Shown piece after piece: positions 1-44,873 of a stretch of DNA of 44,873 nt. The position numbers and the translations under genes were made by a program. Within the stretch, counting starts at the first letter, position 1; each line of letters begins with the position of its first letter. Below the pieces are notes generated by a model. It had not been told where the DNA came from. It saw nothing but the letters and a program-made list of their open reading frames with translations, and did no database searches. Origin of the DNA: a virus; the IMG/VR virus record IMGVR_UViG_3300028030_000022, positions 1 to 44,873 of that record; one strand, given 5' to 3'.

Positions 1-127
1 CAAGGGCATAGCACTCGCATAGCCAACCGCTGAGCAGTAAGCATAACAAGGGCATAGCACTCGCATAGCCAACCGCTGAGCAGTAAGCATAACAAGGGCA
101 TAGCACTCGCATAGCCAACCGCTGAGC
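1..127. repeat. 46-bp tandem repeat, 2.8 copies, cut by the window edge
   Basis: A 46-bp unit beginning CAAGGGCATAGCACTCGCAT lies at 1-46 and 47-92, with a third partial copy at 93-127. The copies are identical over the shared length, which suggests recent expansion or selection. The array may continue to the left of the window. The word CAGTAAGC inside the unit recurs outside the array at 150-157 and 356-363. The function is unknown; a terminus, an origin-like element or a recombination site are all possible. Confidence 0.9.
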
Positions 128-284
128 CTTTACTTGTAACAATGATACACAGTAAGCCGACACGCTCGCATTACACTCGTAACGCAAACGATAGGCAAAC
201 CGCATAAAGATAATTGTAGGAACTCATAAACAGTGACCGTTTCAACGTGATAAACACGCTTCAGTAACAAGCTTGTGATGTCGT

Positions 285-378
285 ATTCGGTAGCAGTATA
301 TCGCTACCACGCTCTAAGCTCGTTTGTCACTCGTTATATGTGTATCAACCTACCGCAGTAAGCTCATATACATATAAC
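285..378. other. stem-loop cluster in a gene-free stretch
   Basis: Bases 128-386 hold no supportable gene. Two inverted repeats are visible: GGTAGC (289-294) with GCTACC (303-308), and GTTATATGT (333-341) with ACATATAAC (370-378). A ten-base palindrome, ACAAGCTTGT, lies at 267-276. Together with the strong hairpin at 387-405 these form a structured 3' region behind the leftward gene at 411-1190. They could be an RNA 3' end, a small RNA or protein-binding sites; the sequence does not decide. Confidence 0.4.
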
Positions 379-386
379 CGTGTAAA

Positions 387-405
387 GACGGGTGTAGCAC
401 CCGTC
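387..405 (-). terminator. probable intrinsic terminator of the 411-1190 gene
   Basis: A perfect 8-bp stem, GACGGGTG (387-394) with CACCCGTC (398-405), closes a three-base loop. It starts six bases past the leftward stop codon at 411-413. Read on the minus strand the stem is followed by CTTTAC, a short U-rich tail. Stem strength and position support a terminator, though the U tract is weak. Confidence 0.7.
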
Positions 406-410
406 CAACG

Positions 411-1190
411 CTATGCTTTAGCACCCTCTTTAAGGGCTTTAAGTGCGTTTTCGTTTCTGTACTGATTAACTTTAGCGATAAGCTCAAGCGTGGCAACTTT
501 ATCACCTACTAATGAATCAACGGGCTTGATTTTCTTATCTGAGTGTTTTAATCCGTACTCTTTACATACTTCCAACTGTTGCGCCTCTGTAAGCGTTAAG
601 AGGTCGTTTAAAGCGTTTTTGAGTTGGTTTGCAGTCGTTAGTCGTGCGTCTAAAGCCTTTTTGTAAGCCTCTAAGGTAGTTAAGCTTTTATCGCTCATAA
701 GTGCGTTAATAGCTTTGTTAGAATAGTAACCGCTTAAAGATTTGAGTGACTTAAACGTCTTAAGGGTAGCTACTCTTTTCTTCACGGACACGTTTGACAT
801 ATAATACCACTCGTACGCATTGATTACGCCTTTAGTGTAGTCTTTATCGCCCGTGATAATCATATCTGAGCGCAATGCCTCAAACATAATGCGAAAAGCT
901 TGTTTGTTACTTTTTCCCGCTTCTTTGAGCGGTGTAAGGTTAGTCGCCAAATAATGGTCAATCGTTTCGATAAGAGTTACGTTTTTCTCTTTGAGTGATG
1001 TTATTTCCTCACTGTTACTTTGATATTGTTGCAAGTCTTGTTTAGTTGGCGCGACAATCGTTTTGAGAGCGTTTTGCGCCTTTTCGAAGTCCGCTACTAA
1101 CTTCGCTGTTTCTACCGCTATATCGTTTTTTGTTGGCACGTTTGCCACCTCGTTTAAAGTATCGTTTGGTTTTACGTTTAAAGCATTCAT
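411..1190 (-). CDS. hypothetical protein, 259 aa, helical
   Basis: I do not recognise this family. The start is placed at the ATG at 1190 (protein begins MNALNVKPND) because AAAAGGG precedes it; the open frame runs further upstream to 1268 but that extension reads from an AT-rich leader and has no ribosome site. The protein is rich in Lys, Leu, Ala and Thr, with long predicted helical stretches, no membrane segment and a single Cys. It is the last gene of the leftward group at the left end, 117 bp downstream of the 75-aa gene, and ends just before a strong hairpin. An early or host-takeover role is only a guess from its place outside the structural modules. Confidence 0.75.
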   Translation of the reverse strand: MNALNVKPNDTLNEVANVPTKNDIAVETAKLVADFEKAQNALKTIVAPTKQDLQQYQSNSEEITSLKEKNVTLIETIDHYLATNLTPLKEAGKSNKQAFRIMFEALRSDMIITGDKDYTKGVINAYEWYYMSNVSVKKRVATLKTFKSLKSLSGYYSNKAINALMSDKSLTTLEAYKKALDARLTTANQLKNALNDLLTLTEAQQLEVCKEYGLKHSDKKIKPVDSLVGDKVATLELIAKVNQYRNENALKALKEGAKA

Positions 1191-1307
1191 TTTATACCCT
1201 TTTCGGCTTTTCGCCTTATTTAAATTTAAGTTGCTGTAAAAAGTAACTTTAAAATAGTATCTAAACAAACCTTAAAAGTTTATAAAGATATCACTAAAAA
1301 CTACTAT

Positions 1308-1535
1308 TTATTTCCCTACTGCGTAAAGCTCAACGCTCGTTATACGTTGGTTACACGCTATTAACAACGCTATCGTTTTAGCGCCATTATGGAGCGATGT
1401 AGTACAAAGCGCCTCTTTGTTAGTTGGCGTAACGTACTTAATACGTACACGTTCCATAGGCTTATTAGCACGTATAGCGCCCGTACCGTGCACCGCTTGA
1501 AGTGTCGTGTTACGTGTTTGCGTTGCGTGTCTCAT
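1308..1535 (-). CDS. hypothetical small basic protein, 75 aa
   Basis: The ATG at 1535 is preceded by AAGGAAACGTT, a good ribosome site, and a sigma70-like promoter lies about 30 bases further upstream (1573-1602). The protein begins MRHATQTRNTT and is rich in Arg, Thr and Ala, with net positive charge and no clear motif or membrane segment. The combination of promoter, ribosome site and ATG is the main reason to accept it as real; an overlapping plus-strand frame at 1389-1583 has none of these. It may share a transcript with the 411-1190 gene. Function unknown. Confidence 0.65.
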   Translation of the reverse strand: MRHATQTRNTTLQAVHGTGAIRANKPMERVRIKYVTPTNKEALCTTSLHNGAKTIALLIACNQRITSVELYAVGK

Positions 1536-1572
1536 AACGTTTCCTTTTTAGCTCTTTATTTTGTTATGTCAC

Positions 1573-1602
1573 ATTATAGTTAAAAGTAACCCTCTATGTA
1601 AA
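1573..1602 (-). promoter_or_regulatory. sigma70-like promoter
   Basis: On the minus strand TTTACA (1602-1597; five of six matches to TTGACA) is followed after 18 bases by a perfect TATAAT (1578-1573). Transcription would start near 1566, giving a leader of about 30 nt to the ATG at 1535. This is the best consensus promoter I found in the window. Confidence 0.6.
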
Positions 1603-1627
1603 TAAAGAAACAATATTAATGTAAAAC

Positions 1628-1893
1628 GTTAAGCGTTAGTTAAGATAAAGGCGTAACCATACTTAACACGTTATGTTTTATGTTGTTAAGCGTACCGTTC
1701 AAATAGCTATCAAAGTAACGTTCAAAGACCGCTCAAAGCATCTCTTAACATAAGTTTACATTATCATTATAGGGTATTATTATAAGTGTACGTTATAATT
1801 ACCGTAAAACGACATAGCGGTAAAAAGCATTTTAAAGTGGGTAAAAAGCCCGTTAAGCGTTTGTTACACCTTACTATTAAGAGCGTTAAGCGT
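1628..1893. repeat. four direct copies of GTTAAGCGT in an AT-rich gene-free stretch
   Basis: GTTAAGCGT occurs at 1628-1636, 1685-1693, 1852-1860 and 1885-1893, all in the same orientation. The last two sit in the longer shared word CGTTAAGCGTTTG. The stretch 1536-2768 has no gene I can support; this part of it is AT-rich. Clustered directly repeated nonamers resemble replication-initiator or regulator sites, but spacing is irregular (57, 167 and 33 bp), so the role stays open. Confidence 0.45.
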
Positions 1894-2120
1894 TTGATAG
1901 AGGTCTTTAAAAGTACGTTATACGAGGGATAAAAATTATCGTTTGTTTGGTGTGCCACGCTGATGCATAAAGTGGATTAAAGTAAGCTTAAAGCGGTTGG
2001 TATGTGGGAAATGTATAGCGGGGGTGGGTAGAAACGTAACACGGAGTCGTTGGGCGGCCTACACAGCCACACGAATAATATAGGACAAATTATACCTGTA
2101 CGTACAAGATATACAACCAA

Positions 2121-2310
2121 CGCTCAACGACCTTTCTCCCAGTCTTTCTTCTGTACGCTCAACGACCTTTCTCCCAGTCTTTCTTCTGTACGCTCAACGA
2201 CTCTTTCTTCGATACGCTCAACGATTCTTTCTTCGGTACGCTCAACGAAACTGTTCAATGACCCTTTCTCCCATTCTTTCTTCGCTACGCTCAACGTTTC
2301 TTTCTTCGTA
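2121..2310. repeat. degenerate pyrimidine-rich tandem repeat
   Basis: Six units each begin CGCTCAACG and run into a T/C-rich tail. Units 2121-2155 and 2156-2190 are identical 35-mers; 2191-2214 and 2215-2238 are 24-bp short forms; 2239-2287 and 2288-2310 are variant. The plus strand is strongly pyrimidine-rich throughout. A 108-aa plus-strand frame crosses it but reads as low-complexity translated repeat with no ribosome site. Such an array could be a protein-binding or origin-like element, or simple slippage. Confidence 0.8.
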
Positions 2311-2477
2311 GCTTTCTACCTTCTCCCAAAAATTTGCCTTGGCGGGAATAAGGAGGTGGTTCAAAGAACTGTGTGACGGATTATGTGGCTGATGGTTTGT
2401 GATTATGGTGTGAAGGGTTGTGGGATGAAATGTTTGTCGTAGTAATAACTAGATGCTTTAAGGTTGGCTAAAGGTGC

Positions 2478-2737
2478 GGCTTCGCGCTGCTATGCGGAAG
2501 GTGTAGCAGGAGAGTAATAGGAGTTGTAGTGTTATTGTTACTTTACCTTACTAAGCCTATATATACTAGGTTTACTACATTGTTACGTAGCCCGTTTAGC
2601 ATGTGGCTTCGCGCTGTTCAACGAGCAGCTCAATGAACATAAGTAAATCTCTTACGAATAAAAGGAAGTCTTACTTACGTTGAACCAACGTTGAGCGGGT
2701 GTGAAAAGTAAGCTCGTTAGACTACGGCTTCGCGCTG
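2478..2737. repeat. three dispersed copies of GGCTTCGCGCTG
   Basis: The 12-mer GGCTTCGCGCTG appears at 2478-2489, 2605-2616 and 2726-2737, spaced 127 and 121 bp apart in the same orientation. Two of the three are followed by a CATAGCGG- or CTATGCGG-like word. It is GC-rich against an AT-rich background. Nothing coding explains it. It lies between the tandem repeat at 2121-2310 and the end of the leftward ribbon-helix-helix gene. Confidence 0.6.
2616..2696. other. compound imperfect inverted repeat
   Basis: TAAGTAA (2640-2646) faces TTACTTA (2671-2677), GTTCAACG (2616-2623) faces CGTTGAAC (2678-2685), and GCTCAA (2628-2633) faces TTGAGC (2691-2696). The outer arms offer alternative pairings around a common stem. 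It begins at the end of the second GGCTTCGCGCTG copy. It could be a cruciform, structured RNA or binding site. Confidence 0.4.
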
Positions 2738-2768
2738 CATAGCGGATACCTCAGCATAAGCCTATAAC

Positions 2769-2918
2769 TTATGATACGTTACACTTACTCAATATGTATT
2801 CAGTCACTGTCATACCTTCATTATCGGCACGTTTAGTGAGCTCGAGCTTCTCACGCTCCGTTAAACGGATGTTAATCCGCGCTGTCTTAGGTTCCTGTAA
2901 TAGTACTTTATCTTTCAT
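2769..2918 (-). CDS. small ribbon-helix-helix DNA-binding protein, 49 aa
   Basis: The minus-strand frame from ATG 2918 to TAA 2769 encodes 49 residues with the pattern expected of an Arc/CopG-type ribbon-helix-helix protein: a beta-strand segment ARINIRLTEREK (about 13-24), a first helix ending near RADNEG, then MTVTEYILSKC as the second helix. The ribosome site AAGGAG lies five bases before the ATG, and the start overlaps the end of the upstream gene by 11 bases, so translation is coupled. Such proteins usually dimerise and repress promoters, often their own. Here it is the last gene of the terminase operon and its stop faces the repeat-rich region, so its operator may lie there or in the 5854-6437 control region. 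Confidence 0.7.
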   Translation of the reverse strand: MKDKVLLQEPKTARINIRLTEREKLELTKRADNEGMTVTEYILSKCNVS

Positions 2919-3303
2919 TATTTCTCCTTGTTAAACGTTTTCGTGTTGTGCCCATACGCTTCTCGGCAGCTATGGTATGGCTGTAATTATCTAAAGCTTC
3001 ACGTAATCGATCAGGCTTCTTTACTTTCTTAGGCGCTTGGTCAACGAAGTTAAGCGGCGTTGAGCGGATGGGGTAGTAATCTACAAACATCATTGTATCA
3101 AAAGGCTCATGTAGTTCTCTATGAATCTCTACACCATCAACGTATACGGTATCCGCTAAGCGACACGTCTTAATGTTCTCAACGTAGATGTTTATGTCAT
3201 TATCTCTATCTCTTATTACGCCCACATTACCGCAGTCACACAGTGGCTTAGCGACGGTAAGACATTTTAAGCAGATAACTTCTGCCTCGTCAAACGTTCG
3301 CAT
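2908..3303 (-). CDS. small protein with a Cys cluster, possible zinc site, 131 aa
   Basis: The ATG at 3303 is preferred over the TTG one codon upstream because GGGAGG lies six bases before it. Near the N-terminus are four cysteines in the order CLKC then CDCG, about 12 residues apart, which could bind zinc. The C-terminal 35 residues are strongly basic (Lys/Arg-rich with RKRLTRR), as in nucleic-acid-binding tails. It overlaps the upstream Myb-like gene by 14 bases and the downstream ribbon-helix-helix gene by 11 bases. I do not recognise the family. Nucleic-acid binding is an inference from charge and the Cys cluster. Confidence 0.7.
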   Translation of the reverse strand: MRTFDEAEVICLKCLTVAKPLCDCGNVGVIRDRDNDINIYVENIKTCRLADTVYVDGVEIHRELHEPFDTMMFVDYYPIRSTPLNFVDQAPKKVKKPDRLREALDNYSHTIAAEKRMGTTRKRLTRRNNER

Positions 3304-3766
3304 CAAGCACCTCCCTAATCCTAGGATTGATTCCCCTTACCTTGTTAAGCTGGTACTTCTTCATATCTTCTTCGAACCCCTCACGTGCGTGTAACACAAC
3401 GTAATGCGACTCTGTAACAACTTTCTTTAGGCCAAGATTATTGCGATGGCGTAAGACTTCGGTCTCAGGGATGTTCAACGCTAATGCTATAACAGCATCA
3501 GTAAGGTACTGGTATGTGTCATGTAGAAACTGGTCTTCCTCGTAGCTCCAACGACGACGCTTACCAAGACGCTTAGCGGTTTGCCGTAAGAGGACATACG
3601 CTGGGATAAACGTATCAGCTTTCGTTGGAGGTTTCTTAAGAAGTTCCTCTAACTCTTCATCTGAGTATAGGTCCTGTAATGTGCCAAACTTTAAATTACG
3701 CTTAGCCCGTAACGATAATTCGTCTAAAGGAATTTTAATACCGACATTAGGGACTTTATGACTCAT
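3290..3766 (-). CDS. Myb/SANT-like or HTH DNA-binding protein, 158 aa
   Basis: Residues about 68-115 contain KRRRWSYEEDQFLHDTYQYL followed by a short linker and IPETEVLRHRNNLGL. This tryptophan and acidic helix followed by a recognition-like helix rich in Arg/Asn resembles Myb/SANT or homeodomain-like phage DNA-binding domains. The flanks are charged and of unknown fold. The ATG at 3766 has GGGAGG upstream. It lies third after the large terminase in a tightly packed leftward operon. It may be a regulator or may help recognise DNA for packaging; the sequence supports DNA binding but no specific task. Confidence 0.7.
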   Translation of the reverse strand: MSHKVPNVGIKIPLDELSLRAKRNLKFGTLQDLYSDEELEELLKKPPTKADTFIPAYVLLRQTAKRLGKRRRWSYEEDQFLHDTYQYLTDAVIALALNIPETEVLRHRNNLGLKKVVTESHYVVLHAREGFEEDMKKYQLNKVRGINPRIREVLDANV

Positions 3767-3768
3767 CG

Positions 3769-3966
3769 CTATACCTCCCTATACGCCTCGTAGACAATTC
3801 CGTCTAGCTTATACTTAACGTAAGTTGGTGTTTCCTCTATAATAGAAGAGTCTCCCAACTTAAACCCGTTAAGCATCTTCGCTAGGTGGGTGTACTTCTG
3901 TAAACTCACTGCGGGGTGTGGTTTAAAATGCGTAACGTTGTATCCTGTATCTGTAAATGTAATCAC
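3769..3966 (-). CDS. hypothetical protein, 65 aa
   Basis: The start is a GTG at 3966 preceded by AAGGAG, and it overlaps the terL stop by four bases (GTGA), a standard coupling arrangement. The protein has no Cys and no membrane segment, and contains a beta-rich end (YVKYKLDGIVYEAYREV). Function unknown. Its tight coupling to terL suggests a packaging-related or simply co-expressed role. Confidence 0.7.
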   Translation of the reverse strand: MITFTDTGYNVTHFKPHPAVSLQKYTHLAKMLNGFKLGDSSIIEETPTYVKYKLDGIVYEAYREV

Positions 3967-5441
3967 TTATTACTCCTTATAATGTTTAGAGACGCCATAC
4001 TAAAGCGGTCTGAATAAATAGCGTATCGTAACGCTGCTATGAGATCCCAATGCGTTCCCTTAGGGTCACGTATGAATGGGTCTTTCGAGGACTTGCTATT
4101 GTTGCTCTTATACTTAACGCGAGACACTTGACGTATCAACTCTGTAAGTTTACTACTTATGTAAAGCTTAGGGCGGTCATTTGCACCTGTTGGGGTAAAC
4201 AATTGATTAAGGTACTTGATACTATCAGCTACAGCATTATTCGCTTTCTGAATATCGTAATCGTACGTTAAAATGTAATCGTTTAACGTTTGTGCAGCGG
4301 CAGGGTCTCCATACCGACTATCAATCGTACCGAGTGGTGCTTCAATTTCTTTATAGCTTTCAATATGTTCAGCCGTTGCGCGGTTGTTCTCAGAATAAGC
4401 TTCGACAACGTAATACGTGTCATTTTCACGGAGTACCCAAACACCTGCTGTACTATCTGACCAACCAATATCAATCCCTACTATAAACAGACTATCTTTA
4501 GTAAAGGTAACATTATCTACTACATTACGCTCTTTGTCGAATGCATAGAAGACATTATCATCATGCCCAACAGGTATCGCTAATATCTCCTGGTTATATA
4601 GCATCTCACCTAGTTCTAAGCGCATTTGTTTAAAGTAACTTTGAGGGAGCGTTGGGTTTGTCATTGAGGGTGCCGTAAAACTTTTCCAGTTCGGGAAGTC
4701 TTCCTCACGTTGGAAGTACTCATACAGAACGTTATCTGTACCACGGAATGTTCCAATTACAAACGTTCGGCCATAAAGTTCACCGTTATCCCTTACACCG
4801 TAGTCAAGCATTGTTGGTGCGAGCATCTGCTTATAGATAACGTCAAGCGTATTAATACTTTGCGCCTCTTCCATAAGAATTAGGCTCATACTTGTGCCGA
4901 GCACCGCCTCAATATTCGCTTCAGAGTTTGCTGTAAACTTTGCGCCGTTCTCTAAGGTGAAGTTAAACTGTCCTTTATTGATGCTAGCTATTGGTAACTC
5001 CAATTTATTGACAAGCTTTAGTACTTCGTTAAAAATAATCTTAGCATTGTTGAACACTGGTGCAACGAGTACCGTTGAGCTAAATGGTACAAGTAGTTCC
5101 CTTACTGATATAATAGAGAGTATAGTAGACTTTCCAAATCGCCTACCAGCGGCCACAACAAAACCATTGTGGTCTTTGTGGGTGTCAAAATCATATATAA
5201 GGGGCTGTTGTCCTTTATGTGGTATGAAGTCTAATAGTCGACACACGGTCTTTAAAGGGATCGTATCAGTTATCTTTTTATACATCTCAGTTTCACTATT
5301 TGTAATAGGGGCAGCGGTTTCTCCAGTGCCGTGAGTAAATCCCATAAAGTACTCAAATGAAGCTCTATCTTCGCCCTCCAAGCTACTATAGTGCGCACGT
5401 TCATCATCAGTAAGGAGTGCTAGTTGTTCTTCAGTAAGCAT
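3963..5441 (-). CDS. terL: terminase large subunit (packaging ATPase and nuclease), 492 aa
   Basis: This is the DNA-packaging motor. The ATPase domain shows Walker A AAGRRFGKST (97-106), Walker B LILMEEAQ (187-194) and a coupling-type motif FVIGTFRGTDN (227-237). The C-terminal RNase H-like nuclease shows VGIDIGW with Asp324, further acids around Asp374/Asp379 (DSRYGDP), and HWDLIAALRY with Asp466. Length is normal for the family. The ATG at 5441 lies one base after the terS stop, with AAGG upstream. It is transcribed leftward, away from the portal and capsid genes, whereas in most tailed phages it precedes the portal on the same strand. Identification is firm; I infer no packaging type (cos or pac). 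Confidence 0.95.
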   Translation of the reverse strand: MLTEEQLALLTDDERAHYSSLEGEDRASFEYFMGFTHGTGETAAPITNSETEMYKKITDTIPLKTVCRLLDFIPHKGQQPLIYDFDTHKDHNGFVVAAGRRFGKSTILSIISVRELLVPFSSTVLVAPVFNNAKIIFNEVLKLVNKLELPIASINKGQFNFTLENGAKFTANSEANIEAVLGTSMSLILMEEAQSINTLDVIYKQMLAPTMLDYGVRDNGELYGRTFVIGTFRGTDNVLYEYFQREEDFPNWKSFTAPSMTNPTLPQSYFKQMRLELGEMLYNQEILAIPVGHDDNVFYAFDKERNVVDNVTFTKDSLFIVGIDIGWSDSTAGVWVLRENDTYYVVEAYSENNRATAEHIESYKEIEAPLGTIDSRYGDPAAAQTLNDYILTYDYDIQKANNAVADSIKYLNQLFTPTGANDRPKLYISSKLTELIRQVSRVKYKSNNSKSSKDPFIRDPKGTHWDLIAALRYAIYSDRFSMASLNIIRSNK

Positions 5442-5442
5442 C

Positions 5443-5853
5443 CTACTTACCTTCGTTATTCAGAATGTTAATCTGTTGGTATATCTTCGCCATAGGACTC
5501 GTAACAGTTTCATCTTCAGGCGTTGCTGTCTTAACAAGTGAGGCTAAAGCTTGGGCTAAATCTACAGGATCCTTACGGGTCGCTGAGCCTAATCGCTTAT
5601 CCTCATCTTCATCAATCATGTCAAGCTTATCCTCAAGGGTCGCTGATACAACGTCTATCGCTCTGTTAAGTAGTATCTCTCGACGGGCCTCTTTAAGTTC
5701 TTGTAAGTATTCCTTGATACCTTTCTTACGCAATAGTTCAGCTATCGCCTTAGTAGGTATATCAAGTTTTGCTGCAACCTGTTTACGGTTACCTGTAACA
5801 AGCCCCTCGACGATTTGTTCTTCTAGTGCGTTCAGCATAAGCTCTGTGCTCAT
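5443..5853 (-). CDS. terS: terminase small subunit, 136 aa
   Basis: The N-terminal third has a helix-turn-helix: NRKQVAAKLDIPTKAIAELL (about 22-41), the DNA-recognition part expected of a small terminase. The middle is a charged helical segment (EARREILLNRAIDVV and a Glu/Asp-rich stretch), suited to ring assembly. Length, position directly before terL and one-base spacing support the call. The ATG at 5853 has AAAGGA upstream. It is the first gene of the leftward operon reading out of the divergent region. A general HTH regulator is the alternative, much less likely here. Confidence 0.85.
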   Translation of the reverse strand: MSTELMLNALEEQIVEGLVTGNRKQVAAKLDIPTKAIAELLRKKGIKEYLQELKEARREILLNRAIDVVSATLEDKLDMIDEDEDKRLGSATRKDPVDLAQALASLVKTATPEDETVTSPMAKIYQQINILNNEGK

Positions 5854-6437
5854 AGTAATCCTTTATTATATTTGGTGTTGAAAGTTCGTTTAAGTTTGGT
5901 AGAAAGTTCGTTTAAGTTTAGTAGAAAGTTCGTTTAAGGTTTAGCCATACAGCGAAGACTCATATCACCACTTTCATCTGATTCGTTTCAAGTTGCCGAG
6001 CAGTCTTTAATGAAATTTTGCCGCTACCTCTCTTATAGGGTTTACATAGGGTATTACTTAGTGCTGTACTATATACCTTACTCTATACCCTATATAGGTA
6101 CTTCATCTTTCGCTTCAGTACCTTAAATTTGTCAGTTTTTTCGGGTTTAACGAAACGTTGGCATAAATTTGTAAGACACTTTAAGGTTTGTTTACAGCCG
6201 TCAAACGCCGCTGCTACGGGAGCTGTAGCGAATTTCTATAAATTTTAACCTTAAACGGAAAAATTAGTTTACTCGTTTAAGGTTAGTAGAAAGTTTCTTT
6301 AAGGTTACGCTAAGCATTCGTATTAACTTTAGTAATGATACGCCCAACATCACGCCAAACTCCTGTGAAACTACTACTATAACCCATATCTAATCTGTAG
6401 CTTAATTAATAAAGTTATACAATACACTGGAGATGAA
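5854..6437. promoter_or_regulatory. divergent intergenic control region
   Basis: These 584 bp separate the leftward terminase operon from the rightward head genes and hold no gene I can support. They contain three 22-bp direct repeats (5880-5944), degenerate relatives near 6274-6308, an inverted relative TTAACCTTAAACG near 6245, and AT-rich blocks. A TATACAAT box (6416-6423) on the plus strand and a TATAAT (5870-5865) on the minus strand are possible -10 elements, but each lies almost on top of its ribosome site, so neither is convincing. Transcription must start here for at least one direction. Confidence 0.55.
5880..5944. repeat. three 22-bp direct repeats GAAAGTTCGTTTAAG...
   Basis: Units at 5880-5901, 5902-5923 and 5924-5944 share GAAAGTTCGTTTAAG and keep an exact 22-bp period, close to two helical turns. 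Related sequences occur at 6274-6288 (CGTTTAAGGTTAGTA) and 6289-6308 (GAAAGTTTCTTTAAGGTTAC), and in inverse near 6245-6256. The array starts 27 bp upstream of the terS start codon. Regular spacing on one helix face suggests cooperative protein binding, such as an operator or activator site. Confidence 0.8.
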
Positions 6438-6782
6438 ATGTTTTTTAATACACAAATCGTAGAGTTTCAATGTGTTAGTCCAACAGCATACCTTGACGTA
6501 ACAAATAGTAGTAATGAGCTACAGTATTACATTGCAAGTCCTGTTACACCTATCACTATTGCAACCTTAGAGTTTAAACTAGATACACTAACTGGACGAG
6601 ATACTACAAATACAATCCCTTGGATGACCGTTGACATTTCTGGAACAACTGATGATATATACACTATTACAGTTGATGGTACAGGGCTTGACCCGAAAGC
6701 AACGCTTCGCCTAACGTTACGCGTAACCGATGACACGGGTACGGCTATACTATATACTGATAATGAGGTAACTGCTATATGA
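6438..6782 (+). CDS. hypothetical head-operon protein, beta-rich, 114 aa
   Basis: This is the first gene of the rightward late operon. GGAG lies seven bases before the ATG, and the stop overlaps the portal start (ATGA). The protein is Thr/Asp/Ile-rich with alternating hydrophobic residues, for example VDISGTTDDIYTITVDGTG and RLTLRVTDDTGTAILY, which suggests a beta-sandwich of about 110 residues. No catalytic motif, Cys cluster or membrane segment is visible. Its position and fold suggest a minor virion or decoration protein, but this is inference. Confidence 0.75.
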   Translation: MFFNTQIVEFQCVSPTAYLDVTNSSNELQYYIASPVTPITIATLEFKLDTLTGRDTTNTIPWMTVDISGTTDDIYTITVDGTGLDPKATLRLTLRVTDDTGTAILYTDNEVTAI

Positions 6783-8137
6783 GAAAGCCTAGAACAACTG
6801 ATAAGAGTTACTTAAAGAAACACCCAACGATTAAGCAAGATGCAGCTGCTTACGCTTCTGGCGGGAAGGCTACGTTCAGCGCTAACTACACAGAGTATAT
6901 GCGTAGCGTTGAGACAATCGACCAAGCGATACGGACTATAGCAAACATCTTTTCCTTATGTGAGCTAAAAACTTATAAGGACATTAAGGGAGAGCTTAAA
7001 CCTGTAAACGTTAAGAATGTCGATTTGGAGTTCCCTAATGAAGTAGACTCAAGAGTTGACTTCTTTCGTAAGCTTGCAGTGAATATCTTTTCACAAGGTG
7101 CTGGGCTTGTAGTTACAGAGTCTGGTAACAGGGGTGAGCAAGGGCCTTTAGAGAACTTCTACGTACTTGACATAGCGAAAGTACAAGCTGAGTCTGATGG
7201 CAAAGCACTTATCTCTCAGTTCAAATACTCAGCAGAGGATGGTTCAGAGATCTTTTACCCTGCGAACAAATGTATCTATGTTAATGATAGTATTGATCCA
7301 TCTAATCTACTGTACAGCCTTTCACGTTTGAAGAGTTTAAACGATGTCCTACTTATGCAAGCTGGCGCAGTAGGTCAAGCAAAAGACATGCTAACAGGTG
7401 GCGCAAAGAAAGCCGCAATAATATCCGCAAATAATCCTATCTCAAAAAGTAATATGGATATTATAAAGACTGAGTTTGACACCTTTATGAAGAGTGCAAC
7501 GGCAACATCGCTATTCTTAAATACTGAGCTTGACGTTCAAGTAATCGGCAATAGTATGACTGGTGCTGATGTAATAAGTTTATTGAGTGACATAAACGAA
7601 ACGATCCTTAAACATTATAACATCCCACAGTTTCTTCTAGGGGTTGCGTCTAAGGGTGCTAATAAGACGGAAGAGCTTACTAACTTAATACGTATCTTCT
7701 TTAGTTCCCAGTTACTTCCTGTTCTTACAAACATTGAGCTACAGTTTACACGTTTCTTTAGAGAGCAACTCGGGATTAAGAACATTGTGCTTAAGTTCGA
7801 TTACAAGTCTTTAGATATTCTGAAGATGCCTGAAGAAGTACAGGTCGACCTTACACTAAAGAAACACAAAGCAGGCGTTATCACCTTGAATGAAGCAAGA
7901 GCAATGCTAGAACTTCCAGCGATTGATAGTGATGCTGCTAACAAAGTATACATGCCTGCCTTCTTACTAGGTAATGCACCAGTAAGTTATAATGACTATT
8001 CAGCGGACTTGGAACGTTACCTTAACTTGAATCAAGCTGGTGGACAAACACTCCCATCTGGCAATTCAGGTGGTGCTGATAACACGAATGTTGTGACAGA
8101 CTCGCAAGGCGGGCAACCAGATCAAGGTAACTCGTAG
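6779..8137 (+). CDS. portal protein, HK97-type, 452 aa
   Basis: The portal forms the dodecameric ring at the capsid vertex through which DNA enters. Sequence support: an N-terminal segment like that of HK97/SPP1-class portals (EYMRSVETIDQAIRTIANIF), a central core, the helical region with ILKHYNIPQFLLGVASKGAN, and the typical C-terminal KAGVITLNEARAMLELPAID. The last 35 residues are Gly/Ser/Asn/Gln-rich and probably flexible. It is followed by a GIY-YIG-like gene and the protease, as expected for a head operon. It starts in an ATGA overlap with the gene before and shares one base with the next start. Confidence 0.9.
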   Translation: MRKPRTTDKSYLKKHPTIKQDAAAYASGGKATFSANYTEYMRSVETIDQAIRTIANIFSLCELKTYKDIKGELKPVNVKNVDLEFPNEVDSRVDFFRKLAVNIFSQGAGLVVTESGNRGEQGPLENFYVLDIAKVQAESDGKALISQFKYSAEDGSEIFYPANKCIYVNDSIDPSNLLYSLSRLKSLNDVLLMQAGAVGQAKDMLTGGAKKAAIISANNPISKSNMDIIKTEFDTFMKSATATSLFLNTELDVQVIGNSMTGADVISLLSDINETILKHYNIPQFLLGVASKGANKTEELTNLIRIFFSSQLLPVLTNIELQFTRFFREQLGIKNIVLKFDYKSLDILKMPEEVQVDLTLKKHKAGVITLNEARAMLELPAIDSDAANKVYMPAFLLGNAPVSYNDYSADLERYLNLNQAGGQTLPSGNSGGADNTNVVTDSQGGQPDQGNS

Positions 8138-8475
8138 TGATACGAACCCTTGACCCACTTACTGGGCACATGTTATATTATGACAAACGACCAACAACTC
8201 TGTACTACGTACGCTTCGAGCCAGTTGGTCGGGACCCTGTGTATAAGATAGGGATTACTGTACAGGATGTTGCTAAGCGTTTTCGTTCAGAGCGTATACC
8301 TTATACGGTACTCCATACGGAGCTTCTTACAGGTAAAGAAGCATACTATAAAGAACAGAGAATACTTTCGCAGTACGAACGTTGGGCTCTTCCCTACGAG
8401 GAACTTCTAACGTCAGGCAACTCGGAACTGTTCTCAGTGGACATTAGACAATTTATGAATAAAGGTGAACTATGA
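8137..8475 (+). CDS. GIY-YIG/T5orf172-like protein, 112 aa
   Basis: Residues about 22-40 read LYYVRFEPVGRDPVYKIGIT, matching the two beta strands that carry the GIY and YIG-like motifs in T5orf172/MUG113-type GIY-YIG proteins; VAKRFRSE follows as the Arg-bearing helix, GKEAYYKEQRIL supplies the conserved Glu helix, and GNSELFSVD resembles the end of the domain (often GxTE.F). It is a single-domain protein with no recognised DNA-binding addition. It starts with GTG that shares one base with the portal stop and ends overlapping the protease ATG, so it is embedded in the head operon. It could be a nuclease, a homing-endonuclease derivative or a repurposed accessory protein. Confidence 0.65.
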   Translation: MIRTLDPLTGHMLYYDKRPTTLYYVRFEPVGRDPVYKIGITVQDVAKRFRSERIPYTVLHTELLTGKEAYYKEQRILSQYERWALPYEELLTSGNSELFSVDIRQFMNKGEL

Positions 8476-9557
8476 AAAAAGTACAAGTATTCCAAGACGT
8501 AAGCTTTAAGCTACTAGGTACAGATGTAACTACTGACGTAACGGACAAAACAGTTATTAATATTGCGGGGTACGCATCGGTGTTCCTAAACCCTGATGGG
8601 TCACGCCTTATTGACCGTGACAACGAGAGTGTAGCACTTTCTTTACTAAATCTTGATAATTATAAGAAAAACCCTATATTAGTATATAACCACGACTGGG
8701 GAGACGTTGCTGGAAAAGTTACTCTTATTGAGAAACGCCCAGAAGGTTTATACGTAGAAGCAGAAGTACATAAGTTTACAGGACGTGAGCAGGTTTTTGA
8801 GGCAGTTGGTGCTGGTATAATTAAAACGTTTTCTATCGGTTTCGTACCAAAAGCGTTTAACTATATTGAAGCGACAGACACCTTGGAGATCTCTGAAGCA
8901 GAGCTCGTTGAACTGTCTTTAGCCCCCGTGCCCTCAAATCAGGACGCGCTATTTACTGTTACTGGTACTAAGTCTTTAAGCGTTGACCCACAAGTAGTTA
9001 AATCTCAGAACGATATGTCTTGCGATGAGTTAAACGGAATGTGCAAGATAAAAAAAGGAAAAGGTATGAAGAAGAGTATCGAAGGTGGAGAGGAAAATCC
9101 TACACCTACTGAACAACCTCAAGCAGAAGAAAAACCTAAAGAGCAAGAAGTTCCTAAAGTGGAGCCTAAAGCAGAGGTTAAACCTCAAGCAGAAGAAAAA
9201 CCTAAAGAGGAGCCGAAGGTATCTGTGGAGCCAGAAGATAAAGACTCTCTATCAGTAGAAGACTTAGCTGCTCAAATCGTTGCTGCTCAACAGCTTGCTG
9301 AAGAGAAAGCTAGAGAGGCTGAAGAAAAAGCTAAACTAGAACTTGAAGAGAAAGAGAAACAACGTGTAGCAGAAGAAGAGCAACGTGTAAAAGACGCACT
9401 CTCCTATATCAAAGAGCAAAAAGAAGTTATTGAGGGTACCGCTGCGGCTGACCTTGATACGGAAGAGCTTGATGAATTGTATGAACTACTTACTACAACA
9501 GCTGAAGCAATCGAAGCAAAAGTTATTGAGGCTGTACAGGCTGCGCAGAGCGCGTAG
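8472..9557 (+). CDS. prohead protease with C-terminal scaffold-like domain, 361 aa
   Basis: Residues 1-165 are an HK97-type prohead protease (herpes-type serine protease fold): His74 in YNHDW, Ser121 in TFSIGF, and the strand EISEAELVELSLAPVPSN near 139-156. The protease matures the capsid shell. Residues 200-361 are unlike a protease: a Pro/Glu/Lys linker with an internal repeat (PQAEEKPKE at 216-224 and 238-246) and then a long Glu/Ala/Lys coiled coil (about 265-320), as in scaffold proteins. The fusion is about twice the length of a lone protease. MSCDELNGMC (182-191) links the halves. An in-frame internal start at 9066 could produce the scaffold alone. Confidence 0.88.
   Translation: MKKVQVFQDVSFKLLGTDVTTDVTDKTVINIAGYASVFLNPDGSRLIDRDNESVALSLLNLDNYKKNPILVYNHDWGDVAGKVTLIEKRPEGLYVEAEVHKFTGREQVFEAVGAGIIKTFSIGFVPKAFNYIEATDTLEISEAELVELSLAPVPSNQDALFTVTGTKSLSVDPQVVKSQNDMSCDELNGMCKIKKGKGMKKSIEGGEENPTPTEQPQAEEKPKEQEVPKVEPKAEVKPQAEEKPKEEPKVSVEPEDKDSLSVEDLAAQIVAAQQLAEEKAREAEEKAKLELEEKEKQRVAEEEQRVKDALSYIKEQKEVIEGTAAADLDTEELDELYELLTTTAEAIEAKVIEAVQAAQSA
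9066..9557 (+). CDS. possible separately translated scaffold, in frame inside the protease gene
   Basis: ATG 9066 (residue 199 of the protease frame, protein begins MKKSIEGGEE) is preceded by AAAAAAAGGAAAAGGT, a strong purine-rich ribosome site with AGGA about six bases before it. Translation from here would yield 163 aa comprising just the Pro/Glu repeat and the coiled coil. Lambda makes its Nu3 scaffold from inside gene C in this way. The purine run also encodes Lys/Gly residues, so coincidence cannot be excluded. Confidence 0.4.
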   Translation: MKKSIEGGEENPTPTEQPQAEEKPKEQEVPKVEPKAEVKPQAEEKPKEEPKVSVEPEDKDSLSVEDLAAQIVAAQQLAEEKAREAEEKAKLELEEKEKQRVAEEEQRVKDALSYIKEQKEVIEGTAAADLDTEELDELYELLTTTAEAIEAKVIEAVQAAQSA

Positions 9558-9610
9558 TCTTTTGGAAAAGCGACGCCATAAAGATGCGCAGATTTTATTC
9601 TAATGTTACT

Positions 9611-9622
9611 ATTGAGCTCAAT
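9611..9622. promoter_or_regulatory. 12-bp perfect palindrome before the capsid gene
   Basis: ATTGAGCTCAAT is a perfect palindrome lying 28 bp before the capsid ATG, inside a 93-bp AT-rich gap (9558-9650). It contains TTGAGC, a possible -35-like hexamer, but no clear -10 at the proper distance before the ribosome site. It may be an operator or an mRNA element. Confidence 0.3.
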
Positions 9623-9650
9623 ACGTAATTATTTATCTTAAGGAGATAAA

Positions 9651-10877
9651 ATGGCAAAACTTGAAGATCTTGTTGCTAAGGCAATGAAACTAGACGTAAA
9701 AGAAGGTATCGTGGCACACGCTAAGTCAGTTGGTACATCTGCACCAAAACCTGCTGGTGTTGTTGGAGGAGCTATGAAGCTTTCTGACGAACAAGGTAGA
9801 TTGGCAGAACTTGGACTTATCGCTAAGAAACTTCGTGGTGGATCTTTAGCTGATGTTGACGCTAAAGACCTTAACGCTCGTGCAAAAGCAATTGGTGTAA
9901 CTGGTGACTTAGCAGAAGCACTTCCAGCTGGCTTTACAGGAACTCTTTTAAAAGACATCCAAGATGAGCTTAACGTTGCTAAACTATTTGGTGCTAAGCA
10001 AATTAAAGGTGGTGTTGCACATGACCTTATTGCTATCTATGGTATCTCTGCATACTTAACAGGTGAAGCTACAAACGGAACTGAGAGTGGTGAAAACTAT
10101 ACAACTTTCGTTGCAACTACTAATAAAGTAATGTCTCTTGTTCGTAAGTCTTACGAATTACTTGACGATTCTCTTATTGATATTGCTGCTGAAGTTCGTG
10201 CGGGTATCGTTCGTGCAATCGCTGAAGCTGTTGAAGAAACTGTTATTAATGGTGATATCGCTGGTACAATGGACGCTGGTACTGCTGCTAACTCAGCTGT
10301 TAAAGTTTCTAATGGTCTTCGTAAAACAGGACTTAATAAAGCAACTGTAGACTTTGGTGGTGCTGCACTTACTGAAGAAGAGTTCCTTGCTAAGGTTACT
10401 GATATGCAACTTGCTGGTGGTATCTATTTAGACCAACGTGCTGTAACTCGTGGTGATGTTGTTCTTGTAATTGACCAATACACTTATGGTAAAGTTCGTA
10501 ACTTCAAGAGCTTTAAAACTATTGACGTTGCTGGCACAATGGCTACACTATTCGGAGGTAAAGTCGATTCTGTATTTGGAATTCCTTTGGTGGTCACTTC
10601 TCTTATTCCTGCTACTGATGCAAATGGTGTTGTTAGCTCTACTGCTGCTGACAATACACTTTCTTCTTGTGTAATGGTTAACGTTGCAACTTGTAGACTT
10701 TCTATGAACGGAAACATTATCTCTGAGTCTGATAAAGACATCACAGACCAAGTATTCGTATTCACAGGCTCTCTACGTTATGGTTTCAGTTCAGTTTATG
10801 ACTCTACTGATTCTGCTCCAAACGTTATCTCTAACGCACATGTAAATGTCGTTGCAGGTATCAACATCGCTAGATAG
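9651..10877 (+). CDS. major capsid protein, HK97 fold, 408 aa
   Basis: The protein builds the icosahedral shell. After a helical N-terminal segment of about 90 residues comes ALPAGFTGTLLKDIQDELNV, typical of the N-arm of HK97-fold capsid proteins, then an E-loop/P-domain region (helix VRKSYELLDDSLIDIAAEV and the long spine helix with IVRAIAEAVEETVINGD), and a C-terminal A-domain with GIPLVVTS and late beta strands. It directly follows the protease and has the strong ribosome site AAGGAGATAAA. Codon use shifts toward GCT, GGT, GTT and ACT compared with its neighbours, as expected for a very highly expressed gene. The N-terminal part may be removed during maturation. Confidence 0.93.
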   Translation: MAKLEDLVAKAMKLDVKEGIVAHAKSVGTSAPKPAGVVGGAMKLSDEQGRLAELGLIAKKLRGGSLADVDAKDLNARAKAIGVTGDLAEALPAGFTGTLLKDIQDELNVAKLFGAKQIKGGVAHDLIAIYGISAYLTGEATNGTESGENYTTFVATTNKVMSLVRKSYELLDDSLIDIAAEVRAGIVRAIAEAVEETVINGDIAGTMDAGTAANSAVKVSNGLRKTGLNKATVDFGGAALTEEEFLAKVTDMQLAGGIYLDQRAVTRGDVVLVIDQYTYGKVRNFKSFKTIDVAGTMATLFGGKVDSVFGIPLVVTSLIPATDANGVVSSTAADNTLSSCVMVNVATCRLSMNGNIISESDKDITDQVFVFTGSLRYGFSSVYDSTDSAPNVISNAHVNVVAGINIAR

Positions 10878-10883
10878 TGATGC

Positions 10884-10901
10884 GTAGCCCTTAGGGGCTG
10901 C
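10884..10901 (+). terminator. hairpin after the capsid gene
   Basis: GTAGCCC (10884-10890), loop TTAG, GGGCTGC (10895-10901): a 7-bp stem with one G-T pair, six bases after the capsid stop. No U tract follows (CTTAAGTG). It may act as a partial terminator or as a 3' mRNA stabiliser that raises capsid output. Confidence 0.5.
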
Positions 10902-10951
10902 TTAAGTGCATACCTAATATGTATTTAAGCTATCCCTAAATAGGAGGATTA

Positions 10952-11149
10952 ATGGAAATCATTTATTCTGGTAAAATCTCTTTTACCTCTAATGGTATTA
11001 CGTTTGTACCTAACGAGACGTACAAAGTGGACAACGCTGAAGGTGAACGTTTAACGAAGACGTTTAGTAAATTATTTAAAGAAGTGAAACCTGAGGTTAA
11101 GAAAGCCGTTAAGAAACGTGCTCCACGAAAACCAAAGGACGAACAATAG
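10952..11149 (+). CDS. hypothetical small head protein with basic tail, 65 aa
   Basis: AGGAGG lies before the ATG. The first 45 residues are mixed beta (IIYSGKISFTSNGITFVPNE), and the last 20 are highly basic (KKAVKKRAPRKPKDEQ-like). It lies between the capsid gene and the head-tail connector, where many phages encode small capsid-associated or connector proteins. No specific family is recognised. Confidence 0.7.
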   Translation: MEIIYSGKISFTSNGITFVPNETYKVDNAEGERLTKTFSKLFKEVKPEVKKAVKKRAPRKPKDEQ

Positions 11150-11158
11150 GAGTAGCTT

Positions 11159-11695
11159 ATGGCGGTACAATTTAACTACGCTGACTACTTACTATTTTCA
11201 GCCGCGTCTGGTGTCAATGAAAACCTATACACAACGGTAATCTCTGGTGTTCTTGGAATGCTCCAATCACAGTACGGACTATACACAGAAGCGCAAGACA
11301 TCTCGCATAAAGTATTCAATGTTGGTACGGCTATTACGCTACCTATAAGTCCTATAAATACTATTACAAGTATTGAGTATGACGGTAGTATAGTAGATGA
11401 CACTACGTATACGTGGTACGGTGAAGACATAGTGTTTACTACACCGTTTACTGATAAGCGTAAACCCGTAACCTTTAACTTGAACGTAGGTTATACTGAC
11501 ATTCCAACTGACTTAAAGCTAGCTATCTATCGACATATCGATTCAATTATCTTTACACTCACTCGTCACACGGACAACATAGAGAAAGCTATTAACTCTA
11601 CAGGGAATACTGTTTATTACAATTCTGCGACGGTGCCTAAAGCAGTACTTAATACATATGACTTTTATAGTAAACGTGAAATAATAAGGTTCTAA
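11159..11695 (+). CDS. head-tail connector (adaptor) protein, gp6-like, 178 aa
   Basis: Its position, first after the capsid region, and its architecture fit the adaptor that binds the portal ring. Helical N-terminus (NYADYLLFSAASGVNENLYT), a beta core (AITLPISPINTITSIEYDGS; DDTTYTWYGEDIVFTTPF), then helices from DLKLAIYRHIDSIIFTLTRH. This order of helix, small beta insertion and C-terminal helices matches HK97 gp6/SPP1 gp15-type connectors. GGAGTAG precedes the ATG. Identification rests on order and fold impression, not on a signature motif. Confidence 0.65.
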   Translation: MAVQFNYADYLLFSAASGVNENLYTTVISGVLGMLQSQYGLYTEAQDISHKVFNVGTAITLPISPINTITSIEYDGSIVDDTTYTWYGEDIVFTTPFTDKRKPVTFNLNVGYTDIPTDLKLAIYRHIDSIIFTLTRHTDNIEKAINSTGNTVYYNSATVPKAVLNTYDFYSKREIIRF

Positions 11696-11696
11696 G

Positions 11697-12173
11697 ATGA
11701 GTAGCCTTGGTTTAAGTGATATTACAGCAAAAGTTCAACTCCTTATCCAAACAAAGGCTAAGCATGCTACAGCACGTAAAGTTGAGAAGATACGAGCTGA
11801 CGTTGTACAGACTATTAAAAGCTGGCGCCTGCACGTAAGGTTTCTTTTAAGTAGGAAGTACAAGGGTGGGCGTAACTATTCGTTATGGCCTAGGCTTAGA
11901 ACAGGTGCGTTAAGAGCTTCTGTCCCAACGTACGAGGTAACTACACGTAAAACCTTTTCTGGTAGCAAGACCGAGTTAAACGAGACTGTTATCCAAATTA
12001 AACATAGGCCTTACAAGAAGCCATGGGAAACTTATGGTAGAGAACTTAACCAATGGTCAAGCATTATTGGGCAACCTTCATCGCTAGATGGGTGGCAAGA
12101 CAGAGCGTATGACATGTTGGATAAGCAAATACTAAATAAGATAGGGGGAATAGTTGATTATAACGAAACATAG
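11697..12173 (+). CDS. probable neck or tail-completion protein (HK97 gp10-like position), 158 aa
   Basis: The protein has a long basic helical N-terminus (ARKVEKIRADVVQTIKSWRL), a middle with GRNYSLWPRLRTGALRAS and a C-terminal helix (GWQDRAYDMLDKQI). The segment RTGALRASV resembles the L.tGxLr.s motif common in HK97 gp10-type tail-completion proteins. It lies in the usual place between the connector and the tail terminator. The ATG is one base after the preceding stop. Confidence in structural role is moderate. Confidence 0.6.
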   Translation: MSSLGLSDITAKVQLLIQTKAKHATARKVEKIRADVVQTIKSWRLHVRFLLSRKYKGGRNYSLWPRLRTGALRASVPTYEVTTRKTFSGSKTELNETVIQIKHRPYKKPWETYGRELNQWSSIIGQPSSLDGWQDRAYDMLDKQILNKIGGIVDYNET

Positions 12174-12576
12174 AGAAATCTTTACAAGTATGAAAGAGAT
12201 CCTTGAAACATGTTCCAACGTAAGCCGAGTATCTTTATCAGGACACCAAGCGATTAACTCAGAGGATACGTTTGCATCTGTGTACGTAATTCCTGGGGCA
12301 GATAGTTTTACTAGCCGTACAACTGGTACTTCTGTCCATAGCTACGATAACTCTTTATTCGTACGATGCATAGTAAACGATAACTGTATTGATGATGAAC
12401 TTAACTGGACTGATACGCGTGACCAGATTATTCAAGCTGTGCTGGCTGATAGTGAAATATGGAAGCAAGCAGTAAATCGTGACGTTGTTTCTGTCGTGTA
12501 TGACGATATGAATAACTTCCCATTAGTTACGTTTGAAATCCTTTTTGAGTTCTCGTTACGCGAAGAGTGTAACTGA
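12154..12576 (+). CDS. probable tail terminator protein, 140 aa
   Basis: I choose the TTG at 12154 because AGGGGGAATAG lies directly before it; the next in-frame ATG, at 12190, has no ribosome site. The gene overlaps the one upstream by 20 bases. The protein has a helical start (HREIFTSMKEILETC), strands around SRVSLSGHQAI and FASVYVIPGADS, and ends in VTFEILFEFSLREECN. Length and position just before the tail tube match lambda gpU-type terminators that cap the tail. No diagnostic motif is present. Confidence 0.6.
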   Translation: MIITKHREIFTSMKEILETCSNVSRVSLSGHQAINSEDTFASVYVIPGADSFTSRTTGTSVHSYDNSLFVRCIVNDNCIDDELNWTDTRDQIIQAVLADSEIWKQAVNRDVVSVVYDDMNNFPLVTFEILFEFSLREECN

Positions 12577-12597
12577 CAGACAAGTCAATAAAATCAT

Positions 12598-12615
12598 AAC
12601 CCTTTGCAAAGAGTT
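12598..12615. promoter_or_regulatory. inverted repeat before the tail-tube gene
   Basis: CTTTGCAAAG (12602-12611) is a ten-base palindrome flanked by AAC (12598-12600) and GTT (12613-12615), which also pair. It lies in the 62-bp gap before the tail-tube gene, about 23 bases upstream of the start codon. It may be an operator or an RNA element. Confidence 0.3.
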
Positions 12616-12638
12616 AAATTAAATTTAAGGAAATACCT

Positions 12639-13808
12639 ATGGCGTATATAGACAAAAGTACACAATGGTCAGTAACCAAAGAAGCCGTTTATGGTGACCG
12701 TACTGCACCAGCATTACCAGATGATGTAGTAGAGTTAATCAACCCTACACTTACACCAAATACGGAGCTTGTTGAACGTGAAGTTCTGAAGAATAGCTTA
12801 GTTGGTGCACAGCCTCAACTTGGAAAAGAAACTTCTAGCGGTTCTTGTGAAGTAGAACTAGCATCAACTACAGGGGCAGACGGAGCAAAAACTATTAATG
12901 GTGACTTGTTATACGAAGCTGCTTTAGGACACCGTATTGCGGATGTTGCTGCAACTTCTGGTACAGTTTCTTCTGGTGTTGTAACATTCACGACGGCGTC
13001 TGATGTTGACAACTACACAGTTGGTCAAGCAGTTATCTGTAGCGGTGGTGCAGGCGACGTTGAGTACGCAGTTGTACGTAGTATCACAGCTGGTGTATCA
13101 ATGACAATCTCACCAGCCCCAGCAGATGACCAAACAATGTTTGGTGGACTCTTATCGTACACTGTAGCTAAACCTCGTGACGAGCAAATTTCACTCTCTA
13201 TTCAAGAGTATATGGAAGCAGCTTCTCGTATTGAGTACACGTATGGCGGTGTTGTAGTTTCTGATGTTACAATTAGTTACCCAGTTGCTAATATCGTAAA
13301 AGCTAACTTTAGTCTAGCAGGTGCTGGATACGCAGTTGAAGAAGATGGCGTTAACGGTGGTGTTGTACCAGCGCGTGCATCTGTTTGTATGACGAACGTT
13401 CCTTACATCGCTAAGAATATGACGTTTAAATACGGTGGGACAGCTTATAACATTGAGAACCTTGATGTAAAAGTTGCATCTGAGATTTACGATACTGAAG
13501 CACTAACTACTGCGGGCATCACTAATAAGACTGTTACAGGTAAGTCAGAAGTGGGTGGTTCATTTGCTGTTGAGTACACTGGTACAACATTGTTCAGCCA
13601 ATACAAAGACGGTACGAGTGGAGAAATCTTCGGTACAGTATCTAACGGCTCTTCTACAGCAATCGTATATGCGCCTAGAGTTGTTCTTACACAGTCAGAT
13701 AAATCAATTACAAGTGGTATCTATAAGGAATCTTTAAGCTACCGTTGTTTGAGCTCTGAGGGTTGTAGTGATACAGTTGAAGACGCAATAACAATCGCAT
13801 TCCAGTAA
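12639..13808 (+). CDS. major tail tube protein, 389 aa
   Basis: The N-terminus reads WSVTKEAVYGDRTAPALPDD, then a strand-rich segment with SSGSCEVELASTT, characteristic of siphophage tail-tube proteins of the larger kind. The central part has an Ig-like or beta insertion (GTVSSGVVTFTTASDV and VGQAVICSGGAGDVEYAVV), and the C-terminus is again beta-rich. It stands between the terminator and the chaperone/tape-measure genes, has a good ribosome site (AAGGAAATACCT) and is followed by a hairpin. At 389 aa it is longer than lambda gpV, so the middle domain may be displayed on the tail surface. Confidence 0.82.
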   Translation: MAYIDKSTQWSVTKEAVYGDRTAPALPDDVVELINPTLTPNTELVEREVLKNSLVGAQPQLGKETSSGSCEVELASTTGADGAKTINGDLLYEAALGHRIADVAATSGTVSSGVVTFTTASDVDNYTVGQAVICSGGAGDVEYAVVRSITAGVSMTISPAPADDQTMFGGLLSYTVAKPRDEQISLSIQEYMEAASRIEYTYGGVVVSDVTISYPVANIVKANFSLAGAGYAVEEDGVNGGVVPARASVCMTNVPYIAKNMTFKYGGTAYNIENLDVKVASEIYDTEALTTAGITNKTVTGKSEVGGSFAVEYTGTTLFSQYKDGTSGEIFGTVSNGSSTAIVYAPRVVLTQSDKSITSGIYKESLSYRCLSSEGCSDTVEDAITIAFQ

Positions 13809-13815
13809 TGTGTTC

Positions 13816-13835
13816 TATGACCTCTCGGGGTCATA
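13816..13835 (+). terminator. hairpin after the tail-tube gene
   Basis: TATGACC (13816-13822) pairs with GGTCATA (13829-13835) around a six-base loop, beginning ten bases after the tail-tube reading frame. No U tract follows. As with the capsid hairpin, partial termination or protection of the upstream mRNA is likely. Confidence 0.5.
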
Positions 13836-13877
13836 TATAGACCTTACAAGGAAACTTTAAAAGGAAAAGGAGAGAAT

Positions 13878-14279
13878 ATGGCAATCGTATTTGATAAAAA
13901 TATCGAAGAAGGGTTTACTTACGTAGTAGAGGCTGAACGTGGACAAGAGAATCCGTTTAGCGTTATCATCAAGCCAATAGACTCAGTGCGTTTAGTAACA
14001 CTGGAAGACGGAATTTTAAAAAGGGATAGTAATGACTCAGTTAGTTTATCAACAGGTTCGTATAATGTATCGTTATGCTGTAACGGAATTGCAGGATGGA
14101 ATAACTTACTTGACAGCGATGGTAAGCAAATCCCGATTACTACAGGGCCTAATGGGTTTATTTCACTAGAGTCTTTAGCGAAGCTCCCAATGAACGTTAT
14201 ATCAGAAGTATCTGGTGTTATTTCAGCGGTGTCTCAAGACCCTTCCACTATTCAGATTTTTATCGATAATAATGAGTAA
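13878..14279 (+). CDS. probable tail assembly chaperone (first of a pair), 133 aa
   Basis: The gene lies between the tail tube and the tape measure, where lambda has G and GT. The ribosome site is AAAAGGAGAGAAT. The protein is a compact beta/alpha protein with no motif I can name (MAIVFDKNIEEGFTYVVEAE at the start). It overlaps the next gene by eight bases in a different frame. The role is assigned from position. A decoration protein of the tube is an alternative. Confidence 0.5.
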   Translation: MAIVFDKNIEEGFTYVVEAERGQENPFSVIIKPIDSVRLVTLEDGILKRDSNDSVSLSTGSYNVSLCCNGIAGWNNLLDSDGKQIPITTGPNGFISLESLAKLPMNVISEVSGVISAVSQDPSTIQIFIDNNE

Positions 14280-14952
14280 GTTAAAGTATGGTACAGGCTC
14301 TCTGTACCGCACCCCTATTTGGGTAAAGCTAGACGACGCTTATATCAAACTTAAACCGCTATCCCACAAAGAACTTCATACAATTAATGAAGAGTCTTAC
14401 CTTACACAAATTTCCACATCCCCTATGCTATTAACAAAACGTGAACTCTTAAAAGATGCTATTGTTGGTACGCAAAATATTCACGGTTTCCCTAACTACA
14501 CAATTCTCGTTAATCAACTTTGTGCAGCAGATGTTGACTACCTTTATGATAAGGTTATGGAGATAAGCAAAGTTACAGAAGAACAAGTACATAATTTACG
14601 TGACGCGATTGATTTACAGTTCAATGCAGAGTACTCTGATGAAACGTGGAACTGCTCAGTGTGCCAGGAACGTAAGCTGGACAAAAGTAGAGGTTGTGGC
14701 TTTTTACCAGAAGACAAACGTGACTCAGCACCATTCTTACCACGAGTTAATGGTAAACGCCCAACGGTCTGTCCAATATCTACTGTGGATAACTATATAA
14801 TATCACAAGCAACTATGGCTTACATGATTTTCGACTCTGGTGCTTTGCCTGAGTCAGGCGGACTTGGTGAGCAGACTGACTGGTTTATCCAAGCGGCTAT
14901 GTTATACTCCCGTAAAGTAAAAGAACAACAAAATACGAAACAAGAAGAATAA
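14272..14952 (+). CDS. probable second tail assembly chaperone with four-Cys segment, 226 aa
   Basis: The ATG at 14272 (protein begins MSKLKYGTGS) overlaps the previous stop but has no ribosome site, so translation depends on coupling or on frameshifting from the upstream frame; the open frame reaches back to a GTG at 14215. Residues about 137-165 contain four Cys (NCSVCQERK ... GCGF ... VCPIST), a possible zinc site. The C-terminal part is helical and ends in a polar Gln/Glu-rich tail. Its position before the tape measure fits the T-like member of a chaperone pair; no canonical slippery heptamer is found. Confidence 0.5.
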   Translation: MSKLKYGTGSLYRTPIWVKLDDAYIKLKPLSHKELHTINEESYLTQISTSPMLLTKRELLKDAIVGTQNIHGFPNYTILVNQLCAADVDYLYDKVMEISKVTEEQVHNLRDAIDLQFNAEYSDETWNCSVCQERKLDKSRGCGFLPEDKRDSAPFLPRVNGKRPTVCPISTVDNYIISQATMAYMIFDSGALPESGGLGEQTDWFIQAAMLYSRKVKEQQNTKQEE

Positions 14953-14961
14953 GGACTCACT

Positions 14962-17900
14962 ATGGCGATTAATGCTGAAGATAATATTGAACTACTCATA
15001 CAACCAGTTGTGGATAAAACAACACTAGCAAACGTCTCTAAACAACTATCAGGACTCCTAGAGAAGCAAAAGAAACTTGAGAAGGAAATTCTTGAGGTAG
15101 AGAAAGAACGTGCAACTGGTATGAAGAAGTCTGGCCGCTACCTTACAGGTATGCGCGAAGAGCTTGCTAAAATATCTGAGCAGTATCGTCGTCAGGTGAT
15201 GTATGCTAACCAATTACAACAAGCCGCTTCTAAGTCTTTATCCCTCACAGACCGTTTAACAGGTATGCAGGGACAACGCTTAAAGATGAGTGCAGCGACT
15301 GCTAACGAACAAGCTAGAGTTAACGCTCTACTTAATAAGCAACTAGAGCAATTTACAAAAGTTACAGCAAGCCAGAAGGCTTCATTAAGTAACATAAATA
15401 AAGAGTATTCTACTAACGAACGTAAAGTTGCACAGTATAAACAGCTCGTTAAAGAGATGAAACAAGAAGAAGTTATCTCTAATAGTATAACGAAAGCGGA
15501 CACTGCTGGGTATAAGGCACTTCAAAAGAAGGCTGCAGCGATACGTGAAGCGGTTCGTGCAAGTAAGCAACAATACACGAATGGAAAACTCTTTGAAATG
15601 CGTGACTCTTCTGTAGAAAGTTATGCGACTTCTAAGCACTTTGATCCAAATGAGTTCTCTGTTCGTAAGCGTTTATATGACCTTCAGCAGAAAGAGATGG
15701 AGCAAAGTGTTAAGCAAGCTGCTATAAATAAGTGTAGACAGATTACTAGAAAGGCGTTAAACGCTATCGTTGAGAAATCAATTAATACTACCAATAGGCT
15801 AGTACGAATGGCGTACCACGCTAATACAGCTGAGAATAAACGAGCCCTTACTGAGGAGAAGCTACGTTTAGCGACACTCAGAAAATTAGCTGTAAACCAA
15901 AAAGACTACAACCAAGCTAGACTGCTTACAACAGAAATTAAACGAGTGAACGCAGCACTCGAACAGCAAATCTCATTACAGAGTAAAGCAACAAAAGTGC
16001 CTAACAAGAAACCATCTGGCAAGGCTGGAGTGACAGAAACGTCTAATGGTACTGCTGGCTTTTATGATACGATGTTCGGCGATGCTGGTACATCGTTCGG
16101 CCATAAGATAGCTACTACAGCACAATACGCAGCTGCTGGAACAGCTTTATACAAGTTAGCTGAAGCATTTAGTGAAGCAGGTCGTGCAGCGTTAGCATTT
16201 GACGCAATTCAGTATAAAATACAGTTCGTACTTGGTGCGTCGAAAACTCAAGCGAAAGGCTTAGCGGAATCATTTCAAAACCTAGCTGAAACGTACGGTA
16301 GTAGTATTGACGAAGTAAATAGTGTAGCACTAGCGCTTGGGCGTGCTGGTATAGCTAACGATAAGCTTGCTGCAAGCACTAAAGAGGTTATTCGCCTCTC
16401 TATGATTACGGGGGATTCCCTTGACGATACGACAAACGTTGTTGTCTCATTTGACCAAGTATTTGGTAAAGCCTTCAAGTCAACAGCAAACTTAGCAGAT
16501 GCTTTAGCTTGGACAGCGAATGCTTCAAGACTATCTACACAAGATCTTGGGACGCTATCGAACTACGCCCTATCAGCAGCTAAAACTACAGGAATGACAG
16601 CAGAGTCTGTTTTGGCACTCTCGGCGGCATTTTCTAATGCTGGTGTAAACGCTAGTACAATCGGTACGCAGATTCGTAAGCTTAGTAATATGATGAAGCA
16701 AAGTACAACGGGCGTTAAAAACTTCTTTCAAACGATGGGTACATCACAGGGTGAGTTACTTAACGAGTTCCAAAATGGGAATGCTACAGATGCCTTTAAG
16801 CAGTTTGTTAACGACATTTCAAATATGACGCAGACACAGTACAACCTTGCAACGTCTGGTTTGAACATCCTTGAGCGTGACGCTATTGATAAGATTAGAA
16901 CAACCAATAAAGAAATCCTTAGTAGTCTTGATACTCTAAATAGTAAGGCTATAGACGGCACTACAGAAGCAGCGGATAAAATAGCACTGAACTATGAACA
17001 AACGATTGCTCGTGTTAAGAATGCATTTCTAAGTTTCTCTGCACGTAAGATTACAGGTGGCTTAGATGCTATGTTTGGCGGTCGTACTAAGAAGGACATT
17101 GACAACTTTATAGATAGTCTTGGAAAACTTGGGCATATGATTGGAGTAGCCACAGCAGCATTTGCGGCATACAAACTTACTATTAAAGCGTCTTCAGTAG
17201 CGACAAGTACCTTTAGTACTACTATTGCTTTAACAGAAGGCAAGGTTATTAGCCTAACCCGTGCAATGCGTATTATGAACGTTGTGCTTAAAAAGAATCC
17301 AGCAATGCTTGCTGCTACAGCAATGGCAGCTCTTGGTGCAGCAGCATATGAGTCTTACAGCATTATGTCAGACATTGAGGCTAAACGAGAAGAGTTATTA
17401 CAAAAAGCAGTGGCAAACTACAACAAGCTTGAAAAAGCTGCTGAGGCTGCGAATAAAGCAATGTATGGGGATGTGCAATCTGCAGCTGAAACATATACTC
17501 GTAAGGTTGACTTTACAACAAACGCTATCCGTAACTTAGAACTTGCACTTAAAGCTGCGCAAGAGGCTGGAAATAAGCCAGCGGCAGATACATACCAAAA
17601 GTCCCTAGATAAGATGCGTACTAATTTAGCGCTACTCCAGTCGCAACTAGATGGTGTCAGGTCAGCGATGACTAAGACAAATGTGAAAAACTTTGCGTTC
17701 GTTGATCGTTCTCAACTAGATACAGTTAGGGCAATCCAGGATACGATTAGTAAAATGGTAGGGGATAAGCAACTTAACGCGAATAAGCAACAAGTCACTT
17801 ACATTGATACGCTAATAAAGAAGCAACGGGAATATATAAAAGACAACCAAAAAGTATCGTTTGACGGTGTTGGTGTTAAGGATGCTGCAAACTCTTTAGT

Positions 17901-19137
17901 TAATCTTTACAAGATAAAAGCTGAGACAGAGCATGACCCTGAACTTACTAAGTACGAGAAAGGTAAGAAACTCGCAATAATACAAGACCAGATTACAGCA
18001 TACTCTGCTTTACTTGAACTTGAGGGTGATCGTAATGCGGCGCTCCAAAAGCAAATTATAACAGAGAATAAACTTCGTGATAGTAAACTTAAAACGCTAG
18101 AGGTTCAGGATAAAGCACAAGCGAGTATGGAGTCCGTAGGGCAGAGGGAATCTGCTATTCATGTGGCTAATCTTGCTGCTCTCGCTAAGCAGTACGACTA
18201 TATTAACGAGATTGTTGATAGTAAGGATAAGCAGCTTCGCTTAGACGCGTTAACTCAGCAAATGGCAAAAGAGTCCGTAGCGTACACAAAAGCAAAGAGT
18301 AAAGAGGAACGTAAAGATTTACTTGATAAGTATAAGTTACAATACACGTTAGCAGAGTTGGACACACAAAGAAACAACGCGTTCCAAACTAAACGGTCCC
18401 AACATGCAGAGACTATCAACTTCCTTATGCAACAGCTTAAAGCTACTGAACAAATAAAAAATCTAGAGGACCGTAAAGCGGAACAGGATAGGTTGAATAT
18501 CGCAATCCGTAAGGAGCTTGTAGCAGATCAGCAAGACTACGAGAAACGTGGTTATTTGGAAATTGAAAACATCTTAAACCATATCACAGCGTCTTTAGAA
18601 TCAGGGTTTGAGAACTTTTTAGACTACGCTAGCCAAGACTTCTTAAACTTTCAGAAGTTAGCGTCACAAGTTCTTCATGATATTTATATGCAAATGGTTA
18701 AAGTTACAGCAACACAACCGTTTACGGAGTCTTTACCAGGAGTATTTGGCGGTATCTTTGGAGGAGCAACAGTATCCGCTAAAGGTAACGTATTTAACAC
18801 TGAGGGACTTTCTGCGTATCGGAACACTATTGTGGATAAGCCTACAGCGTTTGCCTTCGCAACTGGGGGTATACCTAATTTAGGTATTATGGGGGAAAAG
18901 AATGGCGGTTCGCCAGAAGCTATCGTTCCGCTTACACGTACAGCTGATGGAGACTTAGGGGTTAAAACAACTGGTACACAGAACGTTAAGATTGAAATCA
19001 TAAATGAGTCTGGTCAGAAGATGCAGGTAAAAGATAGTAAGATACAAAAAGGAATGGACGGCATGATTATCTCTGTCGTCCTCGATGCGTTGGCTACTAA
19101 TAGGGGTGGCTTACGAACAGCAATAAGAGGACAATAA
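14962..19137 (+). CDS. tape measure protein, 1391 aa
   Basis: The protein sets tail length. The first 350 residues are charged coiled coil (for example LSGLLEKQKKLEKEILEVEK). Around 360-660 is a TP901-type tape-measure core with FDAIQYKIQFVLGASKTQAK, LALGRAGIANDKLAAST and ESVLALSAAFSNAGVNASTI. A hydrophobic segment follows near 720-800 (ATAAFAAYKLTIKASS; LAATAMAALGAAAYES), then further helices. At about 0.15 nm per residue a helix of this length corresponds to a tail near 200 nm. The next gene starts directly at the stop codon. Confidence 0.92.
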   Translation: MAINAEDNIELLIQPVVDKTTLANVSKQLSGLLEKQKKLEKEILEVEKERATGMKKSGRYLTGMREELAKISEQYRRQVMYANQLQQAASKSLSLTDRLTGMQGQRLKMSAATANEQARVNALLNKQLEQFTKVTASQKASLSNINKEYSTNERKVAQYKQLVKEMKQEEVISNSITKADTAGYKALQKKAAAIREAVRASKQQYTNGKLFEMRDSSVESYATSKHFDPNEFSVRKRLYDLQQKEMEQSVKQAAINKCRQITRKALNAIVEKSINTTNRLVRMAYHANTAENKRALTEEKLRLATLRKLAVNQKDYNQARLLTTEIKRVNAALEQQISLQSKATKVPNKKPSGKAGVTETSNGTAGFYDTMFGDAGTSFGHKIATTAQYAAAGTALYKLAEAFSEAGRAALAFDAIQYKIQFVLGASKTQAKGLAESFQNLAETYGSSIDEVNSVALALGRAGIANDKLAASTKEVIRLSMITGDSLDDTTNVVVSFDQVFGKAFKSTANLADALAWTANASRLSTQDLGTLSNYALSAAKTTGMTAESVLALSAAFSNAGVNASTIGTQIRKLSNMMKQSTTGVKNFFQTMGTSQGELLNEFQNGNATDAFKQFVNDISNMTQTQYNLATSGLNILERDAIDKIRTTNKEILSSLDTLNSKAIDGTTEAADKIALNYEQTIARVKNAFLSFSARKITGGLDAMFGGRTKKDIDNFIDSLGKLGHMIGVATAAFAAYKLTIKASSVATSTFSTTIALTEGKVISLTRAMRIMNVVLKKNPAMLAATAMAALGAAAYESYSIMSDIEAKREELLQKAVANYNKLEKAAEAANKAMYGDVQSAAETYTRKVDFTTNAIRNLELALKAAQEAGNKPAADTYQKSLDKMRTNLALLQSQLDGVRSAMTKTNVKNFAFVDRSQLDTVRAIQDTISKMVGDKQLNANKQQVTYIDTLIKKQREYIKDNQKVSFDGVGVKDAANSLVNLYKIKAETEHDPELTKYEKGKKLAIIQDQITAYSALLELEGDRNAALQKQIITENKLRDSKLKTLEVQDKAQASMESVGQRESAIHVANLAALAKQYDYINEIVDSKDKQLRLDALTQQMAKESVAYTKAKSKEERKDLLDKYKLQYTLAELDTQRNNAFQTKRSQHAETINFLMQQLKATEQIKNLEDRKAEQDRLNIAIRKELVADQQDYEKRGYLEIENILNHITASLESGFENFLDYASQDFLNFQKLASQVLHDIYMQMVKVTATQPFTESLPGVFGGIFGGATVSAKGNVFNTEGLSAYRNTIVDKPTAFAFATGGIPNLGIMGEKNGGSPEAIVPLTRTADGDLGVKTTGTQNVKIEIINESGQKMQVKDSKIQKGMDGMIISVVLDALATNRGGLRTAIRGQ

Positions 19138-19470
19138 ATGGAATATCCAACTACACCAATACCTAGTTTAGGCTCATCAACGGAGACGTATATCCCGTTG
19201 ATAAAGTCTGAGTCTGACGGTAACTACACAAAAGTTAGAAGAAGAACTACTAAAGCCCGTGAGAAGTTCTCATTAAAGTACAATAATATCTCGTTTGATG
19301 AATTTGATACTTTACGCAGTTTCTTCCTTGCAGCGCAGGGACAGTCGTTCACTTTTACAGAGCCTATGACAGGAGTTCAATACACGTGTATTATGTCTCA
19401 GGAGTCTCTGCCTAAAGACTACGCAACTACAAATACTGTAAGTACTTCAGTAGAACTTGAGGAAGTATAA
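19138..19470 (+). CDS. minor tail protein, lambda gpM-like, 110 aa
   Basis: Start abuts the tape-measure stop. The segment KVRRRTTKAREKFSLKYNNI followed by FDEFDTLRSFFLAAQGQSFT and FTEPMTG matches the pattern of distal tail (gpM/DUF2460-like) proteins, where a length-checking F...A.G..F.F.dp motif is conserved. In lambda, M sits between H and L, exactly as here. It would form the ring linking the tail tube to the tip complex. Confidence 0.8.
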   Translation: MEYPTTPIPSLGSSTETYIPLIKSESDGNYTKVRRRTTKAREKFSLKYNNISFDEFDTLRSFFLAAQGQSFTFTEPMTGVQYTCIMSQESLPKDYATTNTVSTSVELEEV

Positions 19471-20099
19471 TGCCTAGTAGTCAAACGATACACGATAAAA
19501 ATGCAATCGTTACTGCCGCAGTATTCCTCGTACTACTGGAGATAGACATCCCCGCTACGGATACTATACGCTTAGTAAACAACACTGAGGACATTACGTG
19601 GAACGGTAATGTATGGCAGCAGTTCCCTTTTGAGTTAGAGGATATTAACCAAGGTACTGATGGCTCTGTACCAACGTGGACAGTTAAAATTTCAAACGTA
19701 AATAGAGCTATTGAGCAGTACTTACACCGATACGATTTGTATTTAAAGCAAAACGGTATTGATGGAAATGAAATAACGTGTGTTATCCGCGTCGTAAATA
19801 GTAATGACTTAGGAAACCCTGAACCAATTACTGAACAGGAAGCGCTACTAAGTCAACCCTCCACAGATGCTACTTGGGCAACGTTTAGACTTAGTGCAAA
19901 GAGCCCGTATAATAGACAATTCCCGCCCCGTAAAATACTTAAAACATTTTGTGCTTGGCAGTTCAAAGGCGAAAAGTGTGGGTATAGCGGTACTGCAACG
20001 TATTGTGATAAGACACTTACAACGTGTCGCTTACTCGATAACTCCCCGCGATTTGGTGGCTTCCCTGGTGTAGCTGGTAGAGGACTCCTTCTTGTATAA
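19470..20099 (+). CDS. minor tail protein, lambda gpL-like, with four-Cys metal site, 209 aa
   Basis: The N-terminal half is a beta domain beginning around VFLVLLEIDIPATDTIRLVN. The C-terminal part has Cys161 (FCAWQFKG), Cys170 (EKCGYSGT), Cys179 (YCDKT) and Cys186 (TTCRLL), followed by NSPRFGGFPG. Lambda gpL has such conserved cysteines and is reported to hold an iron-sulfur cluster. The order M-L-K-I/J is preserved. The ATG overlaps the M-like gene's stop codon by one base, and its own 3' end overlaps the next gene by eight bases. Confidence 0.85.
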   Translation: MPSSQTIHDKNAIVTAAVFLVLLEIDIPATDTIRLVNNTEDITWNGNVWQQFPFELEDINQGTDGSVPTWTVKISNVNRAIEQYLHRYDLYLKQNGIDGNEITCVIRVVNSNDLGNPEPITEQEALLSQPSTDATWATFRLSAKSPYNRQFPPRKILKTFCAWQFKGEKCGYSGTATYCDKTLTTCRLLDNSPRFGGFPGVAGRGLLLV

Positions 20100-20487
20100 C
20101 TACATAGGAATTCCTTTTAAGAATCGTGGGGATAGTGTTACAGGGACTGACTGCTACGGCTTAGTACGTTTAGTATATAAAGAGAAATTAGGTATTACAT
20201 TACATAAAGCAACGTCTAGTGCTTTCGCTTCACGTAACATTGAGACAGAGTTCTTAGCGGAAACGTCTAGTAGTTGGTTAAAGGTTCCTGAATTAGAGCC
20301 GTTTGACGTTATCGCTATGGCACACGATTCACGACACCCAGAGGTAATTCAACACTTTGGTATTTACCTTGGTGATGGGAAGATGCTACATACCTTAAAG
20401 CAGATAGGTTCACATATCGTTAAGATTGACGAGTACAAACATTACATAAAAGGATACTACAGATATGGCAAGGCTACTAACATATAA
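20092..20487 (+). CDS. tail tip NlpC/P60 peptidase, lambda gpK-like, 131 aa
   Basis: The start is a TTG at 20092 with GAGGA upstream, overlapping the L-like gene by eight bases. Cys21 in GTDCYGLVRLVY is the catalytic Cys of NlpC/P60 peptidases; His88 in IQHFGIYLGDG and His100 in KMLHT complete the expected triad region. Lambda gpK has an additional N-terminal Mov34-like domain that is missing here, so this is the peptidase half only. It would cut peptidoglycan cross-links during tip assembly or DNA entry. Confidence 0.85.
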   Translation: MYNYIGIPFKNRGDSVTGTDCYGLVRLVYKEKLGITLHKATSSAFASRNIETEFLAETSSSWLKVPELEPFDVIAMAHDSRHPEVIQHFGIYLGDGKMLHTLKQIGSHIVKIDEYKHYIKGYYRYGKATNI

Positions 20488-23400
20488 CAACATTTTAGAC
20501 CCGCTAAACAGAACTACAAAAGAAGTATCTGCCCGCACGTCTGTAGAACTCCTAGAGCAGCTAGATATTGATACTGAGCTGTATGAGGTAACTATCGCAC
20601 GTAACCAAGTTATTCAGACGGAGCCGTTTGACATTGGTGAAACAGATATTATAGCGATCTCTTTGACTCCGCTCGGAGGGGATAGCGAAGGTACGAAAGG
20701 AGTTATCACAGCAGTCGCTATGATAGCAGTTGTAGTTGCGGCTCCTTATATGTCTGGCGCTATCCTCGGAGGTATGGTTAACGGTGGGCTGATGTCTGCT
20801 AGTTTTGCTGGTACGTATGGCGCACTTATGGATAGTGCTTTACAGATTGGTATTATGTACGCTGGTGGTAACTTAGTTAATACGCTAGTTGGAAAGCCTC
20901 CACAGAGTTTTGACACAGACCTTTTGAATAACTTAAACGATAGTCCAACGTATTCTTGGAACGTACTGACTAACCAGATTAAAGAGGGTGACCCTGTCCC
21001 TGTTATTTATGGGAAAATGAGAGTCGCTCCACCACAGGTATCGCAGTATATTGAAACAGTTGACGATAAGCAGTACTTAAATATCCTTTATGCAGTTGCT
21101 GATGGAGAAACTGATATTGACACGTCAACAATAGAGATTAACGGGTCACCTTTAAGTAACTATTCTGACGTAGGTATTTATACACGCCCAGGTACGAATA
21201 AACAAAGTATCATTGGGATATTTGATGACGTAACATCAGACGCTCCTGTTAACCGACTAATTAATGATGATGCTGAAACTTGGGTCTACGCACAAACTAC
21301 AGGTAATACAGTTAGTGGTTTAAGTGTTGGACTCGTGGCGCCTAATGGTATTTGGGCCATAGATGGGAGCGGTAACCTTGTTAACAACACTGTAAAAGTA
21401 CAGGTAGAGTATGAGTACGAAGGTCAGTGGATCCCGTTAGGACGTACCACAGTTATTGATGAAGATAACGTAAAGGGTTACTGGGTAAAAGTTGGCCGTA
21501 AAACATACTTAAAGTTTACCGATATTAATGACGCTATGTGGTGTGTTTGGTACGGTACAAGTAAGTGGTCTGATGTCTTCTACGACGATATTACACTAGG
21601 TAATGGACTAACAGAGATAGCAGAGAGGCTACCTCAAAATTGTGTACCTCACCATGAGAAGAAGTACTTTGACGAGTACGCTAGCGTACATAAACCTCGG
21701 TACGCCGATTGGTATACAGAGTGTGGTACAATGATTGTAGATTACGCTACAATTACTTCAAATGAACGTTCAGCGCTTCGTAAGTCATTCTCTGTAAAGG
21801 GTCTTCCAGCAGGGCAATATAACACACGCGTAAAGTTCTTAGAAGTTCCCCCAAGTGGTTCGTTGTACAGTAGTATATTAACGTATGAGTACTTACAAGA
21901 AACTATTACAGATGACTTTACATATCCTAATACGGCATTACTAGGGGTCAGGATTTTAGCAACGGACCAACTTAGTGGTTCAGCACCTCGTATAACGGTT
22001 GTTGCAAGTAACGACATAAGCAATCCGTCTGACGTTTGTATTGATATCCTAGAACGAAGCGGTCAAACATTATCTACAACTGAGCTCCAACAATTCTCTG
22101 AATGGGGAGACTACTGTAACGCTGAAGGGTACACGTGTAACTTATACGTAGATAAACACTACACAGTACGCCAAGTACTTAATATGGTCGGAACCCTTGG
22201 ACGAGGAAATGTTTTACAGTTTGGTAGTAAGTGGGGTGTAGTAATTGATAAACCTAACCTCTTACCTGTTCAAGGTTTTCTTTTCACTATGGGTAATATC
22301 GCAAAGGACAGCTTTACTGAAAGCTTTTTACCTTTGCAAGACAGAGCAAATAAGTTAAGTATTACCTACTATGACGAGACCGTTAATTGGGCTCCTCAAA
22401 TCTTAGAAGTTTCATCTGAGTCTTACGAGACCTCACAACAGCTTAACGAGACTGCCATAAATTACGTCGGGTGTACGAATAAAGATATGGCTGTACGATA
22501 CGCTAAGTATACGCTTAATAGTAACCGTTACTTAACAATTACACAATCGTTTGAAGTTGATACCGAGGCTGTTGTATGTAGAGTTGGCGATATTGTAAAA
22601 GTGGCACATGACGTTCCTGGTATTGGGACAAGTGGTAGGATTGTTACTGCTGGAAACGGTACGGTAACTCTAGACCGTGAAGTAGAGATGGAAGCTGATA
22701 AACGGTACTTTATAGAAGTGCGTTACAGTGACACCGATGAAATCTTAGCTCTAGAGGTAGAGTACGCTAGAGGTACTACTGATACATTAACGCTACTCGA
22801 TATTCCTAGTGAGTACCCTACAAAGTATGACGTTTACTCTTTTGGTGAAGTAGATCTAGTAACGAAATTAATGCGTATTGTAACGATTACACAAACAATG
22901 GATCAACGAAGTAAGATTACTTGTATTGAGTACGTTGACTCAGTGTATGATGACTCACATGAAGTTCAACCTGAGAGCCTATCAAAGTTTAATATCACAG
23001 GATTATCTCTATCAGAGGACATCACGTACTCTGGAAGCACTGTAGTGTCTGCGATTAAAGCTTCTTGGCGTGGTTCAGCGTTATCTTATAAAGTCTACGT
23101 AGATGGTGACTTATATACAACGAGCCATGACTCAAGAGTAACAATCACAAATGTTAATGCTCCTGCAACTTACAACGTACGTGTTGAGGATACTTTTGGG
23201 AATGAGCAAGAAGCAAGTATTACGCTACTTGGCAGGTTTGCTCCACCTGAACCTCCAACGAACTTTACAGTCAAACAGTATGGGGACATATTACGTTTCC
23301 GTTGGGTGAAATCTATATCTAAAGATACTATAAAGTACGAGATACGTTCAGGTGTAACGTGGGACTCTGGATTCCAGCTTGGAACGGTTGGTAATGTTGA

Positions 23401-24283
23401 GACGTTCGAGTGGTCTCCTGATATGAATGAAACGTATCGCTTTATGATTAAGGCTATCGATGCCTCTGGTGTTACTTCAGAAGAGGACACATACGTTTAC
23501 TTTACAGTTACTGATATAGATAACTACAAGAACTTAATATACACGTATGACGGTCTTGACGTTGATACTCCTCCATGTGGTGTTACGACAGGACTATGGT
23601 TTATTCCAGGAAAAGGCTACGTGCCGTTTAGCTCAGTAACTTATGACGACCTTCAAGCTAGTGGCACAACGTATGACGATATACAAGGTTGGCATTACGC
23701 TGAAGAATCTACATTTGAAAGCTGCTCGATAGATACGTTTAAAGTAGGTGTAACTAAAATTAGAATGTTTGCTAAATACACAACTTTAGCTGTTGGTGCG
23801 ACGTATCAAACGTACCCTGACAGGACATATACGAGCTACCCAACGGCAACTTACCAGGAAATTCCAGCAGAAGCAGGGTTGCGCTTTTATTATGCTATCA
23901 GTGATGACGATATCACATATAGTACATGGACAGAGTACCTTGGGCTAGTGGATGAAAGCTTTAGATACATCAAGTTTAAGTACACGTTTGTAGGGGTTAA
24001 GGCCCATACAATCAGTACAATAAACGACTTTAAAGCGTTACTTGACGTTCCAGATATAGACCATACGTTGAACAATAGGTTAATAACGAATAGTGAAACG
24101 ATATCGTTTAGTGACTTAGGTCTATACTTTTACCAACCGCCACTCATATCACCAGTCAGTAAAGATAGTGGTATTATGGCAACGATAAAAGACATCACAA
24201 CAAGTGGCTTTACGATTGAGTCTTACGATACGTCTGTAGCACTTACAACAGGAACCTTTGACATTAGAATTCAAGGGTATTAA
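20465..24283 (+). CDS. tail tip host-specificity protein, fused gpI/gpJ-like, 1272 aa
   Basis: Residues 1-145 resemble lambda gpI: a short polar start, then hydrophobic stretches (ITAVAMIAVVVAAPYM at 81-96 and MSGAILGGMVNGGL near 96-109). From about 155 the J-type core begins with SPTYSWNVLTNQIKEGDPVP followed by VIYGKMRV. Two fibronectin-III-like domains lie near 840-1010 (SYKVYVDGDLYTTS and PPEPPTNFTVKQYG ... YRFMIKAIDASGVTSEE). The C-terminal 260 residues are probably the exposed receptor-proximal part. In lambda I and J are separate genes; here one frame covers both. It overlaps the NlpC gene by 23 bases. Confidence 0.88.
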   Translation: MARLLTYNNILDPLNRTTKEVSARTSVELLEQLDIDTELYEVTIARNQVIQTEPFDIGETDIIAISLTPLGGDSEGTKGVITAVAMIAVVVAAPYMSGAILGGMVNGGLMSASFAGTYGALMDSALQIGIMYAGGNLVNTLVGKPPQSFDTDLLNNLNDSPTYSWNVLTNQIKEGDPVPVIYGKMRVAPPQVSQYIETVDDKQYLNILYAVADGETDIDTSTIEINGSPLSNYSDVGIYTRPGTNKQSIIGIFDDVTSDAPVNRLINDDAETWVYAQTTGNTVSGLSVGLVAPNGIWAIDGSGNLVNNTVKVQVEYEYEGQWIPLGRTTVIDEDNVKGYWVKVGRKTYLKFTDINDAMWCVWYGTSKWSDVFYDDITLGNGLTEIAERLPQNCVPHHEKKYFDEYASVHKPRYADWYTECGTMIVDYATITSNERSALRKSFSVKGLPAGQYNTRVKFLEVPPSGSLYSSILTYEYLQETITDDFTYPNTALLGVRILATDQLSGSAPRITVVASNDISNPSDVCIDILERSGQTLSTTELQQFSEWGDYCNAEGYTCNLYVDKHYTVRQVLNMVGTLGRGNVLQFGSKWGVVIDKPNLLPVQGFLFTMGNIAKDSFTESFLPLQDRANKLSITYYDETVNWAPQILEVSSESYETSQQLNETAINYVGCTNKDMAVRYAKYTLNSNRYLTITQSFEVDTEAVVCRVGDIVKVAHDVPGIGTSGRIVTAGNGTVTLDREVEMEADKRYFIEVRYSDTDEILALEVEYARGTTDTLTLLDIPSEYPTKYDVYSFGEVDLVTKLMRIVTITQTMDQRSKITCIEYVDSVYDDSHEVQPESLSKFNITGLSLSEDITYSGSTVVSAIKASWRGSALSYKVYVDGDLYTTSHDSRVTITNVNAPATYNVRVEDTFGNEQEASITLLGRFAPPEPPTNFTVKQYGDILRFRWVKSISKDTIKYEIRSGVTWDSGFQLGTVGNVETFEWSPDMNETYRFMIKAIDASGVTSEEDTYVYFTVTDIDNYKNLIYTYDGLDVDTPPCGVTTGLWFIPGKGYVPFSSVTYDDLQASGTTYDDIQGWHYAEESTFESCSIDTFKVGVTKIRMFAKYTTLAVGATYQTYPDRTYTSYPTATYQEIPAEAGLRFYYAISDDDITYSTWTEYLGLVDESFRYIKFKYTFVGVKAHTISTINDFKALLDVPDIDHTLNNRLITNSETISFSDLGLYFYQPPLISPVSKDSGIMATIKDITTSGFTIESYDTSVALTTGTFDIRIQGY

Positions 24284-24307
24284 ACTTTACTTTTAGAGGA
24301 TAACAAC

Positions 24308-24523
24308 ATGATTACAATTACAAGAGGTGTGGAGGAAGCTTTCACACCAACAACAGATACACTTTTATGTGCGAATAAGGTTGGTGTTATTCAATACCAA
24401 ACAGATAACACTGAACCTGAGTGGGGCATCCTCCGTAAAGGGGAGAAGTTAAACGTCCCTGCTGGAGTTACGATGTACTTTAAAGCAGCACAAGACACAA
24501 CGTTAGCTGAAATAAAGTTATAA
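24308..24523 (+). CDS. hypothetical tail-region protein, 71 aa
   Basis: GAGGA precedes the ATG by eight bases. The protein is beta-rich (ITITRGVEEAFTPTT; VGVIQYQTDN; LNVPAGVTMYFKAAQDTT) and reads like a single small beta-sandwich, similar in feel to small adaptor or tip-capping proteins. It follows the J-like gene and precedes the fibre region. I do not recognise the family. Confidence 0.65.
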   Translation: MITITRGVEEAFTPTTDTLLCANKVGVIQYQTDNTEPEWGILRKGEKLNVPAGVTMYFKAAQDTTLAEIKL

Positions 24524-24526
24524 GTT

Positions 24527-24892
24527 ATGCTTAAGCTTTGGGGGTTAGTCCCGCCAGAAGGGGCTTTAGAACTTAGCGAGTTTAGCTTATTGCAGTCCGT
24601 TCTGCATGGGTCTAACGACCAGCTTGGCTTTGGGCGTTACTACTATAATGAGTACGGTTTATTCTACGTAGATGAGAATGGAAACCGCTTACAGAACGGT
24701 AAAATATGTGTTCAAGGCTCGTGGGCAAAAGTATATACAACGATTACTGAGGATACGTGGACTGATGAGAATGGTGTTGCATACACTAATGAGGAAATCT
24801 TAGCGTTGCCTGACACATGTTTCCTAGACGCTGTGTTTGATTCAAATGGTCGTCTAGTAGTAGATATTAATAATAATGAAGGAGTGGTTTAA
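24527..24892 (+). CDS. hypothetical tail-region protein, 121 aa
   Basis: It starts four bases after the previous gene with only a weak ribosome site, and its stop overlaps the tailspike start by one base, so the three genes are probably translated together. The protein begins MLKLWGLVPPEGALELSEFS and contains a repeated D/N-E-N-G turn pattern (FYVDENGNRLQNG, WTDENGVAYTNEE) typical of beta-rich phage proteins. It could attach the following tailspike. Function not established. Confidence 0.65.
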   Translation: MLKLWGLVPPEGALELSEFSLLQSVLHGSNDQLGFGRYYYNEYGLFYVDENGNRLQNGKICVQGSWAKVYTTITEDTWTDENGVAYTNEEILALPDTCFLDAVFDSNGRLVVDINNNEGVV

Positions 24893-26673
24893 TGCCATTA
24901 TTTACAACAAAAGAGAGACAAAGTTACGAGAAGGTATTAAACCAATACTCACCAGCTCTTGAAGCGAACATTTCAACGAAGACACTAGAGCTATTCAAAC
25001 GTGCTTACGCAATGGATAAGTATAATACACCTTGGGAGAAAGCGTTTAGCGATTATGGTGCAACACAGGATGATGGATGGAGCAACAGCGAACATTTAAT
25101 TACTGGGACAAAGTATTACTTTAGTTCAAGTACTGGTAATGACAATAATGATGGACTAACTCCTGCGACAGCTAAGAAGACTGTAATTGCAGCATTAACA
25201 ATTCTTAGGGATAGTCCAGCAGGTACTGGTGTATTGTTTAAACGTGGAGATATCTGGGATGCTTCAAATGGGTTTGAAAACTATACAGGATACTCAAAAG
25301 ATGCTATTGGTACAGTCGATAACCCGATGGTAATAAGCTGTTGGGGTGTGGGGAACTTACCTAAGTTTACGAGTCTTGCACCAGCAGCTCTGACATGGAC
25401 TGATAATGGGGATGGGACATGGTATTCAGAAGATATGTACGCTCCAAATAATAAAATTTCTGGGTTGATGCTAAATGGTATATGGGGAATAGCTTCAAGT
25501 ACCCTATCTGGCCTCTTAACAGAAGATGGCGCAAAATGGTATCATGACTCAGGAGCAGGTAGATTGTATGTTAATACTGACCCTGTAGCTTTCATTGATA
25601 TACAGTTTGCACAGCATCTTAGCTGGTTTAGATTTGCAGCGAACACTAGAAGTCTTAATATTTCTTATCTTGAAATAGGGCACAATAGAGACTCGAATAT
25701 TCAGCTACAATACTCAACTATCAGTAACGTATCTATTCATAACTGTACTTTGGGTGAAAAGTCTAACAGGTCGGTTATATATTCTGGGGTAAATTTTAGC
25801 TTTTATAATAATATTATGAATGCTAAAGAACCTGATAGTAGCAGATACCATGCAACATCCCATACTTGTTACGGCTTCGAGGGTCTCTATGTAGTTATTC
25901 CAGATGATGCCGTTGGAAATATATCAATTATAAATAATACTTTCAAAGATTTTAAACATGCAAATATCTTGGTAACTAAAGCAGATGGACTAAAAGTAGA
26001 AGACAATATAGCAATAAATATTACTAAAAATATTTTAACAATGGCTGATTGGCTAGATTATGGTGGTTCATACTCTATAGAAGCTCTTGTTAATAATGTA
26101 TCTTTTAATAATAACTTACTCTATAAAGTTAAAAATGTGCAACTAACTGGTACTACAACAGTAGAGTACAACATTTTCTATAAAACTAAAGACTCTGACT
26201 TAGACACTAAGTCTGGTGGAAATATTGGGTACGCTATTCAAAATAACCAAAGGACAGACCAACCATATAGTCCAAGCATCGCAAATAATGTAATGTTCAA
26301 ATGTGATAGTGGGGGTGTCATGATACAAAGTAACTTCAACGGTGTAATGGATGGGATGATAACAGAGAAGAATATTATGTTTATGAATGGACAAAGAACT
26401 ATGCATCCAACAGCAACTACGAACAAGGGTGTACAATTTATGTTATTTGCACTTGACTCTAGATACACATACCAACCTATTAATACAATAACTAGAGATA
26501 ATGTTATGTTCTCCGAATACACCGATAAAGTCATTTACTACGGCAGGGGTGATGAACAAACAAATAATGAGAACTATTTGAGTATAGAAGAAGCACAAAG
26601 TAAAACATACAGTGATGGTACAGTTTTTGAACGAAACGTTAACGTTGACTTAGCAGAGCTAGTGGAAGTTTAA
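24892..26673 (+). CDS. beta-helix tailspike protein 1, 593 aa
   Basis: Residues about 75-105 have YYFSSSTGNDNNDGLTPATA, the usual entry motif of right-handed parallel beta-helix proteins in phage spikes and polysaccharide lyases. The following 400 residues carry short periodic strands rich in Asn (NISYLEIGHNRDSN; SNVSIHNCTLG; ISIINNTFKDFK; GLKVEDNIAINITKN), as in a beta-helix stack. Such spikes bind and often degrade host surface glycans. The N-terminal 20 residues (MPLFTTKERQSYEKVLNQYS) resemble those of the 130-aa protein at 27009, suggesting a shared attachment peptide. Composition becomes more AT-rich after about 25600. Confidence 0.8.
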   Translation: MPLFTTKERQSYEKVLNQYSPALEANISTKTLELFKRAYAMDKYNTPWEKAFSDYGATQDDGWSNSEHLITGTKYYFSSSTGNDNNDGLTPATAKKTVIAALTILRDSPAGTGVLFKRGDIWDASNGFENYTGYSKDAIGTVDNPMVISCWGVGNLPKFTSLAPAALTWTDNGDGTWYSEDMYAPNNKISGLMLNGIWGIASSTLSGLLTEDGAKWYHDSGAGRLYVNTDPVAFIDIQFAQHLSWFRFAANTRSLNISYLEIGHNRDSNIQLQYSTISNVSIHNCTLGEKSNRSVIYSGVNFSFYNNIMNAKEPDSSRYHATSHTCYGFEGLYVVIPDDAVGNISIINNTFKDFKHANILVTKADGLKVEDNIAINITKNILTMADWLDYGGSYSIEALVNNVSFNNNLLYKVKNVQLTGTTTVEYNIFYKTKDSDLDTKSGGNIGYAIQNNQRTDQPYSPSIANNVMFKCDSGGVMIQSNFNGVMDGMITEKNIMFMNGQRTMHPTATTNKGVQFMLFALDSRYTYQPINTITRDNVMFSEYTDKVIYYGRGDEQTNNENYLSIEEAQSKTYSDGTVFERNVNVDLAELVEV

Positions 26674-26744
26674 CGGTACTTTCGACCAGAACTTCTAAAA
26701 CAAGCCACACGACACCTGAATACCAACCAGTAAAGGAACTCTAA

Positions 26745-26987
26745 ATGAAACGCACAAAGGAACAACAAACCGAACTCGTAGCGAAATTTGAACGCGACGT
26801 TAAGAGTTATCCACGTTGGTACAGGCTACTCTTAGCGACCGATCAATGGCTCGGTGTACTATTGTTCAACACTTCGCAAGACGAGACAATCTCAAGCTAC
26901 ATCGGACGCACAGGTAAGCATAAATGGCTGTGCTACCTATTACGAAAACTTCAAGCTAGGCACTGTTTGCGTAGTCTAGGTGAATAA
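26745..26987 (+). CDS. small protein with SQDET/GRTGKHKWL/HC motifs (intact copy), 80 aa
   Basis: AAGGA precedes the ATG. The protein is basic, with a hydrophobic-aromatic middle (RWYRLLLATDQWLGVLLF) followed by NTSQDETISSYIGRTGKHKW and ARHCLRSLGE at the end. From memory, small phage proteins with a DQ..N..(G)..DET.S...GR....HC pattern occur near lysis genes, but I cannot name a function. A second copy lies at 30778-31156. Each copy follows a beta-helix tailspike gene. It might be a membrane-associated lysis accessory or a spike-linked factor. Confidence 0.72.
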   Translation: MKRTKEQQTELVAKFERDVKSYPRWYRLLLATDQWLGVLLFNTSQDETISSYIGRTGKHKWLCYLLRKLQARHCLRSLGE

Positions 26988-27008
26988 CTTAATTTATAAA
27001 GGAAAAAT

Positions 27009-27401
27009 ATGCCAGTAATTACAACAACAGAAAAGCAAGCGTATGCCGAGGTTGCAGGAAAGTCAAAAGAGATTGTCACTGACGTTACTGGTGCAAATGT
27101 GTTTGTACAAAAAGCAACAACAAACAAACATTATTTATCCCCTAGAATGCCACTACCAAATTCACCGACAACTAACACAAATATAGGGACAACTGTAACT
27201 TCTTATGATATCGGCACGACTGCAACTTGGGACGGGTACAAATGGATATATACAACTAATTATGGATGTACTACATCAAATAGACCATCATTAACTGTAA
27301 ACAACTTTGACAAGTATTCACAAGTATTCGGTACAACACTCGGAAAACCAATTTGGTGGAATGGATCTGACTGGGTTGCTGCTACTGGTGCAGTAGTGTA
27401 A
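27009..27401 (+). CDS. small tail-fibre-like protein, 130 aa
   Basis: The N-terminus (MPVITTTEKQAYAEVAGKSK) is similar to that of tailspike 1, and the C-terminus ends GKPIWWNGSDWVAATGAVV, a signature seen at the ends of many phage fibre or spike proteins (GKPIWWNG..W.DA.G). The middle is Thr/Asn-rich and beta-like. The ribosome site is AAAGGA. It could be a stripped-down spike, consisting of an attachment peptide and a tip domain, or the remnant of a longer one. Confidence 0.7.
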   Translation: MPVITTTEKQAYAEVAGKSKEIVTDVTGANVFVQKATTNKHYLSPRMPLPNSPTTNTNIGTTVTSYDIGTTATWDGYKWIYTTNYGCTTSNRPSLTVNNFDKYSQVFGTTLGKPIWWNGSDWVAATGAVV

Positions 27402-27416
27402 TGGAAACCTAACGAC

Positions 27417-28013
27417 ATGACAGACGATACACAAAAGAATCTCATTCAACGCCACGATAAGCGGTTGGATGAGCACGATAACACAATACGAACTTTAGTC
27501 GCCTCCGTTGAACAGCTCGTCGAAACACAAGCTGTTACCAACCAGAGGCTCGAAGAAATCTCAAGGTTTCTTTCTAAGCAAGCTGTTTTCAGTACCCGCT
27601 TAGACGACTTAGATAGAAACTTGTCTGAGTCATTTAAACGAGTACACGAACGAATTGATAAGCTTGAAAATACGCAAGACTCTGAAGTTGGTTGTAACAG
27701 CGTTAGACTCCTCAACAGGGACTTAACACATCTTACAGAGGACATTGATAGACTCGTCAATAGTGTTTCCACAATGGCGGGTAAAGTAGATACACTTGAA
27801 GAGCACCAAAGAAGCTTCTTATCTCCTAGCACAATAAAATGGATAGCAGGATTTATTATAGTTTACATTATAGGGTTCGGAAGCTACACCGCTGGAAGTA
27901 TAAATAGTATTAATAGTACAATGACAAAGCATACAGTTCTACTTGACACAAATTCAAAAGAACTTACAAGGTTTGAGCACTGGCTCGGCTTTATGCAGCA
28001 CGATAAGAAGTAA
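27417..28013 (+). CDS. coiled-coil protein with one membrane segment, 198 aa
   Basis: Residues 1-135 are a charged coiled coil with heptad-like repeats (QRHDKRLDEHDNTIRTLV, LDDLDRNLSESFKRVHERID). Residues 140-158 form one transmembrane helix (IKWIAGFIIVYIIGFGSYT), leaving a short C-terminal tail with further helix. The gene sits directly before the holin candidate, 10 bp apart. A lysis-accessory or membrane-anchoring role is likely from position. It is not an Rz-type spanin, because the membrane segment is near the C-terminus and spanins lie at 31157-31724. Confidence 0.65.
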   Translation: MTDDTQKNLIQRHDKRLDEHDNTIRTLVASVEQLVETQAVTNQRLEEISRFLSKQAVFSTRLDDLDRNLSESFKRVHERIDKLENTQDSEVGCNSVRLLNRDLTHLTEDIDRLVNSVSTMAGKVDTLEEHQRSFLSPSTIKWIAGFIIVYIIGFGSYTAGSINSINSTMTKHTVLLDTNSKELTRFEHWLGFMQHDKK

Positions 28014-28023
28014 GGAAACACTT

Positions 28024-28218
28024 ATGAATGAAAAAGAAAAGAGCCGTCAAAGGTTATTGTGGTTTAGCTTCTGGTTTATAGTTGCTGTTACACTAATGGC
28101 TTTCGGAAGCGTTTGGCTTGGTATGAACATAGATGGAATCAACGGTATAGTTGGGACTACAATAGGTGCGTTGAGCTTACTTGGGATAGGTAACTTAGCA
28201 ACGAAGCCTGGAAAATAA
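28024..28218 (+). CDS. holin candidate, two membrane segments, 64 aa
   Basis: The start is the ATG at 28024 because AAGGAAACACTT precedes it; the longer frame reaching back to 27943 has no ribosome site and overlaps the upstream gene. There is a short charged N-terminus (MNEKEKSRQR), TM1 at 11-33 (LLWFSFWFIVAVTLMAFGSV) and TM2 at 40-58 (GIVGTTIGALSLLGIGNLA), then a short basic tail. This is the size and layout of class II holins, which open the inner membrane to release the endolysin. Other small membrane proteins cannot be ruled out. Confidence 0.72.
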   Translation: MNEKEKSRQRLLWFSFWFIVAVTLMAFGSVWLGMNIDGINGIVGTTIGALSLLGIGNLATKPGK

Positions 28219-28228
28219 AGGAATAAAT

Positions 28229-30544
28229 ATGAGTACAAAGATGTTAGAGAGTACGTGGGACGAAGTTGACGCAGCAACTATTAATGCTAAGATTGTAAGT
28301 TCTGAAGCGGAGTTAATGGCTCTTGGAACGGATGGTAAGACGAAGCCAAAGCGTGTGTTCTGGGATGACGAATTAAGGGGTGGTTCATTTACACTTTCAG
28401 AGAATCCTGAAGCGGATGATGGTGGTATATGGTTTAACGGGTATAGAAGAGATTTTAGTGGGGATGTACTTACTAAGTGGTTTGGTGTAGATGATTTAAG
28501 CATAAAGAAGTGTCACGACTATGCAAATTCTAATAATTTAAAAGTGTTTGCATCTGGAGATATACTGCTTACTGGAACTTCCGTTGTAAATATTGAGACA
28601 GATTGTGACTACAGTAATGCAAATATAGTTGTTGATGGGTGGTCAGGAAACTTTAAAATTACCGGAAATACTGTAACAGAGTATATTTCAGGAGATGCGA
28701 TATTTGACAAGTTACAAGCATCGGCTACTATAAGTAAAAATAGTAGCTACATAGACACTTTATCTGATGAGCCTAGTCTGAAAAATAGCTATATTCAGGT
28801 TGAAACAAATACACCAATATATACATATAGGGGAGCGAATGTAAACTATACAGAGTATAACTTAATTACAAACAAGGGTCTTTTAATAAAACCTTTAATT
28901 ATGGATTTGACAAATGTATCAAAATTAAGAGTCTTAAAAAGCAGCGGAAGAATATTGAAGATTAAAGGTTTTAGTATATCTGAAAAAAATCTCAGCTCAC
29001 TGCTTGGAGGAATATTATTTGACATACAAAGAAATGACACCATAGTCGAAAGTACCTATTTTGAAAGAGACGACAACTTCGCACTATTCAATGGTGACAG
29101 AATACGAGTTAGTAATGCGTATAATGTAAAAATTGAAGATGTAATTGGGCTTCCAATAGACAACAGTGATGCTTCATATGGGTATTTAACAAGATTTGAT
29201 TCAAGCATGAAGGTCACAGTAGAAGGTGCATTTTGTGACGGAATTGGATGGGGTGCTACTGGTAACAGACAAAATAGAGACATCACGTTTATGGATTCAA
29301 GTTTATCAAGGATTGATTTTCACGAAGTTCTATATGAGAGGCTTCTTGTAGAAAATTGTTCAATAGGTGCTGCTGCAATAACACTATCTTGCATAGGTGA
29401 TGTGGTTGCAAATAATAATAGACTGGTATTAAGACAGCAAGATATTACAGGAGGAAGAAGCCTATTTATATCAACAAGAAATGACTGCGGAGGAGGTTTT
29501 ATGGATGGAAACCTATATGTAAATGGTCTTAGCGTTATTGGTAAAGACACTACATTGACTTCAGCTGATTTCACTTACGATAAATTCTTTTTAGTTTACG
29601 CAGATGGAACAAACCAATATTCAGATGTAATACTTGATAAAAACCTAATCAACAATGTAAGGTTCAATTCTATATTCGCTGAAAATATTAAGATAGACGA
29701 TAGTACTATTGGAATGTATCCTTTTCTATATGCAGCTGATGGAGTCGACACATATAAGGCTCCATTAAATATATCAATACTTAACTCAAATGTGAACATG
29801 TTTACTCTAAAGATGTCATATTTTGAATTGCCCAATTACTCAGTTTCTGACACGTCAATATATGAGAACACTGATTTTAATATGTCGCTAATACTTGATA
29901 ACGTATCAACTGACAACGTAATAATTAGTGGGAACAGAACGGATGTAGGTCTTGTGACAAAGATAACACTAAATAACGCTAAACCAACTGTTTTTAAAAT
30001 AGGTCAAAATGGAAAATGTGATATTGAAAACACAGTATTGAGTTGCCTTGAAACAACTGTAAATAATGGATACATAAGAATTGGTATTGGAGGAATGTCG
30101 AAAATTATTCCATCGGCTGCTTATGACTTAAATGACGACACAACACATGGAATATATTTGATAAATACTGGAAGACACATAGTTTCAATATCAAACTCAA
30201 TGACAGAAATTATTGATAGGACGCACGAGATAGGTGTAGCATCGTGTAAAATATCTTGTTGCCAAATAAGAAAAGGATACGACAGCAATTATGCAATACC
30301 TATAAGTAGCACAGATGGTTCTTCAGTAATAGATGTCCCTTTAGTTATTGGAAACACCTACCAAATAACAAGCGGATACAGCGGTGATTCATCTAACTTC
30401 TGCGTTAGCTACATGCACATGAGAACTTCTGATTTAAATAAAGTTGCTACAAGTTCAGGGTACATTGTGTTTTCTCCTGATTCTAGTGATTTAAATATAT
30501 CAACAGCTAGTGATGATTTTCGAAATATAAAACTAATACCGTAG
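28229..30544 (+). CDS. beta-helix tailspike protein 2, 771 aa, chimeric composition
   Basis: The N-terminal 90 residues contain DDGGIWFNGYRRDFSGDVLT then KWFGV, the typical spike entry motif before a pectate-lyase-like beta-helix. The rest shows many short strands (ANIVVDGWSGNFKITGN; VLKSSGRILKIKGFSISE; ISILNSNVNMFTL), as in a large right-handed beta-helix, and a beta-rich C-terminus. From about codon 90 (28500) AGA and ATA codons and AT content rise sharply relative to the neighbours, which suggests that the receptor-binding part was acquired by exchange. It lies between the holin candidate and a small membrane protein. Confidence 0.8.
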   Translation: MSTKMLESTWDEVDAATINAKIVSSEAELMALGTDGKTKPKRVFWDDELRGGSFTLSENPEADDGGIWFNGYRRDFSGDVLTKWFGVDDLSIKKCHDYANSNNLKVFASGDILLTGTSVVNIETDCDYSNANIVVDGWSGNFKITGNTVTEYISGDAIFDKLQASATISKNSSYIDTLSDEPSLKNSYIQVETNTPIYTYRGANVNYTEYNLITNKGLLIKPLIMDLTNVSKLRVLKSSGRILKIKGFSISEKNLSSLLGGILFDIQRNDTIVESTYFERDDNFALFNGDRIRVSNAYNVKIEDVIGLPIDNSDASYGYLTRFDSSMKVTVEGAFCDGIGWGATGNRQNRDITFMDSSLSRIDFHEVLYERLLVENCSIGAAAITLSCIGDVVANNNRLVLRQQDITGGRSLFISTRNDCGGGFMDGNLYVNGLSVIGKDTTLTSADFTYDKFFLVYADGTNQYSDVILDKNLINNVRFNSIFAENIKIDDSTIGMYPFLYAADGVDTYKAPLNISILNSNVNMFTLKMSYFELPNYSVSDTSIYENTDFNMSLILDNVSTDNVIISGNRTDVGLVTKITLNNAKPTVFKIGQNGKCDIENTVLSCLETTVNNGYIRIGIGGMSKIIPSAAYDLNDDTTHGIYLINTGRHIVSISNSMTEIIDRTHEIGVASCKISCCQIRKGYDSNYAIPISSTDGSSVIDVPLVIGNTYQITSGYSGDSSNFCVSYMHMRTSDLNKVATSSGYIVFSPDSSDLNISTASDDFRNIKLIP

Positions 30545-30565
30545 CGCATTGGTTATAAAATACAA

Positions 30566-30739
30566 ATGTTAAAAATGGAAACAACAACACAAGAATTAAT
30601 CTACCAAGATAATAGCTTGGTAGTAGGATTATCTGGCTCAATAGTATTACTTGCAATTAAAAAGTATATAGAAGACAAGGAGATTCAAACTCTCCTTAAT
30701 AGAGCTGTATTATATGTGGAACAAAAAGGCAAAGAGTAG
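30566..30739 (+). CDS. small single-membrane-segment protein, 57 aa
   Basis: This frame runs from ATG 30566 (or the in-frame ATG at 30575) to TAG 30739. It encodes a polar start, one hydrophobic helix (SLVVGLSGSIVLLAI), a basic stop-transfer stretch (KKYIEDKE) and an amphipathic helix (IQTLLNRAVLYVEQKG). The ribosome site is weak, so confidence is limited. It fills an otherwise empty gap after tailspike 2 and could be a second holin-like or lysis-related protein. AT-rich codon use matches the preceding spike, consistent with joint transfer. Confidence 0.5.
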   Translation: MLKMETTTQELIYQDNSLVVGLSGSIVLLAIKKYIEDKEIQTLLNRAVLYVEQKGKE

Positions 30740-30777
30740 CCAAAAGTAATTCAAAATATATCGATGGTAAGATTAAG

Positions 30778-31156
30778 ATGCAGTATGCTAAATACTTCAT
30801 TAACCAAATAGACCCATTAGTAGTTAAGAAATATGGAAGTAAGTTTGAACCTATCATTGAAGCTAAAGTGGTAGAGACATTTGGTACAAACCTAAATAAG
30901 TATAAAGAATATACTTGTGAGCAGAACAGTAAAAACTTAGATGAACTATATGCTAAGTTTGAAAGAGATGCGAAAAAAGGGAGTAGATGGATGAGACTTT
31001 ATTAGTCTTATACCAACTGCTAAATGTAGTATGGTTAAATGGCTCACAAGATGAGACGGTTTCCAGCCATATAGGTCGTACTGGAAAACATAAGTGGTTA
31101 CGTAATATCTTAAAAAGATACAGAGTAGCCATTGCTTCAAGAGTAGAGGAGAGTAG
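30778..31156 (+). pseudogene. second copy of the SQDET/HC protein, broken by two one-base shifts
   Basis: Frame 1 (30778-31005) encodes an N-terminal extension of about 55 residues and then YAKFERDAKKGSRWMRL, aligning with VAKFERDVKSYPRWYRL of the intact copy at 26745. Adding one T to the T run at 30998-31000 continues the match through NGSQDETVSSHIGRTGKHKW. Adding one A to the A run at 31112-31116 continues it to HCFKSRGE and TAG 31154-31156, against HCLRSLGE in the intact copy. The repaired stop directly abuts the spanin ATG at 31157. As it stands, a 71-aa frame (30987-31202) reads the middle only. It is either a real pseudogene or carries two homopolymer sequencing errors. Confidence 0.75.
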
Positions 31157-31534
31157 ATGCCAAGTGTTACTAAAGATGGTATTATTGCCACGATCACGAT
31201 AGCCTTCATTGTTGGGCTGTACGTTTATATCCACACCTTAACGACCCGTAACAAGACCTTAGAAAGCAACTTACTTCGTGCTAAGGTTGAGCTCACACAA
31301 GCACAGTCAGCAGCACGTCAGTGTAAGGCTGCTGTTATCACACAGAATAACGCTATATTTAAGGTACAACAAGAGCGTGATACTGCGCTCAACGAACTCA
31401 GTAAGTGGAAGAAAAGACCACCAAAAGTTAAGTATAAGGTTATCCATAAAATTATAAAGGTAAAATCAAATGACTGCAAACAGATTAAAGATACTCTCAA
31501 CGCTGTACGTAACATTAATCCTGATGACCTTTAG
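31157..31534 (+). CDS. Rz: inner-membrane spanin, Rz-like, 125 aa
   Basis: One N-terminal transmembrane helix (residues 8-26, GIIATITIAFIVGLYVYIH) is followed by a periplasmic coiled coil (LESNLLRAKVELTQAQSAAR and QQERDTALNELSKW) and a Lys-rich linker. Cys residues at about 56 and 108 could form disulfides between subunits. GAGGAG precedes the ATG. The outer-membrane partner gene starts inside this gene in the +1 frame. Spanins join inner and outer membranes and fuse them in the last step of lysis, which implies a Gram-negative host. Confidence 0.87.
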   Translation: MPSVTKDGIIATITIAFIVGLYVYIHTLTTRNKTLESNLLRAKVELTQAQSAARQCKAAVITQNNAIFKVQQERDTALNELSKWKKRPPKVKYKVIHKIIKVKSNDCKQIKDTLNAVRNINPDDL

Positions 31535-31724
31535 CGGTTGCTGTATAGGAACCTGTGAGCCAGAAATTAGATACGTTGATAAACCCTACGAGGTAAGAGT
31601 TCCTGTTAAGTGTGTTGTACCAAAAGCTCACTGTGACTTCAACAGAACTACTGATACTGAAGTTATAAGCTCAATGCTAGAGTGTATTATTAATCTTAAA
31701 CGTTCAGAGAAGGTTTGTCAATAA
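31470..31724 (+). CDS. Rz1: outer-membrane spanin lipoprotein, Rz1-like, 84 aa
   Basis: The gene begins inside the Rz-like gene (65-bp overlap, +1 frame) with AAAGG upstream. A signal peptide (LSTLYVTLILMTFSGC) ends in a lipobox-like TFSGC with the lipidated Cys at about residue 24; Phe at -3 is slightly unusual. The mature part has Pro/Val-rich stretches (KPYEVRVPVKCVVP) and several Cys. It pairs with the inner-membrane spanin across the periplasm. Confidence 0.85.
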   Translation: MTANRLKILSTLYVTLILMTFSGCCIGTCEPEIRYVDKPYEVRVPVKCVVPKAHCDFNRTTDTEVISSMLECIINLKRSEKVCQ

Positions 31725-31774
31725 TTAACATAAACGCCAAACGGTGTGTATAAAGAAGAATAAAAGGAGATTTA

Positions 31775-33802
31775 ATGAGCCAAGCGTTTCATGTTTTAAC
31801 AACAACTAACACTGTATATGACGATGTTGCTAGACATAACGATAACTACGCAGCGTTAAAAAGTTCGTTTAGCGGGACATCGTTTCCAGCAAGCCCAATG
31901 GTAGGTCAAGAGTGTTGGAGAACAGACCGTGGAACAACTACTGCAAACGGTACAACAGGTAAGAAGTACACGTACACTGGGGACACCTCGCTTGGCGATG
32001 GCGGTTGGGTTGATAGTGAAGCTACTGGCTTCGTACAAGATGAAGTAGTTCGTGCTAGAGGGACAAAGCTGACGTTAGACGAAAGGCTTGACGTATCTCT
32101 AAACGAAGATGGAACACTCCGCCCATTAGCTAATATGGGGTCTGAATGGGTGCTGCCTGATGTTACCTTTACAAAAGTAACTAGTACATCATTTACCACG
32201 TCAGGCAACACGTCAGACATTTATCTAGCAGAACGACGTGTGAAAGTAAATAGTGACTCAGTAGGTTTTACAGAAGTCGTTAGTAGTTCGTATGACGGTG
32301 CTACTACAACAGTGGTGTTAAAAGATGCTATTATCGGGAACTCTTTAGTGTCTGTTGAACACTCTATTATCAGCCCGTTTAAAGATTCGTCTGGCGGAGC
32401 GTTAAGCTACTACTCACAAGACTACATTAACAGTAGCTTCCAAAGCAAGAACTCTAGTGGTGACATCATTGTTGCTCGTCACGCGTACGTTGATGGAAAT
32501 GTTAGAACAGACCAAATTACGAACCGTACAGGAACTCAATTAGTATTAAATGCTGGGGAGTCTCAAGGTAAAGTCGCTGGGCAAACGTATGAAAAGGTTT
32601 ATCTCAATGCTGAAGGTGGGCTAGAAGTCAGTAATCCCGATAGCGCGCACGGTAACTGGAATAGTGGGTATACAGTAGAACGTGCTACATTGAAGGGTCG
32701 TTCACTAGACTTCAACGGGGAAGCTAGGATAGACGTTGAAAGTATCAATAAAGGTTTGCTCTATAAAGGGGATATCCCTGATGCAATAGACTTAAACGTT
32801 TATGTGGCTCCAGGTATCTACCACCAAAATTCTTCTGCGCAAGCTAGCAATGGTACCAACTACCCTGAAAACTTAGCAGGAATGTTACAGGTTACTGGTG
32901 ATGGAAGTATGGTGTACCAAGTGTACACTGTGTACGGGACGTATCGTAGAGTGTACCATAGAACGTACTATAACGGTACTTGGTACGGCTGGAAACTTTT
33001 AATGAACTACGGGGACACAGCGTATAACTCTGATAGGTTAGGTTCTGTAGGTGCAAGCAACTTCGCTAGAAGCGACATAGATGATACACTTACTGGCTCT
33101 TACCTATGGTCGGCTGGGGCGTATCACGGCCTATACTGGGGAGAAATCCATAAGGATGCTGACGCGCATAGTGGTGGTTGGTCCTATATAAGAAGTGGGG
33201 CAGCTGGTGTGGGATCACTCGAAATAGGCTCTGATGACAAGCTCCAAATATACGAGACAGACGGGCACGTTTTAGCTATTGATATAAGCACTAATAACAA
33301 AACGTTAGACGCTAAAGGAGGATTACTTGAAGCAGGGGTTAAGCTAGCGGATAAGTACCTAGGTATCGCAGATAAAGCGTCCGATTCAGATAAGCTTGAT
33401 GGGTACAACTCAAGTCAGGCATCTACTGCGAACACGGTAGCAGTACGTAACGCCTCTGGTGATATTAACGCTAGGCTATTCCGCAGTGAATATGATAATA
33501 CTAATAGCACTATTGGCTTTATTATGACACAAGTTAACACTGATAGTGATAACTACATACGGCCAAGCACACCATCGCAACTTGTTGCAGGACTCCCAGC
33601 GGCAGATCTACTTGGTAAAATAAAGCTTATTGATGGTCATGGTAGCGGGCTAGACTCCGATACAGTAGATGGGCTCCACGGAGCTGATATTGCGAAGACT
33701 ACGCAAACCAGCTCAACGGATACCATCTACACTGATGCTACAACAGGTGTAAACTACAAGTTGTACATTGATAACGGTGCGCTAGTGCTTGAAGAACTTT
33801 AA
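31775..33802 (+). CDS. tail fibre protein A with pyocin-knob-like domain, 675 aa
   Basis: The first 230 residues form an attachment region shared with fibre B (HNDNYAALKSSFSGTSFP; LDERLDVSLNEDGTL; YYSQDYINS). Residues about 333-410 resemble a pyocin-knob domain (DLNVYVAPGIYHQNS ... TYYNGTWYGWKLL). Then come repeated fibre motifs (SDKLDGYNSSQASTANTVAV and RNASGDINARLFRSEY; LDSDTVDGLHGADI). The final YKLYIDNGALVLEEL matches the end of fibre B (YKMYIENTKLLIEEL). The ribosome site AAAAGGAGATTTA is the same before both genes. It probably mediates host binding. Confidence 0.85.
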   Translation: MSQAFHVLTTTNTVYDDVARHNDNYAALKSSFSGTSFPASPMVGQECWRTDRGTTTANGTTGKKYTYTGDTSLGDGGWVDSEATGFVQDEVVRARGTKLTLDERLDVSLNEDGTLRPLANMGSEWVLPDVTFTKVTSTSFTTSGNTSDIYLAERRVKVNSDSVGFTEVVSSSYDGATTTVVLKDAIIGNSLVSVEHSIISPFKDSSGGALSYYSQDYINSSFQSKNSSGDIIVARHAYVDGNVRTDQITNRTGTQLVLNAGESQGKVAGQTYEKVYLNAEGGLEVSNPDSAHGNWNSGYTVERATLKGRSLDFNGEARIDVESINKGLLYKGDIPDAIDLNVYVAPGIYHQNSSAQASNGTNYPENLAGMLQVTGDGSMVYQVYTVYGTYRRVYHRTYYNGTWYGWKLLMNYGDTAYNSDRLGSVGASNFARSDIDDTLTGSYLWSAGAYHGLYWGEIHKDADAHSGGWSYIRSGAAGVGSLEIGSDDKLQIYETDGHVLAIDISTNNKTLDAKGGLLEAGVKLADKYLGIADKASDSDKLDGYNSSQASTANTVAVRNASGDINARLFRSEYDNTNSTIGFIMTQVNTDSDNYIRPSTPSQLVAGLPAADLLGKIKLIDGHGSGLDSDTVDGLHGADIAKTTQTSSTDTIYTDATTGVNYKLYIDNGALVLEEL

Positions 33803-33813
33803 AAGGAGATTTA

Positions 33814-34929
33814 ATGAGTCAAACGTTTCACACATTATTTGAGACAAATAGGATGCTCGACGATGTTGCTAGGCATAATGATAACTACGCAGCGTTAAAA
33901 AGTTCGTTTAGCGGGACGTCATTCCCACCTTCTCCAACAACAGGGCAGACCTGTTGGAGGATTGATAAAGGGACACAGACAGCGACAGGCTTTACAGGGA
34001 AGCTCTACAAGTTTTCAGGAGACACCTCTTTAGGCCTTGCTGGATGGGTCACTGATGAAGAGACGTCAAGCGTTACTAAAGAAGTAATCAACTCACGTGG
34101 TTCAAAGTTAACACTAGACCAACGTTTAGATATTTCCCTCAACGAAGATGGAACTTTAAAAGCTACGGCTAGTCAGTACTCAAGTGAGTGGTCTTTATCA
34201 GCTGTTACGTTTACGTACATCGACAGTAAAACGTTTAAAACCTCTGGCAACACGACTGACATATTCCTACCTACAAGAAAAGTGAAGGTGAACGTTACAG
34301 GTTCGTATAGCCTATCTGAGGTCGTATCGTCTAGCTATAACAGTACAGCGGATACAACAACAGTCAACGTAAAAGACGCTATTGTGACTACGTCTTTAGT
34401 CTCTGTAAATCACGGTATCATTAGTCCAAATGGCTCCTTAAGCTACTACACAAAGGAAGTGCTAGACGAACGCCATCAGTACATCACAATGAAAGTAAAA
34501 CTTCTTGAGAACGTTATTGCTGGAGACTTACTTGAAGTTACTTCTTATGGTAGCTACCCAGAAGTTTCGAAGTACTCTGGAGGAAACGTTGTAGGTATTT
34601 GTACAGTGTCTAGTAGTACGGGAGATATTACGGATATCATTACGCGAGGTGTCGTATCAGTTACTGTTGTAGGCAACGTGGGGGATGAGGTGTTTAGTGA
34701 TGGTGTTTCAAGTGCTACGACAACACGCCCAACAGTCGCTTATCAATCGTTAGGCTTTATTTTAGGGAGCAACTCTTTACTATTTAGCCCATCAGAAGTT
34801 AAAACGGAATTTCGTAAAGCTGAAAAGGCTCAGGATGTAAACACTGGGACTACATATAAAGACAGCGTAACAGGAAAATTATACAAGATGTATATTGAAA
34901 ACACAAAACTACTTATAGAGGAGTTGTAG
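33814..34929 (+). CDS. tail fibre protein B, paralog of fibre A, 371 aa
   Basis: The N-terminal about 230 residues align with fibre A (HNDNYAALKSSFSGTSFP is identical; LDQRLDISLNEDGTL; YYTKEVLDE). A 38-bp stretch is identical in DNA between the two genes (31841-31878 and 33880-33917). The middle then differs: a beta-rich segment (MKVKLLENVIAGDLLEVTSY; GDITDIITRGVVSVTVVGNV) resembling DUF2190-type or fibre beta barrels. The last 25 residues again match fibre A. It starts 12 bp after fibre A with the same ribosome site. The pair arose by duplication with replacement of the central domain. Confidence 0.82.
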   Translation: MSQTFHTLFETNRMLDDVARHNDNYAALKSSFSGTSFPPSPTTGQTCWRIDKGTQTATGFTGKLYKFSGDTSLGLAGWVTDEETSSVTKEVINSRGSKLTLDQRLDISLNEDGTLKATASQYSSEWSLSAVTFTYIDSKTFKTSGNTTDIFLPTRKVKVNVTGSYSLSEVVSSSYNSTADTTTVNVKDAIVTTSLVSVNHGIISPNGSLSYYTKEVLDERHQYITMKVKLLENVIAGDLLEVTSYGSYPEVSKYSGGNVVGICTVSSSTGDITDIITRGVVSVTVVGNVGDEVFSDGVSSATTTRPTVAYQSLGFILGSNSLLFSPSEVKTEFRKAEKAQDVNTGTTYKDSVTGKLYKMYIENTKLLIEEL

Positions 34930-34930
34930 A

Positions 34931-35671
34931 ATGGCTACTGGAGATAAAATAGTAATAGGTGCAGCGACGCCTGTAGATAACCTAACGAGTACGAGTACAA
35001 CGTCGTCTTTGAGTGCAAACCAAGGACGTGTGCTTAACGTTAATAAACTAGACACAGCAGACTTACCTACTGAGCTGGATAATGTAGCGGCCATAAGGGC
35101 ACACGGCAATCTTCCAGCTGGTGCTAACCTGAATGACTATACTAGTAATGGCACATGGTTGCACTACTACACTGATAGCATTGTTAATCCACCAGCAACC
35201 GCTACAGGGACTGCAGTACTATCAGTAGTAACCCCTAATGCTGGTACTGACGTGGTGCAACGCTATACGGTTACTGATACGTCTGACACAGACATTATTA
35301 ATACTACGTACATAAGAGAGGGTCACGCGGGTACTTGGGGTGAGTGGCAGAAAGTACCTGATACATCAGACTTTACTGGTATTTCCGCAACAAATGGTGA
35401 ACAATGGTTCCCTAATGGTACTGTTATGCGTTGGGGATACATTGGTGATGGTACAGCTGGAAGTGCTGGTAACGGCGGCGACGTGGTATTTTCAACAGCG
35501 TTCAACACTCTATTCAACGTAAGTCTTACTGTAGATGAAAGTGTTGATGGTAGTGGAGCTACAGCTAGCCGTGTCTCCGCAAAAAGTGCTTCGGGGTTTT
35601 CGTATCAGTGTTACGTGGGTAGCTCTGGTACAGCTGCAGATGGTGTATTCTGGACGGCAATAGGTAACTAG
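34931..35671 (+). CDS. tail fibre tip protein with knob-like and gp53-like domains, 246 aa
   Basis: TSTSTTSSLSANQGRVLN near the N-terminus is a motif widespread in phage fibres (..ALSANQG..L). Residues about 55-140 resemble a pyocin-knob domain (NLNDYTSNGTWLHYYT ... REGHAGTWGEWQKV). The C-terminal 90 residues (GEQWFPNGTVMRWGYIG ... SASGFSYQCYVGSSGTAAD ... FWTAIGN) match the gp53-like fibre C-terminal fold. GAGGAG lies eight bases before the ATG. It probably forms the distal, receptor-contacting part of a fibre. Confidence 0.82.
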   Translation: MATGDKIVIGAATPVDNLTSTSTTSSLSANQGRVLNVNKLDTADLPTELDNVAAIRAHGNLPAGANLNDYTSNGTWLHYYTDSIVNPPATATGTAVLSVVTPNAGTDVVQRYTVTDTSDTDIINTTYIREGHAGTWGEWQKVPDTSDFTGISATNGEQWFPNGTVMRWGYIGDGTAGSAGNGGDVVFSTAFNTLFNVSLTVDESVDGSGATASRVSAKSASGFSYQCYVGSSGTAADGVFWTAIGN

Positions 35672-35695
35672 AAAATAAAACGAAAAAGGAAAAAT

Positions 35696-36220
35696 ATGAG
35701 ATATGCACATTATGAAGATATAACAGGGAAACTATTAGGCTGGTATGACGACGCTATTAATGCCGTAGTACCTACACCTAACCTACAGATAACGGAGGAC
35801 GTCACGGTTGAGCCTAACGCGAACTTTGTTGACGTGGATAACAATCAAGTTATCCTAAAAGACTTACGTACGCTTTACGAAGTCAAAGCGGATAAACATA
35901 CAGAGATTAAAAATACGTTTAATAAAAAGCTTAGCGCAGGGTTTACGTGCTCTAACGGCATCACTATGGATGCGATAATAGATAAGGTACAACTTCTTAA
36001 AAACGGGTATGACTTAAGCGTGAAACTAGGATTAACAACGATGGGTATCCGTGACTTTTACAATACTGTCCACCCTGGGACTGCAACTACAGACGTAGCT
36101 ACAATGATTGACGAGCTTGGTGTTAACTACCAAACGATGCTCAGTACAAAGTGGTCTTATGATGACGCTATAGATGCCTGTACAACAATCACTGACGTAC
36201 TTGCTATAAGTTGGTTATAG
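35696..36220 (+). CDS. fibre-associated protein, DUF4376-like, 174 aa
   Basis: The N-terminus (RYAHYEDITGKLLGWYDDAI) and the later segment NKKLSAGFTCSNGITMDAII then DKVQLLKNGYDLS resemble phage proteins with a DUF4376-type domain, often found just after tail-fibre genes and thought to be assembly or accessory proteins. The ribosome site is AAAAAGGAAAAAT. The stop overlaps the endolysin start. Assignment is from pattern memory; moderate confidence. Confidence 0.65.
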   Translation: MRYAHYEDITGKLLGWYDDAINAVVPTPNLQITEDVTVEPNANFVDVDNNQVILKDLRTLYEVKADKHTEIKNTFNKKLSAGFTCSNGITMDAIIDKVQLLKNGYDLSVKLGLTTMGIRDFYNTVHPGTATTDVATMIDELGVNYQTMLSTKWSYDDAIDACTTITDVLAISWL

Positions 36221-36753
36221 TGGATGCGTTTCACGAAGGGTTGGAAGAGCTCCTAAAGTATGAAGGTGGCTACTCCAAAGACCCTAGAGACTCTGGAGGA
36301 GAAACCTTTAAAGGAATCTCTAGAAGGTATTTCCCAAAATGGGAAGGTTGGTCTATCATTGACGTTAATCATTTCGACCCACGTCTGGATGACCTAGTTG
36401 CACAGTTCTATAAACAACAATTCTGGGACAAATTACTCCTTGATGAAGTTAGTAATGGAGAGGTTGCTAAGATACTATTCAACTTTAGTGTTAATATAGG
36501 CAAAAAGCAAATTACTAAAAAAGTTCAACGAATTCTTCACGTAACTATTGATGGATCCTTCGGACCACAAACCTTAAATGCGCTTAATGAGTTCTGTACA
36601 AGTAACAGTAATGAGTTTGTGTATCACCTACTTCTAGAGGTAGTTGAACTGTACGTCCAAATTGTAAATAAGAATAGAACTCAAAAGGTCTTTTTGCTTG
36701 GTTGGTTGAACCGTGTTATAAGAACCTATTACTCCTTCGAACGGACTGTTTAG
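36220..36753 (+). CDS. endolysin, GH108-type muramidase with peptidoglycan-binding domain, 177 aa
   Basis: Start is uncertain: the GTG at 36220 overlaps the upstream stop (TAGTG), while the TTG at 36211 would add three residues; neither has a clear ribosome site. The N-terminal domain has LLKYEGGYSKDPRDSGGETF then KGISRRYFP, the signature of glycosyl hydrolase family 108, with the Glu of EGGY catalytic. The C-terminal domain with VTIDGSFGPQTLNALN is a peptidoglycan-binding fold. No signal peptide is seen, so it needs the holin. It is 8 kb from the holin candidate and 4.5 kb from the spanins, with fibre genes between. The stop overlaps the convergent gene's stop. Confidence 0.88.
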   Translation: MDAFHEGLEELLKYEGGYSKDPRDSGGETFKGISRRYFPKWEGWSIIDVNHFDPRLDDLVAQFYKQQFWDKLLLDEVSNGEVAKILFNFSVNIGKKQITKKVQRILHVTIDGSFGPQTLNALNEFCTSNSNEFVYHLLLEVVELYVQIVNKNRTQKVFLLGWLNRVIRTYYSFERTV

Positions 36754-36773
36754 TTATTAAACTGAACAGCCGT
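36741..36773. terminator. bidirectional hairpin at the convergent gene ends
   Basis: ACGG-A-CTGTT (36741-36750) pairs with AACAGCCGT (36765-36773), a nine-bp stem with one bulged A and a 14-base loop that contains GTTA/TAAC-like pairing. The loop holds both stop codons: TAG of the endolysin (36751-36753) and TAA of the leftward phosphatase gene (36750-36752). Position argues for a two-way terminator, although no U tract is obvious on either side. Confidence 0.55.
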
Positions 36774-38021
36774 TATGTCCTCAATACTCCCATCCTCTTC
36801 CACAAAACATATTGTTTGAGACGCTAAGATATCCGCATAGCCACTCTGTAAACCATAACTTGTATTACCAACCATTGTACCATTAACAATACTTAGGCCC
36901 TTGAACTGATTACCGCATGCAACGTACTCGTGTGTATGTCCACTTATCGCATGCCTATACGGTGCGTTAAATAGCTGTAAGCAAGTGTCTTGTAGTTTAC
37001 TTCTTGACACTGTACTAGTTGGTTTATATGTACGTAAAGTGTCCCCGTGGAACGCTACGATGTTTGCTTTGTTTACTGAGAACATGTGGTACCCATTATC
37101 AGTCGTGTTAATGGTAACGTTGTTAATCCCAGCAGCTTCAAGTACCTTTATCACCATACTGTCCATTAAACGTCCGTAGTCTAAATGTTTATCGGTTGTT
37201 ACAATATTATCATGTACCCTATCATGGTTACTACCAGTACTGAAAACGACAACTTGTTTATACTGTTTAGCGAACGTCTTATACATTCTTACGTAAACGT
37301 TTATAGCCTCTGTAATAGACTCAATAAAACTCCCCTCACTTTCATAAATCCCACCATGAATAACCCCCTTCAACATATCTTTCAAGTCGCATATTACGAG
37401 CATTTCAGATTGTTTGTGGTAATGTAGTACCTTCGAGATAAAAGTATCGACACGCTTATTCATAACAGCGTAGTCGTATGTATTCCCTGGAACGTCATCT
37501 CCAACAACTTCTCCAACGTGTACGTCACTAAAGACTGCGATAAGTCCTTGCTCAGGAACGTCTAGCGGTATGTCAACCTCAATCGTAACATCGCCTACTG
37601 ACACGTTATTAGCAGCCTCACTAATAATCTTTTCAACCTTGTCAACAAGAGTTTCGTTACGCGCTTCTTTACGGGTAATCGCTCTGCGGTAGTTTAACTC
37701 GTCTCGAGCACGTTGTAAAGCTTTCTCAGTAACTTCTAGCTTTCTGTAAAGTGGGTTAGACGTAGCGTTCGGGTTACTTTTGGTGCTTTGCTCTATAGGT
37801 TTACATGTCACGTCTTCAAATTTCTGTGTTACCTCTTCTGGACTAACTGCACGACGATTATTGTAGGCCTCTAGTGACAGCTTCCTATCTCTTACCTTAA
37901 TCGCCAAACCTTCTGCGATAAACATTCTACGCAACGTGTACTGCCCTATCCCAACAACCGACGAGATTTTCTTCATAGACTTCCCTGAAGCATATAGTTC
38001 TAACATTTCTTTTGTAATCAT
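36750..38021 (-). CDS. metallophosphatase with N-terminal HTH, 423 aa
   Basis: The ATG at 38021 is chosen because AAAAGG lies before it and the previous gene stops two bases upstream; an open frame to 38066 overlaps that gene. Residues 15-38 (SMKKISSVVGIGQYTLRRMF) look like a helix-turn-helix. The C-terminal calcineurin-type phosphatase shows SDVHVG (Asp166, His168), ICDLKDM (Asp212), GSNHDR (Asn265, His266), AFHGD (His325) and SGHTHEY (His362, His364): a full set of metal ligands. A Lys/Arg-rich linker joins the two. It may be a DNA-targeted nuclease or phosphatase. It is the last gene of the leftward DNA-metabolism operon. Confidence 0.85.
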   Translation of the reverse strand: MITKEMLELYASGKSMKKISSVVGIGQYTLRRMFIAEGLAIKVRDRKLSLEAYNNRRAVSPEEVTQKFEDVTCKPIEQSTKSNPNATSNPLYRKLEVTEKALQRARDELNYRRAITRKEARNETLVDKVEKIISEAANNVSVGDVTIEVDIPLDVPEQGLIAVFSDVHVGEVVGDDVPGNTYDYAVMNKRVDTFISKVLHYHKQSEMLVICDLKDMLKGVIHGGIYESEGSFIESITEAINVYVRMYKTFAKQYKQVVVFSTGSNHDRVHDNIVTTDKHLDYGRLMDSMVIKVLEAAGINNVTINTTDNGYHMFSVNKANIVAFHGDTLRTYKPTSTVSRSKLQDTCLQLFNAPYRHAISGHTHEYVACGNQFKGLSIVNGTMVGNTSYGLQSGYADILASQTICFVEEDGSIEDITAVQFNN

Positions 38022-38022
38022 C

Positions 38023-38283
38023 TTATACCTTTTCAACCAAGATTGGTTTGTTTTCAAAATTAACATAAGCGTCTAACGGCCTACATACAACACCTTTTCT
38101 GTATACTGTTTCAATACTCCCTACCTTCACAGCACTAACTGGTGGGCGTAGTTCTCTGGGGGTCATCTGCAAAGCATCGTTCCAGGTCTTACTCTCAAAC
38201 GTATCGTTCCAGTATGCTCGCTCAACGGATACCCAGAGGTCTTGCTCTGGGACAATTAGTTTAGCCTCTATAATGTCTGTCAC
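38023..38283 (-). CDS. hypothetical protein, 86 aa
   Basis: It starts with GTG at 38283, preceded by AAAAGGAG and overlapping the RuvC-like stop by four bases (GTGA). The protein has no Cys cluster or membrane segment. It begins MTDIIEAKLIVPEQDLWVSV and has the segment ERAYWNDTFESKTWNDALQM. Function unknown; position suggests a role in DNA metabolism. Confidence 0.65.
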   Translation of the reverse strand: MTDIIEAKLIVPEQDLWVSVERAYWNDTFESKTWNDALQMTPRELRPPVSAVKVGSIETVYRKGVVCRPLDAYVNFENKPILVEKV

Positions 38284-38768
38284 GTGTTCTCCTTTTGGTA
38301 TAGCTTATATAGGAAATATGAATCTGTTAAATCTGTTAACCCAGTAGTCTTCTTGTAACCCCCTGAAACAAAAGTATCAAAGGTACGCTTATCTCTGGAC
38401 AACAGTGCGTTTAACATATCCTCTTTCTTTGCATTACCTTTCCCTGTTGCAAGCTTCTTCGTCTTCGTTACGTGACTCTCAAATAGTTCTATACCAGTGT
38501 CATACACAAGCTTCTGAAGGCACATATGAAGACCAGCTAGAGGACGTACAGACGTAGAGTTTAAACCAAAGGGTAAGCTCTCTAAGACGAGTCCCTTTAC
38601 GTCATACGTCTCAATTAACGTTTTAAGCTTTTCTGTGATTTCGATGATACGAGTCAAGACGTCCTGCTTTGGGGACGTCTTTAGGCACGTAAAATACAGG
38701 AGCTTATCGTCTTCCCATATAGTTACACCGCTACACGATAACGATTGGTCAATAGATAAGACAGTCAT
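38280..38768 (-). CDS. RuvC-like Holliday-junction resolvase, 162 aa
   Basis: The RNase H-type fold shows the four acids expected in RuvC: Asp7 in LSIDQSLSCSGVTIW, Glu63 in LVLESLPFG, and Asp146/Asp149 in TDLTDSYFL, with the loop KLATGKGNAKKEDM (105-118) before the last helix. Length matches phage RuvC proteins. It would cut four-way junctions in replicating or recombining DNA before packaging. It starts at ATG 38768, one base after the preceding gene, in an operon with SbcC/D-like genes. Confidence 0.85.
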   Translation of the reverse strand: MTVLSIDQSLSCSGVTIWEDDKLLYFTCLKTSPKQDVLTRIIEITEKLKTLIETYDVKGLVLESLPFGLNSTSVRPLAGLHMCLQKLVYDTGIELFESHVTKTKKLATGKGNAKKEDMLNALLSRDKRTFDTFVSGGYKKTTGLTDLTDSYFLYKLYQKENT

Positions 38769-38769
38769 T

Positions 38770-39285
38770 TTAATGCTCTATCAATGACGTCATTATCCTG
38801 TCTAGCGTTGGCATAGGTAGGTTGAGAGGTTGTACTATCTCAAGTATCTTATCCTTCTGTGTAGCGTTAATGATTAATAGGTCTGTTCCACGTGACATTA
38901 AACAAACCTTAAACGGCAAGTTTAAGCTATTCAAGTGGTCAACTGCTGTCATAATGTGTCGCTTATCTTTTTCGTACGTGTACGGTACGTGAACGTATTC
39001 CTCAGTAGAGTCGAGATACGGCAGTAAGTGTAAGTACACTGTAATCGCAATAGGCACCTTATGGAGAAATGGTATAACGTCTGTACTGGCTACTTCTGAT
39101 ATTCCTGCTAAGCTCCCAGTGAACACGTAATCAGTGTTCTCCTCAATAAGACCCACTGCCTCTTCTAAGTATCCGTGCTTAGCGAGTGTTGATAGTAGCC
39201 CTATAATAATCTGTTCTGTGCCGATAGGCCGATACTGTGGGGTAATGTCAAACCCCTCTAAAAATGTTGTCGAAACTGACTTCAC
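38770..39285 (-). CDS. hypothetical protein, 171 aa
   Basis: The GTG at 39285 has AAGGAG six bases upstream and overlaps the SbcD-like stop (GTGA). I do not recognise the family. The protein is mixed alpha/beta: YRPIGTEQIIIGLLSTLAKH in the N-terminal part, HKVPIAITVYLHLLPYL in the middle and FKVCLMSRGTDLLIINATQK near the C-terminus. No catalytic cluster is evident. Its place between the SbcD-like and RuvC-like genes suggests a recombination or replication accessory. Confidence 0.65.
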   Translation of the reverse strand: MKSVSTTFLEGFDITPQYRPIGTEQIIIGLLSTLAKHGYLEEAVGLIEENTDYVFTGSLAGISEVASTDVIPFLHKVPIAITVYLHLLPYLDSTEEYVHVPYTYEKDKRHIMTAVDHLNSLNLPFKVCLMSRGTDLLIINATQKDKILEIVQPLNLPMPTLDRIMTSLIEH

Positions 39286-40202
39286 GTAAACTCCTTTATA
39301 ATTCGTTTAACTTTTGTTTTTGTTACTTTTGGTAACTCTTTAACTACACCTTGTACTAGAAGCTCCACAAAATCTACTGGCTCTTGCTCTTCCACCTCTA
39401 CAACGCATTTCTTAATAACTTTAACGAACTCTACATTTGTTACTTTCCGTAACTTCCGTAAATTGTCTATCGTATCCTCAACAATAACCTTATATAGGTA
39501 ATCCTTATTGTACTCTACTTTTAGTGCAGTATCAACGTCACACGTTAGCTTAACCTTTTGTGGTAAGCTAGTGTCTACGTATTGCCAATCTAACGTCTTA
39601 GGATCAAACTCAATGTAAGAGCCTGACGGTGATGCTGAGCTAAAGCTTATAGCATAAGGACTATTCGTGTAATGTACATTATCTTTTGGGGAGTACTTAT
39701 CGTGGATATCGCCAAGGAGTACTAGGTCGAACTTATCAGTAAAGTCCATCTGCATTTCAGCGGTTATGTGTGGCGGTAACGCAGAACGTATATGTGATAC
39801 ACAGACCTTTGACTTAACTGTACCATACTTCAGCTTACCTTTATGTGACCAACCAGCTAAAAGAACAGGATGCCCTTCTAGTATAAGTTCTTCAAAGGTT
39901 ACGTACGTACAATTACTCAATGTAATGTAATCAAATGTCGTTTTATGTGTAGTAGTGTTTACTGCTTCGTGATTTCCTGAAATGATGTACACATCAGACA
40001 CGTCAGCAATAGTGTTGATAAAGTGTTGCATTGCTTTTTGTTCTTCAAGCGTTGGGCGTGCTTTATCAAATAGGTCACCAGCAAGTACAACTGATGTATA
40101 TGATTTTTCTGCTAGGAGTTTAGCCAACCGCTTTATGCGGTCTAGCTCAAACTTCTGGTAACGCCTAAGGTTTAGGTGTATATCACCTACAACTGCTACC
40201 AT
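39282..40202 (-). CDS. SbcD/Mre11-type nuclease, T4 gp47-like, 306 aa
   Basis: All calcineurin-fold metal motifs are present: VGDIHL (Asp7, His9), LAGDLFDK (Asp43), ISGNHE (Asn77, His78), VSHIRS (His137) and LGDIHDKY (His167). The C-terminal 130 residues are the smaller capping or partner-binding part. The protein would act with the SbcC/gp46-like ATPase encoded at 41825-43426 to process DNA ends and start recombination-dependent replication. It overlaps the SSB candidate by seven bases and the next gene by four. In T4 the two subunits are near neighbours; here two other genes lie between them. Confidence 0.9.
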   Translation of the reverse strand: MVAVVGDIHLNLRRYQKFELDRIKRLAKLLAEKSYTSVVLAGDLFDKARPTLEEQKAMQHFINTIADVSDVYIISGNHEAVNTTTHKTTFDYITLSNCTYVTFEELILEGHPVLLAGWSHKGKLKYGTVKSKVCVSHIRSALPPHITAEMQMDFTDKFDLVLLGDIHDKYSPKDNVHYTNSPYAISFSSASPSGSYIEFDPKTLDWQYVDTSLPQKVKLTCDVDTALKVEYNKDYLYKVIVEDTIDNLRKLRKVTNVEFVKVIKKCVVEVEEQEPVDFVELLVQGVVKELPKVTKTKVKRIIKEFT

Positions 40203-41005
40203 TCTACGTCGTCTTCCTCAGTTGGTGCAGTAGCTTCTGACGCACTTGTAGCACTGTCTCCAGAGTACTGTTTAGCAGCTCTGTATTCAGTCATCTTTTT
40301 TGTGATATCACTAATCATTTCTTTTGTCTCATCGTTAGTAAACAAGTCAGCAGGTAGTGGAGCATGTTTTGATTTCGCTGTGTCAATCACTGTATACGTT
40401 GTAGAACCTTTCTTCTCTTTCGCAAATACTAAAGTGTAAACACCGTCTAGCAATCCTTTATTCGGTTTGTTATCTGTAAGCTCACCGAATGTGAAATACG
40501 TTTTTCCAGAGACTTCATAGATTGCTGGTTGCCATGCGCTCTTAGCATCTTTACGAACGAGTACTCCGAGTTGTTTAACCATCTTCCAGCCTTCAGCGCG
40601 TTTAGCTTCTTTGGACTTCGGTAAAGGCTCTCCTGAGTAAACATTTACAGCTGACTTAATACCTTTCGTTAGGTCAGTAAAGTAGTTAGAACTCTCAGTT
40701 CTTTGCTTATCTTCGTTCCAACGGCTGTAGTGGTAACCAACATTAACGATGACAATGTCAAAGGACTTGCCTAAGTTTGTACCTTTACTTGTAAGAACAC
40801 GCTCACCAGTTTCGTTTTTCTCATACTCTGCACCAACAACATGCTCACCCCAAGCGCCAAGCTCTGAGTCAATGTCTGAAATCTTTTTAACGAATGGGAA
40901 AGGTGTAGTTGCGCCACCAGTACTTGCATTCATTTGTTCAAACATTTGTTTCCCTACTTCTTCTCCGAATGTTGCGATTAGTTGTTCTTGAGTTAATTGT
41001 GCCAT
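40196..41005 (-). CDS. single-stranded DNA-binding protein candidate, 269 aa
   Basis: The core has a strand-rich region (GERVLTSKGTNLGKSFDIVI followed by VNVGYHYSRW) and later strands (KTYFTFGELTDNKP; GVYTLVFAKEKKGSTTYTVI), as in OB-like or phage SSB folds. The last 25 residues are Ser/Thr/Ala-rich and end in EEDDVEW, an acidic tail with a terminal aromatic residue, typical of SSBs that recruit partners. The ATG at 41005 has AAGGA upstream. It sits among recombination genes and has its own promoter region with a four-codon upstream frame. Binding is inferred. Confidence 0.55.
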   Translation of the reverse strand: MAQLTQEQLIATFGEEVGKQMFEQMNASTGGATTPFPFVKKISDIDSELGAWGEHVVGAEYEKNETGERVLTSKGTNLGKSFDIVIVNVGYHYSRWNEDKQRTESSNYFTDLTKGIKSAVNVYSGEPLPKSKEAKRAEGWKMVKQLGVLVRKDAKSAWQPAIYEVSGKTYFTFGELTDNKPNKGLLDGVYTLVFAKEKKGSTTYTVIDTAKSKHAPLPADLFTNDETKEMISDITKKMTEYRAAKQYSGDSATSASEATAPTEEDDVEW

Positions 41006-41027
41006 GATTTTATTCCTTGTTATTTTA

Positions 41028-41103
41028 CGTTTCGTTTTACTTTTCTTACTGTGTTAGACTATTCACCTTACCTATCTACGTTCCTTAATGCGTTTCGTTT
41101 TAC
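41028..41103. repeat. 13-bp direct repeat in the SSB leader
   Basis: CGTTTCGTTTTAC occurs at 41028-41040 and 41091-41103, 63 bp apart in the same orientation, on either side of the leader. On the minus strand each reads GTAAAACGAAACG. They could be operator half-sites or RNA elements. Confidence 0.5.
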
Positions 41104-41114
41104 ATCTTAATCAT
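41100..41114 (-). other. four-codon minigene (MIKM) with a strong ribosome site
   Basis: On the minus strand a perfect AGGAGG (41124-41119) stands four bases before ATG-ATT-AAG-ATG-TAA (41114-41100). A likely extended -10 promoter is just upstream. The SSB candidate starts about 95 bases further on. Lambda bar minigenes and similar very short frames can stall ribosomes or deplete tRNA and so act as regulators. Confidence 0.45.
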
Positions 41115-41136
41115 TCTTCCTCCTAAATTAAGTTTA

Positions 41137-41145
41137 ATTGTAACA
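41137..41145 (-). promoter_or_regulatory. extended -10 promoter candidate
   Basis: On the minus strand TGTTACAAT (41145-41137) fits the extended -10 consensus TGnTATAAT with one mismatch. No -35 is obvious. Transcription would start near 41130, just upstream of the AGGAGG of the minigene, and would run into the SSB candidate. It lies in the 160-bp gap between two otherwise tightly packed groups. Confidence 0.45.
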
Positions 41146-41165
41146 TAAAGAAGCTTAAAGCCTCC

Positions 41166-41828
41166 TTAAGCGACTAGTTGTTTTTGGTATTCTCGAAATG
41201 GTAGCTTTGCATCTACTATTTTGCGTCGTCTGTTAAACGTTAGTACCCCGTTATTGTACTCTACACTATACGCCCCTACTTCAAGTACGTGGTAGTTGTT
41301 TAGTAACATCGGTACTCTACCGTAGTTATCCGATGTTAAGCGTGTGCTAAAGGCGTCACTGGACTGAAAGTCTATAAACTCTTCAATCTGTGTCATACAG
41401 TAGCTGCAGACATCTACCTCAGTACCAGCGCCACATATCTTACAGCTGTGGATGGAAGCATCGTTAGACGGTTTTAAGTATTCGTATACGTTAATAAGCT
41501 TATCCTTCCGCTGTAAGAAATTAAGCAACGTTGTACGGTTTACTTTAATCGTGTCATCAGCTAAACGTGTAACAATACGTAACACTGGTATTGGTAATAA
41601 GCTTCCGTAATTGAAGTAGTTAGCAATTTCTTTTACGGGGTCTACTGATTGCAGCTTATTGTAAGAGTACTTAGGCTTTTTAAGTAACCGTTTAGCATAC
41701 AACTGTAAGATATATGTAAAAGCTTCGTTATCTAAGTGTTTCTCAATAACGCTAAGCTTCATTGTTTGTGTATTACATTCAGCTACCTCATCAAGTAGCT
41801 GTGTAATTTCTGTTATATCAAATGTCAT
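41166..41828 (-). CDS. zinc-ribbon protein, possible ligase-type N-terminal domain, 220 aa
   Basis: GGAGG precedes the ATG at 41828, which overlaps the SbcC-like stop by four bases. Residues 129-144 form a zinc ribbon (CKIC ... CSYC). The N-terminal 110 residues (LLDEVAECNTQTMKLSVIEK, HLDNEAFTYILQLY) resemble, from memory, the N-terminal DNA-binding domain of T4-type ATP-dependent DNA ligases (..ILEK..DNE...). No adenylation motif KxDG follows, so it is not a ligase. It could be a DNA-binding accessory of the SbcC/D system. The similarity is weak and needs testing. Confidence 0.6.
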   Translation of the reverse strand: MTFDITEITQLLDEVAECNTQTMKLSVIEKHLDNEAFTYILQLYAKRLLKKPKYSYNKLQSVDPVKEIANYFNYGSLLPIPVLRIVTRLADDTIKVNRTTLLNFLQRKDKLINVYEYLKPSNDASIHSCKICGAGTEVDVCSYCMTQIEEFIDFQSSDAFSTRLTSDNYGRVPMLLNNYHVLEVGAYSVEYNNGVLTFNRRRKIVDAKLPFREYQKQLVA

Positions 41829-43426
41829 AGGACCTCCAATGTGGATATACCACCCTGTTTTGTAACGCTTAGCGTCCCTGTAAATGTAATATCTCTTAGC
41901 TGTTCTCCGTGAGAAACTAAAGCAATAAACTTATCGTCGTGTTTAACCATATATTCAAAGAGCCTAGCTAAATCCTCTGAAGCAGAAGCGTCAAGCGTGT
42001 CTAAGGCTTCATCCAAGACTAGTAAGTTTGAAGAAGCACCTGTCAAATCATTGATTGTGTACAACATCGACAGAAGAATTATCAAGCGGAGCCTTGTCTT
42101 TTCACCGCCTGACAGGCTATTGATGTGCACTATCTGATTAAACCTAGTGTCAGTAAACACGAATTCGACGCTAGACTTATGTGCTATCGTCTCAACTGAT
42201 ATGTAAGGTAGATTAACAAATCCTGTAAACTGGTTTATGTAGCCGTTTAACACGGAGATAAACGTAAGCAGTAACGTTTTATGTAAGCTGCCTTTCTTGA
42301 TTAAGCTCACAGACGTTGTAAGTACATCCTCAGTCTCTGTTAAACGTTTTACTTCTTTGTTTAGCTCAACAAGCTCTTTTCGCAGATCGTTTGACCTAAT
42401 GTTTGTGTCGTCGAACACTTGGTTTTTCGTGTCTGCAAATAGAAGTTTCTGCTTAACGTCAGAAGTCTTCTCAAGAAGTACGTCTATTTCTTCGTTTAAG
42501 GCGGTTATTAGGCGCTTAATCTCTTCTATCGACTCATTAGTTACCTGACGTGCTAAAACGTCTTGTAGCGTCTGTGTAGCAGTCTCTAGTTTTTCAGTAT
42601 CTATTGCGACTGTACTACCACAGCAATTACAAATTCCTGTTGAAAGGTCTTCAAGACGTTGTCTTGCGTCACGTTCATCTTCAATGGTCTGAAGTCCGTT
42701 AGATAAATCCGAGGAAAGCTTTTGTAAAGCCTCTTGCTTCTCAGAAAGCTGTGCGTCTAGCGTAGCCAGCTCTTTATGGAATGGTGATGTGTCAATACGA
42801 GAGTACTTATTAAGAACTTCTATCGTATCCTCTATTTGTTTCGTTTGACGAATAGTATCTTTCAGCTTCCCTGATACTTTCTTTAAGCCTGCTTTAAGCG
42901 ACTTGTCTGTATCAGTTATTTCGTTGAAGTCAAGAATAACTTTCATCAGTGCGCTTGACGTAAAGTTGTCAAGTAGGTCAGTAATCGTTGTAAGGGTTAT
43001 GAATGATAGTGTAGTAAACGTACTAAAGTCCATACCAATAATACGCTGTATCTTTAGTAGTGAGTTCCGTATACTTGTTAGTCCTAAGTCTTTACCGTCT
43101 TCAAGCACTGTAATTTTCATACGTTTTCTGTCATTGATTACTGTGTACGTGTGATTGTTATGTGTAAACTCTACCTCAATGTAGTATGGTACAGTTGTGC
43201 TACTATCGACAGACTTCCGTGAAACGTCCTCAATAGGAACCTGTAATGTTGTCCTGTTATACAGGCATTGCTGCACGGCCTCGAGCAGAGTCGTTTTTCC
43301 AGAGCCATTACTCGAGTATGACAAATCATTGTTATTTCCTACTACCTTCCAAACGCCAGGCGTGTAGTTTAGTTCTACGTTCTTTATTGACTTAAAGTTC
43401 TGTACTGTTATCTTTTTAAACGTCAT
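41825..43426 (-). CDS. SbcC/Rad50-type ATPase, T4 gp46-like, 533 aa
   Basis: Walker A SSNGSGKTTL (38-47) lies in an N-terminal ATPase half. A coiled coil (about 175-380) is broken by a short zinc hook, ICNCCG with Cys266 and Cys269. The signature LSGGEKTRLR (438-447) and Walker B NLLVLDEALD (467-476) complete the ABC ATPase, followed by the H-loop region ALVSHGEQ. The arms are short, as in T4 gp46. It works with the SbcD/gp47-like nuclease. AGGA precedes the ATG at 43426, which overlaps the HU-like gene by 11 bases. Confidence 0.92.
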   Translation of the reverse strand: MTFKKITVQNFKSIKNVELNYTPGVWKVVGNNNDLSYSSNGSGKTTLLEAVQQCLYNRTTLQVPIEDVSRKSVDSSTTVPYYIEVEFTHNNHTYTVINDRKRMKITVLEDGKDLGLTSIRNSLLKIQRIIGMDFSTFTTLSFITLTTITDLLDNFTSSALMKVILDFNEITDTDKSLKAGLKKVSGKLKDTIRQTKQIEDTIEVLNKYSRIDTSPFHKELATLDAQLSEKQEALQKLSSDLSNGLQTIEDERDARQRLEDLSTGICNCCGSTVAIDTEKLETATQTLQDVLARQVTNESIEEIKRLITALNEEIDVLLEKTSDVKQKLLFADTKNQVFDDTNIRSNDLRKELVELNKEVKRLTETEDVLTTSVSLIKKGSLHKTLLLTFISVLNGYINQFTGFVNLPYISVETIAHKSSVEFVFTDTRFNQIVHINSLSGGEKTRLRLIILLSMLYTINDLTGASSNLLVLDEALDTLDASASEDLARLFEYMVKHDDKFIALVSHGEQLRDITFTGTLSVTKQGGISTLEVL

Positions 43427-43721
43427 CGTATTTCCTGTCTGTTAGGCGCTCTAGTATAGCTTTACCTATAGTGGTCATCTTAATATTGAATTTAAACATC
43501 CTTCTACGTTTACCATAAAGCTTACTCTGTGTGTAGTTCCTTGAGTTGAACTCTGTAAAGCCTATTGTAACAGGGCCGAGGTTAACTGACTTACCTTCCT
43601 CGAAGATTTCCGTTAGGACTGCTGAGTAAGCAGCCGCTAAGCGGTCTCCATAAGATCGAGGTAGCTGTAACTCTTTAGCAAGTAGCCTAGCGAACTCTGA
43701 TTGAGTTACGTCTGTTGCCAT
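43416..43721 (-). CDS. HU/IHF-like DNA-binding protein, 101 aa
   Basis: The N-terminus VTQSEFARLLAKELQLPRSY and a helix (AAAYSAVLTEIFEEGKSVNL) lead to GPVTIGFTEFNSRNYTQSKL, matching the helix-helix-strand layout and the basic arm of HU/IHF proteins; the arm (about 58-78) ends in KRRRMF. It bends or coats DNA and could serve packaging, replication or recombination. AAGGAGGG precedes the ATG. It overlaps the 5' nuclease gene by 16 bases. Confidence 0.78.
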   Translation of the reverse strand: MATDVTQSEFARLLAKELQLPRSYGDRLAAAYSAVLTEIFEEGKSVNLGPVTIGFTEFNSRNYTQSKLYGKRRRMFKFNIKMTTIGKAILERLTDRKYDDV

Positions 43722-44680
43722 TTAAATACCCTCCTTGCAGTTTCTGTTAATATGATTGGCCTACCGAAATGTTCCATACCGTAAGTAATTGGGTCGATAG
43801 TAACACTAGACGGTACCGCTTTAAGGGAAGCTTCAAACTGTTCTTGTTGCTTCTCCGTAAGCTGCTCCTTACGCATCATCGTACCAGCTAGTTTATAGTT
43901 TACGTCAATCACTTCTTCAATAGTTTCTGCGACGCCGTGTTCAACGTACTTCACTGGAACTGTAAACTTATCTGGATTCTTCTGTTCAGCGATCCACGCA
44001 AATAGTTCTTTTTTCAGTACATCAAGCGTGACAGTTTCATGGGCTATACACCTCTCCCAAATCTCATCAGTTTTCGCTTTACCGAGCCATTTAGGGTGGA
44101 GTATCGAGTCACCATCATCCCCCTCTAACGTCTTCTTTAGAGTGAACTCTTCACGGTTTCGTACATTGTATTCGTTCTTAGCCCACGTTGAACGCAAGTC
44201 GTCTTCCATGTAGTAAGGAGATACAATCTTAACGTTTGGCGCATCTATGATACTGTGAAGCCAGTCTCTATCCCTCGTAATAAGAGCAATGCGGTTATTT
44301 GGGTCTTTGGATAAATCGTGTGCTAAGATTGAGGCTACGTCGTCTGCTTCAACATCCTCAACATACATTGTTATAACAGGCAAGTGTTGACACAGTTTAA
44401 CGAACTCAATATAGTCCTTTGAGAATTGCTTGTAATTTTCCTGTTCCTCTGCTGATTGCTTTTCTTTTTGTTCTCTCCTCCTACCTTTGTAGTAAGAAGA
44501 AATCCCTAAGCGGTAAGCCGACTTGCCAATGTCAGCAGTTAGGTAAACTTTACCTTTTGGCATATCGTGAAGCGTCTCCGCTATACGGTTTATTGTATCA
44601 AGCGTATCAGCGCTTTGCTGCGCACAGCTGTAGAAGAGGAGTTTGGTATCTACTATGTAATGGTAGTTTAACTTACACAT
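43706..44680 (-). CDS. FEN-like 5'-3' exonuclease, 324 aa
   Basis: Conserved metal-binding acids are visible: Asp11 in YIVDTKLL, Asp50 in LTADIGKSAYR, EADD (111-114), TRDRDW (Asp137/Asp139) and LEGDDGDSI (Asp188, 189 and 191). These match the T4 RNase H/T5 D15 5'-nuclease family that removes RNA primers and flaps. The arch region (RGRRR-like YYKGRRREQKEKQ) is basic. Residues past 240 are a C-terminal extension of unknown fold. The ATG at 44680 overlaps the 46-aa gene by eight bases. Confidence 0.87.
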   Translation of the reverse strand: MCKLNYHYIVDTKLLFYSCAQQSADTLDTINRIAETLHDMPKGKVYLTADIGKSAYRLGISSYYKGRRREQKEKQSAEEQENYKQFSKDYIEFVKLCQHLPVITMYVEDVEADDVASILAHDLSKDPNNRIALITRDRDWLHSIIDAPNVKIVSPYYMEDDLRSTWAKNEYNVRNREEFTLKKTLEGDDGDSILHPKWLGKAKTDEIWERCIAHETVTLDVLKKELFAWIAEQKNPDKFTVPVKYVEHGVAETIEEVIDVNYKLAGTMMRKEQLTEKQQEQFEASLKAVPSSVTIDPITYGMEHFGRPIILTETARRVFKWQQT

Positions 44681-44813
44681 CTAACATTATCCTTATAACT
44701 CTTGAGTCCTGCGCTTTGCTAAATATCAACGTAGCCATAGCGACTAACCAACTTTCTGTTTCTCGTCTAACGATACTTCCGTCGTTGTACTGTAATATAA
44801 TGTAGTAACTCAT
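44673..44813 (-). CDS. hypothetical small protein, 46 aa
   Basis: The ATG at 44813 has a strong ribosome site (AAAAGGAGATTTAAAA). The protein begins MSYYIILQYNDGSIVRRETE and ends in SRVIRIMLDV. The layout of strand, turn, strand and helix suggests a tiny compact fold. It is the first gene of the leftward right-arm operon visible here and is translationally coupled to the 5' nuclease by an eight-base overlap. Function unknown. Confidence 0.65.
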   Translation of the reverse strand: MSYYIILQYNDGSIVRRETESWLVAMATLIFSKAQDSRVIRIMLDV

Positions 44814-44873
44814 TTTTAAATCTCCTTTTGTGTTTTGTGGGTATCTCTCTCTATAGGTATATCTATATAAGTA
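44814..44873 (-). promoter_or_regulatory. upstream region of the leftward right-arm operon
   Basis: On the minus strand the 60 bases read TATATAGATATACC then TATAGAGAGAGATACC before the ribosome site. TATAGA could serve as a -10, and any -35 would lie near or beyond the window edge. No gene is visible. A promoter here is plausible but not proven. Confidence 0.35.

What the first reader, a model, noticed from the sequence alone, without database searches (positions are those of the whole stretch)
24892..31156. Duplicated module: beta-helix spike followed by the SQDET/GRTGKHKWL/HC protein
Each of the two tailspike genes is followed by a copy of the same small protein (26745-26987; 30778-31156), and the second group differs in base composition. 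This looks like a mobile spike cassette whose small protein travels with the spike or serves it. I know no described link between the two.
Basis: partly seen in the sequence, partly recalled or inferred. Interest (0 to 1): 0.65.

Follow-up and report, generated by a model that had tools for sequence, protein, structure and literature searches.

The report
Shuffled spike and lysis genes, one pseudogene
Two unrelated tail-spike genes in this phage each sit near a copy of a small, widespread phage protein of unknown function, but the second copy is broken, the copies come from different lineages, and the protein also occurs in phages without such spikes or any tail, so this is ordinary gene shuffling at the boundary of receptor-binding and lysis genes, not a spike with a dedicated partner.

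Summary
Both SQDET/GRTGKHKWL sequences exist, but they are not a duplicated spike-plus-partner module. Copy 1 (26745-26987, 80 aa) is intact. Copy 2 (30778-31156) is a pseudogene: its three parts match the family profile in order in three reading frames. The spikes show no detectable homology to each other, and each small-gene copy is closer to genes of other phages than to the other copy.

The protein is a distant member of PHROG 3342 (unknown function). Relatives usually follow a tail-fibre gene and its chaperone-type gene, and precede lysis genes or, in P2/Mu-like phages, the tail sheath. They also occur beside a spanin, amidases and, in a tail-less phage, an M15 hydrolase. Six phages with relatives of spike 2 lack it. 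It is therefore not a spike partner; a late lysis- or membrane-associated accessory is my best but weak guess.

The mobile-spike half has support: spikes share an N-terminal adaptor, are AT-rich, and in two related phages the spike is followed by a 50-70 nt relic of a gene found downstream here. The conserved C-terminal Gly-Glu codons often form the next gene's ribosome-binding site, which could explain why the dead copy's 3' end persists before Rz.

The parts
24308..24523 (+). 71-aa small protein upstream of spike 1; homologues in L005 and L041 lie between the small protein and the next structural or spike gene
   Evidence: phmmer E 5e-9 to L005 8237-8470 and 2e-3 to L041 6273-6515
24892..26673 (+). 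Spike 1 (593 aa), putative beta-helix spike; no detectable relative in the collections used
   Evidence: ORF; no match in PHROGs, Pfam, PDB, phages, viral contigs; GC 36.0%
26745..26987 (+). Small protein copy 1, intact, 80 aa, phrog_3342-related; own Shine-Dalgarno AAAGGA before the ATG
   Evidence: phrog_3342 E 4e-5; sequence; GC 44.9%
27009..27401 (+). 130-aa virion-structural-type protein; its first 30 nt resemble the start of spike 1 (80%)
   Evidence: phrog_20787 E 2e-7; repeat D7
27417..28013 (+). 198-aa coiled-coil plus membrane-segment protein, XhlA-like, lysis-cassette neighbour in related phages
   Evidence: phrog_1193 E 2e-5; PF10779 E 2e-3, below its cut-off; homologues next to holin/endolysin genes in L001, L014, L015, L017, L032, L042
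28024..28218 (+). 64-aa protein with two hydrophobic segments, putative holin; strongly conserved in L001
   Evidence: phmmer E 9e-34 to L001 145-339; no named family; holin role inferred
28229..30544 (+). Spike 2 (771 aa), tail spike; N-terminal adaptor shared with the L001 and L041 spikes
   Evidence: PDB 8x8m E 5e-12; 182 phage records; phmmer L001 5e-24, L041 9e-12
30566..30739 (+). 57-aa ORF of unknown nature between spike 2 and copy 2
   Evidence: ORF; no match
30778..31156 (+). Small protein copy 2: pseudogene, family match split over three frames (about 30940-31002, 30987-31111 and 31112-31156); 3' end AGAGGAGAGTAG abuts the Rz start and supplies its Shine-Dalgarno
   Evidence: three-frame profile search; nearest L005, 87% over 39 columns; 3' sequence
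31157..31534 (+). Rz-like inner spanin
   Evidence: phrog_739 E 5e-3; homologues in L001 and L017
31470..31724 (+). Rz1-like lipoprotein overlapping Rz (lipobox-like FSGCC), inferred outer spanin
   Evidence: nested ORF position and signal/lipobox; DNA match to L001 and L017; no PHROG match
36211..36753 (+). Endolysin, after the fibre genes and their DUF4376-like gene 35696-36220
   Evidence: phrog_315 endolysin E 3e-33

Best explanation
This is mosaic late-gene architecture, not a duplicated spike-plus-partner cassette. In this phage, receptor-binding genes (two spikes, several fibres) and lysis genes (XhlA-like protein, putative holin, Rz/Rz1, endolysin) are interleaved. Receptor-binding segments are exchanged by recombination whose 3' joint often falls in the first tens of bases of the next gene. 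The small protein is one of those next genes: a PHROG 3342 relative that normally occupies the slot between the fibre and its chaperone-type gene on one side and the lysis genes, or the tail sheath in P2/Mu-like phages, on the other. The window holds two copies from different lineages; the one beside spike 2 decayed through frameshifts, while its 3' end may persist because it contains the ribosome-binding site of Rz. Shown: copies, decay, different ancestry, contexts, relics, ribosome-binding-site overlap. Inferred: the order of events. Function, most likely and only inferred (about 45%): a late accessory protein acting at the membrane or in lysis, not a spike chaperone.
For: Copy 2 split over three frames. 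Copy 2 groups with L005/L041 and copy 1 with L032 (moderate support). Spikes not homologous. Relatives in 41 viral loci, phages and genomes. Typical context is fibre, chaperone-type gene, small gene, then lysis genes or sheath. Lysis-only or tail-less contexts: L027, L060, L065, L075 (phage YY is a membrane-containing Vinavirales phage, and the M15 enzyme of its relative Jorvik digests cell wall, PMC10589892). Spike-2 relatives lack the small gene: 0/6, control 25/26. Relics after spike genes in L001 and L041; fibre-swap joint inside the small gene in Mannheimia phages. Last Gly codon is GGA in 19 of 31 members ending in GE, against 61 of 307 Gly codons in window genes (Fisher p 3e-6).
Against: Most relatives do sit next to receptor-binding genes, and in the P2/Mu-like group no lysis gene is adjacent, so a lysis role is not compelled. 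Two relatives (L073 Vibrio VpaJT_1, L074 Vibrio VnaP) sit beside neither. The predicted fold (five helices, pLDDT 79, pTM 0.52) matches no solved structure. The tree has few columns (64) and many unresolved forks. The two frameshifts lie in short homopolymers, so an assembly error cannot be excluded without reads, although the long genes around are intact.
Confidence: 0.78

Rival explanations
1. Spike partner: the small protein is a chaperone or attachment factor for tail spikes or fibres and moves with them.
For: Most relatives lie within two genes downstream of a fibre-type gene and its chaperone-type gene, often with overlapping or near-overlapping reading frames. In P2/Mu-like phages only the fibre side is constant.
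Against: Present in a tail-less phage beside its M15 hydrolase and in lysis-only contexts. Absent from six whole phages with relatives of spike 2. Follows unrelated fibre types. Copy 2 is dead while spike 2 is intact. Small gene 1 differs from spike 1 in composition.
Confidence: 0.1
2. Accessory 'moron'-type gene: a host-takeover or superinfection-exclusion protein that uses accessory-gene slots in late operons.
For: In P2-like phages it lies between G and FI, the slot where P2 carries Z/Fun, listed as phage exclusion (PMC3091744 table; Mannheimia 587AP1). Next to integrase or at the genome edge in Pmp1 and Aaphi23, and next to a putative O-antigen deacetylase and integrase in PBR31. Apparently dispensable: relics or pseudogenes in the window, L001, L049 and Mannheimia phiMhaA1. 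Some members carry an N-terminal hydrophobic segment.
Against: Usually embedded in an operon, with frames overlapping the upstream gene and its stop region serving as ribosome-binding site of the next gene, rather than independently transcribed. Also present in T7-like Caulobacter phages between fibre and pinholin. No similarity to a known exclusion protein was found; the PADLOC library was not searched.
Confidence: 0.3
3. True in-genome duplication of a spike+protein unit followed by divergence.
For: Same order (spike, then small gene) occurs twice in about 6.3 kb.
Against: Spikes have no detectable homology. Copies are closer to other phages' copies. No long direct repeat between the two groups.
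Confidence: 0.03
4. Copy 2 is expressed through programmed frameshifting, or its frameshifts are assembly errors.
For: Both shifts are -1 and lie in short T and A runs; all three parts keep family similarity.
Against: Two shifts are needed, neither site is a canonical slippery heptamer by inspection, another relative (L049) is also broken at different places, and intact relatives need no shift.
Confidence: 0.12

Closest known systems
PHROG 3342 (phage protein family, unknown function)
   Same: Both copies and the relatives scanned match it; shared motif of a hydrophobic helix ending in DQ..N, then G..DETIS, then a C-terminal helix with HC
   Different: Window copies are distant members (24 and 20 bits) of a mainly environmental branch with an N-terminal KFE.D extension and a C-terminal SxGE
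Late-gene slot between tail-fibre assembly gene G and sheath gene FI of P2-like phages (Z/fun site)
   Same: In Mannheimia 587AP1, and in comparable positions before a sheath gene in AcaML1 and several viral contigs, the small gene occupies this slot
   Different: Similarity to P2 Z/Fun was not shown; in the window the gene lies between spike and structural/lysis genes
Receptor-binding protein and endolysin mosaicism in phages (PMC10684548)
   Same: Exchange of receptor-binding segments and lysis genes
   Different: That work is about domains within proteins; the window shows whole spikes interleaved with lysis genes, and one decayed gene copy

Membership tests
PHROG 3342 | Profile match of the small protein | tested here: met
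   E 4e-5 for copy 1, 1e-3 for copy 2 frame; relatives up to 5e-21
PHROG 3342 | Conserved D-E-T-[ILVF]-S core and C-terminal H-C | tested here: met
   Alignment A8 of 43 members: T48, S50, H73 invariant; D46, E47, C74 at least 90%
Duplicated spike+partner module | Both spikes homologous | tested here: not met
   No phmmer match between spike 1 and spike 2
Duplicated spike+partner module | The two small genes are each other's nearest relatives | tested here: not met
   Copy 2 nearest L005 (87%), copy 1 pairs with L032; support moderate
Duplicated spike+partner module | Both copies coding | tested here: not met
   Copy 2 needs two frameshifts
Spike chaperone / spike-linked protein | Co-occurrence with the spike | tested here: not met
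   0 of 6 phages with relatives of spike 2 carry it; present in tail-less phage YY
Spike chaperone / spike-linked protein | Spike folding depends on the protein | not testable with these tools
   Needs expression experiments
Lysis protein | Adjacent to holin, endolysin or spanin genes | tested here: inconclusive
   True for many loci and for tail-less YY, but not for the P2/Mu-like group, VpaJT_1 or VnaP
Lysis protein | Membrane segment or known lysis fold | tested here: inconclusive
   Hydrophobic N-terminal segment only in some members (e.g. L009, L051); fold without PDB match
Beta-helix tail spike (spike 2) | Homology to a solved tail spike | tested here: met
   8x8m E 5e-12 over residues 109-444
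Beta-helix tail spike (spike 1) | Homology to, or predicted fold of, a beta-helix spike | tested here: inconclusive
   No match; model pLDDT 31

The most novel reading that the evidence does not exclude
PHROG 3342 proteins are a widespread, uncharacterised class of late phage proteins shared by tailed and tail-less phages that act at the membrane (lysis timing or exclusion of competitors), whose gene by position marks the 3' edge of exchangeable receptor-binding segments and by its C-terminal codons doubles as the ribosome-binding site of the next gene.
Probability: 0.25. Interest if true: 0.5.

Novelty: new member of a known kind. Interest (0 to 1): 0.28.

Why it matters
It corrects a tempting reading (spike plus dedicated partner). 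It also leaves a usable lead: a small gene of unknown function, found in very different phages including a tail-less one, that sits where receptor-binding segments are swapped. If its function were known, annotation of the fibre-lysis junction in many phages would improve. The relics give direct footprints of spike exchange.

Tried and rejected
- M15-endolysin relic at the N-terminus of the copy-2 ORF: looked similar by eye, but 4 of 500 shuffles scored higher, so not claimed.
- Duplication of the whole unit: no long direct repeats between the groups.
- Relatives of spike 1: none in viral contigs, phages or PDB; single-sequence AlphaFold model unusable.
- Relatives of spike 2 in viral contigs by peptide pattern: none, though phage records hold many distant ones.
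- Direct tblastn of copy 1 against phages: no match; relatives were reached only through intermediate sequences.
- Function from structure: the small-protein model matched no solved structure, and viral matches are unnamed.
- Other relics of the same kind: exact-pattern scans found only the known loci.
- Literature on PHROG 3342: none found.
- Promoter/terminator scan: terminator-like sites no more than in shuffles; promoter-like sites 41 against a mean of 27.7 (sd 5.9), not interpreted.
Full report
OBSERVATION. The window is a 44,873-base IMG/VR virus record. Gene order in the region is: tail tip J-like protein (20465-24283, phrog_31, E 2e-116), 71-aa and 121-aa ORFs, spike 1 (24892-26673), small protein copy 1 (26745-26987), a 130-aa virion-structural-type protein, an XhlA-like protein, a putative holin, spike 2 (28229-30544), a 57-aa ORF, copy 2 (30778-31156), Rz-like and nested Rz1-like genes, two related fibres, a further fibre-type gene, a DUF4376-like gene and an endolysin. 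Both small sequences match phrog_3342, a family of unknown function.

COPY 2 IS A PSEUDOGENE. A profile built from 37 intact relatives, without window sequences, matches copy 2 in three frames in consecutive order: residues 4-24 in frame 0, 7-64 in frame 2, 58-82 in frame 1. The conserved ending ...HCFKSRGE* is in the third frame and stops at 31156, directly before the ATG of Rz. Intact relatives read through without a shift. Another locus, L049, is likewise broken, and L001 keeps only about the first 18-20 codons.

NOT A DUPLICATION. Spike 1 and spike 2 do not find each other. In a tree of 44 sequences, copy 2 groups with L005 and L041 (97/59; 87% identity to L005 over 39 columns) and copy 1 with L032 (88/87). 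Support is moderate because only 64 columns were available. Copy 1 is GC-rich (44.9%) beside an AT-rich spike 1 (36.0%), while copy 2 shares the low GC of its surroundings.

WHERE THE FAMILY OCCURS. Relatives were found in 41 viral loci, four genome contigs including a Sulfurovum genome, and phages of Flavobacterium, Acidithiobacillus, Vibrio, Xanthomonas, Synechococcus, Caulobacter, Mannheimia, Pasteurella, Aggregatibacter, Pseudoalteromonas, Ruegeria and the phage recorded as Marinomonas phage YY. By my reading of the gene lists (hand classification), a fibre-type gene, usually followed by a 110-200-aa chaperone-type gene, lies within two genes upstream in about two thirds of the roughly 50 non-redundant loci. 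Profile counts agree: fibre and tail families and DUF4376 are the commonest named families upstream. Downstream are holins, endolysins and, in six scanned loci, the tail sheath; AcaML1 and Mannheimia 587AP1 also have the sheath downstream. No pectate-lyase or beta-helix Pfam family appeared among the upstream neighbours, although Pfam also misses spike 1.

CONTEXTS THAT EXCLUDE A DEDICATED SPIKE PARTNER. The gene follows an amidase and precedes an Rz1-like gene in L027, follows a spanin in Xanthomonas PBR31, follows an amidase in Roseobacter DSS3P8, and follows the M15 hydrolase in Marinomonas phage YY. YY groups with Jorvik in the membrane-containing, tail-less Vinavirales, and Jorvik's M15 enzyme degrades cell wall (PMC10589892). 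Conversely, six whole phage genomes with relatives of spike 2 have no PHROG 3342 match, while the same search rings in 25 of 26 records chosen because they carry it or a relic of it. All but one of those 25 have a single match; Pasteurella CFP3 has a second partial one.

FOOTPRINTS OF EXCHANGE. Spike 2 shares an N-terminal stretch with the spikes of L001 and L041, which otherwise differ (DNA match of 125 nt, 75%, to L001). Directly after the L001 spike lies a 53-nt remnant (87%) of the start of the small gene. Directly after the L041 spike lies a 71-nt match (83%) covering the start of the XhlA-like gene, which in the window follows the 130-aa structural gene. In Mannheimia phages 587AP1 and phiMhaA1 the fibre and chaperone genes differ, and 95% homology resumes inside the small gene, at about codon 33. 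These are separate cases of a receptor-binding segment being exchanged with the joint in the 5' part of the next gene.

A SHARED STRETCH OF CODE. In 31 members ending in Gly-Glu, the Gly codon is GGA in 19, against 61 of 307 Gly codons in window genes (Fisher p 3e-6; the members are related, so the p value is optimistic). The next ATG often lies 0-4 nt after the stop, so GGAGAR can act as the Shine-Dalgarno of the next gene. Members whose next gene starts about 21-24 nt on with its own Shine-Dalgarno, including copy 1, use GGT. Copy 2 keeps AGAGGAGAGTAG before the Rz start, which offers a reason for its 3' end to persist (inferred).

FUNCTION. The predicted structure is five short helices (mean pLDDT 79, pTM 0.52) with no solved counterpart. 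Some members have an added N-terminal hydrophobic segment; most have only a moderately hydrophobic helix. A late membrane- or lysis-associated accessory is my first choice (about 45%), an exclusion/host-takeover accessory second (about 30%; in P2-like phages the gene sits in the G-FI slot where P2 has Z/Fun, PMC3091744), and a spike/fibre partner is unlikely (about 10%). None of these is shown.

VERDICT. The arrangement is ordinary phage mosaicism with one decayed gene.

Noticed in passing
L014 3769-4401, L024 3348-4015, L039 80-775, L040 3809-4444: Four relatives of the small gene lie just downstream of a diversity-generating retroelement: reverse transcriptase plus template/variable repeats. 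In three, all mismatches fall on template adenines (9/9, 9/9, 13/13); in L039 15 of 26 do.
   Followed up: partly
L041 8332-8385: Relic of the first ~17 codons of the XhlA-like gene directly after the spike gene, 83% identical over 71 nt to window 27394-27464.
   Followed up: yes
L001 3551-3605: Relic of the first ~18-20 codons of the small gene between the spike and a portal-like protein gene.
   Followed up: yes
L072 3320-3480 (Mannheimia phiMhaA1-BAA410): Long run of tandem repeats (SKQA in one frame) directly before the truncated small gene, downstream of the variable tail fibre gene; looks like a phase-variation-type repeat.
   Followed up: no
window 31775-33802 and 33814-34929: Two fibre genes in tandem with related sequence and similar leader DNA (phmmer E 8e-79; repeats D1 and D3).
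   Followed up: no
window 24892-24921 and 27009-27038: Spike 1 and the 130-aa structural protein start with nearly the same 30 nt (80%), hinting at a shared leader or an N-terminal adaptor remnant.
   Followed up: no
L065 3492-3728 and L074 3501-3722: PHROG 3342 relatives are annotated as 'DNA helicase UvrD' in Marinomonas phage YY and 'tRNA pseudouridine synthase D' in Vibrio phage VnaP, implausible for proteins of 73-78 aa.
   Followed up: no
L054: A Sulfurovum (Campylobacterota) genome contig carries a close relative (81% to L006), suggesting a Campylobacterota host for this branch of phages.
   Followed up: no
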